Assembly: GCA_017510925.1 (NCBI GenBank)
Contig: JAFWLT010000005.1
Coordinates: forward strand, 1 to 64,000
Source: Candidatus Saccharimonadota bacterium
GTDB taxonomy: Bacteria > Patescibacteriota > Saccharimonadia > Saccharimonadales > Saccharimonadaceae
Reading direction: 5' to 3'
Length of the DNA stretch: 64,000 nucleotides
Shown: positions 1-64,000 of the stretch, one piece after another
Position numbering within the stretch: the first letter of the stretch is position 1
How the letters are laid out: the number at the start of each line of letters is the position of its first letter
Program-made: the position numbers and the translations under genes
The notes under the pieces: generated by a model
Told to the model about the DNA's origin: nothing
Databases searched by the model: none
The model's input: only the letters and a program-made list of their open reading frames with translations

Positions 1-285
1 GCGGAGGCTAAAATCGAGCCTACCACTCGGGTGAAAGATCTCACCGAGGCTGACGAACAGAAAATCAACGACATTATTTCTAAGAAATACCATGTTGAAG
101 GTGATTTGAGACGCCTCGTGAGTAATAATATCAAACGCTTAAAGGATATTAATTCCTATAAGGGTATCCGCCACAAGGCTAAATTACCAGTCAACGGCCA
201 GCGTACTCGTACGAATGCACGTACTCGTAAGGGTAAGGCGATCGCGGTCGGTGGTGCACAACCAAAGGCAGCAAGTAAGACTTAA
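1..285 (+). CDS. rpsM: 30S ribosomal protein S13 (5' end outside window)
   Basis: The reading frame is open from base 1, so the N-terminus lies upstream of the window. The visible 94 residues carry the S13 C-terminal half: [29 protein letters not shown] and the basic tail motif [14 protein letters not shown]13 sits in the head of the 30S subunit and contacts the 50S subunit and P-site tRNA. The gene ends 8 nt before rpsK, with GGAG in the gap, and belongs to the alpha operon. A GTG at 31 is internal, not the start, because conserved sequence continues upstream of it. Confidence 0.96.
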
Positions 286-293
286 GGAGTAAT

Positions 294-752
294 ATGGCTG
301 AAGAAGAAATTAAGGATAAAACTGCTGAAACCACCGAAACTGTGGCCGAAAACGCTGAAGTTAAGGTAGCTAAAGCTAGTAAAGGTAAAAAAGGTAAAAG
401 AATTGTAAATGCTGGTGCAGTACATATTCAAGCCACCTTTAACAATACTATTATTAGTGTAACTGATAAAACTGGTGCAGTGCTTTCTGCTTCATCTGCT
501 GGAGCCAATGGCTTTAGAGGTTCTAAGAAGGGTACAGCATTTGCAGCTGGCGTAGCCGCCGAAAAGGCACTCGAAATTGCTAAGAAAAATCACGCTCTTA
601 ATTCTGTAGACGTATATGTTTCCGGAATTGGTCTTGGTCGTGATGCAGCAATTCGTGCAATTTCTACAGTTGGGATTAGAATCGATAGCATTACCGATGT
701 AACTCCAATCGCACACGGTGGTGTAAGACCGAAAGGAGAAAGGAAACCGTAA
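294..752 (+). CDS. rpsK: 30S ribosomal protein S11
   Basis: The core from about residue 35 is canonical S11: AFNNT-like ATFNNTIISVTD, SSAGANGFRGSKKGT and the C-terminal ITDVTPIAHGGVRPKGERKP. S11 binds the platform of the 30S subunit near the Shine-Dalgarno/anti-SD helix. The first 35 residues are an unusual acidic-then-lysine-rich extension (rich in E, K, T, A). The stop shares its last A with the rpsD start (TAATG at 750-754), implying translational coupling. Confidence 0.97.
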   Translation: MAEEEIKDKTAETTETVAENAEVKVAKASKGKKGKRIVNAGAVHIQATFNNTIISVTDKTGAVLSASSAGANGFRGSKKGTAFAAGVAAEKALEIAKKNHALNSVDVYVSGIGLGRDAAIRAISTVGIRIDSITDVTPIAHGGVRPKGERKP

Positions 753-1369
753 TGGCACGTGAAAAATCTCCAATAGTAAAACAGAGCCGTAGAGAGAGTT
801 TTGCACTCGCTCCTAAAGCTCACAAAATTATGGCCAAAAAACCAGGTATCCCTGGTGAGCACGGCGATATGCGCGTAAGAGGTGGTAGCCTTTACCTTAC
901 TCAAATGCGTGAAAAGCAAAAAGTTCGTCGTATGTATGGCCTTATGGAAAAGCAATTTGCTAAACTTATGCGTGAAGCTGTAAAAGCTGAAGGTCTAACA
1001 GGTGAAAAATTGCTTGAATTCCTAGAGAGACGCGCAGACAACGTAGTATTTAGAGCAGGTTTTGCTACTACACGTCGTCAAGCTAGACAACTTGTTTCTC
1101 ACGGACACTTTACTTTGAATGGTAAGAGAATTGATATTCCATCCATTCGTTTGAACCCGGGTGATGTTCTCGAAGTTCGTCCAAAATCTCAGAAAACTGA
1201 GTATTTCAAGAATCTTCCGAATATTATTAGCGCAGCAGGGGTGGTGCCTCTATCTTGGCTCAAAGCAGATGGCAAGAAAATGAAAATAGAAATTACCGGC
1301 GTGCCTAAGCGCGAAGAGGCAGAAGCTGGCATTAATGAACAATTAATCGTTGAGTATTACTCACGCTAA
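752..1369 (+). CDS. rpsD: 30S ribosomal protein S4
   Basis: This 205-residue protein of normal family length has an S4 RNA-binding domain at about residues 90-155 (RRADNVVFRAGFATTRRQARQ, HGHFTLNGKRIDIPS). S4 is a primary 16S rRNA binder that starts 30S assembly, and in many bacteria it represses the alpha operon. The start overlaps the rpsK stop by one base, and AAGGAGAAAGG upstream supplies the ribosome binding site. No S4 operator is visible because the operon leader is outside the window. Confidence 0.97.
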   Translation: MAREKSPIVKQSRRESFALAPKAHKIMAKKPGIPGEHGDMRVRGGSLYLTQMREKQKVRRMYGLMEKQFAKLMREAVKAEGLTGEKLLEFLERRADNVVFRAGFATTRRQARQLVSHGHFTLNGKRIDIPSIRLNPGDVLEVRPKSQKTEYFKNLPNIISAAGVVPLSWLKADGKKMKIEITGVPKREEAEAGINEQLIVEYYSR

Positions 1370-1378
1370 GGAGGATAA

Positions 1379-2332
1379 ATGACAACAAAAAACATTCATG
1401 AAGCAAATCTAGCTGAAGTAAAGAAAATCAATGACAATACTGCTGAGTTTATCGTTCGCCCACTTTATTATGGGTATGGTAATACTCTCGGTAACTCATT
1501 TAGAAGAGTTCTCCTTTCTAGCGTGAAAGGTGCTGCAATTACAGCATTTTCTATCGAAGGTTCTACTCACGAATTTGCTGCTATTCCTGGCATTCGCGAG
1601 GATGTAGTAGACATTATGCTTAATCTTAAAAACATTCGTTTTAAGTTGCATACTGATAATCCAGTAGAACTTGATCTAGAAATCAAAGGCGCAAACCAAT
1701 CATCCGAAAAAGATGGCGAAAAACGCGTAGTAGCTGGCGATATCAAACTTCCTGCTGAAGTTGAAATTGCTAACCCAAATCAAGTAATTTGTCACATTGA
1801 TGATCCAAAGTTTGTCCTCAAAATGCATTTTGTAGTAGAGAGTGGTAGAGGTTATCTCACCATTGATAAAAGCTCTGAAGAACGTGTACACTCTGATATG
1901 ATTGCTATCGATGCAGTGTTTACACCAGTTCTTAGAGTACGCTACAAAGTAGAGAACACGCGTGTTGGGCAAGATACCAACCTTCAACAACTCAACCTTA
2001 CCGTTGAAACTGATGGTACTATCACCCCAGAGGACGCATTTGAAGAAGCAGCGGCTATCCTAGTAAACCAATTTACTGCTCTTGCTGGTAAAACTAGACT
2101 AGAATCAACCCCTGCACCTGGTACTAAGGAAGAAGAAGACGACGCTGGGCTTTCTATGCCTATCGAAGAACTCGATCTTTCTGCCAGAACTGCTAACGCA
2201 CTTATAAACAATGATATTAAGACTATTCGCGACCTCGTAATGTTGTCCGAAAATGATCTTAAAGATCTCAAAGGTTTTGGGTCGAAGGCGTTAGACGAAG
2301 TTAAAGAAAAGTTAACGGAGTTAAATATCTAA
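1379..2332 (+). CDS. rpoA: RNA polymerase alpha subunit
   Basis: The 317 residues include the N-terminal dimerisation and assembly domain (YGYGNTLGNSFRRVLLSS, residues about 30-50) and a full C-terminal domain (residues about 250-317; LDLSARTANALINN, LKGFGSKALDEVKEKL). The C-terminal domain is the one that can contact UP elements and activators. GGAGG lies 6 nt before the ATG. The gene sits at its usual place between rpsD and rplQ. Confidence 0.98.
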   Translation: MTTKNIHEANLAEVKKINDNTAEFIVRPLYYGYGNTLGNSFRRVLLSSVKGAAITAFSIEGSTHEFAAIPGIREDVVDIMLNLKNIRFKLHTDNPVELDLEIKGANQSSEKDGEKRVVAGDIKLPAEVEIANPNQVICHIDDPKFVLKMHFVVESGRGYLTIDKSSEERVHSDMIAIDAVFTPVLRVRYKVENTRVGQDTNLQQLNLTVETDGTITPEDAFEEAAAILVNQFTALAGKTRLESTPAPGTKEEEDDAGLSMPIEELDLSARTANALINNDIKTIRDLVMLSENDLKDLKGFGSKALDEVKEKLTELNI

Positions 2333-2333
2333 T

Positions 2334-2810
2334 ATGCATCGTCATAGTTATAAAGGGCGCAAATTTGGCCGCGAAACTGATCAGAGACTTGCTCTCGTTC
2401 GTAGCCTTGAATGCGCTTTAATCGAGAATCAGTCCATTACGACTACGCTTGCTCGTGCTAAGGAAATTCGCCGTAGCACTGAGAAACTAGTCACGATGGC
2501 TAAGAAAGGTGGGCTGTCAAACCGTAGACTCGTGATTGCAAGATTGAATAGCGTGTCTTGTGGTAACTTGCTCGTAGATGTAGTTGCCCCACAAATTAAA
2601 CGCGATTCTGGCTATCTCAAGATCGAACGTGCAGGCTTTAGAAAAGGCGACAATGCTGAGATGGGTACCATCTCTTTTGTAGACGAAATTGATTACTCTA
2701 AAGCGGAAAAGAAAGCTAAAGCAGAGAAGAAACCAGCTGAGAAAAAGGCTGCAAAACCAGCTAAAAAACCAGCTGCCAAGAAACCTGCTGCTAAGAAGGA
2801 GGACAAGTAA
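2334..2810 (+). CDS. rplQ: 50S ribosomal protein L17
   Basis: Residues 1-115 match L17 (MHRHSYKGRKFGRETDQR, ALIENQSITTT, RAKEIRRSTEKLVTMAK). The last 40 residues are a low-complexity lysine/alanine tail built from KPA and KKPAA units, much longer than in most L17 proteins and likely disordered. The gene starts 1 nt after rpoA. The A of its stop codon is the first base of the rplM start, and the rplM ribosome binding site AAGGAGGACAAG lies inside the tail-coding sequence. Confidence 0.96.
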   Translation: MHRHSYKGRKFGRETDQRLALVRSLECALIENQSITTTLARAKEIRRSTEKLVTMAKKGGLSNRRLVIARLNSVSCGNLLVDVVAPQIKRDSGYLKIERAGFRKGDNAEMGTISFVDEIDYSKAEKKAKAEKKPAEKKAAKPAKKPAAKKPAAKKEDK

Positions 2811-3235
2811 TGAAAACTTATTCTCAAAAAGCTTCTGAAATTAATCGCGAATGGTGGGTAATTGATGCCTCGACTATGCCTCTTGGCAAGTTGGCTGTAA
2901 TTATCGCTGATAAATTGATGGGTAAAAGCAAAATCACCTATACCCCACATATTGATAACGGTGACTATGTAGTAGTAGTAAACGCCAAAAATATCATGGT
3001 AACTGGTGACAAGAAGCTACAAAAGAAGTATTATCACCATAGTGGTTTTCCTGGTGGTCTTAGAGAACTTCGCCTTGAAGAGATCATTGAAAAAGATCCT
3101 GCCAAGGCTATCGAGGCTGCTGTAAAAGGGATGCTTCCAAAGAACAAACTTTCTGGTGAAAGAATGAAGAGACTCCGTGTCTTTACGGAGGCTTCGCATG
3201 ATCATACTGCCCAGAATCCAAAGGAGATTAAATAA
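2810..3235 (+). CDS. rplM: 50S ribosomal protein L13
   Basis: L13 is recognised from REWWVIDASTMPLGKLAV, the YTPHIDNGDYVVVVNA block and the YYHHSGFPGGLRE motif. At 141 residues it has the usual length. It is an early 50S assembly protein. It is coupled to rplQ and rpsI by one-base stop/start overlaps on both sides, so the three are probably translated as one series. The rplM-rpsI pair is joined directly to the alpha operon, as in several other bacteria. Confidence 0.97.
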   Translation: MKTYSQKASEINREWWVIDASTMPLGKLAVIIADKLMGKSKITYTPHIDNGDYVVVVNAKNIMVTGDKKLQKKYYHHSGFPGGLRELRLEEIIEKDPAKAIEAAVKGMLPKNKLSGERMKRLRVFTEASHDHTAQNPKEIK

Positions 3236-3633
3236 TGGCTGATAAGAAATACGTATATGGTCTTGGCCGTCGTAAAGCCTCTACTGCTACAGTTAGACTT
3301 TACAAGGGTAAAGGCGAAATTACCATCAATGGTAAACCAGCTCTAGAATATCTATCTGGTAACAAAACTTACCTTGCCGAAATCACTGATCCTCTAGCAA
3401 TCGCTGAAAAGCAAAAAGATTATGATATTACAATCTTGGCTAAAGGTGGTGGTCTTGCTGGCCAGGTAGACGCCATCAAACTTGCTATCTCTAAAGCATT
3501 GGTGCTTGAAGCTCCAGATCTTCGCCCAGTACTAAAGAAAGCTGGTATGATGAAGCGCGATCCACGTGAGAAAGAACGTAAAAAATACGGTCTTCGCTCT
3601 GCTAGAAAGAAAGAGCAATTTAGCAAACGCTAA
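3235..3633 (+). CDS. rpsI: 30S ribosomal protein S9
   Basis: S9 motifs are clear: YGLGRRKASTATVRL near the N-terminus, GGGLAGQVDAIKLAISKAL, and the tail KKYGLRSARKKEQFSKR, whose terminal Lys-Arg reaches the P-site tRNA. At 132 residues it is full length. It is the last gene of the operon, and two intrinsic terminators follow. Confidence 0.97.
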   Translation: MADKKYVYGLGRRKASTATVRLYKGKGEITINGKPALEYLSGNKTYLAEITDPLAIAEKQKDYDITILAKGGGLAGQVDAIKLAISKALVLEAPDLRPVLKKAGMMKRDPREKERKKYGLRSARKKEQFSKR

Positions 3634-3663
3634 AAACAAAATAGACCCTTCTTGGGCCGCGTC

Positions 3664-3691
3664 AAAAACCCCTGTCGCCACAGGGGTTTTT
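3664..3691 (+). terminator. Intrinsic terminator of the alpha ribosomal operon
   Basis: Stem CCCCTGT/ACAGGGG with loop CGCC, flanked by A5 and T5, 30 bp after rpsI. Confidence 0.93.
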
Positions 3692-3722
3692 GCGCTCGTT
3701 CTCGCGCTGCCGCGCTCCGAAG

Positions 3723-3750
3723 GCCCTTCGAAGGGCTATTTTATTTTTTT
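3723..3750 (+). terminator. Second hairpin and T-tract before thyA
   Basis: Perfect palindrome GCCCTTCGAAGGGC followed by TATTTTATTTTTTT. It probably backs up the first terminator. It ends 7 nt before the extended -10 of thyA. Confidence 0.65.
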
Positions 3751-3756
3751 AGGATA

Positions 3757-3765
3757 TGCTATAAT
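3757..3765 (+). promoter_or_regulatory. thyA promoter, extended -10
   Basis: TGCTATAAT; the hexamer ends 20 nt before the thyA ATG, leaving room for the ribosome binding site GTGGAGGTG. Confidence 0.8.
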
Positions 3766-3785
3766 TGTTCAAAAGTGGAGGTGTT

Positions 3786-4751
3786 ATGAGTAAGTTTGAT
3801 GACCAGTATATAGATTTGTGCCGGAGAATCCTTGATCATGGCGAAAAAGTCCTAAATTATCAGAAAACTGATAAGAGAAGTAAAAGCGTAGCAAATGCGA
3901 TTCCAGACCACACTGCGCAAGGTAAGTCTGAGGCTAGAACGATTAGACTGCCTCATCAGGTTTTGCAATTTGATTTATCTGAAGAGTTTCCGATTTTGGT
4001 ATCAAAAAAAGTAGGTTTTAAGACTGCCACTTTAGAACTTTTGTGGATCTACCAGCAAGCGTCTAACGATGTAAGATGGCTCCAAGAGAGAAATGTAAAA
4101 ATTTGGAATGAATGGGAAATTGCTGAGGACGGCTCCTATCAGGGCAGAAATATTAACGAAATTTTTGCTAAAAATCATCCAAACGAGCCAAAAACTGATT
4201 TTGCCCACACTATTGGCACGGCTTATGGCTGGATTGTAAATCGTTATCATTTGATAGAGAACTTGATTGAAACACTCAAAAATAACCCTGGTAACAGGCG
4301 TATGGTATTATCCCTTTGGCAAAATGAGTGGCTTGAGACTGCTGCGCTTCCTTCTTGTGTGTGGAATTCGCAGTGGAATTTAATTGATGGTAAGCTAAAT
4401 TTACTCGTAACTTCTCGTTCTACTGATGTGCCTTTGGGGCTTCCATTTAATATTGCTCAGTATGCTGTGTTAGATTATATGGTGGCACAGTGTGTAGGCG
4501 CAAAACCAGGGCAATTTACTTTTATCACTAACGATGCACATATTTACGAAAACCAGGTAGATGGAATTAAGGAACAGATTGCGCGCTACGATGAAGCTGT
4601 AAAAAATGGCACTCTTCCTAAAGCGCCAAAGATTTGGCTAAATCCAGAAATCAAAGATTTTTATAAGTTTGACAGTTCTCGCGAGCTTAAAGACATTAAA
4701 CTCGAAGGCTACGAGAATTTAGGTACAATTAAAATGCCAGTTACGGAGTAA
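3786..4751 (+). CDS. thyA: Thymidylate synthase
   Basis: This enzyme converts dUMP to dTMP with methylene-THF and yields dihydrofolate. The ThyA signatures present are the catalytic Cys in ALPSCVW, the RSTD-type phosphate site (SRSTDVPLGLPFNIAQY) and the NDAHIYENQ block. At 321 residues it is longer than the E. coli enzyme (264), with extra sequence in the small-domain region around residues 100-140. The residue after the catalytic Cys is Val, not the usual His. The start is the ATG at 3786, preceded by GGAGGTG; an upstream in-frame codon lies inside the promoter. It forms an operon with folA (1-nt gap) and glyA. Confidence 0.95.
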   Translation: MSKFDDQYIDLCRRILDHGEKVLNYQKTDKRSKSVANAIPDHTAQGKSEARTIRLPHQVLQFDLSEEFPILVSKKVGFKTATLELLWIYQQASNDVRWLQERNVKIWNEWEIAEDGSYQGRNINEIFAKNHPNEPKTDFAHTIGTAYGWIVNRYHLIENLIETLKNNPGNRRMVLSLWQNEWLETAALPSCVWNSQWNLIDGKLNLLVTSRSTDVPLGLPFNIAQYAVLDYMVAQCVGAKPGQFTFITNDAHIYENQVDGIKEQIARYDEAVKNGTLPKAPKIWLNPEIKDFYKFDSSRELKDIKLEGYENLGTIKMPVTE

Positions 4752-4752
4752 A

Positions 4753-5223
4753 ATGTTTAGTATTATTGCAGCAGTAGGGAAAAATCGGGAACTAGGGAAA
4801 AAGGGTGATCTGATTTTTCATCTTAAGGATGATATGAAGTTTTTTAGAGAAACTACCTCTGGGCATAAGATTGTAATGGGGCGTAAAACTTGGGAATCTT
4901 TACCTTCTAAACTTCCTAATCGTACCAATATTGTGGTAACTTCTAGGGATCTTGAAGGACCAGATGAAATTGTGCACGATATTAATGAATTTATTACCGA
5001 CAATAAAGATACTGATGAAGAGATTTTTATAATTGGTGGTGGCAAAATTTATGCAGAGTTTTTGCCAGTAGCTTCCAAAATTTATCTTACAGAGGTAGAT
5101 GCAGAAGATAAAGAGGCTGATACATATTTTCCGGAATTTGATAAAACTAAATTTGATCGCAAAGTAATCAAGAAAGGGTCTCAAGATGATCTAACTTTTG
5201 ACATCTGTCTGTATCAACGTTAA
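4753..5223 (+). CDS. folA: Dihydrofolate reductase
   Basis: A 156-residue DHFR: MFSIIAAVGKNRELG at the N-terminus, the GRKTWESLP NADPH site near residue 45, and FIIGGGKIYAEFLP near residue 95. It regenerates THF from the DHF made by ThyA. It starts 1 nt after thyA and is followed after 14 nt by glyA, so the three genes form one dTMP cycle. The sequence is the chromosomal type and nothing suggests a mobile trimethoprim-resistance allele. Confidence 0.95.
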   Translation: MFSIIAAVGKNRELGKKGDLIFHLKDDMKFFRETTSGHKIVMGRKTWESLPSKLPNRTNIVVTSRDLEGPDEIVHDINEFITDNKDTDEEIFIIGGGKIYAEFLPVASKIYLTEVDAEDKEADTYFPEFDKTKFDRKVIKKGSQDDLTFDICLYQR

Positions 5224-5237
5224 TTTAAGGAGGAAAG

Positions 5238-6620
5238 ATGAAAGATTTAGTATTTGATCTAATCGATCAAGAGAAAACTCGACAGAAGGAAGGTTTGGAA
5301 TTGATTCCAAGCGAGAATTATGTATCGGCAGATGTTTTAAAGGCGATGGGGTCAATTCTTACTAATAAATACTCAGAAGGTTATCCATCTTTTGAAGGAA
5401 TTGGCGATAATTCTGATGAGTGGGACGAGAAAAAGATTGCTGACGAAATTTTGCCAAATTACAGATATTACGGTGGGCAAAAGAATGTAGATAGAATTGA
5501 GAGACTAGCTATTGATAGAGCTTGTAGACTATTCCACGCAGATCACGCTAATGTGCAACCACATTCAGGTGCACAGGCTAATACAGCTGTATATTTTGCT
5601 TGGTGTGAGCCTGGCGATACTATTCTTGGTATGTCGCTTCCGGCTGGTGGCCACCTTACTCACGGAGCGCCAGTAACGCTCTCTGCCCACGTCTATAACT
5701 TTGTAGGTTACGGTGTAGATTCTGATGGTGATATCGACTATAAAGATCTAGAAGAAAAAGCTCTAGAGGTAGATCCAAAAATTATCTTGGTAGGCTACTC
5801 TGCCTTTATGAAGATTCCAGATTTTAAGAGAGTAGCAGAGATTCGCGAGAAAGCTGCAAAAAAGTTTGGCCACGAGATTCTTTTGATGGCCGATATGGCT
5901 CACGTAGCTGGATTAATCGCTGGTGGTGTGCATCCAAACCCACTTGATTATGGTTTTGACGTAATGACCACTACTACACACAAAACCCTCCGTGGTCCTA
6001 GGGGTGGCTTGATTATGTCTAAAGGAAATGTGGCTTCACCACTAAGAAAACCAGAGAAGAAACTAGAAAACATTCCAATTATGATTGATCGGGCTGTATT
6101 CCCAGGCTCTCAGGGTGGCCCACTTGAGCATATTATTGCAGCCAAGGCCGTGGCATTTGGTGAAGCATTGAAGCCAGAATTCAAAAAATATGCCGAGCAA
6201 ATCGTTAAAAATGCTAAGGCGTTGTCGGAAGAATTACAGGCGCTTGGATTTATCCTCCAGGGTGGTGGTACAGAGAATCACTTGGTACTTGTTGACTGTG
6301 TAACTAGCTTTGGCTTTGATGGCAAAATCTACGAAAAAGCACTAGATAAAGTAGGGCTTACACTCAATGCTAATGCACTTGCTACAGATAAAGGTGGGGC
6401 ATTTAGGCCATCTGGTGTAAGACTCGGTACGCCAGCTATTACTACCAGAGGCTTCAAAGAGAAAGAAATGAAACTTCTAGCTTCCTGGATGAAAGAAGTA
6501 GCTGATATTTGCAAAGAAGCAGAGACAGAAGAAAACCTAGAAAAATATGCCGATAAACTAGAAAAAATCGGTGGGGAAGTAAAGGCTCTAGCTCTTGAGT
6601 TCCCAGTACCAGGGATCTAA
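5238..6620 (+). CDS. glyA: Serine hydroxymethyltransferase
   Basis: This PLP enzyme converts serine and THF to glycine and methylene-THF and feeds ThyA. The PLP lysine is K249 in TTTTHKTLRGPRGG. ELIPSENYVS, the GAQANTAVYFA block and the C-terminal GVRLGTPAITTRGF are conserved. It has 460 residues against about 415-420 usually; one cause is an insertion of about 20 residues (near 52-75) between NKYSEGYP and YRYYGGQKNVD, next to the active-site entrance. AAGGAGGAAAG gives a strong ribosome binding site. Confidence 0.96.
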   Translation: MKDLVFDLIDQEKTRQKEGLELIPSENYVSADVLKAMGSILTNKYSEGYPSFEGIGDNSDEWDEKKIADEILPNYRYYGGQKNVDRIERLAIDRACRLFHADHANVQPHSGAQANTAVYFAWCEPGDTILGMSLPAGGHLTHGAPVTLSAHVYNFVGYGVDSDGDIDYKDLEEKALEVDPKIILVGYSAFMKIPDFKRVAEIREKAAKKFGHEILLMADMAHVAGLIAGGVHPNPLDYGFDVMTTTTHKTLRGPRGGLIMSKGNVASPLRKPEKKLENIPIMIDRAVFPGSQGGPLEHIIAAKAVAFGEALKPEFKKYAEQIVKNAKALSEELQALGFILQGGGTENHLVLVDCVTSFGFDGKIYEKALDKVGLTLNANALATDKGGAFRPSGVRLGTPAITTRGFKEKEMKLLASWMKEVADICKEAETEENLEKYADKLEKIGGEVKALALEFPVPGI

Positions 6621-6624
6621 AACG

Positions 6625-6633
6625 TGATATAAT
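6625..6633 (+). promoter_or_regulatory. Extended -10 of tRNA-Ala(CGC)
   Basis: TGATATAAT, 28 nt before the tRNA. Its last two bases are also the first two of the glyA terminator stem. Confidence 0.7.
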
Positions 6634-6660
6634 ATAGGTGCAGGGGGCACCTATATTTTG
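6632..6660 (+). terminator. glyA terminator hairpin
   Basis: Stem ATATAGGTGC/GCACCTATAT, loop AGGGG, ending in TTTT. It overlaps the tRNA-Ala promoter; alternatively it is a hairpin at the start of the tRNA precursor. Confidence 0.65.
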
Positions 6661-6661
6661 T

Positions 6662-6737
6662 GGGGCGTTAGCTCAGCTGATAGAGCGCAGCATTCGCATT
6701 GCTGAGGTCAGGGGTTTGATTCCCCTACGCTCCACCA
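6662..6737 (+). tRNA. tRNA-Ala (anticodon CGC)
   Basis: Folds into a standard cloverleaf with acceptor GGGGCGT/ACGCTCC, D stem GCTC/GAGC and anticodon stem CAGCA/TGCTG around TTCGCAT (anticodon CGC). The acceptor contains the G3:U70 wobble that marks alanine tRNAs. CCA is encoded. Confidence 0.94.
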
Positions 6738-6746
6738 TTTTTTGTC

Positions 6747-7697
6747 TTATATTTCTATCAATTCAGATTTTTCTATGTCGTAATCATCCATTGAAGCGTG
6801 AACGATGGCTGGATTATCATAGGTATTGTAATAATAAGTTCTGGATGCTGTAGAATAACCACCAGTATAGATAGTCTTTTCAAAGCTATTTTCGTCCATA
6901 GCGGCAGCGCCGTCGATCATTGCTACGCCTGTGAGGGTATGGAATAGTCTGATTACATTCTCATCCTCACTATCTTTTACTGGATAGTGAGTATTAAGAT
7001 AAGCTACGCGTATAAATCTAGATGGAGAATAGTAATCGCCAGGAAGCCCTCTCATCATTGAGCCACTACCAAATGGTACCATTTTGGCTTTGCCCCATTT
7101 TACATCATTTGGTCTTTTTGGCTCTAGATTCATATAATTTCTGAGATTTTCTTGGTGCCACGCATAACCTGGTTGGTTGGTGAGGATATCTACGTCATTC
7201 TTAAAGATTTCCATACCGTTTTTGGTGTATTCTACTACGATAGAGCGATCTTTGTCGCCGATGATATAGTGAAGCTCAGACACCGGGAATTTTTCGTTGA
7301 TTGGTTTTGCCACGATTGCAGTGTTTTTCAATGCTTCTTCTACTTCGTCTACAGTGGAGAAATTAAGGCAAACCCAAAGTGGGAATTCGTAAGCCGCTAC
7401 ATTGGTTTTACCATCTACAGCGTCGCCTTCGTAGGCTGCATAGCCTGGGAAATTAAGCCCAGCAATAGCAAGGCCAGCTTCATTAGCACAGTCAAAATAA
7501 AGAGGTACGTTTTGTTCGATGATAGCCATTCCGATGATAGCGCCATTTTGAGGAGTCATTTCGCCAAGAAAAGCAGAGTTGTATTTGTAGCCATTTGGGG
7601 TAATCACCACCTTTTCGCCATAGCCTTCGGTCCAATCTAGATTGCGACCAAAATACATATTGCCTTCATTATCATCAAAACGCACTGCTGTGCACAT
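6747..7697 (-). CDS. Choloylglycine hydrolase family (bile salt hydrolase-like Ntn amidase)
   Basis: A 316-residue Ntn hydrolase of the choloylglycine/penicillin V acylase family. All catalytic positions of bile salt hydrolases are present: Cys2 (nucleophile after Met removal), Arg18 and Asp21 in GRNLDW, Asn82 in GLNFPG, Asn173 in LTNQPGYAWH and Arg226 in SPSRFIR. Asn at 82 is the bile salt hydrolase type; classical penicillin V acylases have Tyr. By family knowledge it would cleave glycine/taurine conjugates or related amides in the cytoplasm (no signal peptide). N-acyl homoserine lactones are an alternative substrate. It is transcribed alone from its own promoter with the site AAGGAGG. Family call sure, substrate inferred. 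Confidence 0.9.
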   Translation of the reverse strand: MCTAVRFDDNEGNMYFGRNLDWTEGYGEKVVITPNGYKYNSAFLGEMTPQNGAIIGMAIIEQNVPLYFDCANEAGLAIAGLNFPGYAAYEGDAVDGKTNVAAYEFPLWVCLNFSTVDEVEEALKNTAIVAKPINEKFPVSELHYIIGDKDRSIVVEYTKNGMEIFKNDVDILTNQPGYAWHQENLRNYMNLEPKRPNDVKWGKAKMVPFGSGSMMRGLPGDYYSPSRFIRVAYLNTHYPVKDSEDENVIRLFHTLTGVAMIDGAAAMDENSFEKTIYTGGYSTASRTYYYNTYDNPAIVHASMDDYDIEKSELIEI

Positions 7698-7717
7698 AAA
7701 ATACCTCCTTTTTTATA

Positions 7718-7726
7718 ATTATAGCA
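7718..7726 (-). promoter_or_regulatory. Promoter of the choloylglycine hydrolase gene
   Basis: On the minus strand TGCTATAAT ends 20 nt before the ATG at 7697; GGAGG lies in the leader. Confidence 0.78.
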
Positions 7727-7740
7727 CAAGCGTGTTTGAA

Positions 7741-8382
7741 TTAGTCAAGATAAATGATTAAACGATGAGGAGTATTTGCCCCACCATCACAAGTCATCAT
7801 AGCTAATTTGTGACCCATAGCAAGAGTTACAAGTGAGCCCATCCACACGCCAGAACAGTTGTTGTAATTTGCATCACATCTAGCTAAGTTTTCACCGGTA
7901 ACGCCACGAGCGTTGGTATATGGCACCTTAGTAAAATGCTCAATACCAGCTACTCTATAAGAGGTGGTTACCCCATTTTCGGTTAAATTAACAGTAGAGC
8001 CTACACCGAGATATCTAAGGTAACCAAAGAGATTATTAGAGTTGTGTGCATAAACTAATTTTTCTGTACGATAAATATCTCTATAAGTAGGGGTAGCTAC
8101 TAGATCATCAGTTACTTTAGTGATAGTATAACTTTGGGCATTAGAAGTACTGCTACCAGTATTTCTGGTAGAAGCAATAACGGGGGTAGAGATATTTGCT
8201 GTCTCTGTGATTTCGTTTACCTCAGTTTTTGGAACAGAGGTTTTTTCGGACAATAGTTCTATAGATTGCTCTTGGCTATTAACAGGGGTATTCAAGATAT
8301 CTTTATTTACCTCTGGAGCATAAGAAGAGATCAAAAATGAGAGACCAAATACAGATAATAAAATTGTAATATAGCTTTTCAT
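7741..8382 (-). CDS. Sortase family transpeptidase (secreted or membrane-anchored)
   Basis: 213 residues starting at the ATG at 8382 (GGGAG lies 8 nt upstream; an upstream in-frame TTG at 8397 has no such site). Residues 5-22 form one hydrophobic signal/anchor helix, followed by a low-complexity S/T/E linker to about 85. The C-terminal half has the sortase triad: His113 (VYAHNSN), Cys198 (LAMMTCDGG) and Arg207 (PHRLIIYLD). Sortases cleave LPXTG-like signals and attach proteins to the wall or to each other. A candidate substrate is the surface protein at 14561-18355 (VPDTG). There is no adjacent substrate gene, so this may be a housekeeping enzyme. The class cannot be fixed by eye. Confidence 0.85.
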   Translation of the reverse strand: MKSYITILLSVFGLSFLISSYAPEVNKDILNTPVNSQEQSIELLSEKTSVPKTEVNEITETANISTPVIASTRNTGSSTSNAQSYTITKVTDDLVATPTYRDIYRTEKLVYAHNSNNLFGYLRYLGVGSTVNLTENGVTTSYRVAGIEHFTKVPYTNARGVTGENLARCDANYNNCSGVWMGSLVTLAMGHKLAMMTCDGGANTPHRLIIYLD

Positions 8383-8412
8383 CTCTATAACTCCCAACGG
8401 CTATATACCTAT

Positions 8413-8421
8413 ATTATAGCA
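8413..8421 (-). promoter_or_regulatory. Promoter of sortase gene 1
   Basis: Minus-strand TGCTATAAT, 30 nt before the start codon; divergent from the upp promoter. Confidence 0.75.
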
Positions 8422-8429
8422 TAAACAAC

Positions 8430-8458
8430 TTGAAAAGTCAATAAAAATGTGCTATAAT
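8430..8458 (+). promoter_or_regulatory. upp promoter (-35 and extended -10)
   Basis: TTGAAA, 17 bp, TATAAT, with TGTGC just before the -10. Confidence 0.82.
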
Positions 8459-8509
8459 AGAACGTAGAAAAAGGTGGGTTTTTGGTAGCTTTATAAGGAG
8501 GTGACAGGT

Positions 8510-9199
8510 ATGGAAAAACTTAAAGATAAGACTATAGTAGTAGCGCCTATGAAGATAAATTTAGCAAAGAATACTCATATTTTTAACGAGCATTCTCTGA
8601 TCCAGGCAAAAATTTCGGTCCTTCGGGACGAAAACACCCCGTCCTCAATTTTTAGGAAGGTAGTAGAAGAGATCACTATACTACTTGCATCTGATGCTCT
8701 TTCGCATCTTCCACTCGAGGATATAAGCGTCACTACGCCAATCTGCAAAACAACTGGCAGTAAAATTGCTGGTAAAAAGATGGTGTTAGTGCCGATTATC
8801 AGAGCAGGGCTGGCAATGGAGCCGGCGATGAAAGCCGTAGTACCTCAGGCAAGAACAGGTTTCTGTGGTGTTTATCGTGATCCGGATACTTCAAAACCGG
8901 TACCCTATTACTGGAAAATGCCCGATGATATTGGCAATCGCTCTGTTTTTATCTTAGACCCGATGCTCGCGACTGGTGGATCTATGCTTTATACGATCGA
9001 TCGTTTAAAGAAAGAACATCACTGTAAAAGCATCCATCTGATGAGCATCATTGCAGCGCCGGAAGGTGTAGATTTAATACAGACTCTCCATCCCGATGTA
9101 GAGATGTATATTGCGCAACTTGATGAAGGCCTTAACTGTGACCGGTACATAGTACCGGGACTTGGAGATGCCGGAGATCGTATCTACGGCACCAAATAA
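8510..9199 (+). CDS. upp: Uracil phosphoribosyltransferase
   Basis: This enzyme salvages uracil with PRPP to UMP. It has the PRPP loop ILDPMLATGGS and the C-terminal uracil-binding block IVPGLGDAGDRIYGTK. At 229 residues it is about 20 longer than the usual 208-209, with the extra at the N-terminus. The start is the ATG at 8510 because AAGGAGGTG ends 6 nt upstream; a GTG at 8501 lies inside the ribosome binding site. It is a single gene with its own promoter and terminator. Codon choice looks slightly more GC-rich than in neighbours. Confidence 0.94.
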   Translation: MEKLKDKTIVVAPMKINLAKNTHIFNEHSLIQAKISVLRDENTPSSIFRKVVEEITILLASDALSHLPLEDISVTTPICKTTGSKIAGKKMVLVPIIRAGLAMEPAMKAVVPQARTGFCGVYRDPDTSKPVPYYWKMPDDIGNRSVFILDPMLATGGSMLYTIDRLKKEHHCKSIHLMSIIAAPEGVDLIQTLHPDVEMYIAQLDEGLNCDRYIVPGLGDAGDRIYGTK

Positions 9200-9218
9200 C
9201 CCACCCCCTTTTTACGAG

Positions 9219-9245
9219 AGCTGGCTCCTCGGAGCCAGCTTTTTC
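9219..9245 (+). terminator. upp terminator
   Basis: Stem AGCTGGCTCC/GGAGCCAGCT with a 2-nt loop, then TTTTC; it runs straight into the next promoter. Confidence 0.9.
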
Positions 9246-9246
9246 G

Positions 9247-9255
9247 TGCTATAAT
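9247..9255 (+). promoter_or_regulatory. Extended -10 of the 88-residue ORF
   Basis: TGCTATAAT ending 6 nt before the ATG at 9262: the leaderless arrangement. Confidence 0.75.
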
Positions 9256-9261
9256 AAAAAT

Positions 9262-9528
9262 ATGAAAAGTGGAGAGAAAGCTGCAGACCCTATAGGTGAA
9301 ATCTCTACATCTACTGGGAATTCTGACCCTGGTAACAGATGGCGTAGGTTTTTAGATGCTGAGGAAATAGACAAAAGGCACACAGAATCTGTGCGCTACC
9401 GTAACGAAATTGGTAAGACTGCTGAAGAAATTAGAAAAGATAAAAAAGAAATTCAAAAGATGGGCAAAACGGCTTTTCAGCAGATGTTAAATAAACAAAT
9501 AGAAAACATAAAAAATGGTGGAGTATAG
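9262..9528 (+). CDS. Small charged hypothetical protein
   Basis: 88 residues, rich in Lys and Glu, predicted mostly helical from about residue 30 (RWRRFLDAEEIDKRH onward); no signal peptide or membrane segment. I do not recognise a family. The ATG follows the -10 by 6 nt with no ribosome binding site. The last codons and the stop (GGTGGAGTATAG) lie inside a direct repeat of the tRNA-Ala 3' end, so the present C-terminus may be the product of a recombination event. Coding status is supported by the promoter spacing and a terminator-like hairpin downstream, not by homology. Confidence 0.55.
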   Translation: MKSGEKAADPIGEISTSTGNSDPGNRWRRFLDAEEIDKRHTESVRYRNEIGKTAEEIRKDKKEIQKMGKTAFQQMLNKQIENIKNGGV

Positions 9529-9533
9529 GAGAT
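9516..9533 (+). repeat. Copy of the tRNA-Ala(GGC) 3' end (att-like direct repeat)
   Basis: The 18 bp TGGTGGAGTATAGGAGAT are identical to 9597-9614, which form the CCA end, acceptor strand and T-arm strand of the minus-strand tRNA-Ala. The copy starts 81 bp beyond the tRNA's own 3' end. Its ATAGGAGAT pairs with ATCTCCTAT at 9538-9546. Confidence 0.8.
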
Positions 9534-9556
9534 AGGGATCTCCTATCCTCGGCATG

Positions 9557-9598
9557 CAACATTAAAAAACGAACCTAGCGGTTCATTTTTCAATGTTG
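9557..9598. terminator. Bidirectional terminator hairpin
   Basis: Long stem CAACATT-A5-GAACC / GGTTC-T5-AATGTTG with two mismatches and loop TAGC. The A/T runs make it work both for the plus-strand small gene and the minus-strand tRNA-Ala. Confidence 0.75.
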
Positions 9599-9672
9599 GT
9601 GGAGTATAGGAGATTCGAACTCCTCACCTCTTCCATGCCATGGAAGCGCTCTACCAAATGAGCTAATACCCC
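9597..9672 (-). tRNA. tRNA-Ala (anticodon GGC)
   Basis: Minus-strand cloverleaf: acceptor GGGGTAT/ATACTCC with G3:U70, D arm GCTC/GAGC, anticodon stem CTTCC/GGAAG around ATGGCAT (anticodon GGC), T arm AGGAG/CTCCT, encoded CCA. A -10 (TGATAGAAT, hexamer 9681-9686) lies 8 nt upstream. Confidence 0.94.
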
Positions 9673-9696
9673 ATACTTTTATTCTATCATAAAACG

Positions 9697-9705
9697 TGTT
9701 AAAAT
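9697..9705 (+). promoter_or_regulatory. trpS extended -10 (leaderless spacing)
   Basis: TGTTAAAAT; the hexamer ends 6 nt before the trpS ATG. Confidence 0.7.
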
Positions 9706-9711
9706 TAAAGT

Positions 9712-10722
9712 ATGAAGACGATTTTAACGGGGATCAGATCAAACTCAGTATTAACGCTTGGCAACTATCTTGGGGCGCTTCTACCGATGGTGAGGCTATC
9801 AAATGAGCACTCAAATAATTTTAATATCAACATTTTTGTGCCAGATCTTCACTCGATTATTTCTGATGTAGATGGCAGTCTTCAAGAAAATATCATTAGA
9901 ACCATCAAATATTATCTAGCTGCTGGGCTAGATATTAATGAGAACGTACATATTTATCGTCAGAGCCACGTGCCAGCACATTCAGAGCTTTGCTGGATTT
10001 TGAACTGCGTAGCCACAATGGGCGAGTTAAACAGAATGACTCAATATAAAGAAAAGTCCGAGGGTAAGGCTTCTTGTAACGTAGGTATTTTTGATTATCC
10101 AGTGTTGATGGCAGCTGACATTTTGCTTTATGACGCTACTTATATTCCACTTGGCGAGGACCAATTCCAACATATTGAACTTACTCGTGATATTGCTGAG
10201 AGATTTAACCATAAATTTGGCGATATCTTTACCGTTCCAGCTCCTACTCGTGAACAGGTGGCCTTTATGGAAGTAGACGAGCCAATTAGGATTAGAGATC
10301 TTCAAAATCCTGAGAAGAAAATGAGCAAATCTACAGCAGCTGAAAATTCCAAGATTATGCTTGATGATGAGCCATTTAAGGCAGCTAAAAAGATTATGAG
10401 CGCCACTACAGATTCGTTTGAAGATATCCAGTTCGATTTTGAAACCAGACCAGGCATTTCTAATTTGCTTTATATCGAGGCGCTAGTTTCTAATACTCCA
10501 CTTTCTGAGGTAATTGCTAAATGGCAAGGCGTTTCTCGCTATGGTGATCTTAAAAAAGAGGTGGCAAACAGCGTTTCTGAGATGTTGGTGAGCTTCCAAA
10601 AGCGTTTAGCAGAGATTTCTGACGAAGATGTATTAAAGCTACTTGAAGATGGTGAAAAATACGCCAACCACGTAGCGAACGCCAAATTATTAGAGGTACA
10701 AACGGCGTTTGGATTAAGATGA
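9712..10722 (+). CDS. trpS: Tryptophanyl-tRNA synthetase
   Basis: This class I aminoacyl-tRNA synthetase charges tRNA-Trp. 336 residues is family length. The HIGH-like motif reads TLGNYLGA near the N-terminus, and the KMSKS loop is intact in EKKMSKSTAAENSKIML (around residue 203). GIFDYPVLMAADILLYD and GEDQFQHIELTRDIAERFN are diagnostic of TrpRS. There is no ribosome binding site: the ATG follows the -10 by 6 nt. It ends with TGA, and the next gene's ATG overlaps that stop by 4 nt. Confidence 0.96.
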   Translation: MKTILTGIRSNSVLTLGNYLGALLPMVRLSNEHSNNFNINIFVPDLHSIISDVDGSLQENIIRTIKYYLAAGLDINENVHIYRQSHVPAHSELCWILNCVATMGELNRMTQYKEKSEGKASCNVGIFDYPVLMAADILLYDATYIPLGEDQFQHIELTRDIAERFNHKFGDIFTVPAPTREQVAFMEVDEPIRIRDLQNPEKKMSKSTAAENSKIMLDDEPFKAAKKIMSATTDSFEDIQFDFETRPGISNLLYIEALVSNTPLSEVIAKWQGVSRYGDLKKEVANSVSEMLVSFQKRLAEISDEDVLKLLEDGEKYANHVANAKLLEVQTAFGLR

Positions 10723-11597
10723 TCAGGACTGGCAAAAAATTTAGCAAACCAGAGATGTCGCGCGTGATCAACGGTGACACTGTGCTTGATGAAGCCCCAG
10801 AAAAAGCCGAAAAAATCCGTCTTGATACAATGATGGTGGGGATTTACAAGAGCTATAATCGCTCTACACTCCAAAAATTCATTAAAAATGGTTTCGTAAA
10901 AGTAGATGGTGTTGAAGTCTTGAAACCAAATGCCTTATTTGAAGAGGGAGTAAAAATTGATCTCGAAATACCAGACGAAATGAAAAACGCCGATGTAAAA
11001 CCAGAGGTAATTTACGAAGACGAAAATGTATTGGTGCTAGATAAGCCGGCTGGGCTGCTTTCTATGGCGAAAGGTGGCTATTGTCCAGAAAAGACCTTGG
11101 AGGATTTTGGGCTTTTGGTTCATAGGCTAGATAGGGATACTTCTGGGGTGGTGATTTTGGCTAAAAATCCCAAAACTCAAACAATGCTTAGGCGTCAGTT
11201 TCAGGATAGGAAAGCTCACAAAACTTACTATGCCGTTATTACAGGGGTACCAAAGCTAAAGGAAGCGCGTCTCAATCTTCCGATTATGAGGGATTTAAAA
11301 CATCCTACTACGTTTAGGGTGGACCCTAGAGGCAAAGAATCAGAGACTTTTTATAAGGTGATAAAGTCTGATGATAAACACGCTCTAGTGGAGCTAAAAC
11401 CTACTTCTGGGCGTACGCATCAGCTTAGAGTGCATATGAAATATCTGGAACACCCAATCGTGGGGGATCCAATTTATGGCGTAGAAAAAGGAGATAGACT
11501 TTATCTTCACGCAGGAAGCCTAGAAATAACTTTACCGGGTGGCATTAGAAAGACTTTTGAGGCCAAATTACCGGAGAGTTTTAACGATGTTTTTTGA
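10719..11597 (+). CDS. RluA-family 23S rRNA/tRNA pseudouridine synthase
   Basis: 292 residues. An S4-like RNA-binding domain occupies about residues 30-85 (IRLDTMMVGIYKSYNRSTLQ, FVKVDGVEVLKP), followed by the RluA catalytic domain. The catalytic Asp is D138 in VHRLDRDTSGVVILAK. The C-terminal GRTHQLRVHMKYLEHPIVGDPIYG block is complete. It isomerises specific uridines in rRNA; RluD is the closest functional guess, but the target cannot be read from sequence. It overlaps trpS by 4 nt (ATGA) and the next gene by 11 nt. Confidence 0.93.
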   Translation: MIRTGKKFSKPEMSRVINGDTVLDEAPEKAEKIRLDTMMVGIYKSYNRSTLQKFIKNGFVKVDGVEVLKPNALFEEGVKIDLEIPDEMKNADVKPEVIYEDENVLVLDKPAGLLSMAKGGYCPEKTLEDFGLLVHRLDRDTSGVVILAKNPKTQTMLRRQFQDRKAHKTYYAVITGVPKLKEARLNLPIMRDLKHPTTFRVDPRGKESETFYKVIKSDDKHALVELKPTSGRTHQLRVHMKYLEHPIVGDPIYGVEKGDRLYLHAGSLEITLPGGIRKTFEAKLPESFNDVF

Positions 11598-12249
11598 AAA
11601 TTTAGCTGATATTCCTAAAATTGCAGAGAAGGTGGGGTGTTCGATTTTTGTGGTGCCAAAAGACGCTAAAACAGGGATTAAAGATGCAATTATTCTAGAG
11701 CCTACAACTAAAGTGACTATCACCATAGACCAAGTGAGGGAAGTTTTGGGACAATTTACTACTAAACTTTTAAAGCCACAGTTTATTATGATATCTCCAG
11801 CTGATAAATTGGGTGAAGAGGCTGAAAACGCCATCCTCAAGAATCTTGAGGAGCCAAAAGAAAATCTACATTTTGTTTTGATTACCGATCAGCCGTCTAA
11901 ACTTCTTCCTACGATACTTAGCCGAGCTGCGCTTTATATTTGGAGGGATGGTAAAACTTCTCTAAAGGAGATTTCTGCAGATGACAAAACCAAGGCCCTA
12001 GCTAAAAAGTTTTTAGTGGCTAAAGACAGAGAGTTGGTAGATCTAGCTGAAGAACTAACTAAGAAGAAAGATGGCGTGCGCGAATATGTGCTCGATATTC
12101 TCTCGGTGGCAATAGAGATGGCTTATAAATCGTATTTTATAACCTCTAAATCTGCTTTTCTTGCTAAGATCCCTAAACTTCTCAATTGCTATGAAAATAT
12201 CTCTAGAAATGGGCATATTAAGCTCCATTTAGTGGCAGATTTGATGTAA
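11587..12249 (+). CDS. holB: DNA polymerase III delta'-like subunit (short form)
   Basis: 220 residues, beginning at the ATG at 11587 inside the end of the previous gene. KPQFIMISPADKLGEEAENAILKNLEEP followed by LPTILSRA matches the sensor and SRC-type region of clamp-loader delta' subunits, which bind the clamp loader and help load the sliding clamp. The N-terminal ATP-binding part is much reduced and no Walker A motif is visible, as expected for delta' but in a shorter protein than usual (about 330). Family call likely; loss of the N-terminal lid is real in this frame. Confidence 0.75.
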   Translation: MFFENLADIPKIAEKVGCSIFVVPKDAKTGIKDAIILEPTTKVTITIDQVREVLGQFTTKLLKPQFIMISPADKLGEEAENAILKNLEEPKENLHFVLITDQPSKLLPTILSRAALYIWRDGKTSLKEISADDKTKALAKKFLVAKDRELVDLAEELTKKKDGVREYVLDILSVAIEMAYKSYFITSKSAFLAKIPKLLNCYENISRNGHIKLHLVADLM

Positions 12250-12252
12250 ATG

Positions 12253-12261
12253 TGTTAATAT
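12253..12261 (+). promoter_or_regulatory. Extended -10 of the TPR protein gene
   Basis: TGTTAATAT, ending 6 nt before the ATG at 12268. Confidence 0.6.
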
Positions 12262-12267
12262 AGGTAT

Positions 12268-13020
12268 ATGATAGCAGTACTTGTTATGCTAAGTTTTGCA
12301 GCTTTTATGGCTTTTTTGATGCCTCTCGAGCCTAGAGAAAAGAAGGAAGAAGAGAAATCACCAAAGTATAAAGCTCAGATGAAAAAACTCTGGCAGGTGG
12401 CACAGACTTCTATGAAAGAGCACAAGCCGTCTAGGGCCGAGAAAGCATTGCTTACCATTCTTAAATTCGACGAGAAAAACGCAGCGGCCTACAACCGTTT
12501 AGGTATTCTTTATGCTAAGAGCAAAAAATACGATGAGGCTGTGGAATGTTTTGAAATTGCCCAATCTCTAGACAATAACCCTGCTTCTATTCATAACGCT
12601 GGTTTGATTTACCTTGAGACTGGCGCTTACGAAAAAGCTGAGATGGCTTTTCATCAGGCAATTGAACTTGAAGGTGATATCCCTGCTAGATTTTTGGCTT
12701 TGGCTAAAACAGAGGAGAAATTGGGTAAGACTAAGAAGGCTATTGAAGCTTTAGAGAGCGCTTACGAGCTAGATCCGTCGGTAGCTACTTTACGTCAGAT
12801 TTTGGCAATCTATGAGGCCGATGGTGATACAGAAGCTGCTACAGCCACTACAGCCAGAATTGAGGCTCAAATTGCTAGAGATAGTGCAGCCAAGAGAAAA
12901 CGTTCTAGAAGAATGGCAAGGCCAACCAAGCAGCCGGCCAAAATATCTAAAGCTCCAGCAAGGCCAGCCCCAAAGCCAGTAAAAAAGATGCCAAAAAAGG
13001 CTAAAATCTCGATCAAGTAA
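12268..13020 (+). CDS. Membrane-anchored TPR protein
   Basis: 250 residues. Residues 1-18 are hydrophobic (IAVLVMLSFAAFMAFLM), so the protein is anchored with its bulk probably in the cytoplasm. Three to four tetratricopeptide repeats follow from about 55 to 195 (AYNRLGILYAKSKKYDEAVECF and similar). The last 45 residues are a Lys/Arg/Pro/Ala-rich tail that could bind nucleic acid or membrane. TPR arrays mediate protein-protein contact; the partner is unknown. Expressed from a -10 placed 6 nt before the ATG. Confidence 0.82.
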   Translation: MIAVLVMLSFAAFMAFLMPLEPREKKEEEKSPKYKAQMKKLWQVAQTSMKEHKPSRAEKALLTILKFDEKNAAAYNRLGILYAKSKKYDEAVECFEIAQSLDNNPASIHNAGLIYLETGAYEKAEMAFHQAIELEGDIPARFLALAKTEEKLGKTKKAIEALESAYELDPSVATLRQILAIYEADGDTEAATATTARIEAQIARDSAAKRKRSRRMARPTKQPAKISKAPARPAPKPVKKMPKKAKISIK

Positions 13021-13108
13021 AAAGAGCACCAGGGGTGGCGTTGCAAAGTTACTGAAAATATGATACTATATTGATGGTAGTTGGTTTCTTTTTACAGGAG
13101 GTGGGTTT

Positions 13109-13786
13109 ATGGAAAGAACTATGGACTTTAATGTTTATGACAAGATTTCTAAAGGTGAATATATCGCGAGGGGGGATATGCTCTACACTAAAGAAGAAAT
13201 TGAGAAGATGCTTTCGGAGTCTGGGCTTAATAGTTTAGATATGCAGCTGCTTTGTGATTTAAATGTTAACGATGCGTTGACTGAGATTACGGAGATAGCA
13301 GGGGAAGATTTCTTGGCACTTCAGCCGTACGAACATCTGAATTTACCGGATGATGGTTGGACAGTGAAAAAATTCTTCACTTTAGAAAGAAAAACTGGCT
13401 TTCTCTATATTCTGGCAGCGTGGCAGTTCTTGCTCTTTGGACTAGCTGGTGCTGTACTTAAAATAAGAGGAGCTGCTGGTTTTATAGATTTCGTACTTCC
13501 TATGCTGTTTCTCCTGATTTCTTATGTTGGTACTGCGTTGGTGGTGACTATCTTAGAACCTATGTGGAGCAAAGAGGCTATAGAGGACGCTGCTGTGCCG
13601 GAGGATGCAATGCGCTCCCAGGCGAAGGAGATCCTAAAAAGGCGTCAGAATATTTTGAATTCGGTTTGCAATACCTTTCATATGTATGAATGTATGCAGC
13701 AAGCAATCGAGGATGAAGACGACAATTCGAAAACGACACTTAGAATTTGCCATCCTGAGGATAGCGCCATTGATGACCTAAAGTAA
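13109..13786 (+). CDS. Orphan membrane protein with two TM helices
   Basis: 225 residues with no family I recognise. Two hydrophobic helices lie at about 98-118 (FLYILAAWQFLLFGLAGAVL) and 128-150 (VLPMLFLLISYVGTALVVTIL). Both flanking parts are acidic and probably cytoplasmic. The start is fixed by CAGGAGGTGGGTTT before the ATG. It forms a single-gene unit with a leader and its own strong terminator. The leader and ribosome-binding style match other orphan genes here (25880, 26335, 52878, 58277). Confidence 0.8.
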   Translation: MERTMDFNVYDKISKGEYIARGDMLYTKEEIEKMLSESGLNSLDMQLLCDLNVNDALTEITEIAGEDFLALQPYEHLNLPDDGWTVKKFFTLERKTGFLYILAAWQFLLFGLAGAVLKIRGAAGFIDFVLPMLFLLISYVGTALVVTILEPMWSKEAIEDAAVPEDAMRSQAKEILKRRQNILNSVCNTFHMYECMQQAIEDEDDNSKTTLRICHPEDSAIDDLK

Positions 13787-13795
13787 TCTTGTGAC

Positions 13796-13826
13796 AAAAA
13801 TGGCCCCCTTCTGGGGGCCTTTTTTA
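13796..13826 (+). terminator. Terminator after the orphan membrane protein
   Basis: Stem GGCCCCC/GGGGGCC, loop TTCT, then T6. It touches the 3' end of the convergent gene. Confidence 0.93.
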
Positions 13827-14543
13827 TTCTTCTTCATCTTCTTCGCTGCCGTCGATTCCGATCTCCACTTCTGGGTCTTTTTCGCCGGTTTTCATAATAT
13901 GGACGATATTTTTGCCGTCGTTGATAGTGCCACGGATATTCTCTTTGGTAGAAACGGTAAGAACTTCAATGATGCCTGCTACAGTAGTAAGTACGCCCAT
14001 CACAACATACCAGCCCACTTCGAGCCCGTCGGAATTAATAATGAAAAATGGGCCAAGGATTAGCTCAAATACCATTAAAACTAGGCGAAATTCCCATTTA
14101 AGGGTTTTGTTTTGACGCCCCTTATAGACGTTAAAAATATTTAGGACGCCGTTTAAGGTGGTGAAGAAGCCGGCCATAAGATTGAGGGCCTTATCGGTAA
14201 ATTGGTGGTTCGAAAGCAAGAAAACGCCAATTCCAGCGATCGCTGCATAGACCAAACCTTCTATAATTTGGGCAAATAATTCGCGCTTTTTGACCTCATC
14301 TTCGGTGCCTTTGTAGCCGTCATATTCAGATTTGAGATAGCCTAGTTTGCAAGCCGACCAAAGAGTAAGAGCGACGCCGAGGGAAGTAATTAAGATTGGA
14401 AGTGAGTAGACATCATTACCTTTGCCTTGAATAGCGCCGATAAACATCATTACGCCAGATGAGAGCATCATAATTGATGCTACGAGTTTGTTTTTTAAGA
14501 AGATTTTGTAGGCAGAAAGGCCTCGTTTTACCATTTTATCCAT
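13824..14543 (-). CDS. Multi-pass membrane protein, DUF308/HdeD-like
   Basis: 239 residues with about six hydrophobic segments arranged in pairs (residues about 20-38, 48-64, 90-108, 120-138, 150-168, 175-195) and an acidic C-terminal tail ending in DGSEEDEEE. The pattern of short loops and Gly-rich helices resembles DUF308 (HdeD) proteins, but I cannot confirm this by eye. Function unknown. On the minus strand TGCTAAAAT ends 6 nt before the ATG, with no ribosome binding site. Confidence 0.75.
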   Translation of the reverse strand: MDKMVKRGLSAYKIFLKNKLVASIMMLSSGVMMFIGAIQGKGNDVYSLPILITSLGVALTLWSACKLGYLKSEYDGYKGTEDEVKKRELFAQIIEGLVYAAIAGIGVFLLSNHQFTDKALNLMAGFFTTLNGVLNIFNVYKGRQNKTLKWEFRLVLMVFELILGPFFIINSDGLEVGWYVVMGVLTTVAGIIEVLTVSTKENIRGTINDGKNIVHIMKTGEKDPEVEIGIDGSEEDEEE

Positions 14544-14558
14544 AGTTTTATTTTAGCA
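14544..14558 (-). promoter_or_regulatory. Leaderless-type promoter of the DUF308-like gene
   Basis: Minus-strand TGCTAAAAT followed by AAAACT and then the ATG. Confidence 0.65.
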
Positions 14559-14560
14559 CA

Positions 14561-17500
14561 TTATCTAGCGATACAACGAACTGGCACCGCACTTTTTATA
14601 CCTATCTTGGTCCAGAAACCATTAGTACCCGTTGAGTGGTCTGTTGAGCTGATGTAGGTGGAAACAGCGGTATTATTGGCGGCTGGGACATTGGTCCACC
14701 ATCTAGTGGCTCTTCCGGCTGTTAAGACGAGCGTTGACTCGCCATTAGTACTTGAAACAGATAGTAAATCTCCTGGTACTGCGTAGAATGGCTCTCTAAT
14801 AATTGGCCAGTCTGCACCGTAGGTCCCATTAATATCGTAGTGCCAATCCCAGTAGACTACATTATAATATTCATCTTTGCCGGCGACGGTATTAGTGGTG
14901 TCTTTATAGTATGTGCTGGTCGGAAGTCGCCAGCCTTTAGGGCAGATAGAAGTATCTGGGATGGATGCTTCAGTATGCGTATTCCCATCATATTGGTAAT
15001 AATCGTCATAATTATCGCTGGCGATGGCAGCAAGCCAGTTGTAATAATTGCCAACATGGCCGTGGGTGCCATTTGTCTCAAACGGTTCGCTAGCAAATTT
15101 AGATTCAGCAGAACAATTGTTGATATCTAATAAGTTGCAAGTGGCTGGGTTTCTAGCTGCTCTGCTAGTGCTATCAAAGTAGATATTGCCCGGATCGAAT
15201 GATTGAGGGAGGTTAAGCTCCTGAGCAGCAATGTAGGAATTTTGAGTTGCCATATTATAAGTAGTGGTTGGTGTCCAGTTGGTCTTGACGTCGCTATCTG
15301 TTGGGGTGAGGGTTCGATCAGAATTTAAGTCAAGATCTAGGTTTTGAGTCATCCAGCAATTGCCGTCACGTATTTTGGCAATCCAGTAAAGTTTGTTGTC
15401 TCTTGTGTCGACCATCTGAGTCTGCACGGTATTATTAGAATCGAAACCGACGCTAGCGCAAAGTTCTGGGGTCATATCTTGCATTTTGTAATATTCTTGA
15501 CCATCTATAGTAACCGTATTTAGACCAGCTGTTTCAAAGGCTTCTTCAAAAGTAACCGGGCGCCATTTAGCATAAAGTTCAATTGTATTGTTTTCGCCTT
15601 CTGGTATGGCGATAGTGGCTTGATCTTGAAGAATATTAGTGTCATTATACCATCTGCCCCAACCGAGGAAGACAAACCCTGGGTTCTCAAATTGATTGGC
15701 TGGAAGGGTAAAATCTCTACCACCAGGGACAAATAGAGTTGGCATAATGGCTTCATTTTCGGTACCATGCCAAGAAGTGTTGAATCTGATATGACAGGTA
15801 GGTTTATTGTGAACATCGCTAAGATAGCCAGGATTATTGGTTTTATCGATATGGGCATAATCTTTTTGGCAATGGTCGCTACTATATGTAGTGCCATTGT
15901 CGCCTACTAGAAGGTTATTATTATTAAACATAGATTGCTCGTCTGTCTCGTTGTACGCATTTACTACAAAATTTTCTGATACATAGATTCCGGTAAGATG
16001 AGCGTCTCCTTCAGCTTCCCAGAACATACGATCCATATTGGTTACCTTACTGGTATCAAAAGTGCTAAGGTCTAGAATTTCTGCTTTGGTATTTTCAAAC
16101 ATGCCACTCATGTCGGTAACATTAGAAGTGCTCCAGTTTTCTGCAGTATGGATATTGAAGTTTTCTATGCCGGTGTTCTTAAATAGGTTGCTCATATCTG
16201 TGACATTAGAAGTGTTCCAGTCACTAAAATCAATCGTTGTTAGATCTGGAGTATTTTCAAACATGCCACTAATATTAGTGGTGCTTTCAGTAACTAGGCT
16301 ACTTGTCCAAATATCTTGAACAGCTGAATCCTTAAACATATTGCCACCGTTTTCTAGATTACCGAATGATGCGCTAAAGTAGGTAAGGTTTTCGCAACCT
16401 TCAAACATACCATAGGCGTTGGTGACACTAGAAAAATCATACATATGCTCGGAAAGGGAATTACCATTAATGTTAGAGCCAGCAAACATATAGGAGGCAT
16501 TTTCTAGGCTGCTAATATCCATACTTTCGTAGTCGTTGTAGCCAATGTATTCTGTAGCAGAGTTTTCAAATGCAGATTCAAAACTGACTACGTTACTTGT
16601 ATCTAGATAATAGAAGTTAGGATATGAAAATGGCATATCTTCAAACATATGGGAGCTGTCGGCATTTAATCTAGGGACAGCTTCACTCCACCAGTAGATA
16701 TTATTATCATCGCGCCAGAGGTAAACTGGGGCGCCGGACTCAGCAATATTATACTTGTTGCTAAAATCTTCAGGGGTTTCCCAATAATTGTCAAAATACA
16801 TTCCTGTATCTGTGCCAACTAGGGTTTTTAGAATGGCGTTAATTTCTGGTCCAGTGATAAGGGTACTTTCTATTCTTTCCCACTCAGCGTAGAGGTAGAT
16901 TTCGTCTTCGTGAGTGAGATTTTTGACTTCAGCTTCGTCGTCGTAGTGGGTGCCAGAACCGTCTGCTTCGGTGTTCCAACCAAGGAATCTGTAACCTTGA
17001 TTGCCGTAGAATTCTCCTTTTGGTAAAGTAAAGGTTTCGTTGGAGTGTGCTTCTAAATAACTTGTGGAATTCATCCCAATGTAAAAATACGGATAAGTCG
17101 ACTCCAAGTCGTAGTAGTTAGGTTCGAAATAAACTGAGTAGTTTTCTTTGCCCCATTCGGCATAGAGGTTGACCGTAGCTCCATCTACGGTGGTGAGATT
17201 TTTGACTTCAGCTTCGTCGTCGTAGTGGGTGCCAGAATAGTCTGACTCGGTATTCCAACCAGTGAATACGAGGTCTTCATTGGTAAAATAGTTAGCTGGC
17301 AGCATTAGGGGAGTATCGTAAGTAGCATTTAAGACTTCGTCTTCGTATGCACCACCGTTGGCGATTAGATTGATATAGTAGGAGATTGGGGTGTAAATCG
17401 GGACGAGCGTCAAATCATCCGTGACAGTAGTAGTTGGATTATAATCGGTACCATCTTGATATGTCCATTTTGAGAAGTTGTGGCCTTCTTTTTCTTCTGG

Positions 17501-18355
17501 ATCCATCATGGTACCACCTGGTTGATTCCAGTCTACTACTTTTTGTTGTACGTTGCCGTCTTCATCGGTGTAAGAAAGGGCAATTTTGTCATATAACTTT
17601 ACCGTTGGTTCTACGGTGATATTAGAAGCAACTATAGTCAGCGCGCGAATGTTGGCGGTCAACGGAATCATCGTGATAAATGCAACTGCAAGACCTAAAC
17701 AAGTGGTGGCGAGCTTCCTTCGCTTTATTTTAACTGCAATAAGGCCAAATATACTAACAAGGCCTGCTAAAATGGCGAACGTAATAGTAAATTGAGTAGC
17801 GCCATCAAGATTTTTTGTATTTTGGCCAGTATCTGGCACGATAGTCGACTCAGGTTCCGTACTGGTGTTTGGCACGATTGTGACATCGTTGGTGGTTTCT
17901 TCGCCCGTGGAGAGATTTTCTAGTATAAAATTAATTGTGGCTGGGGCATTTTGAGTTCTCTGAGATAAATCCGTGACTAGGTTAGTGTAAATAGCCATCA
18001 GAGAGAAATTAAGGCTATCGCCAGGATTTATAGTTGTGTTGGCGTGGTTATCAAATTGGTATTCTACGTATGGGTTGGTGTTTGTTACTTCTATTTGTAA
18101 GAGTTTATAAGGGTTTTGGGTGGGATTTTCTACGGTAAAATTTAGGGTAGCATAGTCATATCTGGCATGGAATTTAATATTTGCATCTACTGTCTCGTCG
18201 TCAAAACTAGTGATTTCTGCCTCAGTAGTTGCAGATTTTTCACCAAGAGTGACGTTAGTAATTTTTAATATATTGCTAGCAGCATTAGCGCTTGCTACGA
18301 AGATAAACGGTAACATTAAAGCAACCACAACGCTTAGAATACCCTGTTTTTTCAT
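14561..18355 (-). CDS. Giant surface protein: internal sorting signal, InlB-type repeats, BspA-like/DUF285 repeats, Fibrobacter-paralog domain
   Basis: 1264 residues. The signal peptide is residues 1-25 (ANA/A). A beta-rich domain (30-160) follows. A complete sortase-type signal comes next: VPDTG (173-177), TM helix (about 188-208) and KIKRRK (209-214). A second hydrophobic helix (215-235) follows at once and looks like another signal sequence. InlB/Listeria-Bacteroides-type repeats (FTGWNTE, FLGWNTEADGSGTHYDDEAEVKNLT, FLGWG) lie at about 325-400, 405-492 and 855-932. BspA-like DUF285 repeats (TSNVTDMSxxF) cover about 565-800. The C-terminus (980-1264) is a Fibrobacter succinogenes major paralogous domain (VDTRDNKLYWIAKI, CWMTQNL, CPKGWRLPT, PVRCIAR). 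It is probably an adhesin. The gene may be a fusion of two surface-protein genes. Confidence 0.88.
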   Translation of the reverse strand: MKKQGILSVVVALMLPFIFVASANAASNILKITNVTLGEKSATTEAEITSFDDETVDANIKFHARYDYATLNFTVENPTQNPYKLLQIEVTNTNPYVEYQFDNHANTTINPGDSLNFSLMAIYTNLVTDLSQRTQNAPATINFILENLSTGEETTNDVTIVPNTSTEPESTIVPDTGQNTKNLDGATQFTITFAILAGLVSIFGLIAVKIKRRKLATTCLGLAVAFITMIPLTANIRALTIVASNITVEPTVKLYDKIALSYTDEDGNVQQKVVDWNQPGGTMMDPEEKEGHNFSKWTYQDGTDYNPTTTVTDDLTLVPIYTPISYYINLIANGGAYEDEVLNATYDTPLMLPANYFTNEDLVFTGWNTESDYSGTHYDDEAEVKNLTTVDGATVNLYAEWGKENYSVYFEPNYYDLESTYPYFYIGMNSTSYLEAHSNETFTLPKGEFYGNQGYRFLGWNTEADGSGTHYDDEAEVKNLTHEDEIYLYAEWERIESTLITGPEINAILKTLVGTDTGMYFDNYWETPEDFSNKYNIAESGAPVYLWRDDNNIYWWSEAVPRLNADSSHMFEDMPFSYPNFYYLDTSNVVSFESAFENSATEYIGYNDYESMDISSLENASYMFAGSNINGNSLSEHMYDFSSVTNAYGMFEGCENLTYFSASFGNLENGGNMFKDSAVQDIWTSSLVTESTTNISGMFENTPDLTTIDFSDWNTSNVTDMSNLFKNTGIENFNIHTAENWSTSNVTDMSGMFENTKAEILDLSTFDTSKVTNMDRMFWEAEGDAHLTGIYVSENFVVNAYNETDEQSMFNNNNLLVGDNGTTYSSDHCQKDYAHIDKTNNPGYLSDVHNKPTCHIRFNTSWHGTENEAIMPTLFVPGGRDFTLPANQFENPGFVFLGWGRWYNDTNILQDQATIAIPEGENNTIELYAKWRPVTFEEAFETAGLNTVTIDGQEYYKMQDMTPELCASVGFDSNNTVQTQMVDTRDNKLYWIAKIRDGNCWMTQNLDLDLNSDRTLTPTDSDVKTNWTPTTTYNMATQNSYIAAQELNLPQSFDPGNIYFDSTSRAARNPATCNLLDINNCSAESKFASEPFETNGTHGHVGNYYNWLAAIASDNYDDYYQYDGNTHTEASIPDTSICPKGWRLPTSTYYKDTTNTVAGKDEYYNVVYWDWHYDINGTYGADWPIIREPFYAVPGDLLSVSSTNGESTLVLTAGRATRWWTNVPAANNTAVSTYISSTDHSTGTNGFWTKIGIKSAVPVRCIAR
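16914..16958 (-). repeat. 45-bp direct repeat, copy 1
   Basis: Identical to 17193-17237. It encodes 15 residues of consecutive InlB-type repeats (GTHYDDEAEVKNLT). The identity at DNA level points to recent duplication. Confidence 0.85.
17193..17237 (-). repeat. 45-bp direct repeat, copy 2
   Basis: Second copy of the repeat at 16914-16958, 279 bp away, so 93 codons per repeat unit. Confidence 0.85.
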
Positions 18356-18378
18356 ATAATCCCTTATTACTTATACTC

Positions 18379-18387
18379 ATTTTAGCA
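18379..18387 (-). promoter_or_regulatory. Promoter of the giant surface protein gene
   Basis: Minus-strand TGCTAAAAT, 23 nt before the ATG; AAGGG in the leader. Confidence 0.65.
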
Positions 18388-18440
18388 TAAATGGAATAGG
18401 AATGACAAGAAAAATAGCAAACAAATGTTTGCTACTTTTC

Positions 18441-18463
18441 TTGGTGCTGGAAGTAGGACTCGA
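18441..18463 (+). repeat. Copy of the tRNA-Tyr 3' end (att-like direct repeat)
   Basis: 23 bp beginning TTGGTGCTGGAAGTAGG, identical to 18517-18539 (CCA end, acceptor and T-arm strand of tRNA-Tyr). GGACTCG in this copy pairs with CGAGTCC at 18473-18479, forming a hairpin. Confidence 0.8.
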
Positions 18464-18484
18464 TTCGAAGAACGAGTCCCCAAC

Positions 18485-18512
18485 TAAAAAGAGCCCTCTG
18501 GAGGCCCTAAAC
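18485..18512 (-). terminator. Terminator of the tRNA-Thr/tRNA-Tyr transcript
   Basis: Read on the minus strand, GGGCCTCC-AGAG-GGCTC-like stem followed by T5. Confidence 0.6.
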
Positions 18513-18517
18513 ATTGT

Positions 18518-18602
18518 TGGTGCTGGAAGTAGGACTCGAACCTACGAAGGCCGAAGCCGAGAGATTTACAGTCTCTTGTCATTGCCACTAGACGATTCCA
18601 GC
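18518..18602 (-). tRNA. tRNA-Tyr (anticodon GTA)
   Basis: 85-nt class II tRNA. Acceptor GCTGGAA/TTCCAGC, anticodon stem AGAGA/TCTCT around CTGTAAA (GTA), long variable arm, T arm GTAGG/CCTAC, encoded CCA. It lies 8 nt after tRNA-Thr in one transcript. Confidence 0.94.
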
Positions 18603-18610
18603 ACTTTTAA

Positions 18611-18686
18611 TGGAGCCGCCAACCAGGTTTGAACTGGTGACCTCATCCTTACCATGGATGCGCTCTACCAACTGAGCTATAGCGGC
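18611..18686 (-). tRNA. tRNA-Thr (anticodon GGT)
   Basis: Acceptor GCCGCTA/TGGCGGC with discriminator U, anticodon stem CATCC/GGATG around ATGGTAA (GGT), encoded CCA. It is the first gene of the tRNA-Thr/tRNA-Tyr unit. Confidence 0.94.
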
Positions 18687-18694
18687 ACTCTATT

Positions 18695-18703
18695 ATTATA
18701 TCA
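18695..18703 (-). promoter_or_regulatory. tRNA-Thr promoter, -10 next to the tRNA
   Basis: Minus-strand TGATATAAT; only 8 nt separate the hexamer from the mature tRNA 5' end. Confidence 0.72.
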
Positions 18704-18730
18704 CACGCAAAGAAAAAGCGCTAGATAAAT

Positions 18731-19132
18731 CTAGCGCAGAAGAAGTGAATTTTTGAGAATTTCTAGAGCTGTTTTTGCTGCAGTTTTGCCGTCGTCAATA
18801 TCAGTGATCATATACGGTGTGCCCGTAGGAAGACCTTCGACTTTAAATAAATCCAATATGTCGTCTTCGTTTTCCATATCTAAGGGGACGCCAATTACAG
18901 GTTGACTTGTAAAAGCTGCGATGTAGCTAGCGAGGCTAGTCGCCATGCTGGAACCAACAACAAATGCGTTGGCTTTAGACTCGGTAACGGCCTCTTTTAT
19001 TTCATAAATGCTGCAATTTTTGACTAAAGTTTTGATCTCGATATCGACCCCCACATCGATCAGATCTTCAATTGCCGACCACATCATTTCTTCGGCAGTC
19101 CTGGAACCAGTAATAATCATGACTTGGCACAT
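18731..19132 (-). CDS. PurE-like domain protein without the canonical catalytic loop
   Basis: 133 residues. The Rossmann-like pattern VMIITGSRTAEEMM, NAFVVGSSMATSLASYIAAFTSQPVIGVPL and DDGKTAAKTALEIL follow the order of N5-CAIR mutase (PurE) blocks. The PurE signature SAHRTP is replaced by VKNCSIYE, and the AGAGGAAHLPG loop by VGSSMATSLAS, so the classical carboxyl transfer is doubtful. No other purine gene is near. It might act in another PurE-fold role (LarB also has this fold) or on a different ribotide. The start follows AAAGGAGTGTAAA. Family moderately sure, function open. Confidence 0.7.
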   Translation of the reverse strand: MCQVMIITGSRTAEEMMWSAIEDLIDVGVDIEIKTLVKNCSIYEIKEAVTESKANAFVVGSSMATSLASYIAAFTSQPVIGVPLDMENEDDILDLFKVEGLPTGTPYMITDIDDGKTAAKTALEILKNSLLLR

Positions 19133-19178
19133 TTTACACTCCTTTCAAGGTACATAACTAGAAATAGGTTACCATCTT

Positions 19179-19187
19179 ATTATATCA
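19179..19187 (-). promoter_or_regulatory. Promoter of the PurE-like gene
   Basis: Minus-strand TGATATAAT about 46 nt before the ATG. Confidence 0.65.
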
Positions 19188-19227
19188 TATTTATGCTAAA
19201 AAATCAAGATATGACTGCTTGAAATAA

Positions 19228-19236
19228 TGATATAAT
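19228..19236 (+). promoter_or_regulatory. Promoter of the SDR-rubrerythrin unit
   Basis: TGATATAAT, 24 nt before the ATG; AAGGAG lies in the leader. Confidence 0.7.
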
Positions 19237-19260
19237 ATAAAAAAATAATAAGGAGATAGT

Positions 19261-20022
19261 ATGTTTGATCTAAAAGGAAAAGTTGCTGTAGTGTCTGGCG
19301 CTTCTTCAGGGCTTGGCCAACAAATGGCTCTAGCATTTGCTCGCCAGGGTGCTTCACTCGTAATTTTAGCTCGTCGCCAAGAAAGGCTAGAAGAATTTAA
19401 ACCAAAATTGCTTGAAGCAGGCGCAAAGGAAGTTTTGCCTATTAAATGTGATGTGACTTCTTCTGAGGACATTGATAATGCCGCCAAAGAAGCCGAAAAG
19501 AAATTTGGCCGAGTAGATATTCTTCTCAACTGTGCTGGTTCTTCCAAAGACAAGGGCGTGCTTGAGATGACTGATGAAGAATGGGATTTTACCATTGCCA
19601 CCGACGAAACTTCTGTGTTTAAGATGACTCGTGCTTTTGCTAACATTATGAAGAAAAACAACTACGGGCGCATTATTAACATTGCTTCTATGTATGGATT
19701 GGTTGGTAATACCGAGATCCATACTGTAGCATATCACGCTTCTAAAGGTGCTGTAGTGAACTTTACCCGTGCCGTAGCTGCAGAGCTTGCTACATCTGGT
19801 ATTACTTGTAACGCAATCTGCCCAGGCTATTTTGAAACAGAACTCACCAAAGCCGTACTTGATACTCCAAGATTCCAAGAATTCGCCAAAACTCACGTTC
19901 CTATGGAACGCTATGGCAAACCAGGCGAGCTAGACGCTGCAGTAGTATTCTTGGCTTCGGAAGAAGCATCTTATGTGACTGGCCTCATTATGCCAGTAGA
20001 CGGTGGCTACACTTGTATTTAA
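19261..20022 (+). CDS. Short-chain dehydrogenase/reductase
   Basis: A classical SDR of 253 residues. The cofactor motif GASSGLGQ is at 14-21, NCAG at about 90, and the catalytic Ser-Tyr-Lys set is IASMYG (Ser), YHASK (Tyr, Lys). The C-terminal motif CPGYFETEL and VTGLIMPVDGGY are typical of FabG/gluconate 5-dehydrogenase-like enzymes. ARR after the second strand suggests NADP(H) use. The substrate cannot be told; no fatty-acid genes are near. It is followed after 9 nt by rubrerythrin in one unit. Confidence 0.9.
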   Translation: MFDLKGKVAVVSGASSGLGQQMALAFARQGASLVILARRQERLEEFKPKLLEAGAKEVLPIKCDVTSSEDIDNAAKEAEKKFGRVDILLNCAGSSKDKGVLEMTDEEWDFTIATDETSVFKMTRAFANIMKKNNYGRIINIASMYGLVGNTEIHTVAYHASKGAVVNFTRAVAAELATSGITCNAICPGYFETELTKAVLDTPRFQEFAKTHVPMERYGKPGELDAAVVFLASEEASYVTGLIMPVDGGYTCI

Positions 20023-20031
20023 GGAGGAAAT

Positions 20032-20577
20032 ATGGATACCATTTATAAAGGCACCAAAACTGAGGAGAACCTCAAAAAAGCTTTTGCTGGAGAGTCTGAA
20101 GCTCGTAATAAATATACATTTTATGCTTCTAAGGCCAAAAAGGATGGCTACGAACAGATTGCAGCTATCTTTACGGAGACGGCTGACAATGAAAAGGAAC
20201 ATGCTAAAATGTGGTATAAGGAGCTTCACGGTGGTGCTGTAGAAGATACCGAAACCAATCTTGAAGCAGCTGCAGATGGCGAAAACTACGAATGGACGGA
20301 TATGTACAAAGGCTTCGCTGAAACTGCTAGAGAAGAAGGTTTTGAAGATCTTGCCAAGAAATTTGAAGAAGTGGCAGCAATCGAAAAAAACCACGAAGAA
20401 AGGTATCGTAAATTGCTCGCCAATGTAAGAGATAAAAAAGTATTCTCAAAAGATGGTGAAGCGATTTGGGTATGTAGGAATTGTGGCCATGTGGTAATTG
20501 GTAAGAGTGCCCCAGAGATTTGCCCTGTTTGCAATCATCCACAAGCTTATTTTGAACTAAAAGCTACTAATTATTAA
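20032..20577 (+). CDS. rbr: Rubrerythrin
   Basis: 181 residues: a ferritin-like four-helix domain with the diiron ligand motifs ([35 protein letters not shown]) and a C-terminal rubredoxin-type iron site (CRNCGH...CPVCNH, about 149-166). It reduces hydrogen peroxide in anaerobes, taking electrons from rubredoxin-like donors. With the oxygen-sensitive NrdD nearby it indicates an anaerobic cell that meets oxidative stress. Cotranscribed with the SDR. Confidence 0.95.
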
Positions 20578-20579
20578 AC

Positions 20580-20612
20580 AAAAAATAACCCCCTTTCCGG
20601 GGGTTATTTTGT
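20580..20612. terminator. Bidirectional terminator after rubrerythrin
   Basis: Stem AATAACCCCC/GGGGGTTATT flanked by A and T runs, between convergent genes. Confidence 0.92.
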
Positions 20613-20617
20613 TGGTA

Positions 20618-21172
20618 TTATTTTTGAACCTTTTTGTCATATTTGGCTTTACCAAACCCAAGTACTAGAAGTACGATCTCTGGGATAAAGATAAGACCAA
20701 GCACGTATGATACGCCTTTACCGAAGGCTTTAGCGAGCTTAATAGCAAGTACGATTTCTACTACGAGGCTAGCAAGGCAGCTGATAACTGCACCCAAGAT
20801 GAATGGAATATAATTACTCCAGTTGACGAGGTTTAGCTCAGCTTCGATTTCAGCCTGAGTAGCATTCCAATCGATTGGTAGGTTGTTTGCGCTCATCATG
20901 ATACTTGCAAGCACTGTAGCGCCAAGAAGCACCCAGAACCAAACTTTAGCACCTGCAATCTTAAATAGTATATATTGGCCATAGATTGGAATAAGAGATT
21001 TCCAGCCTTTTTCGCCGGCTTTTTCGAAAACCTTCCATTGTCCAATGATTACGAGCGCTGCGAATACGAGCGCTGCAATAGTCATAGTGCCAACAAAACC
21101 ACCCACAAATGCAGCTTCGCTTGTAGATAGAGTGTTTACACTATCTAAGTTTGTTGTTGTTAAGTATTCCAT
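20618..21172 (-). CDS. Membrane protein, DUF5684-like
   Basis: 184 residues with four hydrophobic helices (about 22-44, 68-90, 120-145, 155-175). The cytoplasmic motif WKVFEKAGEKGWKSLIPIYGQY between helices 1 and 2 is typical of DUF5684-type proteins common in Gram-positives and CPR. Function unknown. Leader with GAAAGGAGTATATGG fixes the start; TGTTATAAT lies upstream at 21200-21208 on the minus strand. Confidence 0.75.
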   Translation of the reverse strand: MEYLTTTNLDSVNTLSTSEAAFVGGFVGTMTIAALVFAALVIIGQWKVFEKAGEKGWKSLIPIYGQYILFKIAGAKVWFWVLLGATVLASIMMSANNLPIDWNATQAEIEAELNLVNWSNYIPFILGAVISCLASLVVEIVLAIKLAKAFGKGVSYVLGLIFIPEIVLLVLGFGKAKYDKKVQK

Positions 21173-21252
21173 ATACTCCTTTCTACTTTGTATGCCTTTA
21201 TTATAACATGTTTATGCTAAAAATAATAAAAAACTACAAAATGAAAGTTTTA

Positions 21253-21261
21253 TGGTATAAT
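21253..21261 (+). promoter_or_regulatory. tRNA-Thr(TGT) promoter
   Basis: TGGTATAAT, 9 nt before the tRNA. Confidence 0.72.
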
Positions 21262-21270
21262 ATATTTATT

Positions 21271-21346
21271 GCCGTCTTAGCTCAGTTGGTAGAGCAACGG
21301 TTTTGTAAACCGTAGGTCGTCGGTTCAAGCCCGACAGACGGCTCCA
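21271..21346 (+). tRNA. tRNA-Thr (anticodon TGT)
   Basis: Acceptor GCCGTCT/AGACGGC, discriminator U, anticodon stem ACGGT/ACCGT around TTTGTAA (TGT), T arm GTCGG/CCGAC, encoded CCA. Confidence 0.95.
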
Positions 21347-21369
21347 GGAGCACCAAGCTCCTTTTTTTT
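21347..21369 (+). terminator. tRNA-Thr terminator
   Basis: Stem GGAGC/GCTCC starting directly after CCA, loop ACCAA, then T8. The T-tract touches the TGTGC of the rmuC promoter. Confidence 0.88.
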
Positions 21370-21370
21370 G

Positions 21371-21379
21371 TGCTATAAT
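21371..21379 (+). promoter_or_regulatory. rmuC extended -10 (leaderless spacing)
   Basis: TGCTATAAT ending 6 nt before the ATG at 21386. Confidence 0.78.
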
Positions 21380-21385
21380 AAGTTT

Positions 21386-22510
21386 ATGGATATAATTTTA
21401 GGTGTGATGGGGGTTATAATAATAGTTCTTTTGGCCTTGATTTTGATTTTGTCGCTCAGGAAAAAACCAGAGAATCAAAGCACAGATTATAAAAAAATGG
21501 AAGAACGTTTGATTCGGATGGAGGGAGAGATTTCTAAACTTAATCCAGAAATAGATCGTAACTTTCGTGAAAATCGTAAAGAAATTGCCGAGAATTTAGA
21601 GAGGCTTCAGACCGGTAACGAGAAAAAGCTCGAAGAAATGCGTGAAACCGTAGATGAAAAACTTAAAGCCTCAGTAGAAAAAAGATTCAATGAGAGTTTT
21701 AAGTCTATTTCTACTCAGCTAACGCAGGTTTACCAAGGCCTCGGCGAGATGAGAAGTATGGCAAATGAAGTTGGTGACCTCAAAAAAGTGATGGAGGGCG
21801 TAAAGACGCGTGGTATTTATGGCGAAGTACAACTCGGGGCAATTATTGAAGATATGTTAAATAAAACCCAGTATGAAGAAAATGTAATTACTAAACCAGG
21901 CTCTAACGATAGGGTAGAATTTGCTGTAAAAATGCCAGGCAAAGAAAACAATGTATTTCTTCCGATTGATTCTAAATTCCCAGTAGAAAATTATTCTAGA
22001 TTGATTGCTGCTTATGATGAGGGAAATAAAACGGCAATTGCTACCTATCAAAAGGCCTTAGCTACTGATGTAAAAGAGCAAGCCAAAAAGATTTCTACTA
22101 AATATTTGGAACCACCAATGACTACAGAATTTGGGGTGATGTTTGTGCCTACAGAATCTTTGTATGCCGAGATTATTAGAATTCCAGGCTTGTCTGAGGA
22201 AATTCGTAAGAAATATAATGTGACGATCGCTTCGCCTTCTACGCTTCCAGTTATGCTAAATGGTCTTGTGATGGGTTTTAGAACGCTTGCTATAGAGAAA
22301 CGCTCGGCTGATGTATGGCAGACTTTGGGTGCAGTAAAAACCCAGTTTGGTAAATTTGGTGACCTACTAGAAGGTGTGCAGAAAAAACTTCAAGAATCTG
22401 CCAATAAGATTGAATCGGCTAGAACCACTTCTCGTCAAATAGAGAAGAAGCTAAAAGACGTGGAAGAATTACCAGAAGCTGATTCTGTAAAATTAATTGG
22501 TGAAGTCTAG
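21386..22510 (+). CDS. rmuC: RmuC-family DNA recombination protein
   Basis: 374 residues. One N-terminal TM helix (about 3-24), a coiled coil (about 35-125, rich in E/K/R), then the RmuC domain (GVKTRGIYGEVQLGAIIEDML, FLPIDSKFPVENYSRL, MFVPTESLYAEI). RmuC proteins limit inversions between short inverted repeats and have a predicted nuclease-like fold. The start is the ATG at 21386; extending upstream would translate the promoter. Its TAG overlaps the lepB TAG on the other strand in a shared CTAG. Confidence 0.92.
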   Translation: MDIILGVMGVIIIVLLALILILSLRKKPENQSTDYKKMEERLIRMEGEISKLNPEIDRNFRENRKEIAENLERLQTGNEKKLEEMRETVDEKLKASVEKRFNESFKSISTQLTQVYQGLGEMRSMANEVGDLKKVMEGVKTRGIYGEVQLGAIIEDMLNKTQYEENVITKPGSNDRVEFAVKMPGKENNVFLPIDSKFPVENYSRLIAAYDEGNKTAIATYQKALATDVKEQAKKISTKYLEPPMTTEFGVMFVPTESLYAEIIRIPGLSEEIRKKYNVTIASPSTLPVMLNGLVMGFRTLAIEKRSADVWQTLGAVKTQFGKFGDLLEGVQKKLQESANKIESARTTSRQIEKKLKDVEELPEADSVKLIGEV

Positions 22511-23190
22511 AACGTACGCATTGAATCAAATGGGAATAGACGGAAGATAACTGGGCCGATGATACGACAATAAGGAATAGTACCAAGACCGTTTCTAGAA
22601 TCCCAAGAGCTGGTACCTTCACGGTTGTCTCCAGAAACAAAGAGTTCGCCTTCTGGGACGATAGTATCTACTTCGCCAGAAGTATATTCTTTTGGACCAT
22701 CGGTAGCAGAAACGCGCCATTTGGTATCATATACAAAGCCTTCTGGATGCTCGTCATTATAAATAGTCATTACGCCATCTTTAACTACTACGCGTTCGCC
22801 AGGGAAGGCAATAGCGCGCTTAATAATAAATTGATCAGATACATTGTTTGGTACAGTACAAGTCATAGGGTTTTCAATACCTTGAGCCTTATATTCTCTC
22901 AATTTTTGCTCGTCTTCGTTCATAAATACTACGATTTGGCCTCTTTCTGGGACGTATTCTTGCCCTAAGAAATGAGCCCAAGATACAGCAGCGCGATTTA
23001 CCACCACGCGATCGTCATTCTTTAAGGTATTTTCCATACTAGTACCCACCACATTATAAGAACGGTATATATAGGTATTTAAAAACATTGTACAGAGAAC
23101 GATAGCAATTACAAACCCAGCTAAGCTCAAGATATCCTTAGCTACAGGATGTTTTTCAAAAAATTTCGGATTCATAATTTTGATGTTCAT
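22507..23190 (-). CDS. lepB: Signal peptidase I
   Basis: 227 residues with one N-terminal TM helix (about 19-42). Catalytic Ser51 is in GTSMENTL and Lys124 in FIIKRAIAFPGERV; the C-terminal SGDNREGTSSWDSRNGLG box is complete. It removes signal peptides from secreted proteins such as the large surface proteins in this window. The -10 (minus-strand TGCTATAAT, 23199-23207) ends 8 nt before the ATG with no ribosome binding site. Confidence 0.95.
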   Translation of the reverse strand: MNIKIMNPKFFEKHPVAKDILSLAGFVIAIVLCTMFLNTYIYRSYNVVGTSMENTLKNDDRVVVNRAAVSWAHFLGQEYVPERGQIVVFMNEDEQKLREYKAQGIENPMTCTVPNNVSDQFIIKRAIAFPGERVVVKDGVMTIYNDEHPEGFVYDTKWRVSATDGPKEYTSGEVDTIVPEGELFVSGDNREGTSSWDSRNGLGTIPYCRIIGPVIFRLFPFDSMRTF

Positions 23191-23225
23191 ATTTATATAT
23201 TATAGCACGATATTTATGGTTTTTC

Positions 23226-23234
23226 TGTTATAAT
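23226..23234 (+). promoter_or_regulatory. Extended -10 of the integral membrane protein gene
   Basis: TGTTATAAT ending 7 nt before the ATG at 23242; divergent from the lepB promoter. Confidence 0.7.
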
Positions 23235-23241
23235 ATAATGT

Positions 23242-24048
23242 ATGGCAGATTATGTGCTAGCAAGAAAATCTAGAAATATTGCATCTTCAGCAGTGCATGT
23301 TCTTCTTAATATTCTCCTTGGGATGGGCGCAGTACTTATCACCGTGTTTTCCGAAAACCCAGCCCTTGGCATTATTCTAGTTTTGGTTTCTAAATGGCGT
23401 GTATTTGCAGTAAGAAGCCGCTATCTTTGGATTAATATTAAGTCCAACTTGGTAGATATCATCGTGGGGCTTTCTATCGTGATGTTATCTTATTATTCTA
23501 GTACAGCTAGGAGTTTTGATGAGCCTCTAGATTTTGTATATATCGGTATCTATATGGCGATTTACATCATCTGGCTACTCTTTATCAAGCCAATGTCCTC
23601 AGAGAAGGCTACGATGGCTCAGGCATTGATTGCTGTATTTCTTGGTATTTCTGCTTCTACAATTATGTCTGCAACATTAGACCCAATTGTGGCAGTTCTG
23701 CTATCCTTTGTAATTGGCTATGCTGCCTGCAGACATGTATTAGTCCAGGCTCAGGGTGAAATGGCTGGTCTTACTACGCTTTCTTGTGGCTTGGTCTTTG
23801 CAGAAATTGCTTGGCTTTCGCACTCTTGGGAAATTGTCTACAGCTTTGGCGATTCTGGCATCAGAATCCCACAGGCTGCCATTATTATGACGATTTTTGC
23901 CTTTGCCTATAACTATGCTAGACAAGCCTTACTTCGTCATCGTGAAGATTTCCGATTTAAAGATATTATGGGGCCAATTATCTTTGCGATTCTTCTTATC
24001 GGTATTATTGTGATTTTCTTCTCAAATCCAGCATTCAACATTTACTAA
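23242..24048 (+). CDS. Integral membrane protein of unknown function
   Basis: 268 residues with seven or eight hydrophobic helices (for example VLLNILLGMGAVLITVF, VDIIVGLSIVMLSYY, IGIYMAIYIIWLLFI, MGPIIFAILLIGIIVIFF). No catalytic motif is seen. It looks like a CPR-conserved multi-pass protein, but I cannot name it. The end overlaps the convergent prmC by 14 bp. Confidence 0.75.
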   Translation: MADYVLARKSRNIASSAVHVLLNILLGMGAVLITVFSENPALGIILVLVSKWRVFAVRSRYLWINIKSNLVDIIVGLSIVMLSYYSSTARSFDEPLDFVYIGIYMAIYIIWLLFIKPMSSEKATMAQALIAVFLGISASTIMSATLDPIVAVLLSFVIGYAACRHVLVQAQGEMAGLTTLSCGLVFAEIAWLSHSWEIVYSFGDSGIRIPQAAIIMTIFAFAYNYARQALLRHREDFRFKDIMGPIIFAILLIGIIVIFFSNPAFNIY

Positions 24049-24652
24049 AAACTAAGACAAAACCATTGGTTTTTTGATGTTGGTATTTTGAAGTGGCGTA
24101 ATTTATGATTTCTTGATGCTGTGATGGGTCGGCTTCTAGGATTAAATATTTTGAATTCGCCGTATCGATTAGTTCTTTGATAAGCTTCAAGCCGTGGTCT
24201 TCGGCATAGAGAGCGATGCCGGGGTCTTCTTTTAACGACTCCTTATCTAGCCAATCCCAATCTTTGTCTACGTATGGTAGGTTTGCCACAATAATATCTG
24301 GAGTGAAGTCGATATTATTAAGAAGGTAGGATTTTTTTATCGTAATAGTGGCATTAAGATTTTTGGCGTTCTTTTTGGCGATTTCTAGAGCTTTTTCTGA
24401 GATGTCTACGGCGTAAATATCGGCCTCTTCCAATTCTTTCTTTAGAGTAATAGTAATACAGCCAGAACCAGTGCCGACATCTAAAATTTTAAGACCTTTG
24501 GCATTTAGTGCTGGTTTTTCAGGCTTTACGCCAGGAAGAATTGGCTTCCCAGCCAAAGACAACACTTCGTCTATGATTTGCTCGGTTTCTGGGCGTGGAG
24601 TGAGCACATTCTCATCCACATAAAAATCTCGGCCGTAAAAATTACTCTGCAA
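24035..24652 (-). CDS. prmC: Release factor glutamine methyltransferase, short form
   Basis: This SAM methyltransferase modifies the Gln of the GGQ motif in release factors. [15 protein letters not shown], the SAM loop [18 protein letters not shown] and the substrate loop IVANLPYV are present. At 205 residues it lacks the N-terminal helical domain of typical PrmC (about 280), which grips the release factor. The catalytic NPPY motif reads NLPY. It starts inside the last codons of prfA (11-nt overlap), supporting the assignment. Confidence 0.88.
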
Positions 24653-25679
24653 GGCTACGCTCGTGTTTGATTAATTCGTTAATGATATCGTCGATATCGC
24701 CATCCATAGCTGCATTAATATTGCTACGGTTATAGTGAATACGATGGTCGGTGATGCGATCTTGAGGGAAGTTATAGGTACGAATTTTTTCGGAGCGATC
24801 ACCAGTACCGATAAGGGATTTTCTGGCTTCGGAAGCATTCTTTAATTCTTCTTCTTTCTTCTTCTCAAGAAGTCTAGAACGAAGGATATTCATAGCTTTA
24901 ACACGGTTTTGTTGTTGAGAACGCTCGTCTTGCATTGCCACTACAATGCCAGTAGGGATATGGGTGATTCTCACGGCAGAGTCTGTGGTGTTGACGCCCT
25001 GACCACCGTGGCCACCAGAGCGATAAATATCGATTCTGAGATCTTCTTGCTTGATCTCTAGATCTTCTTCTGAGGCTTCTGGGAGTACTGCTACGGTAGC
25101 AGTAGATGTGTGGATGCGCCCCTGAGATTCTGTGACAGGAACTCTTTGTACCCTATGTACGCCACCTTCAAATTTGAGTAGGCCGTAGGCATTGTCTCCG
25201 GAAATCTTAAAGATAACTTCTTTCATGCCACCGGTATCGTTTTCGTTTTTGGAGATTAACTCGGTTTTTAGGCCGTGATCTTCGGCATATCTTTCGTACA
25301 TTCTAAATAGCTCACCAGCAAATAAGGAAGCTTCGTCGCCCCCGGCGCCAGCGCGAATTTCAATAATAGCTGGTTTATCGTCGGTAGGATCTCTAGGAAT
25401 TAGCAACTCTTCTAACCTAGCCTTGTCTTGTTCTAGAGAAGATTCGTAATTTTTGACGTCTTCTTTTGCCATTTCGCCAAGATCTGGGTCATTAACAAGC
25501 GCTCTAGCTTCTTCTAGATTTTCGGTATCTTTTTTAATCTTTTCGTCTAGTTCTAGAATTTCCTTTAAAATATTAGCCCTTCTTCCTTTAGCAGCAAAAT
25601 CAGGATGAGAATAAGCGTCGGGAGTTGCTAGAAACTGCTCGATTTCATCAAGCTCAGTTTTGATTTTCGATAAATCCAT
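24642..25679 (-). CDS. prfA: Peptide chain release factor 1
   Basis: 345 residues. The GGQ motif is in [20 protein letters not shown], and the stop-codon reading motif is of the PxT type ([14 protein letters not shown]), so it is RF1 (UAA/UAG), not RF2. The start is the ATG at 25679, directly after the -10 by 6 nt. The longer upstream frame would translate the promoter. prmC follows with overlap, the usual functional pair. Confidence 0.95.
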
Positions 25680-25694
25680 GATATAATTATAACA
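25679..25694. promoter_or_regulatory. Overlapping divergent promoters for prfA and tRNA-Val
   Basis: The near-palindrome TATAATTATA holds both -10 boxes: plus strand 25682-25687 with TGA before it (tRNA-Val), minus strand 25691-25686 with TGT (prfA). The hexamers share 2 bp. Confidence 0.75.
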
Positions 25695-25701
25695 CAAAAG
25701 T

Positions 25702-25778
25702 GGGCTTTTAGCTCAGTTGGCTAGAGCGCAGCATTCACATTGCTGAGGTCACAGGTTCGAGCCCTGTAAAGCCCACCA
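25702..25778 (+). tRNA. tRNA-Val (anticodon CAC)
   Basis: Acceptor GGGCTTT/AAAGCCC, D arm GCTC/GAGC, anticodon stem CAGCA/TGCTG around TTCACAT (CAC), T arm ACAGG/CCTGT, encoded CCA. The anticodon arm is nearly identical to that of tRNA-Ala(CGC). Confidence 0.94.
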
Positions 25779-25797
25779 TTTTTGTTGAGGTGCTCCC

Positions 25798-25826
25798 TTG
25801 ACTTTTTATTGCGTTTGTGCTATAAT
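25798..25826 (+). promoter_or_regulatory. Strong promoter of the 25880 orphan pair
   Basis: TTGACT, 17 bp, TATAAT with TGTGC before the -10. Almost identical to the promoter at 52797-52825. Confidence 0.85.
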
Positions 25827-25879
25827 TATAAGAGGTACATTAAAAAATCTTATTCTACAGAGATAGGGGGTATGAAATT

Positions 25880-26332
25880 ATGGCAGAGAATAAGACCAGT
25901 TTAGAGGAAAAACATTGTTACTATGGAGTTTTATTGGGCTTCCTCTACGCAGTTGGTAATAACCAGGCTTATATCAAGATGGGTATCAATGACGAAGAGG
26001 GTGTTTATCCTGTACAGAAAATGATGTACGATTACGGCATCAGTGGCAGGATCGACGAAGAAATCCGTATTTCTAGTAGCATCCAGGACATCACGCTGAA
26101 GAATTTAAACAAGTGGTCTAAGAGGGTTGGCTTTAAGCCTATCCGAGATACTGATCTTCCTAAGATTGTGAAGTTTTGTCAGGATGAAACACGTAGGAGT
26201 TATATTAGGAATAGAGTGCAGAAGTGCTTTAGGACTGGTGAACTTCTATCCATAGCAGATCTTATCCAACTGAGGTTGGATGTAGAAAAGAAAGCTATTG
26301 AAAAAGCCAAAAAAACAAGAAGGGGGTGCTGA
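25880..26332 (+). CDS. Orphan soluble protein
   Basis: 150 residues, mixed helical, no TM or signal peptide, basic C-terminus (AIEKAKKTRRGC). I recognise no family. The leader is about 50 nt; AGGGGGT ends 8 nt before the ATG. It is followed after 2 nt by a second orphan gene, probably in one mRNA, with a terminator after both. The promoter and leader layout match the 52878 gene. Confidence 0.75.
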   Translation: MAENKTSLEEKHCYYGVLLGFLYAVGNNQAYIKMGINDEEGVYPVQKMMYDYGISGRIDEEIRISSSIQDITLKNLNKWSKRVGFKPIRDTDLPKIVKFCQDETRRSYIRNRVQKCFRTGELLSIADLIQLRLDVEKKAIEKAKKTRRGC

Positions 26333-26334
26333 AA

Positions 26335-26643
26335 ATGGCTGAAACAATGAACAAGGTAGTGTACTACCATTCTCTACTCAATTTCCTAAATGTGGTAGAG
26401 TTCTGTCGTCGCAATCTGAGGAAAGATCTGAAAGAAGACGAGTACAACCAGGCATTTGCGATTCTTGACTACAATTCTCAATGGGTGAAACTTGCTCCGT
26501 TATCTAAGGAGACCAAGGAAAAGCTCCTTAAGGCTGCAAAAGATCCTGAAACCAGAGAGCGTCTGAGAGAAATCATCAAGAAGATTATGCCGAAAAGAGG
26601 CGTTGCCTCTGTAGAAGATTTGCTGAAAGAGGCTGGGGAGTAA
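26335..26643 (+). CDS. Small orphan helical protein
   Basis: 102 residues, highly charged and probably all-helical (RRNLRKDLKEDEYNQAF, ETKEKLLKAAKDPETRERL). The start is the ATG at 26335 with AGGGGGTG upstream inside the preceding gene. No family recognised. It may work with the product of the gene 2 nt upstream. Confidence 0.72.
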   Translation: MAETMNKVVYYHSLLNFLNVVEFCRRNLRKDLKEDEYNQAFAILDYNSQWVKLAPLSKETKEKLLKAAKDPETRERLREIIKKIMPKRGVASVEDLLKEAGE

Positions 26644-26661
26644 TCCCCGGCCCTTTTTGTT
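26628..26661 (+). terminator. Terminator of the orphan pair
   Basis: GGCTGGGG/CCCCGGCC-type stem then T5; the stop codon sits in the loop. Confidence 0.75.
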
Positions 26662-26690
26662 GTATTTTTTACATTTTTAGCATAAAAGCC

Positions 26691-26720
26691 TTGAAAATAC
26701 TATATTTAGTGTGCTAGAAT
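26691..26720 (+). promoter_or_regulatory. nrdD promoter
   Basis: TTGAAA, 18 bp, TAGAAT with TGTGC before the -10. Confidence 0.72.
26697..26712 (+). promoter_or_regulatory. NrdR box 1
   Basis: ATACTATATTTAGTGT matches the NrdR consensus ACACTATATATAGTGT at 14 of 16 positions; it lies between the -35 and -10. Confidence 0.75.
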
Positions 26721-26729
26721 ATTAATTAG

Positions 26730-26745
26730 ACACTAAATATGGGGG
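26730..26745 (+). promoter_or_regulatory. NrdR box 2
   Basis: ACACTAAATATGGGGG matches 12 of 16 positions; 33 bp from box 1, about three helical turns, as in known paired NrdR boxes. Confidence 0.65.
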
Positions 26746-26782
26746 CGTTAGGTTATACACTGAACAAAATCAAGGAGGTAAA

Positions 26783-28975
26783 ATGTTCAAAAAAATCAAA
26801 AAACGGGATGGGAAAATCGTTAATTTTAATGTAGAAAAGATTGCTGATGCTATTGCTAAGGCTGGGCTTGCTACAGAGGAATTTAAACCTGAAAAAGCTG
26901 CAAAATTGGCTGACAAAGTATTAAAAAGGGCTGAAGAGCAGATCACTACTAGAACTCCATCCGTAGAGCAAATCCAAGATATTGTAGAGGAAGTTTTGAT
27001 GGAATCCTCTTATAAGAAGACAGCTAGAGAATATATCAGATTCCGTCAGGAACGTTCTCGTATCCGTGAAGCTAAGTCTGATCTTATGAACGTATATAAA
27101 ACTATTTCTCACGCTGATGCCTCCGAAGATTCCGACGTTAAGCGCTCTAACGCTAACGTAGACGGTAACTCTGCCATGGGTAAGATGCTCCAATTTGGCG
27201 CAGAAGGTTCTAAAGTATTTGCTAAGACTATGCTTCTTCGCCCCGATATTGCTGCTGCCCACGATAACGGCGATATTCATATTCACGACCTTGATTTTTA
27301 CGCTACTGGTACGCTTACTTGTTGCCAGTCTGACCCATTCGTATTATTTGAAAATGGTGGTTTTAATACTGGTCACGGCCACCTTAGAACTCCTAATTCA
27401 ATTGGCTCTTATGCTGCGCTTGCCGCTATTTTGCTTCAAGCTAATCAAAACGAACAACACGGTGGTCAATCTATTCCAAACTTTGACTATGCGATGGCTC
27501 CAGGCGTAGATAAGTCCTTTAGAAAGGCTCTTAAGCGTAACCTAGACAAATATAATAAATTTGCTGGCAAAAAGCTCGAGCTCAAACTAAAAGATACCGT
27601 CAAGTATGGTGACGACGAAAAACTCAAGAAAGATAAATGGCCAAAAGAGGTAATCGAAGCTTCTAATGAGGATGTAGAGAGAGAAACTCTTCAGGCAATG
27701 GAAGGCTTTGTGCACAATCTCAATACGATGCATTCTCGTGCTGGTGCGCAGGTACCATTTACTTCTATTAACTTCGGTACCGACACTACTCCATCTGGGC
27801 GTTTGGTATCTTTTGACCTTCTTCAAGCTACTGAAAATGGTCTTGGCAAGGGCGAAACACCAATTTTCCCAATTTCTATCTTTAAGGTAAAATCTGGTGT
27901 CAACTATGAGCCAAACGATCCAAACTACGACCTCTTTAAGAAGTCTATGGAAGTTTCAGCTAAGAGATTATTCCCAAATTTCTGCTTTATCGATGCTCCA
28001 TATAATCTCAAATACTACAAAAAAGGTGATTATAGAACCGAAATCGCAACAATGGGCTGTAGAACTCGTGTATTTGCTTCAGTTTTCCCAGAGTCCGATG
28101 GTATAGTGACTGGGCGTGGTAACTGTTCGTTTACTACTATAAACCTAGTCAGAATTGGTATCAAACACGGTATTTGCCTTAAAGAGCGCAAAGAGGCTGA
28201 TTGGGATGGTTTCTATAAAGAGCTAGACGAAAAGATGGACCTCGTAAAAGATGAGCTTCTCGAACGTTTTGAATTCCAGGCTAACCAGCACGTAAGGAAC
28301 TTCCCATTCTTGATGGGCCAAGGCAACTGGTTTGGCTCCGAAAAACTTGGCTGGAATGATACTCTTAGAGATGTAATCAAACACGGTACACTCTCAATTG
28401 GCTTTATTGGCCTTGCTGAGACTCTCGTAGCTATGATTGGCAAACATCACGGTGAAGATGAGGACGCAAGAGAGCTTGGCCTCGATATTATCACTCATAT
28501 GAGAGAAAGATGCGACGATTATTGTAAGAAATATCATCTCAACTTCTCGCTTCTTGCTACCCCGGCTGAAGGTATTGCTGGTCGCTTTACTAAGATTGAT
28601 AGAAAAGAATTTGGCAAGATCAAAGGTGTGACGGATAGAGATTTCTATACTAATTCATTCCACGTACCTGTATATTACCCAATTTCAGCCTTTGATAAGA
28701 TCGATATCGAAGCCCCATACCATAATCTCTGTAACGCCGGGCATATTACCTACATCGAGCTAGATGGTGATCCATCTCAAAACCTTCCAGCCTTTGAATC
28801 TGTGATTCGTAAGATGCACGATTCTGGGATTGGCTATGGCTCAGTAAACCATCCAGTAGATCGTGACCCAGTTTGTGGATTCTCTGGTATAATTAAAGGA
28901 GAAAGATGCCCACATTGTGGCCGTCTAGAAGGAGATGTTAGCTTTGAAAGATTGGGACAAAATTGCAGTTGCTAA
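26783..28975 (+). CDS. nrdD: Anaerobic ribonucleoside-triphosphate reductase (class III)
   Basis: 730 residues. An ATP-cone allosteric domain spans about 1-95 (KKRDGKIVNFNVEKIADAI), followed by the glycyl-radical reductase barrel (HIHDLDFYATGTLTCCQSDP, GRGNCSFTTINLVRIG, GQGNWFGSEKLGW). Near the C-terminus DPVCGFSG contains the glycyl radical Gly, and CPHCG belongs to the zinc site. It makes dNTPs without oxygen and needs NrdG to form the radical. AAGGAGGTAAA precedes the start after a leader of about 56 nt. Two NrdR boxes overlap the promoter. No aerobic reductase is in this window. Confidence 0.96.
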   Translation: MFKKIKKRDGKIVNFNVEKIADAIAKAGLATEEFKPEKAAKLADKVLKRAEEQITTRTPSVEQIQDIVEEVLMESSYKKTAREYIRFRQERSRIREAKSDLMNVYKTISHADASEDSDVKRSNANVDGNSAMGKMLQFGAEGSKVFAKTMLLRPDIAAAHDNGDIHIHDLDFYATGTLTCCQSDPFVLFENGGFNTGHGHLRTPNSIGSYAALAAILLQANQNEQHGGQSIPNFDYAMAPGVDKSFRKALKRNLDKYNKFAGKKLELKLKDTVKYGDDEKLKKDKWPKEVIEASNEDVERETLQAMEGFVHNLNTMHSRAGAQVPFTSINFGTDTTPSGRLVSFDLLQATENGLGKGETPIFPISIFKVKSGVNYEPNDPNYDLFKKSMEVSAKRLFPNFCFIDAPYNLKYYKKGDYRTEIATMGCRTRVFASVFPESDGIVTGRGNCSFTTINLVRIGIKHGICLKERKEADWDGFYKELDEKMDLVKDELLERFEFQANQHVRNFPFLMGQGNWFGSEKLGWNDTLRDVIKHGTLSIGFIGLAETLVAMIGKHHGEDEDARELGLDIITHMRERCDDYCKKYHLNFSLLATPAEGIAGRFTKIDRKEFGKIKGVTDRDFYTNSFHVPVYYPISAFDKIDIEAPYHNLCNAGHITYIELDGDPSQNLPAFESVIRKMHDSGIGYGSVNHPVDRDPVCGFSGIIKGERCPHCGRLEGDVSFERLGQNCSC

Positions 28976-29495
28976 AATCAAAGATTCGCCAAAAGTGCCA
29001 GAGGGGATGATTCGCCTCTCTGGGCCACTAGAACACGATAATATCGTTAATGGTGATGGTCTTAGAGCAGTGGTTTGGACTCAGGGTTGCCCAAATCATT
29101 GTCCAGGCTGCCAAAATCCAGAGACTTGGGATTTTGAAAGTGGGATACTTGTATCTGTTGATGAATTATTTGAGCGCCTATCAAAGTTCCGAGGGCAGAC
29201 CGGCGTTACTTTCTGTGGTGGCGAGCCATTTGTGCAGCCAAAAGCTTGCAAAGAGATCGCTGATAGAGTAAGAAAAGAACTCGGATGGGATGTTTGGAGC
29301 TTCTCCGGCTTTACTTACGAGCAAATCAAAGAGGCTGGTGGCGATGCTTGGGAATTTCTCAAATCACTGGACGCTCTAATTGATGGGCCATTTATCTTGT
29401 CCCAAAAGGATTTGAGTTTGAGATACCGTGGTTCTAAAAACCAGAGACTACTCCACCTTGAACGTGGCACTGGCAAAATTTTAAGTATAGAATAG
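28944..29495 (+). CDS. nrdG: Anaerobic ribonucleotide reductase activating protein
   Basis: This radical SAM enzyme sets the glycyl radical on NrdD. The 4Fe-4S motif CPNHCPGC (C49, C53, C56) and the SAM motif FCGGEPF are present. I prefer the TTG at 28944: AAGGAG at 28929-28934 is 9 nt away. The ATG at 28935 touches that site and would be poorly placed; it adds only three residues. It overlaps nrdD by 32 nt, which suggests coupling. Confidence 0.93.
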   Translation: MKDWDKIAVAKIKDSPKVPEGMIRLSGPLEHDNIVNGDGLRAVVWTQGCPNHCPGCQNPETWDFESGILVSVDELFERLSKFRGQTGVTFCGGEPFVQPKACKEIADRVRKELGWDVWSFSGFTYEQIKEAGGDAWEFLKSLDALIDGPFILSQKDLSLRYRGSKNQRLLHLERGTGKILSIE

Positions 29496-29502
29496 GAGGT
29501 TT

Positions 29503-30387
29503 ATGGCTAATAAATTCGTAGTTTCACCGATGATCGAAAAGATCAGTTTGAAACCAGGCGAAACTTATACAAGTTCTATAACTGTGGGCAACCCGAAAGA
29601 TGCCACGGAAGATTTTTATTTTAAGATTTCGCTTTCGCCATATGGGGTAAAGGGTGAAGATTATTCTCCTGATTTTGCCACTATGACAGATTGGACTAAG
29701 ATCGTAAACTGGGTTACTTTAGATACCACAGAAGGCGTGTTAAAACCTAATGAAACTAGAAAGATTAATTATACTGTAAAAGTGCCTATGGACGCTCCTG
29801 GTGGTGGTCAGTATTTTAAAATTGGTGTATCCTCTAATGCTGCAGCTGTATCTGGAGAGTCTGGTGCTGTCCAAAACGTTTATGAGATGGCTAGCTTAGT
29901 GTTTGCTGAAGTAGACGGCGAGATTCGCCATGATGGCAAAATCCTAGGCACAGATATCCCTGGCTTTGTAGCCACCGGCAAGTCTAATTTAATCAATAAA
30001 TATGTTAATGATGGCAATGTGCACGAAACTGCTACCACTAAAATTACTATCAAGAACGCCCTTACTGGCGAAGTAGTTTCACCGAAAGAGGGAGAAGATT
30101 CTACTTTAGAATCTATCATTATGCCTCAAACCACGAGAGTAGTCGCTAGAGAATTAAACAATCTACCACCACTTGGCGTATTTGAAGTCACAGAAGATAT
30201 TTCTTATATGGGTACAGAAATTAGCCCATCTGCTATTATGATTATTTGTCCTGCTTGGTTCATTTTCTTTGTGATTGCCATGATTGCCTCTGTTATTGGT
30301 ATGGTATTTTACGGAAAACATCTTAAAAAGAAAAGTCTTAAAAAAGAGTTGCATTCTGAAAAAACTAATGGTAAAATAGAACCATAA
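29503..30387 (+). CDS. DUF916-like surface protein with C-terminal TM, no signal peptide
   Basis: 294 residues. The N-terminal part (FVVSPMIEKISLKPGETYTSSITVGNP) resembles the start of mature DUF916/WxL-interacting proteins. Immunoglobulin-like beta sheets run to about 235. A single TM helix (about 247-272) is followed by a basic tail (KHLKKKSLKKE). No signal peptide precedes the first domain, although the start after TAGGAGGTTT is clear and only 7 nt lie between it and nrdG. Membrane topology is therefore uncertain. The next gene is a WxL-like secreted protein, the usual partner type. Confidence 0.72.
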   Translation: MANKFVVSPMIEKISLKPGETYTSSITVGNPKDATEDFYFKISLSPYGVKGEDYSPDFATMTDWTKIVNWVTLDTTEGVLKPNETRKINYTVKVPMDAPGGGQYFKIGVSSNAAAVSGESGAVQNVYEMASLVFAEVDGEIRHDGKILGTDIPGFVATGKSNLINKYVNDGNVHETATTKITIKNALTGEVVSPKEGEDSTLESIIMPQTTRVVARELNNLPPLGVFEVTEDISYMGTEISPSAIMIICPAWFIFFVIAMIASVIGMVFYGKHLKKKSLKKELHSEKTNGKIEP

Positions 30388-30403
30388 AAAGGTCTACATT
30401 ACT

Positions 30404-31039
30404 ATGAAAATCAAATCAAAATATATATTTATTCCTGTATTAACTTTAACTATGGTTTTTGCTGCTATGGCACTTGCCTCTGGATCTGCTTTTGCAGCCA
30501 CTGGTGCTGCTGACGCTGCAGTAAATGTAGTGCCTGCTTGTACTTTCACTACTTCTGACTATACGATTACTATTCCAGTTGCTCCTGGTACTTTGGGCAA
30601 TTCCGAGTCTATCACCAGAACTGACGGTAGTATTGAAACTACCTGCAACGGTTTGAACGGCTGGAAAATCCAAGCTATTGGTTATTCTCCAGATTCTACT
30701 CACCCTACCGGTGATGATGGCCTTACTAGTATGTATAGCCCAGTTTCTGGTGGCCTTGGTAACTTTATTCCTACTGGTACCTCAGGTTCTAATTCTTACT
30801 GGTCATTCAAAATCACTAGTGTTTCTTCTGACACCACTACAGCCTCCATCTTAAACGGCTATGGTTCATATTCTAATATTCCTTCATCTGCTGTAGATGT
30901 AGCAAATTACACTGGTGATGGCGCTGGCGGCACCGTTACTGGTCATATGAGACCAGACTATCAGATCTATGCAAGCGGTGGTCAAGCTCCTGGTACTTAT
31001 ACTGGCCAAGTCAAGTATACTATCGTAGTAAACCCATAA
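30404..31039 (+). CDS. Secreted WxL-like/pilin-like beta protein
   Basis: 211 residues with a clear signal peptide (1-31, SAFA/ATG), then a Thr/Ser/Gly-rich domain. GWKIQAIGY near the middle and the C-terminal strand PGTYTGQVKYTIVVNP recall WxL domains (which end in WTLxxxP) and spore-coat-U/pilin-like folds. The motif match is partial. It follows the DUF916-like gene by 16 nt and is likely cotranscribed, as in WxL loci where both proteins bind each other and the wall. Confidence 0.65.
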   Translation: MKIKSKYIFIPVLTLTMVFAAMALASGSAFAATGAADAAVNVVPACTFTTSDYTITIPVAPGTLGNSESITRTDGSIETTCNGLNGWKIQAIGYSPDSTHPTGDDGLTSMYSPVSGGLGNFIPTGTSGSNSYWSFKITSVSSDTTTASILNGYGSYSNIPSSAVDVANYTGDGAGGTVTGHMRPDYQIYASGGQAPGTYTGQVKYTIVVNP

Positions 31040-31047
31040 CTTATTCG

Positions 31048-31056
31048 TGATATAAT
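31048..31056 (+). promoter_or_regulatory. gpsA extended -10 (leaderless spacing)
   Basis: TGATATAAT ending 6 nt before the ATG at 31063. Confidence 0.75.
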
Positions 31057-31062
31057 AGAGAT

Positions 31063-31857
31063 ATGAAGATTGCAATTTTAGGTGCAGGGGCTTTTGGTAC
31101 GGCGCTTGGAGGCATTTTAGCTAACAAAGGCTATGATATTGATTATTATGATTCTAAGGTAGAGAAAGAGAGTCTTTCTAAAGTCCTATCTGATACAAAA
31201 TTTATAGTTTTGGTAGTGCCTTCTCAGGCCGCACCATATCTTTTGCCACATTTACCTGTTGATAAGCCTTTAATTGTAGCCACAAAAGGATTTCTAGATT
31301 CTCATAATTTTGCAGATTTTAAAGATTATATGGTGCTATCTGGCCCTGGTTTCGCAGCTGATATCAAGGCTGGCAAGAAAACCTTACTTACGGCTACCGA
31401 TCAGAGAATTATAGAATTATTTACTACAGATTATTTAACCTTTGATTTTACTGTCGATAAAAATGGGGTTTTGATGTGCGGTGCTCTTAAAAATGTTTAC
31501 GCAATCTATGCTGGGTACCTGGATCTAAAGCCTGGAACGCCAGAACATGAGAGGTACTTAACAGAGGTGTCGGAAGAAATGAAGGCGCTCCTTTTGGCTA
31601 ATTCTAGCGATCCAAAGACCGTTGATTTATCTTGTGGTAAGGGTGATCTCAGACTTACTTGTGATTTTCCATCTAGAAATTATGAGTTTGGTCAGATCTT
31701 AAGGAAAAACCACCAGGCAGTACCAGAAAAAACTGTAGAAGGCCTCACTGCGCTTGCCAAGATAAAGAGAGGCGAGATTAAGATACCTGACTCGGCATTA
31801 AAGCTTTTAGAGCTAATTAAAATTAGCGACGATTGGAATTTTGATGGAATTAAATGA
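31063..31857 (+). CDS. gpsA: Glycerol-3-phosphate dehydrogenase [NAD(P)+], short
   Basis: 264 residues. Dinucleotide loop LGAGAFGTALGG at the N-terminus, VVPSQA, LSGPGFAADI, the catalytic region CGALKNVYAIYAG, and LTCDFPSRNYEFG. It reduces DHAP to sn-glycerol-3-phosphate for phospholipids. It is shorter than usual (about 330), with loops trimmed in both halves. It ends with TGA inside the next gene (14-nt overlap). Confidence 0.9.
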   Translation: MKIAILGAGAFGTALGGILANKGYDIDYYDSKVEKESLSKVLSDTKFIVLVVPSQAAPYLLPHLPVDKPLIVATKGFLDSHNFADFKDYMVLSGPGFAADIKAGKKTLLTATDQRIIELFTTDYLTFDFTVDKNGVLMCGALKNVYAIYAGYLDLKPGTPEHERYLTEVSEEMKALLLANSSDPKTVDLSCGKGDLRLTCDFPSRNYEFGQILRKNHQAVPEKTVEGLTALAKIKRGEIKIPDSALKLLELIKISDDWNFDGIK

Positions 31858-34800
31858 GAAGCAAAAAGAGGCAGTAGAATATTTATCTGGGCCTCTTTTA
31901 GTTTTGGCGGGCCCTGGTACCGGTAAGACTCAACTTCTTTCCGAAAAGGTAGCTTATATCTTAAAAAATACCGATACAGACCCTTCTAATATCCTTTGTG
32001 TGACTTTTACTGAGTCTGGCGCATTTAATATGCGTGAGCGCCTTAAGAAAACAATCGGAAAAGATGCTCTTAAGGTGAGTATTTCTACTTATCACGCCTT
32101 TGGGCAAGATATATTAGCAAAGTATGGCTGGCACGGCTCACCAATTGATGAAGTAATTCAATTTAAGATCGTAAAAGAAATCCAAGAAAAATTGCCGGCA
32201 AGTGATATTTTATCTGGTGATAATGTAAAAGATATTATCAGCGTAATTTCGGAGGCCAAATCTGCCGGGCTAACCTCTAAGGATCTCAAAAAGGTAGCTG
32301 AGCAGAATATAGAAGACTCACAGGTGCTTTCTGATGCAATTTCACCACTACTTCTAAATATTGTTCCACGTAAATTTCATCCATCTTTTGAAGAGGCGTA
32401 TTTACCTATTTATGAAGTTTTAAAACAATATGAGAGTTTGAAGCCGATTGTGTCTGGGGTGGAGCGTTCAATTATAGGTATGAGTTTGAGTTTAAAGCAG
32501 GCGATTCTAGAGGCTGAATCTTCTGAGAAAATCACCCCTCTTTCAAACTGGAAAGATACATATTTTGAAAAAGATGAAAATAATAATTATCGTTTGGCCG
32601 ACAGAATTGCAAATAAAAAATTGCTATCTGTAGCCTCTATAATGGAAAAATACCAAGAGTATCTGGACAAGAATAATCTTTCGGACTTTGATGATATGAT
32701 TATTGAAGCCGGGCGAATCCTAGATGAAGACAAGGGTTTTTTAAATACTTTGATGGAACGTTATCAGTTTATCATGCTAGATGAGTTCCAGGATACTAAC
32801 CCTGCCCAGCTTAATATTATTAAGAAACTGACAGATTATGAAAATCCTATGATTATGGCTGTAGGGGATGACGATCAGGCAATTTATGAATTTCAGGGGG
32901 CACTTTCTACTAATCTTTCGGAATTCCAGCAGCATTATAATGCCCACGTAACCACTCTCACCGAGAATTATCGTTCCACTCAAGAAATCCTAGATCTCTC
33001 TAAACAAGTGATAGATCAAGCTCCAGATAGATTCGTAAACGAGAAGCCGCTTAATTCGCATCTTGAAAAACCTAAAGATGCCGGCATTCATAGAATAGAA
33101 TTTTTGGCTTCTGACCAAGAATATACATTTATCGCCAACAAGATTGCTGAGCTTATCAAGTCTGGCGTTAAGCAGTCTGAGATTGCTATTATTGCTTCTA
33201 AACATAAATACTTACTCCCGATCTTGCCGTATCTAAAATCTCACTCAGAAATAAAAATTGCCTACGAAAAACGTGATAATTTATTTGAAGATGAAAAAAT
33301 TCACCAAATTTTGGCGATTTCTAGGCTAATTGATGAAATTTCAAAAGAATCTAGGCCAACAGTTTCGATGCTAGAGGTTTTGACTTACTCCTGGTTTAAT
33401 ATAAAACCAATAGAGGTAGTAAAATTAACCGCTGAAGCCAGAAATGCTCATAAATCTATATTTGAATATTGCCTTGATGCTGATACTTCAGAAGAGCTAA
33501 AGAACGCTCTGCAATTTATCTCTGATTTATCATCTCTAGCTTTGAATACACCTCTTGAGATTATCCTTTCTAAGATTACCGAGAAGATGGGGGTAGAAAC
33601 CTATGAGCCGTACGAGATGTTTAGTTTTTATGAGAATTTGGCATCACTTAGAGCTAAATTAATCAAACACGTAGGAGAAAAACCACTTAGAGTTTCTGAT
33701 CTTGTCTCTATGGCGGATGATTATGAAGCTGCTGATATGCCTCTAAATATTACTAGCCCATACAAAGATGCTGATGAAGCCGTGTCAATACTTTCTGCGC
33801 ACAAGGCTAAAGGTCTAGAGTTTGAATATGTATTTATTGTTTCGGCAGACCATTCCTGTTGGGGTAAGGGCAAAGGTAATAACAATCTTTTGGCGCTCCC
33901 TAAAAATTTAATTCATATTAGACATACTGGCATTACCAACGGGGAAAGAATTAGGGTGCTCTACGTAGCTTTAACAAGAGCTAAGCACACCTTATATATT
34001 ACTAATTCTCTTCATGATTTTGCCGGCAAGGCTCCAGATAGGCTAGAATATTTTGAGGGTCTCACAGACGTACCCGCAGTTGAATCAAGAGCCACAGAAA
34101 CTGCCCAAAAGCTACCAGAAAGCCTAAAAAATTACCTATTCTCATACATTAAACCTACCCCAGATATGCGTTCCATCTATCTAGAGAGAGTTAAGAATTA
34201 TCGAATGAGTGCATCATCCCTTACTTCATTTATAGATATCGTAAACGCTGGGCCAGAAGAATTCTTTAAAAACCAGATCTTAAAGGCCGATAGAGAGCCA
34301 GAAAACGAAATTTTGGCACTAGGTAACCTCTTCCACGCTGCTTTTGAACAAGTGACCAATTCTGGGATCTCAAATGATGCAGCGCTAGAATTCTATCTTT
34401 CAGAACTAGACAAAAGGGATCTTCCGCTCGACATAAAAGATAGGCTAAGAAGAGATGGCCCTGCCAATCTTACTGTAGCACTAGAAAGATTTTCGCCAAT
34501 TTTGAGATCCGGTAAAGCAGAAGTAGACTTTGCATTCGAACATTTGGTGGTAGATGGCGTACCAGTTACCGGTAAAATCGACCATATCGTAATTGATGAA
34601 GATAAAAAGACGATTGAGATTTATGATTTTAAAACGGGTAAGTTCCATAAGGAAAGGTGGCAATCTCAACCTACCCTATATAAATATATGCTACAGCTCT
34701 TATTTTATAAATTACTTCTCAATAATTCACCGACTTTCTCTAAATATAAGGTAGAAAAAGCCCATATCCTCTTTGTAAATTCAGATAAAAATGACGGTGA

Positions 34801-34999
34801 AATACATGATAAGTTGTACGAGTTCAGCGAAGAAGACGAAAAGAACTTAAAGGCATTAATCAAAGCCGTGTATTCACAAATATCCGATCTTAAATTCCTC
34901 GATGATAAAGATATTTATATACCCGCAAACAAAAACTATAACCTCAAACATATCAAAAACTTCATTGAGCTTCTGCTTGCAAAGAGTACAGAAAAATAG
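31844..34999 (+). CDS. UvrD/PcrA-type helicase fused to a RecB-like nuclease (AddA-like)
   Basis: 1051 residues. Walker A AGPGTGKTQ at 22-30, Walker B DEFQDTNPAQ, GDDDQAIYEFQGA, ENYRSTQEI, and the C-terminal helicase motifs SAHKAKGLEFEYVF and VALTRAKHTLYI identify a superfamily 1A helicase. From about residue 780 a PD-(D/E)XK nuclease follows, with GKIDHIVID and EIYDFKTGK (about 911-933) as active-site strands. This layout matches AddA/RecB-type end-processing enzymes. The start is the ATG at 31844. Confidence 0.93.
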   Translation: MELNEKQKEAVEYLSGPLLVLAGPGTGKTQLLSEKVAYILKNTDTDPSNILCVTFTESGAFNMRERLKKTIGKDALKVSISTYHAFGQDILAKYGWHGSPIDEVIQFKIVKEIQEKLPASDILSGDNVKDIISVISEAKSAGLTSKDLKKVAEQNIEDSQVLSDAISPLLLNIVPRKFHPSFEEAYLPIYEVLKQYESLKPIVSGVERSIIGMSLSLKQAILEAESSEKITPLSNWKDTYFEKDENNNYRLADRIANKKLLSVASIMEKYQEYLDKNNLSDFDDMIIEAGRILDEDKGFLNTLMERYQFIMLDEFQDTNPAQLNIIKKLTDYENPMIMAVGDDDQAIYEFQGALSTNLSEFQQHYNAHVTTLTENYRSTQEILDLSKQVIDQAPDRFVNEKPLNSHLEKPKDAGIHRIEFLASDQEYTFIANKIAELIKSGVKQSEIAIIASKHKYLLPILPYLKSHSEIKIAYEKRDNLFEDEKIHQILAISRLIDEISKESRPTVSMLEVLTYSWFNIKPIEVVKLTAEARNAHKSIFEYCLDADTSEELKNALQFISDLSSLALNTPLEIILSKITEKMGVETYEPYEMFSFYENLASLRAKLIKHVGEKPLRVSDLVSMADDYEAADMPLNITSPYKDADEAVSILSAHKAKGLEFEYVFIVSADHSCWGKGKGNNNLLALPKNLIHIRHTGITNGERIRVLYVALTRAKHTLYITNSLHDFAGKAPDRLEYFEGLTDVPAVESRATETAQKLPESLKNYLFSYIKPTPDMRSIYLERVKNYRMSASSLTSFIDIVNAGPEEFFKNQILKADREPENEILALGNLFHAAFEQVTNSGISNDAALEFYLSELDKRDLPLDIKDRLRRDGPANLTVALERFSPILRSGKAEVDFAFEHLVVDGVPVTGKIDHIVIDEDKKTIEIYDFKTGKFHKERWQSQPTLYKYMLQLLFYKLLLNNSPTFSKYKVEKAHILFVNSDKNDGEIHDKLYEFSEEDEKNLKALIKAVYSQISDLKFLDDKDIYIPANKNYNLKHIKNFIELLLAKSTEK

Positions 35000-35005
35000 T
35001 AAAAT
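34977..35005 (+). promoter_or_regulatory. Promoter for the small-gene unit
   Basis: TTGCAA, 17 bp, TAAAAT, inside the end of the helicase gene. Confidence 0.55.
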
Positions 35006-35052
35006 ATCTCCACGGCACTTTAATATATAAATAGATGGAAGGGAGTGATGCG

Positions 35053-35118
35053 ATGGGCGTAGCAATTTGTTGTTACCTGTCAACCAGCTTTAAGGAGGTG
35101 ATCCGTTGTCTATCGTAA
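35053..35118 (+). CDS. 21-residue leader peptide candidate
   Basis: ATG at 35053 with GGGAG 8 nt upstream opens a 21-codon frame (MGVAICCYLSTSFKEVIRCL then Ser, TAA). It runs through the ribosome binding site and start of the 35106 gene, overlapping it by 13 nt in another frame. It could couple or attenuate translation of that gene. Only sequence layout supports it. Confidence 0.4.
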   Translation: MGVAICCYLSTSFKEVIRCLS

Positions 35119-35252
35119 CTCGTTGTCGACCGAGAATCAGGTGTGTTACCTGGACTTGCAAAAGATGTGGCGCAGTTTTTACTACTGAAGCTCAATATGC
35201 AATCCATGTTTTAACCTGTGGACCCGGCTATTTTCCATCATGGCCACTCTAG
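35106..35252 (+). CDS. 48-residue cysteine-rich (zinc-ribbon-like) small protein
   Basis: A TTG start preceded by TAAGGAGGTGATCC (35091-35104), which complements 14 nt of the usual 16S rRNA 3' end. The product has five Cys, including CKRC at 18-21, a Cys at 38 preceded by His34, and ends GYFPSWPL. This looks like a small zinc knuckle. It is followed by a strong terminator, so it is the only clear product of this transcript. Function unknown. Confidence 0.6.
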   Translation: MSIVTRCRPRIRCVTWTCKRCGAVFTTEAQYAIHVLTCGPGYFPSWPL

Positions 35253-35258
35253 GTGGCA

Positions 35259-35288
35259 CAAAAGGGCCTGTACTTTAGGCCCTTTTTG
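35259..35288 (+). terminator. Terminator after the small cysteine-rich gene
   Basis: Stem AAAGGGCCT/AGGCCCTTT, loop GTACTTT or similar, T5. Confidence 0.92.
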
Positions 35289-35291
35289 CTC

Positions 35292-35320
35292 TTGAAAAAT
35301 TATTAATTTTGTGGTAAGAT
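35292..35320 (+). promoter_or_regulatory. rpmG promoter
   Basis: TTGAAA, 17 bp, TAAGAT with TGTGG before it; the hexamer ends 11 nt before the ATG. Confidence 0.65.
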
Positions 35321-35331
35321 TATATATAATT

Positions 35332-35541
35332 ATGGCAAAGAAGAATAATACTAAGAGAAAACTAGTTGGGCTCGTATCCGAAGAGTCTGGTATTCGTGCT
35401 TACTATACCAAGAAAAACACGATGAATACCCCAGATAAGCTATCTCTTAAGAAATACGATCCTATTCTTAGAAAACACGTTGTCTTTACTGAAACCAAGA
35501 AAAACCTAGGTAGAAACGAAGTTAAGGAAAAGAAACGTTAA
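35332..35541 (+). CDS. rpmG: 50S ribosomal protein L33
   Basis: 69 residues. [21 protein letters not shown], then [22 protein letters not shown], match L33. The zinc-binding Cys pairs of some L33 paralogues are absent (Cys-minus form), so it would not respond to zinc limitation. A 16-residue C-terminal basic tail is extra. It has its own promoter and terminator. Confidence 0.93.
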
Positions 35542-35570
35542 AAATACCCCCGAAAGGGGGTTATTTTTAT
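35541..35570. terminator. rpmG terminator (bidirectional)
   Basis: Stem CCCCC/GGGGG, loop GAAA, A and T runs on both sides; it overlaps the end of the GH57 gene. Confidence 0.9.
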
Positions 35571-36763
35571 TTTAATTTTAATCTATATTCTATATCTCTA
35601 AGAACGTTCATAAAATACATATATGATTCGTATGGGGAAGCGTAGGCCGAGAAATACGCGTGGACATCACCATCATTCCAATATTTAGTACACATAGAAT
35701 ATGGATGGTCTGAGGTAGTAAGATGACGCCAATCTGCTATAAGCTTGCTGTCGTTTGTGGCAAGGATTTTAGACCGTATTTTATATAGGTCTTTCATGGC
35801 AGATTTTTGCATGTCGTTAGAGTCCCAAGCAGAGAGATCACGCTCGGTGTCAGCCCAGGTGACGGTCTCCGGCATTGAGATTTCTCCGTCTGGCTCCATC
35901 AAATTGCAAGCCTCCGAAACAGTAACAAACCTATTATCATATTCTGATAGCCAGGAATCGATGAAATTATCCATAAATTCGAAGATGCCAGTATCCTTCC
36001 ATTGGTGCTCGCCAAAGGTTTCAAAATCCATAAAGAGATTAATAAGGTTGCCGCTTAGACAGTCCATATCGATCCAGTTTTGATATTTTTTAACGGTAAG
36101 TGGCCATTCTTTCCAGTCGCGATTAGAGAATCTAAAGGCAATGTCGTCTGATAAACGGTAGTTTTTGAGTAGAAGCTTGATATTCTCGCAATCGGTAGGG
36201 CGATAAACATAATTTGGAGATTTGCCCTTCAGGATTTTGTCCCAGCCTTCTGCTAGAATACCAATATAACCTTTTTCTTCGGCCCATTTGGCGAGATTGT
36301 CATTATAGGCAAGCTCAGTGTTCCTAAATACCTGTGGGCGTACGCCAAAGATCTTTTCAATAGCTGTACTATGAAGCTCTACTTGGTCTTCAAACTCTTC
36401 TAGATCTTGGAAAAATGCTAGAGAGTGATAATAGGTCTCGCCGAGGATCTCAGCTTGGCCTTTTGAAACCATTCTTCTAATAGTAGTGATTAAATCTGGG
36501 GCCCATTTGGCTGCCTGTTCTAGCCAAGTACCAGTGATAGAAAAGGAAACTTTAAAATCTTTATGCTTGCTCATATTTTCTTCTAGGAGCTTGAGCATTG
36601 GACGATAAGACTTATCGGTAACTTTTTCAAAAATGCGCTTATTGGATTGGCGTCCGTTGTAATTATCGTCATAATAATTAGAGATATTACCAACATCAAA
36701 AATTGGATATTCGCGATAGCGAACCGGCTGATGAATATGCAAATACAAACAGATCGCGCGCAT
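35567..36763 (-). CDS. Glycoside hydrolase family 57 (alpha-amylase/glucanotransferase type)
   Basis: 398 residues with the GH57 barrel: HIHQPVRYREYP near the N-terminus, the nucleophile Glu150 in FRNTELAYND and the acid Asp246 in MDFETFGEHQ. GH57 enzymes cleave or transfer alpha-1,4 (or branch alpha-1,6) glucan. There is no signal peptide, so it acts on internal glucan. It is the second gene of an operon with the GT4 gene (1-nt gap), an arrangement known from archaea and some bacteria for glycogen turnover. Confidence 0.92.
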   Translation of the reverse strand: MRAICLYLHIHQPVRYREYPIFDVGNISNYYDDNYNGRQSNKRIFEKVTDKSYRPMLKLLEENMSKHKDFKVSFSITGTWLEQAAKWAPDLITTIRRMVSKGQAEILGETYYHSLAFFQDLEEFEDQVELHSTAIEKIFGVRPQVFRNTELAYNDNLAKWAEEKGYIGILAEGWDKILKGKSPNYVYRPTDCENIKLLLKNYRLSDDIAFRFSNRDWKEWPLTVKKYQNWIDMDCLSGNLINLFMDFETFGEHQWKDTGIFEFMDNFIDSWLSEYDNRFVTVSEACNLMEPDGEISMPETVTWADTERDLSAWDSNDMQKSAMKDLYKIRSKILATNDSKLIADWRHLTTSDHPYSMCTKYWNDGDVHAYFSAYASPYESYMYFMNVLRDIEYRLKLK

Positions 36764-36764
36764 C

Positions 36765-37988
36765 CTAAATATTCCCCTTACGTTTTACGTTATTATATAT
36801 CTTCTGACACTTTTTCGCAACTTTGTCCCAAGAGATTTTATTGTACTCGTGACCAACATTTTCTTGAAGAGATTTTTTGAGGGCTGGACTATTTGCGATA
36901 GCGAGAATTTCGTCTGCAAGTTTATCTTCGTCCCAAAAATCATATTTCATGCAAGACCAGATGATTTCTGATACGCCAGATTGGTTAGTAAGGATCAAGG
37001 CGTCTTTATGATAGGCTGCTTCAAGCGCCGTGAGACCAAATGGCTCAGACACTGAGCTCATCACAAAGATATCGGAAAGCGAATAGATATCGCGCAACTT
37101 CTTGCCACGTACAAAGCCAGTGAAAATTACATTTTTGGAAATACCAAGTGTGGCAGCATCGGAAATTAAGCGATTTCTTTCTTCGCCATCGCCAGCAAAA
37201 ATGAACATCAGTTTTGGATTTTTATCGATAGCTTTTCTAGCTGCATTCATCATAAATTCTAGGCCTTTTTGGATAGTAAAACGCCCAACAGTGGAAACTA
37301 TGGTGTATCCATCTTTTTTGAGGCTAGTGGCATATTTATGTAAGCTATCATCATATTCGTAGCCTTTGTAATAATCTTCGTCGAGGGAATTATAAATTAC
37401 GTCGATTTTATTCAATGGAATATGATATTTTTCGTGAATGATGCGTTTGGTGGTCTCAGAAACAGCGATGATTTTGTCTGCCATCATTAGACCTTGCTGC
37501 TCGATCTCGTGAATTATCGGATTACCAGTATGCATACCAGCACGATCATATTCTGTAGCATGAACGTGTGCGATCATTGGAATGCCATAGTTTTTCTTGG
37601 CGAGCATACCAGCTTCGTAAGTTAGCCAATCGTGAGCGTGGATTAGGTCTGGTTTGAATTCCATTAAATATTCATTCACGAAGTCTTGATAGCTTTTTTG
37701 GACATCACGAATCGACACCATATCCGGATGGTCGATAGATGGAATTTGTTTTTTGTGGATATCTAATGAAGCATATGCGCCACCACCATAGCGATGAATT
37801 GGGTCTAGGTCGGTAGCATGAAGCACGTGCATGAATTCTGTGTGTGGATGCTCAGCTGCATACGGCACTACGAAATCAATATCAATACCTTGGTTAGAAA
37901 GGGCGTGTGCCATATTTAAACAGGCAACACCAAGCCCACCACTATTGTGGGGTGGAAGCTCCCAACCTAACATAAGTATTTTCATCAT
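36765..37988 (-). CDS. GT4 glycosyltransferase, glycogen-synthase-like
   Basis: 407 residues, GT-B fold. The N-terminal GWELPPHNSGGLGVACLNMA, the HAHDWLTYEAG motif, KIDVIYNSLDEDYY, VGRFTIQKGLEFMM and the nucleotide-sugar site SVSEPFGLTALEAAYH are typical of GT4/GT5 glucan synthases. It probably extends alpha-glucan using ADP- or UDP-glucose. Two ATGs overlap at 37988 and 37985. A minus-strand -10 (TGATATAAT, 37994-38002) ends 5 or 8 nt before them. Confidence 0.9.
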   Translation of the reverse strand: MMKILMLGWELPPHNSGGLGVACLNMAHALSNQGIDIDFVVPYAAEHPHTEFMHVLHATDLDPIHRYGGGAYASLDIHKKQIPSIDHPDMVSIRDVQKSYQDFVNEYLMEFKPDLIHAHDWLTYEAGMLAKKNYGIPMIAHVHATEYDRAGMHTGNPIIHEIEQQGLMMADKIIAVSETTKRIIHEKYHIPLNKIDVIYNSLDEDYYKGYEYDDSLHKYATSLKKDGYTIVSTVGRFTIQKGLEFMMNAARKAIDKNPKLMFIFAGDGEERNRLISDAATLGISKNVIFTGFVRGKKLRDIYSLSDIFVMSSVSEPFGLTALEAAYHKDALILTNQSGVSEIIWSCMKYDFWDEDKLADEILAIANSPALKKSLQENVGHEYNKISWDKVAKKCQKIYNNVKRKGNI

Positions 37989-38041
37989 ATTTAATTATAT
38001 CATACTTATGGTAATTTGAGCATAAAAAAGTGGCTCCATTG

Positions 38042-38117
38042 TGGCAGGGGCGGCAGGACTTGAACCCACGACACGTGGTTTTGGAGACCACTGCTCTACC
38101 AACTGAGCTACACCCCT
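38042..38117 (-). tRNA. tRNA-Trp (anticodon CCA)
   Basis: Acceptor AGGGGTG/CGCCCCT, discriminator G, anticodon stem GTGGT/ACCAC around CTCCAAA (CCA), T arm GTGGG/CCTGC-like, encoded CCA. A TGCTAAAAT -10 (38133-38141) lies 15 nt upstream. No UCA-reading tRNA-Trp is seen. Confidence 0.94.
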
Positions 38118-38148
38118 AAAGAGCCTAGTTATATTTTAGCATAGTCCG

Positions 38149-38157
38149 TGATATAAT
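38149..38157 (+). promoter_or_regulatory. Extended -10 of the deacetylase gene
   Basis: TGATATAAT ending 6 nt before the ATG at 38164; divergent from tRNA-Trp. Confidence 0.75.
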
Positions 38158-38163
38158 GAAAGT

Positions 38164-39030
38164 ATGGAGAAAAGGAGAAAACACCAAATCTTGTTTCATA
38201 GAATCCTTTTACCAGTTCTGCTGACGCTACTTGGTGTAGCGTTATTTTTCTTGATTTCTCTTTTGATGGCTTCTGACATTATTGCTGCTGATGCAAAAAA
38301 CGGTAAACAGGATGTAGAGTGTGGTTTCTGCGAAGAATCTATGAAAATTATCAAGGAAGAAGAAGAGGCCGAAAAAGCTGCCGAAAAGGCTAGAAAAATT
38401 GCCGAAGCACGTGGCATTATTTATCTTACTTTTGACGATGGCCCTGGAGAATATACCAATGCTTTACTAGACACTCTTGAGAAATACGACGTAAAGGCTA
38501 CTTTCTTTGTGACTGGCAATGGTGATGACGCCGTAATCAAACGCGAGTTTGACGAAGGTCATACGGTGGCCCTACATAGCTTGTCTCATCAATATGCGCA
38601 CATTTATGCCAGTGTTGAAAATTATTTTTCTGATCTCGCTGGGGTCTCGGATAGAGTAAAAAATATCACGGGTGTGGAGTCTAAAATTATGCGTTTTCCG
38701 GGAGGGAGTTCCAACTTAGTATCAAAACGCTACGACCATAAAACTAGAATTATGAGCACGCTCACGCGCGAAGTAGAAGCGAGGGGTTATCATTATTTTG
38801 ACTGGAATGTGGACTCTGATGATGCAGGCAAAGCCAACTCGCCAGAAGTTGTTTTCAACAATGTTGTATCTAGGCTTAAGGACGGAGAGAATGTGGTGCT
38901 ACAGCACGACGTGAAGCCTTATTCCGTAGAAGCCGTAGCTCAAATTATCGAATACGGACTTGCTAATAATTTTGTGTTTGACGCTATCACTATGGAGACT
39001 CCTGTAGTCCATCACTCGGTGAATAATTAG
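38164..39030 (+). CDS. Polysaccharide deacetylase (NodB domain)
   Basis: 288 residues. One TM anchor (about 15-35), a Lys/Glu-rich helix (60-85), then the NodB barrel. The metal and base residues are Asp91-Asp92 in LTFDDGPGEYT, His138/His142 in ALHSLSH and RFPGGSSN. It would remove acetyl groups from peptidoglycan GlcNAc or another surface polymer, often protecting against lysozyme. Predicted outside the membrane. Single gene, leaderless-type start. Confidence 0.92.
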   Translation: MEKRRKHQILFHRILLPVLLTLLGVALFFLISLLMASDIIAADAKNGKQDVECGFCEESMKIIKEEEEAEKAAEKARKIAEARGIIYLTFDDGPGEYTNALLDTLEKYDVKATFFVTGNGDDAVIKREFDEGHTVALHSLSHQYAHIYASVENYFSDLAGVSDRVKNITGVESKIMRFPGGSSNLVSKRYDHKTRIMSTLTREVEARGYHYFDWNVDSDDAGKANSPEVVFNNVVSRLKDGENVVLQHDVKPYSVEAVAQIIEYGLANNFVFDAITMETPVVHHSVNN

Positions 39031-39052
39031 CTTGCACTGAAAACTTTTTTTG

Positions 39053-39061
39053 TGCTATAAT
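39053..39061 (+). promoter_or_regulatory. Extended -10 of the P-loop kinase gene
   Basis: TGCTATAAT ending 9 nt before the ATG at 39071. Confidence 0.72.
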
Positions 39062-39070
39062 GGAATCAAT

Positions 39071-39565
39071 ATGGAAGGTAATAAGTCAAAACCAAGAGCT
39101 CTACTCGTATTCGGGGCGCCTTGCAGTGGGAAATCAACTTTTAGCGAAAAGTTCGCTGACAAATTCGATTTGGCTCTCTATGATTTCGACGAGCTAAAAG
39201 TCAAATATCGTTTGACTAGAAAGAATATTTTATTAATTATCAAATTAATCGCACATACCGGTAAAACTATAATCATCGAAGGTGGTCTTTCTACTGAGAA
39301 AGAACGCGAAGAAATTAGAAACATTCTTCGCAATGCTGGATACAATCCATCTCTAGTATGGATTCAGACGGATGTTACTACCATCAGAAATCGTCTTAAG
39401 ACTCGCTACAAATCCGTAGAAAAAGCTAAAGAAATCTATGAAAAAGAAGTAGCAGCCATGGAAGCCCCTTCTGAGTTAGAAGATCCAATTATTCTTTCTG
39501 GTAAACATACATTTGATACCCAGACCAAACACGTACTAGCTGGTCTTGCCGATGTTGGTAGATAA
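39071..39565 (+). CDS. P-loop kinase-like protein (AAA_33/zeta-toxin-like)
   Basis: 164 residues. Walker A VFGAPCSGKST near residue 13-23, YDFDELK as an aspartate-containing second motif, IIIEGGLSTEKER, and a lid-like arginine-rich segment (RNRLKTRYKS). This is the layout of small kinases that phosphorylate nucleosides, RNA ends or UDP-sugars. No antitoxin gene lies next to it, so a toxin role is not supported. Substrate unknown. Confidence 0.78.
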   Translation: MEGNKSKPRALLVFGAPCSGKSTFSEKFADKFDLALYDFDELKVKYRLTRKNILLIIKLIAHTGKTIIIEGGLSTEKEREEIRNILRNAGYNPSLVWIQTDVTTIRNRLKTRYKSVEKAKEIYEKEVAAMEAPSELEDPIILSGKHTFDTQTKHVLAGLADVGR

Positions 39566-40094
39566 AGAATTTGGGGAAGTAATTGTTCGCAGGAACGCGT
39601 GGAGCCGTGGCGTCAAGTTCACGGTTTCTACGTCTGGGCGCCTTTCTATGTCCGTGCCAAAGCGTACGCCAGATTTTTTAGTTAAAAGATATTTAAATAT
39701 GAACCGGGAAGTAATTAGAAAAAAACTTCCTATCAATGACCCGACTACGCAGAGAACTCGTGATTATCAGAAAAAAGTTTTAATGAAAAAAGCCAAAGAA
39801 TATTTACCTTACCGTTTGGAATATTATGCCAAGCTATATGGCTATAAATACGAAAAATGCCGTCTTACTCACGCGAATACTAGATGGGGGTCTTGTTCTT
39901 CTAACAAAACTATTTCTCTTAATATTGGTCTTATGAAACTTCCAGAACCACTTAGAGATTATGTGATTTTGCATGAGCTTGCTCACCTTAATCATATGGA
40001 TCACTCGCCAGCTTTTTGGGAAGAAGTTGGCTCCCACGACAAAAATTACAAAATCCACAACAAAAAGATTAAGTTATTTAGTCCGGGGGTCTAG
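39552..40094 (+). CDS. YgjP-like zinc metallopeptidase (DUF45)
   Basis: 180 residues. The zinc motif HELAHLNHMDHSPAFW (HExxH with a third His downstream) and the upstream THANTRWGSCSSNKTISLN block are hallmarks of YgjP/DUF45 proteins. No signal peptide. It starts inside the kinase gene (14-nt overlap); the ATG at 39552 is chosen over a TTG six bases earlier. The biological substrate of the family is poorly known. Confidence 0.88.
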   Translation: MLVDKEFGEVIVRRNAWSRGVKFTVSTSGRLSMSVPKRTPDFLVKRYLNMNREVIRKKLPINDPTTQRTRDYQKKVLMKKAKEYLPYRLEYYAKLYGYKYEKCRLTHANTRWGSCSSNKTISLNIGLMKLPEPLRDYVILHELAHLNHMDHSPAFWEEVGSHDKNYKIHNKKIKLFSPGV

Positions 40095-40112
40095 ACATTT
40101 TGATTTTGCTTG

Positions 40113-40121
40113 TGCTATAAT
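40113..40121 (+). promoter_or_regulatory. Promoter of sortase gene 2
   Basis: TGCTATAAT; the hexamer ends 19 nt before the GTG start, with AAGGAGG in between. Confidence 0.78.
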
Positions 40122-40140
40122 AAAAGCATAAGGAGGAAAA

Positions 40141-40632
40141 GTGGAGTTAAAGAAAAGGTTCTCCTTTAGGAGAGTGTTTACTATATTATATATAGTAGCG
40201 TTTTTTGCATATCTTGCAGTTGGTCTAGTTCCAGCTGACGGTATTGCATACACAATCGATGGTGGGTTGGTCATTCCTAGTATCGATTTAACTTCTGGCG
40301 TAACTAAGCTAGAACTAAAAGACCACAAACTAAACACACCTGATTCAATTGTAGGAAGCTACAGCCAGAGTCGCAACAAGACATTTCTAGTTGGGCACTC
40401 TACTACAGTTTTCAAAGATCTTAATCAGGCTAAGGTGAATGACACTATTGTGTATAACAACACAGAGTACAAGATCACCTCTATGGAAGTATTTAGAAAG
40501 TCCGACATCGATATGAAGGATCTTCTAAAGGCCGAAAAAGAAGATACGCTAGTTCTAATGACTTGCGCAGGTGAGCCAATCGACGAAACCGACGCTACTC
40601 ATAGACTAATCGTAACTGCTGTAAAAAACTAA
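40141..40632 (+). CDS. Small sortase
   Basis: 163 residues with a GTG start after AAGGAGGAAAA. TM anchor at about 12-30. Triad: His86 in FLVGHSTTVF, Cys142 in LVLMTCAGEP, Arg155 in THRLIVTAV. It is shorter and closer to the standard sortase core than the enzyme at 7741, so two different sortases exist, perhaps for two signals. It lies convergent to a GH97 gene and has no obvious substrate gene beside it. Confidence 0.9.
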   Translation: MELKKRFSFRRVFTILYIVAFFAYLAVGLVPADGIAYTIDGGLVIPSIDLTSGVTKLELKDHKLNTPDSIVGSYSQSRNKTFLVGHSTTVFKDLNQAKVNDTIVYNNTEYKITSMEVFRKSDIDMKDLLKAEKEDTLVLMTCAGEPIDETDATHRLIVTAVKN

Positions 40633-40638
40633 TTTAAT

Positions 40639-42558
40639 TTAGATTTTTTCTAATCTAATTGCAAATCCACCACCCGGTGCCATATAGATATCTAGTATAT
40701 CAGACTTTTTAACTCGCTTTTTCGAAATCTCTATACTGTAAGGATTGTCGCGAAAATGTGCATCCTTGCCATCAATATACATATATGCTCGATACATACC
40801 AGCATCCAAAAAATCTAATTTTACTTTGACGCTTCTGCCGTCTTGATCTGTGACTCCACCAAGATACCAATCTTTTGAATCACGATCTTTTCTGGCTACT
40901 ACATAAAAATCGCCAACTTCACCACAAATCGGGACAGTTTTTTCAAAATTCGTTGGCACGACTTTTACAAATTCAAATAATTCAGGGAACTTTTCTTTAT
41001 AAATGAATGGTCTATCAGCTGCCATTGTCATACCTGAATAAATTGTCACAAAATACGCTACCTGGCGAGCAAGGGTAGTAGAGATTCTCTTAACGCTGTT
41101 TTCTATGTCAAAAATACCGTTGGTATAGTCCATACCACCAGCAAGTAGCCTAGTATATGGAAGATAACAAGGATGCGAAGGCCTAAGCGCTCCTCCTTCA
41201 TATTCTTGGCCGCGTGCTCCTTCGCGAGTAAGGAGGTTTGGCCAAGTGCGTTCGATACCGGTACCTTTAATAGGTTCGTGGATGTCGAGCATAATTTGTT
41301 TTTTGGCAGCTAACTCTACAGTTTTTTGGTAGTGATTTACACCAGCTTGTGAATGATGATATTCTTTTTTACCATTAATCGTAATCATACTACCAGCGTA
41401 TCCAGTTTTGATATAGTGTACACCGTTTGCAGCATAATAATTATAGGCATCCTCAATTTGATTTTCATAATTATCAACGAAACCAACGGTCTCGTGATGA
41501 CCTACAAGCTCGATATTCTTAGCCTTAGCATAGCTTGCCACTTCTTCTAAATTAAAGTCTGGGGTAGAAGTAGTAAATTTATTGTTGACGCCATTTTCTA
41601 GCCAGTTACCTTCCCAGCCATCATTCCAGCCTTCAATAAGAACGCCCTTGATACCGAGTTCTACAGCAGCATTAATATATTCTTTGGCGTGAGCAGTAGT
41701 TGCTCCGTGGCGCTCGCCTGGTGCCCAGGTCCATTCACCTACATACATTGCCCACCAAATACCGATAAATTTTAGTGTTTTAACCCAGGAGAAATCCTCT
41801 TTTGGAGGTTCATTTAACACATACATTACACGATTTTTGGTTAGATCTATAGCAGAATCAGCGATCATAATTAAGCGCCAGGGTGTGTTCCACGGCAACG
41901 TCACGTAGGCCTTAGCCCCGTCTGAGAGTGGCGTGACATCGGTGCTTAAAATATTATTCTCATCTAATTTTATAGTCGTAGATCCGTAATCATAAAGCGC
42001 TGCTTCGTGGACGGAAAGATATATACCACTCGGGATCCTAATAGTTAAAGGCGTATGCACGGATTCTTTTAGATCATAAACCTTGGCAGCTTCGTAATTA
42101 TATTCATAACGGTCTGGCCTGTATGCTGGAATTTGCCAACAAGTAGAATCTAGGTCTACATTAAATTCCGTAAGCTCGTTTTTAATCGTAACGTTTTCAT
42201 CACCAGTAAGTTCATATTTAAATGCCACTGCATCATTGAATGCTCTTACTCTAATGGTAAATTTCTCGAATACAAATTCACCTTCAACATATGTATTATC
42301 AATAAATTGGTCTTCGCCCCATAGCATCTCTACCGTTTCGTCGTGGCGAAAAGATCTAAAAGAAATTAATTTTAAATTAGTTTTCTTATAATCAGCTATG
42401 TCGAGATCAAGTTTAGAATTTTTAACAATTTCTTGGTCTTTTTTAAAAATATGATAAAAAATTTGGTGATTTTTGATATCAAGTTCAAATTTAATCTGGC
42501 CGTCTGGCGAGATAATAGATTTTTCTGTTTCGGAGTTTTTTAGTCCCCACCGTTTCAT
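40639..42558 (-). CDS. Glycoside hydrolase family 97 (alpha-glucosidase/alpha-galactosidase)
   Basis: 639 residues. An N-terminal beta-sandwich is followed by the barrel with the GH97 blocks FIGIWWAMYVGEWTWAPGERHGATT, GVLIEGWNDGWEGNW and LDIHEPIKGTGIERTWPN. GH97 contains both inverting (Glu base) and retaining (Asp nucleophile) enzymes; I cannot assign the mechanism with confidence. No signal peptide is seen at the preferred ATG (42558), so it would act inside. The family is typical of Bacteroidota, which raises transfer as a possibility. The -10 ends 6 nt before the start. Confidence 0.92.
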   Translation of the reverse strand: MKRWGLKNSETEKSIISPDGQIKFELDIKNHQIFYHIFKKDQEIVKNSKLDLDIADYKKTNLKLISFRSFRHDETVEMLWGEDQFIDNTYVEGEFVFEKFTIRVRAFNDAVAFKYELTGDENVTIKNELTEFNVDLDSTCWQIPAYRPDRYEYNYEAAKVYDLKESVHTPLTIRIPSGIYLSVHEAALYDYGSTTIKLDENNILSTDVTPLSDGAKAYVTLPWNTPWRLIMIADSAIDLTKNRVMYVLNEPPKEDFSWVKTLKFIGIWWAMYVGEWTWAPGERHGATTAHAKEYINAAVELGIKGVLIEGWNDGWEGNWLENGVNNKFTTSTPDFNLEEVASYAKAKNIELVGHHETVGFVDNYENQIEDAYNYYAANGVHYIKTGYAGSMITINGKKEYHHSQAGVNHYQKTVELAAKKQIMLDIHEPIKGTGIERTWPNLLTREGARGQEYEGGALRPSHPCYLPYTRLLAGGMDYTNGIFDIENSVKRISTTLARQVAYFVTIYSGMTMAADRPFIYKEKFPELFEFVKVVPTNFEKTVPICGEVGDFYVVARKDRDSKDWYLGGVTDQDGRSVKVKLDFLDAGMYRAYMYIDGKDAHFRDNPYSIEISKKRVKKSDILDIYMAPGGGFAIRLEKI

Positions 42559-42564
42559 ACTTTT

Positions 42565-42586
42565 ATTATAGCATATGTGATAAAAT
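42565..42586. promoter_or_regulatory. Divergent leaderless promoters of GH97 and CapA-like genes
   Basis: Minus-strand TATAAT at 42570-42565 (TGC before it) and plus-strand TAAAAT at 42581-42586 (TGA before it). Each ends 6 nt before its ATG. Confidence 0.78.
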
Positions 42587-42592
42587 AGAAAT

Positions 42593-44083
42593 ATGAGTAG
42601 GAGAAAAGAACACAAACTGGGCAAAGTTCTAATTTGCCTTTTCATTTTTATTATTCTAGGCGTGGGGGTATTCTTTGGAGTGCAATTCTTTACGAAGACT
42701 GGTATCTTTAGAATTCCTGGTGTAGTTTATTATGGCGAAGGGCTAAACGAAGTAGAAACAGCCAAACTTAAAGAAATTTTTACCGAAGAAGTCGATCTAG
42801 ACAAAGACGTTACAATTGATGCCAACTATACTCTAGAGATGCCAGCATTAGAAGTTGGTGAATATCTTTATGATATTTTAGTCCCAGTAACAGATTTTTA
42901 TAGCTCTGAAACTAATGTTGACGTAGAGAGCGTAGATCAATTATTTGACGAAGATTTTCTCACCCAAAAGGGAATTGAATTAATCTCAGTTTCGGAATTA
43001 GATTTTACTAATAAACTCCTATCTCTAAATGGCAAATATTATTTAGATGAGTTTGATACGGGCGCTGTATATAGAATCATCAATTTTAAGTCCGAAAAAT
43101 TTAGAGATGAAATTTGGCCTCTAGTTTCTAGTATGCTAGACAAGAATTTTCCAGGCACAGACACAGTACTTACTTTTGCACAAACTGGCGTAACGGCACT
43201 TTCTCGTGGTATGCATACTAAACTCAAATCCGTAAAAGACCCTAAATATTTTGCCGAATTAATCGGGCCATATCTTTCTTCATTTGATATTACGCATACT
43301 TCGAATGAATCTTCGTTTACAGATTATGCTGCTGATAGAAATATTTGCTCTGATAAGGCTTTCTTTGAAACTCTAACTGCTATCGGCCTTGACGTAGTAG
43401 AACTCACTGGCAACCACAACCAAGACTGTGGCAATCAAGCTGCTCTAGATTCAATCGATATGTACGAGCAGAATGGTATCAAGATCGTTGGTGGTGGCAG
43501 AAACGCAGAGGACGCTAAGAAACCTTTGGAATTATCCGGCAAAGGTACCAATATCACTATGTTAGGATTTAACCAATCCACTGGTGGTGCGACCAAAGGC
43601 TCTACTCCAGGCGCAAACCAATATTATGAAAACGTAGCAGCTGAACAAATTAAAGAAGCAAAAGACCGTGGTGATTTTGTAATTGTAGATGTGCAATATT
43701 ATGAATGTGCAGCTTATGCATCCGAGTACGAAGATCCTATTTGCGATGCTGCCAATTCTGCAGCTGGTGATCAAATTGGTTTCTTTAGGCATCTAATTGA
43801 CCTTGGGGCTGATGTAGTAGTTGGTACTAGCGCACACCAAACCCAGACTTACGAACTTTATAAGGATGGCGCTATTTATTATGGCCTTGGCAATCTCTTC
43901 TTTGATCAAGTTTGGTGGCCAGGCACTACCAGAAGCTTTATTTTGGCTCATTATTTCTATAATGGCAAGCTTCTTCAAACTAAGATTGTTGGTACAGTCT
44001 ACGGCAAAGATATGCAAACCAAGCTTCTTGATGCCGACACTATGAAATGGTGGACCGAGCGTTTGATGAAAGTACGTCCATAA
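42593..44083 (+). CDS. CapA/PgsA-type metallophosphatase-like surface protein
   Basis: 496 residues. TM anchor at about 13-33. The C-terminal half has CapA motifs: VVELTGNHNQDCG, GIKIVGGGRNAEDA, VVVGTSAHQTQTYE and YYGLGNLFFDQVWW. CapA proteins take part in poly-gamma-glutamate or capsule assembly; in organisms without capBC the role is unclear, and none are here. The N-terminal 220 residues match nothing I recognise. Leaderless-type start. Confidence 0.88.
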   Translation: MSRRKEHKLGKVLICLFIFIILGVGVFFGVQFFTKTGIFRIPGVVYYGEGLNEVETAKLKEIFTEEVDLDKDVTIDANYTLEMPALEVGEYLYDILVPVTDFYSSETNVDVESVDQLFDEDFLTQKGIELISVSELDFTNKLLSLNGKYYLDEFDTGAVYRIINFKSEKFRDEIWPLVSSMLDKNFPGTDTVLTFAQTGVTALSRGMHTKLKSVKDPKYFAELIGPYLSSFDITHTSNESSFTDYAADRNICSDKAFFETLTAIGLDVVELTGNHNQDCGNQAALDSIDMYEQNGIKIVGGGRNAEDAKKPLELSGKGTNITMLGFNQSTGGATKGSTPGANQYYENVAAEQIKEAKDRGDFVIVDVQYYECAAYASEYEDPICDAANSAAGDQIGFFRHLIDLGADVVVGTSAHQTQTYELYKDGAIYYGLGNLFFDQVWWPGTTRSFILAHYFYNGKLLQTKIVGTVYGKDMQTKLLDADTMKWWTERLMKVRP

Positions 44084-44105
44084 TATTCAAAAAACATTTT
44101 GCTTG

Positions 44106-44114
44106 TGGTATACT
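44106..44114 (+). promoter_or_regulatory. Promoter of the sensor-like membrane protein
   Basis: TGGTATACT with a leader carrying TAGGAGG. Confidence 0.6.
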
Positions 44115-44138
44115 TATATATATAATATAGGAGGTCAC

Positions 44139-45485
44139 GTGAATTTTATACATATACTAGTCATTGCTGTGGCTATACTTACTATTTTGGCAGCTTTGGC
44201 ACTAGTTCTCGGTAGCGCTAAGTCCGAAAAAGCCCACTCTTTGTGGTTTTTGGTTGCTGCTATCGGGGAAGTAATTTGGGCAGTTTCTATCGCTGTCTTT
44301 CTATCGCTTGGCGATGGGGAATTTGATTTTAGAGTAGCTCCGTGGCTCGTAAAAGGTGTTTATATTGGCGCTATCTTGATGGATACCTCAATTCTTGGCT
44401 ATATCTCTTGGCGATACAAATTTGGCAAATTCTTAACCTCAGTGTTTTTAATTGCCGGTATCGCACTGGCTACTATCTTTATTTATGATCCTTCTATTCT
44501 ATATTCAAGCATCAACCTAGGTGGTGGCACAAACTCAATCTCTATCGATATGAGTAGGGGCTTTTACATTGCTTATGAGATTTATTTCTGCTTACTCATC
44601 CCAGCATTCTGTGGTTTCTTGATTTATAGAATCAAACATACCGTTGATAAAAAAGCCAAGCAAGGGTATTTATTCTTCTTGATCGGTTTAGCTGTGGCTG
44701 GCGCCCTATCTGGTGTGTTCGATCTCATAATGCCACCATTTAGATACGATCTAATTTGGGTCGGGCCTCTCGCAATTGGTTTGATTATCTTAGGTTTCTA
44801 TTTCTCGATTCTTAAGTTTAAGATGGTATCTTTGAACTCTTCTTGGCTTAAGGTCCTCTCTACGATCGTGATTGTCGCTTCGGCATTTATCGTATATCTA
44901 CTGCTATTCCACTTAGTATTCTCAGCACTATTTAAGGTAAACAATCCTTCTATTCAGGTGCTACTTCTAAACTTTATTATGATTGCAATCGTGATACTTC
45001 TCACTCCAGCCTTTATGGAGATCAAAGACCTTACTAGATCGCTTATTATGACGAAGCAAATCGACCTTACATATATCGTAAAGAAACTCTCAATTATTGA
45101 TCGCAAAAAACCAAACCTAAAAGAAATTTCTGGGTTCTTGTCCGAACATATGCATTTCTCATATGTAGCCTTCTTCGTAAAAGACAAACTCTACGTGGCT
45201 GATGATTGCAAAATCCCTACCGAGTTACTCTCAAAGATTGCTAAATTACCTGCACCTACTCACGGAGTTTGGCAAAATGCTACCCACCTCAGCGTGGATG
45301 CTATGAAAGATGCAGATATCTCTAGAATCGCTATCCTTACTTCTGCTAGTGGCGAGCCAATGGGACAAATGATCTTTGGCCGTCCATCATCAAAAAATGC
45401 CTTGGATCATAAAGATTTGGTCGAAATAGCTATGATCGTAGGCTTAATGGGGACTATTATAGAAGATGGTGGCCGCAAGTCTTAA
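44139..45485 (+). CDS. 7TM sensor-like membrane protein with GAF-like end, no kinase
   Basis: 448 residues from a GTG placed 4 nt after TAGGAGG. Seven to nine TM helices cover about 3-285 in a pattern like the N-terminal 7TM region of histidine kinases. A soluble GAF-like part follows (LKEISGFLSEHMHFSYVAFFVKDKLYVADD, GEPMGQMIFGRP) and the protein then ends. No H-box or ATPase domain is present. It may be a membrane receptor passing a signal to another protein. The next gene starts within its last codons (20-nt overlap). Confidence 0.72.
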   Translation: MNFIHILVIAVAILTILAALALVLGSAKSEKAHSLWFLVAAIGEVIWAVSIAVFLSLGDGEFDFRVAPWLVKGVYIGAILMDTSILGYISWRYKFGKFLTSVFLIAGIALATIFIYDPSILYSSINLGGGTNSISIDMSRGFYIAYEIYFCLLIPAFCGFLIYRIKHTVDKKAKQGYLFFLIGLAVAGALSGVFDLIMPPFRYDLIWVGPLAIGLIILGFYFSILKFKMVSLNSSWLKVLSTIVIVASAFIVYLLLFHLVFSALFKVNNPSIQVLLLNFIMIAIVILLTPAFMEIKDLTRSLIMTKQIDLTYIVKKLSIIDRKKPNLKEISGFLSEHMHFSYVAFFVKDKLYVADDCKIPTELLSKIAKLPAPTHGVWQNATHLSVDAMKDADISRIAILTSASGEPMGQMIFGRPSSKNALDHKDLVEIAMIVGLMGTIIEDGGRKS

Positions 45486-46428
45486 ACAGACTAAGATGAC
45501 GATCTTGCTTTCTGTGAATGCAGCAGCAATTTTGATTGCCGGAGTTTTGATTGCTAGTGCAATTTGGCTTAACGGTGGGCTCGATTTTAAAGTAGTTGGT
45601 GAGCGTTCTGACGAGGTAGACGAAAAACTTACTCAAACTGCTATGATCGACGCAGAGAGTAATAATGAGAACGAACTTACCGAAGAACAGAAAAAGTACA
45701 TTACTTCAGTGCATACTAATGAGGGGATGAACTCCGAGCCAGTGCCAGATGGCGAACTTTGGGCAGGTGATTCTATCTTTATTTACCAAACTGGTAACGT
45801 AGATATTTGCGTAGGTGGAGATCTTAAAGATCTTGGCTCAATGTATTGGCAGACTTCTAACCAAGAAGTGATTTCCGGTTTTTATAATTCTGCTAGAACT
45901 TGGTTAGGCTATTCACCGGATACTTGTAGAACACCAATCATCAAGGGTGTAGGCAAAACTACTATTACTGCCGGTACTTATGATGGCACTAGGCGCGATA
46001 CCATCGACGTAGTAGTTCTAGAAGCACCAAAAGACAAATGGAAATACGAAGTTTTGTCATTAGTAAACCAAGAAAGAGTAAGAAACGGCCTAGAGAAGCT
46101 CAGCTGGGGTGAGACTTGCGCTTCGGCTGCAGAAGTAAGAGCAGAAGAAATTGTGACCGTTTATTCACATACACGCCCAGATGGGTCAAATTGGGACACG
46201 GCTTGTATCGAGCCTACTGGTGGTTATTCTACTTATCTTGAAGGTGAAAACCTGGTAGTCGGTAGCTCTGCCGTTTCTCCAGAAACTGCTGTAGCAGCTT
46301 GGATGAACTCAGAAAAACACCGTGAAAATATTTTGAATCCTAACTACACCAAACTTGCAGTCGGTTTTGTCTTTAGCCCAGACACTCAATACAAGACCCA
46401 CTGGTCACAATATTTCTCGAATTTCTAA
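45466..46428 (+). CDS. Secreted CAP/SCP-domain protein
   Basis: 320 residues. TM/signal segment at about 11-35. A Thr/Asp/Glu-rich spacer and an Ig-like region (80-180) precede the CAP domain (about 195-320): LVNQERVRNGLEKLSW, YSHTRPDGSNWDT, AVAAWMNSEKHRENIL and AVGFVFSPDTQYKTHWSQYF. CAP proteins are extracellular; in bacteria some act at the cell wall. The start overlaps the sensor-like gene by 20 nt, so the two are translated together. Confidence 0.9.
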   Translation: MVAASLKQTKMTILLSVNAAAILIAGVLIASAIWLNGGLDFKVVGERSDEVDEKLTQTAMIDAESNNENELTEEQKKYITSVHTNEGMNSEPVPDGELWAGDSIFIYQTGNVDICVGGDLKDLGSMYWQTSNQEVISGFYNSARTWLGYSPDTCRTPIIKGVGKTTITAGTYDGTRRDTIDVVVLEAPKDKWKYEVLSLVNQERVRNGLEKLSWGETCASAAEVRAEEIVTVYSHTRPDGSNWDTACIEPTGGYSTYLEGENLVVGSSAVSPETAVAAWMNSEKHRENILNPNYTKLAVGFVFSPDTQYKTHWSQYFSNF

Positions 46429-46444
46429 CCATATATTATATATA

Positions 46445-46476
46445 GAAAAAGACCCACCGGGGGGTGGGCCTTTAAA
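46445..46476 (+). terminator. Terminator after the CAP gene
   Basis: Stem CCCACC/GGTGGG, loop GGGG, with A5 upstream and T3 downstream; it could serve the convergent gene too. Confidence 0.75.
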
Positions 46477-46489
46477 ATAGGGGGTTGGT

Positions 46490-47542
46490 CTAGACTTTCT
46501 GCAAATTCACCATTATAGCTGTAGGTGACTCGTTGTAGGTGTCTACGGCATATTCTGCGCTAAATCTGAGGCCTTTCTGCCAGAAATCTTTGCGCATTGA
46601 CTCGATCCCACCGATTGCATCTCCTATGCTCTCGGGTAAATACATATTGGGCCAGTCAAATATGCTCATACTACGCCTGAGGTATGGGCAGTCTACTTGC
46701 AAATCAAAGTAGAATACTCCACCCGGCGCCAGCAAGTGGTAGACAGGCATCATAACAGCCTGGGCGAATACGTCATCTCTAATGTATGACTTAACGCCTC
46801 CCAGGATGATGAGATTTGCATCTCTGCAGTCGACATTGTTTACCTGAACCATCAAGTCTCCGTGTTTGAAGGTGAGACCAAGATCTTTAAGATCTCTGCC
46901 GGGAAATAATTCCTCGGGTTTGATGGAGGGGTCTTTGTCGAATGCTAAGATTGCCTGATGCTCGGGTTCAAACTGGAAATTGTGCCATCTGGCCCAAGCT
47001 AACCGTCCTGCGCCAAGATCTACCACTTTGCTAAAATGCTCGGAGCAACCGAAGTCCTCGTCTTGCACGGTAGTAACGAGATCTGCTACATAGCGCTGTC
47101 TCTCGCGATTGTAGACGAAAGTAGGATCGTTTCTAACGAAGAAATCGATCGGGTCTTCTTTGGGGACCTTTTCTACCCATTTGCCGTCTAAGTCTGTGCC
47201 TGCGCCGTAGGACATTTCAAGGGCAAGGGAAGGTGAACGGAAGATATTGATGAGCCAAGGGAAGAAATAATCTGACCCTGCGCCATCGTAGTCCAGGATA
47301 AACTGGGCTAATCCTGCGTTCTCTTCTATCTTGGGACACATAAACTCCCAGATCTTGTCCAACTCTTCTTGGTTGCCACGTCTCAGATGCTTATCGTAAA
47401 ACTCTCTCATAATCATCTGTACGACGTTAGGGTCTGTTGGCCCTACCTGTGCCTTTCTGATGTCTGTGTATTTGGTAAATTCCGTCACATCCATATCTTT
47501 GGTTCTTTCTACTGGATCTATCAGATGCAAATGTCTCAACAT
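46490..47542 (-). CDS. Class I SAM methyltransferase-like protein
   Basis: 350 residues from the ATG at 47542 (AAGGAGGTTGATTTTT upstream). The central VVDLGAGRLAWARW and AFDKDPSI resemble SAM-binding motifs I and II, and LAPGGVFYFDLQ resembles the motif before the last strands. The N-terminal 150 residues are helical without a known match. The substrate is not evident. Single gene with a leader; -10 TGGTATAAT on the minus strand at 47593-47601. Confidence 0.68.
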   Translation of the reverse strand: MLRHLHLIDPVERTKDMDVTEFTKYTDIRKAQVGPTDPNVVQMIMREFYDKHLRRGNQEELDKIWEFMCPKIEENAGLAQFILDYDGAGSDYFFPWLINIFRSPSLALEMSYGAGTDLDGKWVEKVPKEDPIDFFVRNDPTFVYNRERQRYVADLVTTVQDEDFGCSEHFSKVVDLGAGRLAWARWHNFQFEPEHQAILAFDKDPSIKPEELFPGRDLKDLGLTFKHGDLMVQVNNVDCRDANLIILGGVKSYIRDDVFAQAVMMPVYHLLAPGGVFYFDLQVDCPYLRRSMSIFDWPNMYLPESIGDAIGGIESMRKDFWQKGLRFSAEYAVDTYNESPTAIMVNLQKV

Positions 47543-47608
47543 AAAAATCAACCTCCTTATTGTTAATCTACACCACACCCTATTTAATATAGATTATACC
47601 ACACTTTA

Positions 47609-47617
47609 TGCTATAAT
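47609..47617 (+). promoter_or_regulatory. Extended -10 of the beta-lactamase-like gene
   Basis: TGCTATAAT ending 6 nt before the ATG at 47624; 10 bp from the opposite-strand promoter. Confidence 0.75.
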
Positions 47618-47623
47618 AGATAC

Positions 47624-48550
47624 ATGAATGAGAGAAAAAGTGGGAGAAAATACTCTCTTGTTGCTATTATTTTAGTGTTTCTTTTGGGTGCTTTGGTTGG
47701 ATTCGGTGTGTCGATGGGGATTACTCAGTTGATTAATTCCAATAAGCCTGTCGAGACTACTCCAGAGCCTGCCCCTGAGCCAGAGCCAGAACCGGAACCG
47801 GAGCCAGAAATCAAAGCTGTTGATTTTCAAGCCGTAATAGATAAATGGGTTACTACGGTAGGTGGTAATAAAAGTATTTTAATCTATGATCTTAATTTAG
47901 ATACCTTGGCTGGTTCTTATAATGTAGATGAAGATTATAACACTGCTTCTTTATATAAATTGTTCGTAGTATACGAAGGCTACAAGCGCGTGGAAAATGG
48001 TACCTGGGATGGCAACGCCAGGGCAGGCTCTACTGGCAAAACTATCTTAAATTGTCTTGACCTTGCCGTAAGAGAGTCACACTCACCTTGCGCCGAAACC
48101 CTATGGAGTATGATTGGCCACGCTGAGCTAGACGCGATCATCAAAAATGAATGGGGAATTACAAATTCCGATATTTCTCACCTCACATCCAATGTGGGTG
48201 ATATTATGAAAATCTTAAAGAGATTTTATGAACATCCAGATTTTAATAACCCAGAACTTCTTGCTGGTATGTGGGACTCGTTCTTAAATCAGCCAGACAC
48301 TACTTATGAATGGCGCCAAGGGCTTCCTCGTGGCTTTACCAAGGCTTCTGTATATAATAAAGTAGGTTGGGCTTACAATGCAGCCGGTAAATATTGGAAT
48401 ATTTATCACGATGCAGCTATTGTAAAGTTCCCAATGGAAGATGGTTCAACGCGTGATTTTATCGTGATTGTAATGACAAACAAAATTGACTACCCAGATA
48501 TTAGAAGATTTGGGACGGAAATAGAAAATTACTTTTATGGTGGGGAATAG
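47624..48550 (+). CDS. Membrane-anchored serine hydrolase, class A beta-lactamase-like
   Basis: 308 residues. TM anchor (11-35), a Pro-Glu repeat linker (about 45-62), then a beta-lactamase/transpeptidase fold. Ser109 and Lys112 form the SxxK motif in TASLYKLFV. The KTG-like strand reads YNKVGWAY, and the SDN motif is not standard (RESHSPC). It might hydrolyse beta-lactams, or act as a wall carboxypeptidase. It lies 3 nt before the ABC exporter gene, so the two may act together against antimicrobial compounds. Confidence 0.82.
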   Translation: MNERKSGRKYSLVAIILVFLLGALVGFGVSMGITQLINSNKPVETTPEPAPEPEPEPEPEPEIKAVDFQAVIDKWVTTVGGNKSILIYDLNLDTLAGSYNVDEDYNTASLYKLFVVYEGYKRVENGTWDGNARAGSTGKTILNCLDLAVRESHSPCAETLWSMIGHAELDAIIKNEWGITNSDISHLTSNVGDIMKILKRFYEHPDFNNPELLAGMWDSFLNQPDTTYEWRQGLPRGFTKASVYNKVGWAYNAAGKYWNIYHDAAIVKFPMEDGSTRDFIVIVMTNKIDYPDIRRFGTEIENYFYGGE

Positions 48551-48553
48551 AAG

Positions 48554-51500
48554 ATGCTTGAATTAAAGGGAATTTCGAAAGTTTACACTGTTGGTGGTGT
48601 ACGCCAAAAAGTACTAAAGGGCATTGATCTTAATTTTCGCCAGTCGGAGTTTGCTGCGATTTTGGGGCCTTCTGGCTCTGGTAAGACTACCCTTCTTAAT
48701 ATTATTGGTGGGTTAGATCAATATGATGGTGGCGAATTAAAAATCAACGAAGTCTCAACCAAAAAATTTAAAGACAAAGATTGGGACGCTTACAGAAATC
48801 ATCGCATTGGTTTTGTTTTTCAGAGTTATAATTTAATTCCACATCAAACGGTTTTGAATAACGTAAGATTAGCTTTGACGCTTTCTGGTATTTCTAAAAG
48901 AGAAGCCATTAGGCGCGCCAAACACGCGCTAGAAGAAGTGGGGTTAAAAGAACATATTAACAAAAAGCCAGCCCAACTTTCTGGTGGGCAAATGCAGCGT
49001 GTAGCAATCGCTAGAGCCCTCGTAAATAATCCAGATATTCTCCTTGCTGATGAGCCTACTGGTGCACTAGATTCTGATACTTCTGTTCAGGTAATGAATA
49101 TCCTAAAGAAAGTCGCTAAAGATAAATTAGTAATTATGGTGACTCACAATCCAGAGCTTGCACGAAAATACGCCACTCGTATTATCACTTTAAAAGACGG
49201 AGAAATCACTTCGGATTCTAATATCTATGATGGCAAAAAGAAAACTATTTTGGATGAAGAAGCTGCAGCCAGAAAACAACATAAGACAAAAATGTCTTTC
49301 TTTACAGCGCTCTCACTCTCTCTCAACAACTTACTCACCAAAAAAGGTCGCACGATTTTAGTAGCTTTTGCAGGGTCGATCGGGATCATTGGTATTGCTT
49401 TAATTATGGCTGTGTCTACTGGCTTCCAAAGTTATATCGACAAAATTGAACGAGATACCTTAACATCTTATCCATTGGCATTAATGAAGGAGTCTTCCAA
49501 TATCGCTGGTATTTTGCTTAGCCTCACTGGCAATACTGAAGAAATCCCTAAAGATGGCAAATTACACGAAGACCCAATTATGTCTTCTGCACTTGGCAAC
49601 GTCACCAAGAATGATCTCCCGGCTTTCCGTAAATATCTAGACAATCATTATAATGAAGTAAAAGATGATATTAGATTGATTGAATACGAATATAACATCG
49701 ATCCTATCATTTATACAATTGACGCAACTAACGAGCTTGCAAAATTAAATCCTAATTCACTATTCTCTACGGTTTTAGGATCTAACTCCTTAATGAATTC
49801 TTATTCTAACCTTACGTCTGCATTCGCGCAGTACGCACCAGAAAATATTAAAGCCGATATGAAATTAGTAGCTGGTCGTTACCCGGAAAATTATAATGAA
49901 ATGGCAGTATTTATCTCTAACCCAAATCAGATTTCGGACTTTTTGACTTATTCACTTGGTTTTCATGATACTGATAAAATCAGTAATTCCATCACCAAAA
50001 TTATGGGTGGGGAAGATGTAGATCTTTCTGAAGAACCTTTAACTTTGGAGTACGATGATATCCTAAATGCCAAATTAAGATTAATTATGCCTGGCGATAT
50101 ATATAAATATAGCGAAAAATATGAAGTCTACGAGGATATGTCCGAGGATAAAGATTATATGCTAAATGTATATAATACCAAATCTGAAGAGCTCAAAATC
50201 GTAGGCATCGTAACGCCAGATTCTTCGTTCTCGATGGGTAGTGGAATTTTGTATTTACCATCATTAATTACTCATATTATTGAAAAGTCCGAAAATTCCG
50301 AGATCGTCAAAAAACAACTAGCCAACCCTACGCTCGACATCTTTTCTAACACTAAATTCGGCGAAGAAAAAAATGATTTTAATTTTGAATTTTCGGATCT
50401 AGTTTCGGTAGATTCAGATGCGCTTTCTAAAGCTTTTGGCGTAAATATTGACCAAAATACTATCGCAACCAAATCGCAAGAATATATTACAGGAATCTCG
50501 AATGATATCACTACCAATTCTACTCCTATTTACGAAGCTTTAAATGCAAAACTAGACAGCCTCGAAAACGGTTTTGACGTAAAGAAAGCTACTATGATTT
50601 CGGATGGGGTTTGCACTAATGCGACAATCACTGTCTGCGTCGATAAATTTATGGAAAACGAAAATTTTGACGATATGGAAGAGACTTATTTAATTCCAGC
50701 AGTAATGTTTAAACAAATATATACAAATCTCTTGAAGGCGAAGGTGACCGGACAAGACGCCATAATTGATGGCACCTTAAAGGATCTAGCTCTAAAAATT
50801 CTTGAAGCTACGATGAAAAAAGAAGTACTGACCAAAGTCGGTGGACTCACATCTTATCTTACTAATACATTTTCTAACGCCTTCCACGTAGATGAATCGG
50901 CTATCGTAGGTGCCTTTAAACTTAATTTCACAGAAGATGAGTTGTCGCGCGTGGTGCAAGCTATGTTTACCAAAAAGCAATCTACTCTCACCACCAATTT
51001 AGCTTTGATGGGATATCAACCGATAGATGACCCAAAACAAATCTCACTCTACTTTACTACCTTTGATGGTAAAACCCATTTTATGGAATTTTTGGATAAC
51101 TACAACGAAAATATGAAATCACTTCATCAAGACGATAAAGTAGTGGACTATACAGACACTACTGGGATTTTGATGTCGTCAGTTAAGACTATCGTAGATG
51201 CCGTGAGCTATGTACTAATCGCCTTTGTTTCAATTTCTCTTATTGTGAGCTCAATTATGATCGGTATTATCACCTATATTTCCGTATATGAACGCACTAA
51301 GGAAATTGGCATTCTTAGAGCGATTGGCGCCTCTAAACACAATATTTCTAATATCTTCAACGCTGAGACCTTCATCGTAGGGCTTTTGTCCGGTCTATTT
51401 GGCATTGGTATCACATATATTTTCGTCCCAATCATCAACGCAATCTTGCATCATTTTATTGGCGACATCCCACTTTATGCAGAGCTCCAACCAATTTCAG

Positions 51501-51607
51501 CTGTTATATTAATTGCGCTTTCAGTAGTTTTGACCTTAATCGGTGGGCTAATCCCAGCCAAAGCTGCGTCCAAAAAAGACCCAGTAGAAGCACTCAGGTC
51601 AGAATAA
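48554..51607 (+). CDS. ABC transporter, fused ATPase and MacB/FtsX-type permease
   Basis: 1017 residues. ATPase domain 1-225: Walker [13 protein letters not shown], signature [15 protein letters not shown], Walker [13 protein letters not shown]. The permease part has one TM helix near 265, a very large extracellular domain (about 300-850) and three TM helices at the end ([49 protein letters not shown]). Such proteins move peptides, lipids or antibiotics or act as mechanotransmitters. Domain order (ATPase first) is as in MacB. The operon partner is the beta-lactamase-like gene. Confidence 0.93.
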
Positions 51608-51615
51608 AAAATGGA

Positions 51616-51641
51616 AAAGCCACCCCTAAGGGTGGCTTTCA
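51616..51641 (+). terminator. Terminator after the ABC transporter
   Basis: Stem AAAGCCACCC/GGGTGGCTTT, loop CTAA. The loop holds the stop codon of the convergent GGDEF gene. Confidence 0.88.
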
Positions 51642-52699
51642 TTTCGCATTTCTCGCATAGTCCCTGCATAAAATCGCCTCTTGTCTTCTTTCATCCTTTC
51701 TTCGGCATTTCTGATTAATGTATCGAGGGACAGACGGTATATCCTAGCAAGAGAGTATCCACTGGCTATTTCATAGCCTTCGTCGTGGATGTTTTCTATT
51801 ACTATGGAGAGTTCTTGTTTCAAGATTCTCTCGTCTGGATCGGGGATAAAGACGACAAACTCGTCGCCACCAATCCTGTAGACATAACCATCGTAAAAGC
51901 GATACTTAAGTTGCTCAGCCACAAATTTAAGCATTAAATCGCCTGAATCGTAGCCTTCCTCGTTATTCAGTTCGTGTAGACCATTCACATCCATAAATAC
52001 ACAACCTATGCCACTTTTGCATTTTTCGGGAATCTCGTTTCGTTCAAGCTCGTACGCATTACGATTGCGTACTTGAGTCAATTGGTCGATTCGACCGATT
52101 TCCTTAAGCTTTTCCTCGGTGATGTAGCTACGCACTCGGATACAGCTAAAAACTACACCACTGGCTGCTCCCAAAATTCCAAAAATTATGGCGTCGATAA
52201 TGTCTACCGACATCACTGACTCGTCTTTGGTGACAAGGCAAAGCCCGATAAACACCGAGACATAGAATATCGTGATGCCAATACTGTTGAGTGGCCTATC
52301 CACAAATAAGGTCGGCAAGAACACCAGCATCACCATAAAGGTGACGGTTTTGCCGGTTGGGTCAGTAATGGTGCCGATTAGAATACCATACATATAATAT
52401 ACTACGTACGATAAATACACCAATACGATCGTGATACTTGGGACCTTTTTTGCTAGTGAAACCGACATCAAGAAGATGAGTACCGAGAGGCCGAACCCCA
52501 CTTTGTAGACGATTTGGTTTTGATGCACGCTTTCGGTTTTGAACGATGTAATATACATCGCAAATATCAAAAACGTGGCAAATAGTGACAAAACCGTAGT
52601 CATAATACGATTCATCTCTCTTATCTTTGGTTTAATTTTCTCCAAAGTTTCGACATCGGCCCCTGCATAGAATAGGACGTTAAGCACTTTTTGGACCAT
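51626..52699 (-). CDS. Membrane diguanylate cyclase (GGDEF)
   Basis: 357 residues. Six TM helices (about 30-190) of an unnamed sensor type, then a GGDEF domain with an intact active site GGDEF (277-281), the LTQVRNRNAYE and DVNGLHELNN blocks, and RFYD upstream resembling an inhibitory RxxD site, shifted by one residue. It should make c-di-GMP from GTP in response to a membrane signal. The start is the ATG 7 nt after AGGGGGTG, with a leader of about 55 nt. No EAL or PilZ protein is in the window. Confidence 0.9.
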   Translation of the reverse strand: MVQKVLNVLFYAGADVETLEKIKPKIREMNRIMTTVLSLFATFLIFAMYITSFKTESVHQNQIVYKVGFGLSVLIFLMSVSLAKKVPSITIVLVYLSYVVYYMYGILIGTITDPTGKTVTFMVMLVFLPTLFVDRPLNSIGITIFYVSVFIGLCLVTKDESVMSVDIIDAIIFGILGAASGVVFSCIRVRSYITEEKLKEIGRIDQLTQVRNRNAYELERNEIPEKCKSGIGCVFMDVNGLHELNNEEGYDSGDLMLKFVAEQLKYRFYDGYVYRIGGDEFVVFIPDPDERILKQELSIVIENIHDEGYEIASGYSLARIYRLSLDTLIRNAEERMKEDKRRFYAGTMREMRNESHP

Positions 52700-52758
52700 T
52701 TTTTTCACCCCCTAGTTCTGCGAAATATTAACGTGCTTCTTTTGGACTATATCGCTAT

Positions 52759-52767
52759 ATTATAACA
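52759..52767 (-). promoter_or_regulatory. Promoter of the GGDEF gene
   Basis: Minus-strand TGTTATAAT about 60 nt upstream of the start. Confidence 0.68.
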
Positions 52768-52796
52768 TAAAATTTTAAAAAATACTAGTATATAAA

Positions 52797-52825
52797 TTGA
52801 CTTTTTATTCTGTTTGTGCTATAAT
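52797..52825 (+). promoter_or_regulatory. Strong promoter of the HNH-repeat orphan
   Basis: TTGACT, 17 bp, TATAAT, TGTGC before the -10; about 30 of 32 bases match 25798-25829. Confidence 0.85.
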
Positions 52826-52877
52826 TATTAAATAGTACCTAAACAATCGTGTATCCATTAATAAGGGGGTGTATTCT

Positions 52878-53327
52878 ATGGATAACAACAAACCAGAACC
52901 TAGAAAAGACTTAAGAAGACGACAATTCACCGAGGAGGAGATACTTGAGTATCTGGTGCGCCGAGCAAAATTGCTCCGTCGCACACCCACGGTCCACGAT
53001 CTTAATCTCGACAGGGAAGGCCCTACTAAGCCACAGATTGAAAAAATATTCGTTTCTTACGATTTAGCAATTGAGGCAGCTGGGCTTGAGCCTTTACCGA
53101 GACCTTGGTCTAAATGGGACGATGACGAGTTGATTGATCTGTTGATTGGTTGGAAAGAAACGCATCCAAATGCAGCTATCACTTACTCATTACTTCAAGA
53201 AAATCCGGAATTGCCTGGAATCAACGTAGTCCAAAAAAGGTTCGGAAGTATCAAGGGATGGCTTGAAGCTGCAGGTTTTGAGTATGTAGAGCCCAAGAGT
53301 CCTTGGCGCACGAGCACTGTCTTTTAG
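52878..53327 (+). CDS. Small DNA-binding-like protein with two HNH-associated repeats
   Basis: 149 residues. Two helical repeats (about 18-70 and 80-138) follow the pattern of homing-endonuclease-associated repeats: EEILEYLVRRAKLLRRTPTV...AIEAAGLEPLP and DELIDLLIGWKETHP...RFGSIKGWLEAAGF. Such repeats bind DNA; no HNH nuclease motif is present, so this could be a stand-alone regulator. AGGGGGTG lies 7 nt before the ATG. Single gene with promoter, 50-nt leader and terminator. Confidence 0.75.
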   Translation: MDNNKPEPRKDLRRRQFTEEEILEYLVRRAKLLRRTPTVHDLNLDREGPTKPQIEKIFVSYDLAIEAAGLEPLPRPWSKWDDDELIDLLIGWKETHPNAAITYSLLQENPELPGINVVQKRFGSIKGWLEAAGFEYVEPKSPWRTSTVF

Positions 53328-53344
53328 GTAGTACATTATTTAAC

Positions 53345-53374
53345 AAAAAAGGCGCTGTATAGCGTCTTTTTTTT
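53345..53374. terminator. Shared terminator of the orphan gene and tRNA-Gln
   Basis: Stem GGCGCT/AGCGTC, loop GTAT, A6 on the left and T8 on the right. Confidence 0.88.
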
Positions 53375-53391
53375 ATTTATTGTGACTACAA

Positions 53392-53466
53392 TGGCTGGGG
53401 ATGAGGGATTCGAACCCCCGAATGGTGGGACCAGAACCCACTGCCTTACCACTTGGCGAATCCCCA
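53392..53466 (-). tRNA. tRNA-Gln (anticodon CTG)
   Basis: Acceptor TGGGGAT/ATCCCCA with U1:A72 and discriminator G, anticodon stem GTGGG/CCCAC around TTCTGGT (CTG), T arm GGGGG/CCCTC-like, encoded CCA. A TGGTAAAAT -10 (53483-53491) lies 16 nt upstream. Confidence 0.93.
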
Positions 53467-53506
53467 GTACCTGGTCTTTTATATTTTACCATAAATTCGT
53501 AAAAAA

Positions 53507-53515
53507 TGCTATAAT
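53507..53515 (+). promoter_or_regulatory. Extended -10 of the acyltransferase-like gene
   Basis: TGCTATAAT ending 6 nt before the ATG at 53522. Confidence 0.76.
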
Positions 53516-53521
53516 CAAGGT

Positions 53522-54481
53522 ATGGCTAAAAAAACCTTTACCAAAAAAGAATTAGAAACTCTTTCTGCTGGTGAGATCAATCGCAAGATTATCTACGAAG
53601 GTTATTCATTACTTAGAACCTTAGGTGCAGAAAATTTAAGAAAAGAAATGGTGCCAGTTGGCAAAGTCTGCAAAACTGCCGTGGGGTATTTTATCACCTC
53701 TACTGGGCCAAAAAATAATTACGAAAAACACTGTAAAAATGCGCGCAAAAAATTAGTAAAAGTGCTTTCAAGAATTGCGCCAGGAGATTACGAAGGCTTT
53801 CCAAAAGATACCAAAAAAGGCCTTGTGGTAGGTTTTAATCACCCTTCACTTGGCGAAATTGGCCGAATTATGATGATGAAAGTAGATGTGATGGGCGAAT
53901 CTACTATGCTTTTCCCGGTGAATTTACCGTGGTATGAGGCACTCGCGCCATTCTATGACAAGATCAAGATGCTTGGGATTATTATTACCCCTACTATTAC
54001 GCCTTCTACCTGGAAAAAAATGGATCTTAAAAAAGGTACGTTCCTGTACGAGGCTGGCAATAGAATTAAACACGAGTTCAAGGATATGTATACCGATCTT
54101 TCCCACGAGACCATCAAAAATGGTGGGGTGATCTTTGTGGCGCCTTCGGCTACCAGGCAACAGACTGTATTTAAGTCCAAAGATGTCTACGATAAAAAAG
54201 AGCCAATTATCCCTACTATGTCGGTGTTAGCACTTAGACTCTATCAGGATCCAGAAATGAATTGCGACTTCTTGCCGATGGCTGTACTCCCTCCAAATGG
54301 CTACAAGAAGGGCTTAAATATGCGCAAAAAGTACAAATTAATCCCAGGTGAGCCAATGACGGCCGATTATATTAGAGAAAAATACTTTAAAGATGGCAAA
54401 ATGCCAGATAAAATCCCAGAATTTGATTACGAATTCCACCAGAGAATTGCCGATAAGCTGCCTAAGTCTTTCTGGTATTAG
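53522..54481 (+). CDS. PlsC-like acyltransferase homologue (divergent)
   Basis: 319 residues, soluble, basic. GLVVGFNHPSLGEIGRIM resembles the acyltransferase motif I (NHxSxxD) with Glu in place of Asp. GGVIFVAPSATRQQTVF takes the place of the FPEGTRS motif, and FLPMAVLPPNGY that of motif IV. It may acylate glycerol-3-phosphate or another acceptor. Key residues differ, so activity is not certain. It lies 23 nt before the phosphorylase gene, but that gene has its own promoter. Confidence 0.62.
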   Translation: MAKKTFTKKELETLSAGEINRKIIYEGYSLLRTLGAENLRKEMVPVGKVCKTAVGYFITSTGPKNNYEKHCKNARKKLVKVLSRIAPGDYEGFPKDTKKGLVVGFNHPSLGEIGRIMMMKVDVMGESTMLFPVNLPWYEALAPFYDKIKMLGIIITPTITPSTWKKMDLKKGTFLYEAGNRIKHEFKDMYTDLSHETIKNGGVIFVAPSATRQQTVFKSKDVYDKKEPIIPTMSVLALRLYQDPEMNCDFLPMAVLPPNGYKKGLNMRKKYKLIPGEPMTADYIREKYFKDGKMPDKIPEFDYEFHQRIADKLPKSFWY

Positions 54482-54488
54482 CGTTTTA

Positions 54489-54497
54489 TGATATAAT
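54489..54497 (+). promoter_or_regulatory. Extended -10 of the phosphorylase gene
   Basis: TGATATAAT ending 7 nt before the ATG at 54505. Confidence 0.72.
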
Positions 54498-54504
54498 CAT
54501 AAGC

Positions 54505-56253
54505 ATGAATGATGAAAATGATGGGTTTTTTTATCATCCTTTAGACACGATTGAAGATGCCGAAGTTTTTGAGACTGCGATAGACCGTAAGGTGTTTTCT
54601 AGACGGTTGTCACATGAACGTCCATACACTTATTGGACTTTGGAACTTTATGATCAAGAAAATGGCATCCGAGGTGGTGGTGGCCTTGGCGTACTTGCTG
54701 CCGATACACGCCGTGTAGCCGAGCAGGTAAAGGTGCCTTTTGTATTAATTACGCCATTTTACCCATATGAAGCACATCAAAAATGGCAAGATGGGCAGAT
54801 TGTAGATGAACATATCCCAGTAAATTACGACAGTTTTGGTTTTTCTAAAGTTGGCGACGTAACCGTAAAATGTTGCAACAATATCTGTAATCTAGAAGTG
54901 ATCGAAAAATCTTTTGACTATACTAAGATCGTAGCTATTACGGAACCAAATTTTGGCGAATTATACTCTGGGCTTTCTGGCTCTGACCATAGATTGTATC
55001 AAGAAGTATGTCTTGGATTTGGTGGTTATCAGGCGCTTAAATTATTAGGCCTAAAACCGGCAATTATGCAGCTAAATGAGGTGGCTACCTTCTTCGCAGC
55101 GCTAGTACGCCTAGATGAATTAGCTTCAAATGGTATGGATTTTTATGAAGCCGTGGTCTACACTCGCAAGCATACTCTTTATACCAATCATACCTTGGTA
55201 CAAGCAGCCGAGGCCGAATTTTCTCTAGAACAGTTTGAGAATTTTGTTTTCCCAAACCTAAAATCTAAGCCGGTAAAAAAATGGCTGCACGATAAATTTG
55301 TAGACGGCAGGATTAAACTATCTTCGGTAACGATTGAGATTGCCGAGCTTCGCTCTGGTGTCTCCAAGCTCCACGCAAGAGTAGCGAATTATCACGATAT
55401 CGCTGGTGAGAGAGTTAAGTTCAAAGCTATCACCAATGGTATCGATATGAAAAAATGGGTGCTTCCTGACATCATGAAGTTCTATCACGAAGAAGGAATC
55501 CTCGATGAATTCGATATGCCAACGCCTAATTTTTCGGATAATTTAAAGGCGCTCTCTTCGGATCTAATTCTTAGTTTTAAAGAGGTGGGACGTGGGATTT
55601 TAAATAAAGAGCTTTCACATCGCCCAGATCAAAATGGGGAAATTCTCAATTTTGAAGAAGGGGAAGTAATCTTTGATTTTAAACGCAGATTTGTAGACTA
55701 CAAACGGCCACAATTGCCATTTAAAGACCCGGCAAGACTTCGCTCTATCTTGGAGCCTATTAATGCTCATTATATTTTGGCTGGTAGAGTACATACTGGC
55801 GACTCTAGAATGGCTAAGATCCTTGCCGAAATTCTAAACACTGTGAATTCTGATGATTATTTGAGGACTCACGTGCATTATATCGCTGATTACGATGAAA
55901 AACTAGCCTTTGCACTATCTGTAGGCTCTAACGTGGCTATTAATGTGCCGATCGTGGGGCTTGAGGCTTGTGGCACATCCTGGGAAAAAGATGTAGCTAA
56001 TTTGAATCTATTGATTTCTACTCACGATGGTGGTGTAGCAGATGGCTCGATGGAGAGCTATCTCAACGTCCACGGAATGGGCGAAGATGAAGAAGTGTTA
56101 GAACTCTATACCAGAATGGAAGAAGCTGCAGCTGCCTGGGAAAACAAGTTTGATCTTGATATGATGATCAAAAAACAGCTAGCCGAATTCCTGCCAACCA
56201 TTTCTGGCGCCAGAATGCTTTATGATTATCTAGATTATCTATTGCCTGAGTAA
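54505..56253 (+). CDS. glgP: Alpha-glucan phosphorylase (GT35), compact form
   Basis: 582 residues. GGGGLGVLAADTRR, QLNEVATFFAALVRLDEL, TRKHTLYTNHTLV, KAITNGIDMKKWV and DYKRPQLPFKDP follow the phosphorylase order. The PLP lysine is K495 in EACGTSWEK, where most members have EASGTSNMK; GGVADGS replaces the usual DGANVE. It releases glucose-1-phosphate from glycogen-like glucan. It resembles the short (AgpA/T. maritima) type rather than the 800-residue type. Leaderless-type start. Confidence 0.88.
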   Translation: MNDENDGFFYHPLDTIEDAEVFETAIDRKVFSRRLSHERPYTYWTLELYDQENGIRGGGGLGVLAADTRRVAEQVKVPFVLITPFYPYEAHQKWQDGQIVDEHIPVNYDSFGFSKVGDVTVKCCNNICNLEVIEKSFDYTKIVAITEPNFGELYSGLSGSDHRLYQEVCLGFGGYQALKLLGLKPAIMQLNEVATFFAALVRLDELASNGMDFYEAVVYTRKHTLYTNHTLVQAAEAEFSLEQFENFVFPNLKSKPVKKWLHDKFVDGRIKLSSVTIEIAELRSGVSKLHARVANYHDIAGERVKFKAITNGIDMKKWVLPDIMKFYHEEGILDEFDMPTPNFSDNLKALSSDLILSFKEVGRGILNKELSHRPDQNGEILNFEEGEVIFDFKRRFVDYKRPQLPFKDPARLRSILEPINAHYILAGRVHTGDSRMAKILAEILNTVNSDDYLRTHVHYIADYDEKLAFALSVGSNVAINVPIVGLEACGTSWEKDVANLNLLISTHDGGVADGSMESYLNVHGMGEDEEVLELYTRMEEAAAAWENKFDLDMMIKKQLAEFLPTISGARMLYDYLDYLLPE

Positions 56254-56336
56254 GTTTGATCCTGGCAGTTACTCTTGTTGATTCTGATTCGCTTCACGCC
56301 TAACCAGCCAAGGCAGGGGAATTACTAGGGATTAAG

Positions 56337-58169
56337 TTACTTAGCGATACAACGAATATTACACCCACAAACGTAGTATGGGGTGCAATAGGTGAGGTAT
56401 AAGCTATCATTTTCATAGCCAAGAACATAACGTCCAGAACCATACGTAGTATGTGCGGTGGACGAGAACCAATAGCCATAATCGGGCCTATTGAAGGTGC
56501 CATTGTTATATGCCCCACCGGGGACAGGGTTGAATAATGTTTTATAGCTAATGACGCTAGATTGTTCACTACTACTCGGCAATCTCCAGCCTGCTGGACA
56601 AACATCGTATACTTGGGCGTTGTTGTTAGATGATCCAGTGATTGTTGTGGCAGTGGCTGCAATATAGTTATACCAAACACCGTTAGTGGCGTTGCCGGAG
56701 TCGTGAATCATAGCATTAGTATATGAATCTGCTGCTCCATCAATATCGCTATAGGTGATAGTAGTATCTGCGCTAATATTAGAAGTAGTAGACTTCATCA
56801 CCATAGAGCCAGAGGGGCTACCAGTATCACCTATGTATCTTAGGTTTTGTGTCATCCAAAGATTACCGTTGATTTTTGCCACAGTATAGCTCTGGTTGTC
56901 ACGAGTGTCTTTAAGCGACTTGGTGGCACCGTTAGCAGTGTTGGCTGCAATTTGTGAGTTGATATCTTGCATATAAGTGATGTCGGAGAGAGTGCGAGTA
57001 TCCTTTAGTACGCAACGTATGAAGCGCCCCATCTCGCGAGTGTTATGACCCGCCCTCAATTCATTAGCATCCCCATCATAATAAGTATACCAACGCTCTG
57101 TGCTATCATATGCAGTGGATGCATACCAGGTCCCATTCTGAGTATAAATAGGGGCACCGCTGTAATAAATTCCGCCGGATACTGGATTAAATAATGACGG
57201 GGTCAACCCAATCGCTGTGACTAATGCTTGGCCTTCTGCGTTTGTTGGCAATCTCCAACCAGCTGGACAGAGGCTTTCTGTAGCCTCTGTAGTAGTGGAG
57301 CCGCTAGCAATATTCATTGCAGATGCGGCAGCATAGTTATACCAAACTGTTGGGTCGCCATTATTATCTGTGCCAATTGCGTACCTAGCCTGAGTGAATG
57401 AATTACCAGAGCTTAAATTCCCATAAGAGATAGTTTTTGCAGTATTCACATTAGTAGTTGATGGGTCCAAACTTGTGCCAGTGAAAAGTAGATTTTTTGT
57501 CATCCAACAATCGCCACTAGAAAATCTTTGAATAGTGTACATCTGATCATCACGTTCGTCTATAACTTCTCTTGGCGTAGCAGTACAAAGAGTTGGGTCT
57601 AGGTTTTGCATAGTTTTGTAGGTTGGGTTCACTACTAAGTTAAAGCTGAATGTGGTAGAATAAGTCCCTTCTTCTTGCATATAGTCAATCTTAGTAGCGA
57701 ATCTAAGGGTGGTAGAGTCTTCGTTAGTGTAGGTAGAGTTTTGTAGTACGGTATCTCCTGATGTGAATGGAAAATAGTTATTGGATAGACCATTCTTATA
57801 GCCCCATTTGTTTACTACAAAGGTAGAGTCTGTATAGCCTCCTGCTAGTGCTGGAAGGGTTTCTAGTACTACGTTAGAGTCTGATGTGTTTACTAGGTCT
57901 GTACTATCATTAGCTGTAGTTACAGTCATAATATAACCAGTTTCATTGTTAGTGCTAATTGATATTGGTAAATCTTTATAGTCAAAGGTAGTAGTGGCTG
58001 GATTGAGATTTAGGTCTAGATCTGCTGTAGGGAGAGTGAGGGTGAGTGATGGATTAATGCCTACACTAGCATTTAGGTCTGCTGCGTGGGTTGGAGTAGC
58101 TGAAAACAAAAATGCGAGAACAAGAAGTAAACATACGCAAGATAATAGATTACGCACGACCTTAAGCAT
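56337..58169 (-). CDS. Secreted protein with two Fibrobacter-paralog domains (A)
   Basis: 610 residues from the ATG at 58169. Signal peptide about 1-31 (THA/AD). N-terminal beta domain (35-190) starting SVGINPSLTLTLPTADL, then two Fibrobacter major paralogous domains (about 200-405 and 420-610), each with the pattern DxRDxxxYxVxxI, CWMTKNL or LWMTQNL, CPAGWRLP and IRCVLK or IRCIAK. No sorting signal or C-terminal TM, so it is either released or bound by other proteins. A paralogue lies at 58890. Leaderless-type start. Confidence 0.85.
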   Translation of the reverse strand: MLKVVRNLLSCVCLLLVLAFLFSATPTHAADLNASVGINPSLTLTLPTADLDLNLNPATTTFDYKDLPISISTNNETGYIMTVTTANDSTDLVNTSDSNVVLETLPALAGGYTDSTFVVNKWGYKNGLSNNYFPFTSGDTVLQNSTYTNEDSTTLRFATKIDYMQEEGTYSTTFSFNLVVNPTYKTMQNLDPTLCTATPREVIDERDDQMYTIQRFSSGDCWMTKNLLFTGTSLDPSTTNVNTAKTISYGNLSSGNSFTQARYAIGTDNNGDPTVWYNYAAASAMNIASGSTTTEATESLCPAGWRLPTNAEGQALVTAIGLTPSLFNPVSGGIYYSGAPIYTQNGTWYASTAYDSTERWYTYYDGDANELRAGHNTREMGRFIRCVLKDTRTLSDITYMQDINSQIAANTANGATKSLKDTRDNQSYTVAKINGNLWMTQNLRYIGDTGSPSGSMVMKSTTSNISADTTITYSDIDGAADSYTNAMIHDSGNATNGVWYNYIAATATTITGSSNNNAQVYDVCPAGWRLPSSSEQSSVISYKTLFNPVPGGAYNNGTFNRPDYGYWFSSTAHTTYGSGRYVLGYENDSLYLTYCTPYYVCGCNIRCIAK

Positions 58170-58186
58170 AACTATATTATATATCA
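58170..58186 (-). promoter_or_regulatory. Leaderless-type promoter of surface protein A
   Basis: Minus-strand TGATATATAAT with the last TATAAT ending 6 nt before the ATG. Confidence 0.68.
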
Positions 58187-58227
58187 CGCCTCTTCTTTCT
58201 ACAAGGCTTTAAATTATTGCGATTTTA

Positions 58228-58236
58228 TGTTATAAT
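58228..58236 (+). promoter_or_regulatory. Promoter of the 58277 orphan
   Basis: TGTTATAAT, about 40 nt before the ATG. Confidence 0.65.
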
Positions 58237-58276
58237 TATGCTAGTTGCGATTTGTTTTTCTCCAAAGGGGGTGCTT

Positions 58277-58870
58277 ATGGGTAAGAAAAAAATTGCCTTA
58301 AGGGAAGAGGTTGCAAGGTACATTTTTCCAGGGACGGAACCTGCGATTGCGATGGGCGAAGATGGATACGTGGTATATGATTTCAAAAGGATTTACCCGG
58401 ATAAATTGGCGATTTTTATTCCCCAGGAAGTAGACCGTAGCAATTATAATGGCGTATTTCCGAAATCCTTTGAGGATTATTTCCTGAGCATGGAAGATGA
58501 GATCGGGCATTTTTTAAGATTCTACGAACTCACTGACGAACTCAAACCTATGGTTGAGCCTATTGGGGCAGAATTTATCCCCGGCAAGGTCCTAGATAAG
58601 GTAAAAGGGAAATACACGATTTTCCGGTTTGACGAGCTGATCGGTCCAGAAGAAAAAACTGATCTTTTGTGCCGAGTGCAGCTGAGTCGCCTAGGGGCAG
58701 AAAGCGAGCTCGAGATCTATAACACAAACCCGTGTTACACTGGTAATGTTACCGGATCTAACGATGTTAGGTATTACTATTGGATTATGCCCATCTCCCA
58801 GCTTTTTAAGAACCTGGACGAATTCTTCGCATCAAAATTCGCTTACGCAAACTCATTCCGTCACAAATAA
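58277..58870 (+). CDS. Orphan soluble protein
   Basis: 197 residues, mixed alpha/beta, no TM or signal peptide; no family recognised. The start is fixed by AAAGGGGGTGCTT before the ATG; longer frames upstream would run through the promoter. It sits alone between two large minus-strand paralogues, with its own promoter and a shared terminator, and its ribosome-binding style matches the other orphan genes. Confidence 0.72.
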   Translation: MGKKKIALREEVARYIFPGTEPAIAMGEDGYVVYDFKRIYPDKLAIFIPQEVDRSNYNGVFPKSFEDYFLSMEDEIGHFLRFYELTDELKPMVEPIGAEFIPGKVLDKVKGKYTIFRFDELIGPEEKTDLLCRVQLSRLGAESELEIYNTNPCYTGNVTGSNDVRYYYWIMPISQLFKNLDEFFASKFAYANSFRHK

Positions 58871-58894
58871 GGCCCTCCGGGGTCTTATTTTATT
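58865..58894. terminator. Terminator between convergent genes
   Basis: Stem AAATAAGGCCC/GGGGTCTTATTT containing the stop codons of both convergent genes. Confidence 0.82.
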
Positions 58895-60896
58895 CGAAGA
58901 TACAACGAACTGGGAAGCCGTATTTTCGAGAGTTACTGTTATCGTTAGCAGCAACGTCAACACGAGACGATATAATAACGAAGTAATATGAGTTTACTGA
59001 AGATGCAGCAGTAGCTGACTGAAAATACCCATATGTATTCACATACACAACCGAACCATTATCTACCATACCACTAATCAAGAAATTCGGGATGGTTCCA
59101 GGGCCTGCGTTATTGTAAAACGTAGAAGTATTTTGTTGATGGCTGGATTCCAGATTAGCACCATAGGCCGTAGCCATCTTATAGTAATCGCCCTTTTTAT
59201 AACCGGTTGTGCTGGTAGCGCTAGCATCACTCTCGACACCTGTAGTAGGCAATCTCCAACCTTTAGGACATATGCTATATGGAGCGTCTGCGCCATTACC
59301 AGTAACATCATTGCCACTTCTATCTTTGCCTCCAGCCGTAGCAGCCAACCAAGAATAATAAGAATTAGTCGTATTATATACATACGCAACGGTAGGGCTC
59401 GAGAAACCACTGGCGCTTGAGTTAGGTAGAGTGTAATATGGCGTATCGGTTGCTTGCGAATAGCCACTTGGCACATTAGAAGTCTCTGAATAAAGCTTGG
59501 TACCACCGGCAAGAGCGAGATTGGTAGTCATCCAAACTTTCCCATCGGCAAGTTTTGCTACAGTATATGAATTGCCATCACGAGCATCCTGTAAGGTCTT
59601 CGTCTCTCCAGTAGCCATCGCAGTAGCATCTGCAGATGTAAAGTTTTGCATAGTATTAGGTAAAATACAACGAATATAAATACCGTTTTGTCGCCCACTA
59701 CGGTTTTCTAGGTACGGCGTATTGCTACCATCATAGTTTAAGGTATAACGTCCGGGACCACTGCCGTGGCTTGAATAAGTAGATGTCCACCAAAGACCAT
59801 ACCCAGGATAGTTGATGGTACCATTATTATAATGGCCACCTGTAACGAGATTAAAGTCTGCTATGCTACTAATAATTCCGGAAGCTTCGGTGTTACTTGG
59901 CAGCCTCCAGCCTTTAGGGCAAACATCATAGACCTGAGGGTTAGTATTGGTAGTGCCAGTGATAGTGTCAGCAGAAGCAGCAGCATAGTTATACCAAACC
60001 GTAGGGCCTCCCTGACCATCTACACCAACGTGAATTCTTGGCGCATCGTACGAATTCCCGGCTGTTAGGTCTCCATACGAAAAATTCGTGGCGACACCCA
60101 CGTTCGATGTCGCTGGGTCTAGCGTCATAGTACCAGATATATTACCAGAACCATCTATTGTGCCGTTGCCAATGTATGTTAAGTTCTGAGTCATCCAGCA
60201 GTTGCCATTAATCCATCTTACTGTATATTCTTTATTGTCTCTTTTATCCATAACGGTGTAATCACTAGAAGAGGCCAAAGTCCTACACATAGCAGGGGTA
60301 AAGTTTTGCATATAATCGAGAACTGGATGCGCCACAATATTAAAGTTAAGTGTAGTAGAGTAAGAACCAGAAGTTTGGAGGTAGTCAATTTTAGCTGCAA
60401 GAGATAGCTCTGCTTCGTCGTGGTTTACGGCTGTATCACTCTCCATGAGGGTGTTGCCGGAAACAAATGGTACAAAGCCACTGGTGATAGTACTTGGGAT
60501 TGAGGTATTGGAGTTTATTTTGTAGCCCCATTTGTCTGCTGTAAAGGAGGATTGAGTATAAGTACCTGGATCTAGAGTTGGCATGATAGCTGAGATGCCA
60601 TCACTTGTAGTATCTCTATTTAGGTTGGTACTATCATTTGGAGTAGAGAGGGTTAGTGTATAGCCAGTCTTATTATTAGTACCTACACTAACTGTAAAGT
60701 CTTTAGAATCAAAAGTCTTGGATGATGGATCTAGGTTGATGATGATTGGATTAGATGGAATAGTGAGAGTGAGGGCTGGAGCTACACTTACATTGTAGTT
60801 TACGTCTGTAGCAGAAGTAGAATTTACCATGAAGATAGAAAATAGTAGTGCAAAAACACATATAGAAAATGCTGATTTATGCACAACCTTAAGCAT
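58890..60896 (-). CDS. Secreted protein with two Fibrobacter-paralog domains (B)
   Basis: 668 residues from the ATG at 60896. Signal peptide about 1-31, N-terminal beta domain (NYNVSVAPALTLTIPSNP...) homologous to protein A, then two paralogous domains (about 215-415 and 430-668) with DKRDNKEYTVRWI/CWMTQNL/CPKGWRLPS/IRCILP and DARDGNSYTVAKL/VWMTTNL/CPKGWRLPT/PVRCIFE. Same domain order as protein A but with diverged inner loops, as expected for surface variation. Leaderless-type start. Confidence 0.86.
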   Translation of the reverse strand: MLKVVHKSAFSICVFALLFSIFMVNSTSATDVNYNVSVAPALTLTIPSNPIIINLDPSSKTFDSKDFTVSVGTNNKTGYTLTLSTPNDSTNLNRDTTSDGISAIMPTLDPGTYTQSSFTADKWGYKINSNTSIPSTITSGFVPFVSGNTLMESDTAVNHDEAELSLAAKIDYLQTSGSYSTTLNFNIVAHPVLDYMQNFTPAMCRTLASSSDYTVMDKRDNKEYTVRWINGNCWMTQNLTYIGNGTIDGSGNISGTMTLDPATSNVGVATNFSYGDLTAGNSYDAPRIHVGVDGQGGPTVWYNYAAASADTITGTTNTNPQVYDVCPKGWRLPSNTEASGIISSIADFNLVTGGHYNNGTINYPGYGLWWTSTYSSHGSGPGRYTLNYDGSNTPYLENRSGRQNGIYIRCILPNTMQNFTSADATAMATGETKTLQDARDGNSYTVAKLADGKVWMTTNLALAGGTKLYSETSNVPSGYSQATDTPYYTLPNSSASGFSSPTVAYVYNTTNSYYSWLAATAGGKDRSGNDVTGNGADAPYSICPKGWRLPTTGVESDASATSTTGYKKGDYYKMATAYGANLESSHQQNTSTFYNNAGPGTIPNFLISGMVDNGSVVYVNTYGYFQSATAASSVNSYYFVIISSRVDVAANDNSNSRKYGFPVRCIFE

Positions 60897-60911
60897 AATT
60901 CCATTATAACA
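60897..60911 (-). promoter_or_regulatory. Leaderless-type promoter of surface protein B
   Basis: Minus-strand TGTTATAAT, then 6 nt (GGAATT), then the ATG. Confidence 0.74.
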
Positions 60912-60949
60912 CATAGTTATTTACTATTGCAATTTTATTTTTTGTGCGC

Positions 60950-60955
60950 TATAAT
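60950..60955 (+). promoter_or_regulatory. secE-nusG promoter -10
   Basis: TATAAT preceded by TTTGTGCGC; transcription should begin near 60962. Confidence 0.72.
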
Positions 60956-60961
60956 ATTGAC

Positions 60962-60986
60962 AAGTCTGGTATCAGACTTTTTTTAA
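60962..60986 (+). terminator. Terminator-like hairpin in the secE-nusG leader
   Basis: Stem AAGTCTG/CAGACTT, loop GTAT, then T-tract. It lies between the promoter and the secE start, so it could attenuate the operon. Confidence 0.65.
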
Positions 60987-61008
60987 ACCATTTATAAAAA
61001 GGAGTTAA

Positions 61009-61347
61009 ATGGCAAAAATTACTAGAATTAAGGCTCAAGATACCCCACGGGATGAAAAACCTGCAGGTAAAATTGCTGAGCCAAAAGCTACTTCCAAAAA
61101 AGTAGTCAAAAAATCAAAAAAGCCTGAAACACCAGCAAAGAAGGTATTTATACTTTTCCGTCCATTTGTGGCACTCGGAAGATATCTTCGTGATTCTTGG
61201 CGCGAAATTCGCCAGGTAAGGTGGCCTAATCGCAAAGCTACCTGGAAGATGGTTATAGCAGTTTTGGTTTATACAGCAATCTTCGTATTAATCATTACTT
61301 TGCTTGATATGTTCTTTACTTGGTTATTTAGTTTAATTATAAAATAA
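61009..61347 (+). CDS. secE: Preprotein translocase subunit SecE
   Basis: 112 residues. The SecE core is at the end: RYLRDSWREIRQVRWPNRKATW, then a single TM helix (about 82-108). The first 45 residues are a basic, Lys/Pro/Ala-rich extension. SecE clamps SecY in the translocon. AAAAAGGAGTTAA precedes the ATG. It is cotranscribed with nusG (9-nt gap), the usual pair. Confidence 0.93.
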   Translation: MAKITRIKAQDTPRDEKPAGKIAEPKATSKKVVKKSKKPETPAKKVFILFRPFVALGRYLRDSWREIRQVRWPNRKATWKMVIAVLVYTAIFVLIITLLDMFFTWLFSLIIK

Positions 61348-61356
61348 GGAGATAAA

Positions 61357-61908
61357 ATGGCAGTAAACAGATATGATGACACCCGTGCTTGGTACGCTAT
61401 TTCTACTTATAGTGGCTACGAGGACAAGGTGGCTGATTCTATCAACCAACGTGTTGATAGCGTAGAAATGAAGGGTAAAATCTTTGAAGCAATCGTACCA
61501 AAAGAGAAGCAAATCGAGATCAAAAACGGTCAGAGAAAAGTTGTTGATCGCAAAATTTTGCAAGGTTATGTACTTGTAAACATGAAACTTTCCGATGGTA
61601 CTTGGTATATTATTCGCAACACCCCAGGTGTAACCGGTTTTATTGGCACTGGCACCCAGCCAACTCCTGTTTCCGAAAAAGAAATTACCAAGATTAAGAA
61701 ACGTATGGGCGTAGAAGATCCTAAATTCTCCGTTAAATACGAAATCGGTGAAGTGGTGTCTATCACCGATGGCCCATTCAAAGGCTTTGATGGTACTGTA
61801 TCTGAGATCGATGCCGTAAAAGGCAAACTTAAAGTTATGGTATCTATGTTTGGTCGCGAAACACCAGTAGAGCTCGATGCGCTCCAGGTAAAGCAATTAA
61901 ATAACTAA
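61357..61908 (+). CDS. nusG: Transcription elongation/antitermination factor NusG
   Basis: 183 residues. The NGN domain (WYAISTYSGYEDKVADSI, LVNMKLSDGTWYIIRNTPGVTGF) is followed by a KOW domain (GEVVSITDGPFKGFDGTVSEID). NusG binds RNA polymerase and couples it to the ribosome or Rho. A terminator follows, and the usual next gene, rplK, is on the other strand. Confidence 0.97.
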   Translation: MAVNRYDDTRAWYAISTYSGYEDKVADSINQRVDSVEMKGKIFEAIVPKEKQIEIKNGQRKVVDRKILQGYVLVNMKLSDGTWYIIRNTPGVTGFIGTGTQPTPVSEKEITKIKKRMGVEDPKFSVKYEIGEVVSITDGPFKGFDGTVSEIDAVKGKLKVMVSMFGRETPVELDALQVKQLNN

Positions 61909-61913
61909 AAATC

Positions 61914-61942
61914 AAAAAACCACCTTACAAGGTGGTTTTTTG
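61914..61942. terminator. Terminator between nusG and rplK
   Basis: Stem CCACCTT/AAGGTGG with A6 before and T6 after, serving both convergent genes. Confidence 0.93.
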
Positions 61943-61954
61943 GTGGTTTTATAA

Positions 61955-62386
61955 TTAACCTTCTACTTCTACGCCCATTGAGCGAGCAGTACCGGCGACA
62001 ATTTTGACGGCGCCGTCTAGATCGTTAGCGTTTAATTGATCCATCTTTTTGTTGGCGATTTCTTCAAGCTGTGCGCGAGTAATTTTACCAACTTTGTCTA
62101 CGTTTGGCTTACCAGAACCCTTCTGAATTTTGATAGCTTCGCGAATGAGATCGTCTACAGGTTGACCAAGGCAAACCCAGTCAAAAGTACGATCATCATA
62201 AACTTTGATATGAACAATTACGTTTTTGCCCATAAAATCTTTGGTAGCTTCGTTGAATGGATTGATAAAATCCATCATATTGAGGCCCCACTGACCAAGG
62301 GTAGAACCTACTGGAGGGCCAGCCGTAGCTTTACCACCAGGGATACGTAATTTAAGATTTCCAATAACTTTTTTGGCTTCAGCCAT
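61955..62386 (-). CDS. rplK: 50S ribosomal protein L11
   Basis: 143 residues, full length: LRIPGGKATAGPPVGSTLGQWGLNMMDF, then KVYDDRTFDWV and IVAGTARSMGVEVEG. L11 forms the GTPase-associated centre with 23S rRNA. It is transcribed opposite to nusG and rplA, whereas in most bacteria all are in one direction. Its promoter is a near-consensus sigma-70 type, and the leader of about 50 nt carries CAAGGA. Confidence 0.96.
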   Translation of the reverse strand: MAEAKKVIGNLKLRIPGGKATAGPPVGSTLGQWGLNMMDFINPFNEATKDFMGKNVIVHIKVYDDRTFDWVCLGQPVDDLIREAIKIQKGSGKPNVDKVGKITRAQLEEIANKKMDQLNANDLDGAVKIVAGTARSMGVEVEG

Positions 62387-62437
62387 AACTATATCCTTGT
62401 TTAGATTATTTTAGAAGCATTTTGCGTAACATATTTA

Positions 62438-62466
62438 TTATAGCGCATAAGATTAAGATTGTCAAC
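62438..62466 (-). promoter_or_regulatory. rplK promoter
   Basis: Minus-strand TTGACA, 17 bp, TATAAT: the best -35/-10 pair in the window. Confidence 0.88.
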
Positions 62467-62489
62467 TATTGCCCCTTATGAAAATTTGT

Positions 62490-62498
62490 GATATAATA
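62490..62498 (+). promoter_or_regulatory. rplA promoter
   Basis: TGATATAAT; about 60 nt of leader follow. Confidence 0.75.
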
Positions 62499-62502
62499 CT
62501 AA

Positions 62503-62518
62503 TATTAAATTTAATATG
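62503..62518 (+). repeat. Palindrome at the start of the rplA leader
   Basis: ATATTAAATTTAATAT, a perfect 16-bp inverted repeat at the expected transcription start; operator or 5' hairpin. Confidence 0.7.
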
Positions 62519-62559
62519 TGGGAGAATTAGATTCGCTTGCACCACAGAAAGGATAAATT

Positions 62560-63492
62560 ATGGCAGAGAAAGATGCCAAAAAACTTGAAGATGCTCCTGT
62601 AGAAGCTACTGAAGCAAAAGAAGAAGTTGTAGAAGAAGCTCCAAAAGAGGAGACTTTTGCAAAATCTGGTAAAAAATCTAAAAAGCACGTAGAGGAAGTA
62701 AAGGCTGAAGAAGAACGCCAAGAGCGCAAAAAAGAGCGCAAGGCCGAAGACGCTGCAGCTGCAGCAAAACCAAAAGGTGCAAAACCTGTAACTCGCCCAC
62801 TTCTAGAACGTAGAGGCAAAAAATATCAAGAAGCTCACAAATTGATCGAAAAAGGCAAAGTTTATAGCCTTAAAGACGGTGTTGCTCTTGCTATCAAAAC
62901 TAGCCCGGTTAAATTTGACGCTTCGCTCGAAGCTCACGTAAGACTCGGTGTAGATCCACGCCAGGCAGATCAAAACATTCGTACCACTTTGGTACTTCCA
63001 AACGGCAACGGTAAAACCGTACGCGTAGCCGTATTTGCTCCACTCGATGTAGCAAAAGCTGCAAAAGCTGCTGGTGCAGATATCGCCGAGGATGAAGAAT
63101 TTCTAAAAAGACTAGAAAAAGGTGAAGTAGAATTTGATGTTCTTATTTCTACCCCTCAATATATGCCAAAGCTTGGTAAATTTGCACGTCTATTAGGTCC
63201 TAAAGGTTTGATGCCAAATCCAAAGGCTGGCACCGTTACTATGGATGTAGAAAAGGCTGTAAAAGAAGCTAAGGCCGGTAAAGTAGAATACCGTGTAGAC
63301 AAGCAAGCTATTGTTCACATTGGTCTTGGTAAATGTTCATTTGGTGAAGCTAAGCTTCTCCAAAATGCCGAAGCATTCTTTGATTCTCTTAAGGCTCAAA
63401 AACCTGCTTCTATCAAAGGTAGCTATGTAAAGTCTGTTTACATTACCACCACGATGGGTCCATCAATCCAGATTGAAAACCTATACAACTAA
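62560..63492 (+). CDS. rplA: 50S ribosomal protein L1 with long charged N-terminus
   Basis: 310 residues. The L1 core begins near residue 85 ([22 protein letters not shown]) and includes [42 protein letters not shown] and the C-terminal [17 protein letters not shown]. The first 80 residues are Glu/Lys/Ala-rich and disordered, not part of normal L1 (about 230). L1 forms the stalk that moves E-site tRNA and often represses its own mRNA. AAAGGATAAATT precedes the ATG. Confidence 0.95.
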
Positions 63493-63523
63493 AAAAAATA
63501 AGCCCCTAGGGGCTTATTTTTTT
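63490..63523 (+). terminator. rplA terminator
   Basis: Stem AAAATAAGCCCC/GGGGCTTATTTT, 2-nt loop, T-tract that runs into the next extended -10. Confidence 0.93.
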
Positions 63524-63524
63524 A

Positions 63525-63533
63525 TGCTATAAT
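63525..63533 (+). promoter_or_regulatory. Extended -10 of the last gene
   Basis: TGCTATAAT ending 6 nt before the ATG at 63540. Confidence 0.78.
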
Positions 63534-63539
63534 AAGCTT

Positions 63540-64000
63540 ATGGAAAATTTGAGCAATGTAAATCAGGCAATCGAAGATTTTAAACATATGGATATGGATC
63601 TCACTCGCTATGAGCAGTGGCAAATGTGGGCCGTGGGTGGTGCCGGGCTAGCTTTGATGCTAGTAGGTTTTAAGATCAAAAAAGCTGCGTTCTTTATTTT
63701 GTGGTTTATTTTGGGCTATGTAGCCTCTGGCTATCTTTTGCCAGTGATTAATACTGCGATGCCAGAAGTAGCAAATAGCACGTTTTGGCAAGGTTTAATC
63801 CCATTGATTGGTGGGCTTTTGCTCGCTCTTATGGGCTTTATGATCGAAAAAATTGCACTAGGTGGCGTAGTATTTGGTCTTACATTAATGATGACGGCAC
63901 AATATTTTGGCACCGAAATGCAGACAATGTTGATTGCTGGCGTAGTTGGCGCAGTGCTTGCCGGTGTAGCCGTGATGATGATGAAGCCAGCCACAATCAT
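63540..64000 (+). CDS. Multi-pass membrane protein, DUF4203-like (3' end outside window)
   Basis: The frame is open to the window end (153 codons). After a soluble 28-residue start (MENLSNVNQAIEDFKHMDMD), at least five Gly/Ala-rich helices follow (AVGGAGLALMLVGF, AAFFILWFILGYVASGYLLP, LIPLIGGLLLALMGFMI, VFGLTLMMTAQYF, MLIAGVVGAVLAGVAVMMM). The pattern of short paired helices recalls DUF4203/TM7SF3-type proteins. Function unknown. It starts at the ATG 6 nt after the -10. Confidence 0.7.
   Translation, partial: MENLSNVNQAIEDFKHMDMDLTRYEQWQMWAVGGAGLALMLVGFKIKKAAFFILWFILGYVASGYLLPVINTAMPEVANSTFWQGLIPLIGGLLLALMGFMIEKIALGGVVFGLTLMMTAQYFGTEMQTMLIAGVVGAVLAGVAVMMMKPATI

Follow-up and report, generated by a model that had tools for sequence, protein, structure and literature searches.

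An internal sortase-type sorting signal followed by a second signal-peptide-like helix in surface proteins of Saccharibacteria and Bacilli

Sorting signals recognized by sortases are searched for, and understood, as the C-terminal endings of surface proteins. The FbcH protein of Bradyrhizobium is a cytochrome b/c1 polyprotein that is processed by signal peptidase. In Bacillus subtilis, TasA and TapA come together by donor-strand assembly, a form of strand complementation (PMC9674648).

The 1264-aa protein described here is encoded in a 64,000-nucleotide stretch of DNA (the window) from a Saccharibacterium of rumen type with a genome of 0.66 Mb. Its parts follow in the order signal peptide, β-sandwich domain (N-domain), VPDTG, helix 1, KIKRRK, helix 2 and a long series of surface domains (passenger). 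Several features typical of classical sortase substrates are present, namely an N-terminal signal peptide, an LPXTG-like motif with a helix and basic residues, and a sortase in the genome. Yet the signal is not at the C-terminus, and more than 1000 residues follow it. The initial annotation had noted both the complete sortase signal in the middle of the protein, with a second signal-like helix behind it, and the long continuation of the frame. Both observations hold, as the frame stays open from the module (signal peptide to helix 2 and the start of the passenger) through to 14561 and the arrangement recurs in frame in 77 homologs. The feature had been placed at 17651–17839; it does start with VPDTG, but it runs to 17642 because helix 2 ends in TANIRA at residue 238. 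Coordinates are collected in Table 1.

Table 1. Features of the surface-protein gene, its neighbors and the candidate processing enzymes in the window.
Feature	Position	Strand	Basis or remark
Surface-protein ORF	14561–18355	(-)	1264 aa, ATG start
Signal peptide 1, aa 1–25	18281–18355	(-)	Sequence; predicted cut after Ala25
N-domain, aa 26–150 (~125 aa), Ig-like β-sandwich	17906–18280	(-)	AlphaFold2, pLDDT 92–98 over aa 31–150
Sortase motif VPDTG, aa 173–177	17825–17839	(-)	Predicted cut between T176 and G177
Helix 1, aa 184–210, membrane helix of the sorting signal	17726–17806	(-)	AlphaFold2; hydropathy
KIKRRK loop, aa 209–214, predicted cytoplasmic	17714–17731	(-)	Net charge
Helix 2, aa 215–238, signal-peptide-like, ends TANIRA	17642–17713	(-)	Predicted signal peptidase cut after Ala238
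Passenger, aa 239–1264 (~1026 aa)	14564–17641	(-)	List_Bact/InlB-type repeats, DUF285 (PARCEL) repeats, FISUMP domain
Passenger head strand, aa 241–254, predicted docking strand	17594–17635	(-)	AlphaFold with versus without N-domain
Promoter-like site, TTGTCA-18-TAAAAT, TG before -10	18379–18408	(-)	Consensus match only
DUF308 membrane protein	13824–14543	(-)	17 bp downstream of the 1264-aa ORF
Terminator-like site 3' of the DUF308 gene	13819–13802	(-)	
Type I signal peptidase (S26)	22507–23190	(-)	Candidate processing enzyme
Sortase, 163 aa	40141–40632	(+)	His/Cys/Arg present; PF04203 match 40267–40623; candidate processing enzyme

The start codon is preceded by AAGGGA, and the gene is likely co-transcribed with the DUF308 gene behind it. 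Homologs of the DUF308 protein are also located near module genes in L092 and L158. Directly upstream of the ORF lie tRNA-Tyr and tRNA-Thr genes (18518–18686).

No Pfam or NCBIfam model covers the N-domain or the module, and a fold search with the model of the module returned generic Ig-like folds only. The linker around VPDTG is disordered in the AlphaFold model. A second motif-like copy precedes the sorting motif (VPNTS…VPDTG, residues 161–177, positions 17875–17825), and doubled motifs are seen in several other members as well (among them L075, L077, and L079). No C-terminal anchor was found in the passengers of the window protein and of the family members checked.

Residues 1–265 were used as the query to search for homologs. 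About 30 strong homologs were identified within the genus, nearly all within long open frames, and a profile search added the sister genus and more distant members. In total the module is found in frame in 77 proteins (about 80), spanning two genera of Saccharibacteria and one order of Bacilli, and the sorting signal is internal in all of them. The named relatives are labeled ‘Candidatus Saccharibacteria,’ with the best match coming from sheep omasum. A Bacilli metagenome-assembled genome from buffalo reticulum carries the module as well (L159); it was reached by a scan of named genomes, there are three matches in that genome, and further genomes of its order also carry it. The Bacilli label of L159 is credible because the SecA encoded on its contig scores best against the solved chains 1tf5/1m6n (751 bits at the top, versus 566 for 3jux/3din), which we take to be SecA of B. 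subtilis and of Thermotoga, respectively. Across 333 Patescibacteria genomes from the whole phylum the full module was absent outside these groups, with weak partial matches only, and it was not found in a sample of Bacilli outside the order of L159. A contig scan with the whole 1264-aa protein as query gave no match.

The passengers differ between members. In L143–L147 the module is joined to a passenger with a metallo-β-lactamase-fold domain (874–3081 in L143; PF00753, E 4e-6 in L143), which by its sequence would be a displayed enzyme and not an adhesin. An in-frame TAA lies within the N-domain of L091 (G131:C10:147405-148109), being either a decayed copy or a sequence error. L029 and L031 are ORFs that start within an N-domain-like stretch and have an internal VPNTG or IPDTG and two helices, with a C-terminal helix in addition in L031; they are possibly truncated or frameshifted relatives.

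The N-domain also has relatives of its own in Bacilli, mostly secreted proteins of ~170 aa without a sorting signal. Three secreted Bacilli proteins of ~165–175 aa that match the N-domain (L220, L222, and L224) look TasA/CalY-like. The N-domain may be related to TasA/CalY-like matrix proteins. The TasA/CalY family model (PF12389) had no match in 30 members and a sub-threshold match in one N-domain-only Bacilli relative.

The 77 members were aligned and conservation was counted in the 59 that are below 55% identity. The most conserved columns are P174 and T176 (58 of 59 each), Y123 and A238 (57 each), and A25 and N77 (53 each), so that four of the top six fall in the sorting motif or at position -1 of either signal peptide. 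The initial annotation had staked its reading on conservation of VPDTG among homologs, and P-x-T is indeed retained in 75/77 members, within a stretch that is otherwise variable. In the sister genus and in Bacilli, the fifth motif residue frequently differs from Gly. The sorting motif is under clear constraint.

The loop between the helices has a net charge of +2 to +8 and is positive in every one of the 77 members. The end of helix 2 follows the signal peptidase rule in 72/77, where position -3 is V, A, T, I, S, or L and position -1 is A. Of the 59 members, 40 have a strict [AV]-x-A closing helix 2, compared to 14/59 for the end of helix 1 and 78/454 for ordinary helices in polytopic proteins of this genome. 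Helix 2 looks like a cleavable signal peptide rather than a permanent anchor because the Ala at -1 is near-invariant. Alternatively, the sortase might anchor the N-domain while helix 2 stays uncut and holds the passenger as a membrane protein. The topology would fit, helix 2 has the length to span the membrane, and the lack of any other detected anchor would be accounted for. Nevertheless, we consider this unlikely, as the near-invariant Ala at -1 and the small residue at -3 would be left without a role, and close pairs of members differ more in the helix hairpin than in the head strand that follows it.

That head strand could offer another way of holding the passenger. Residues 241–254 form a strand in the model of the module, which includes the N-domain (pLDDT block means 95 and 88), and the same residues are coil (pLDDT 74–80) when the passenger is modeled alone from residue 238, where its own fold begins at about residue 258. 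A DSSP strand requires a hydrogen-bonded partner. The only other strands in the module model are those of the N-domain, and docking by strand complementation on the N-domain is therefore suggested. This rests on AlphaFold confidence and DSSP for one sequence, and would fit an uncut precursor equally well. Hydrophobic residues occupy columns 246, 248, 252, and 254 in 98, 100, 97, and 93% of the members, respectively, with mostly polar positions between them, and the pattern is kept although the passengers differ.

The case for docking leans on this column conservation because the amphipathic strand score differs weakly between module heads and the heads of module-less proteins (p 0.03). Co-variation of head and N-domain is also weak, with a partial rank correlation of 0.30 versus 0.14 with the passenger, from pairs that are not independent. 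An exchange of strands between the heads of N-domain and passenger was considered as well and rejected, since the head profiles are not specially alike. Judging from the models, docking of the passenger on the N-domain through its head strand is somewhat more probable than not, and it is more likely that the passenger is held in this way than by helix 2.

The internal motif tracks the C-terminal sorting signals of each lineage. The three ordinary C-terminal signals of this genome are VPDTG, VPDTG, and VPNTN, and the internal motifs of the genus are VPDTG (as in the window protein) or VPNTG. In the sister genus the internal motifs are xPNTGD or NPSTWDN-like (NPxTxD), with TPNTGD and NPHTEDN among the C-terminal ones, and in the Bacilli members the internal motif is NPxTxDN. 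Of the two sortases that the initial annotation had counted in the window, a PF04203 search, in which the other small ORFs were scanned too, finds one; the S26 enzyme in the window is a signal peptidase. The whole genome encodes three sortases, all with the His, Cys, and Arg residues. A sortase was found in 172 of 174 genomes of the genus and in all 11 genomes of the sister genus that were examined. None was found in G143 (79% complete), which bears the module L101.

A protein that mostly stays uncut would be a two-helix membrane protein with both N-domain and passenger outside and docked, the motif being a relic or rarely used. The docking model would suit such a chain, and one member, L204, has lost the sorting motif with the rest of the module kept. 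We regard this as improbable, more so than an uncut helix 2 alone, as the P and the T of the motif each persist in 58 of the 59 members across two phyla and as the motif follows the sorting signals of each lineage. The internal signal is very probably used by sortase, and a signal peptidase cut after Ala238 is likely.

Additional, independent translation of the passenger, initiated internally ahead of helix 2, is highly improbable. Some ATG, GTG, or TTG is found near the loop in 34/77 members, but start codons are absent from this region in the other 43, a Shine-Dalgarno-like site is present in 0/77, and in the window gene the loop offers no canonical start upstream of helix 2. The in-frame fusion of two genes that the initial annotation had raised, be it a sequencing or assembly error, a missed stop or a recent private event, can practically be dismissed: both halves appear complete and the genus does have proteins of passenger type whose signal peptide is simple, but the frame is open in 77 members from many genomes, the search for the halves as separate genes found no N-half ending in a sorting signal beside a separate passenger in the searched genomes, and the N-domain-only relatives lack such a signal. 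The homologs refute fusion, assembly error, or a missed stop as a general explanation, and the lack of any internal start backed by a Shine-Dalgarno site among the members leads us to reject artefact, missed stop, and re-initiation. The sortase-made polyprotein that the initial annotation had offered instead is thus strongly favored, although its permanent anchoring by helix 2 gives way to strand docking as the likelier arrangement.

We lean towards the view that sortase anchors the N-domain, that signal peptidase frees the passenger, and that the new N-terminus of the passenger docks on the N-domain. We infer the cleavages, wall attachment, topology, docking, and role in attachment to combine as follows. 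One ORF would encode both parts of a surface ‘socket and plug’ in one polyprotein, with signal peptide 1 exporting the chain. As read from the sequence, the N-domain would be outside, helix 1 would cross in, KIKRRK would be cytoplasmic and helix 2 would cross out, and the passenger would therefore be exported too. Sortase would cut VPDT|G and link an N-domain of ~150 aa to the wall, signal peptidase I would cut after Ala238 and free the passenger of ~1026 aa, and the hairpin left between the two cuts would be discarded. What would keep the passenger on the cell is its new N-terminal strand (about residues 241–254), which would add to the β-sheet of the N-domain in a donor-strand-like manner.

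The family has a conserved surface-protein architecture in which known signals stand in a new order, for which we found no earlier description. Surface proteins with a conserved internal sorting signal and a second signal peptide behind it would be displayed in a different way. The balance is even on whether this is a display system common to Saccharibacteria and Bacilli, in which a wall-bound receptor and an interchangeable passenger are made from one gene, cut apart by a sortase and a signal peptidase, and reunited non-covalently by strand complementation. It could equally go either way whether adhesin repeats, FISUMP, and, in one clade, a metallo-β-lactamase-fold enzyme are its interchangeable passengers. 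If true, one gene would yield wall-bound socket and plug at 1:1, with a standard adaptor for swapping unrelated passengers. Saccharibacteria live on other bacteria, and the passengers of the module are candidate contact proteins for their attachment. The module also offers a docking pair that is ready for testing.

Each of the three elements, sortase, signal peptidase, and strand docking, is known, but their combination as a two-product display system was not found described, nor were internal sorting signals or sortase polyproteins, in literature covered mostly without subscription papers. The module shares the signal peptide, P-x-T motif, membrane helix, basic residues, and genomic sortase with LPXTG-type wall-anchored proteins. 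In contrast to these, its signal is internal and is followed by hundreds to more than 2000 residues beginning with another signal peptide, and the small N-domain alone would be anchored. As in FbcH, an internal signal peptide with a -3/-1 site lies within one ORF, and two mature proteins are predicted; FbcH, however, has no sortase cut and its products are respiratory subunits. The predicted docking would resemble TasA/TapA, in which one secreted protein contributes its N-terminal strand to complete the β-sandwich of another (PMC9674648), but that system is encoded by separate genes, forms a filament, and involves no sortase.
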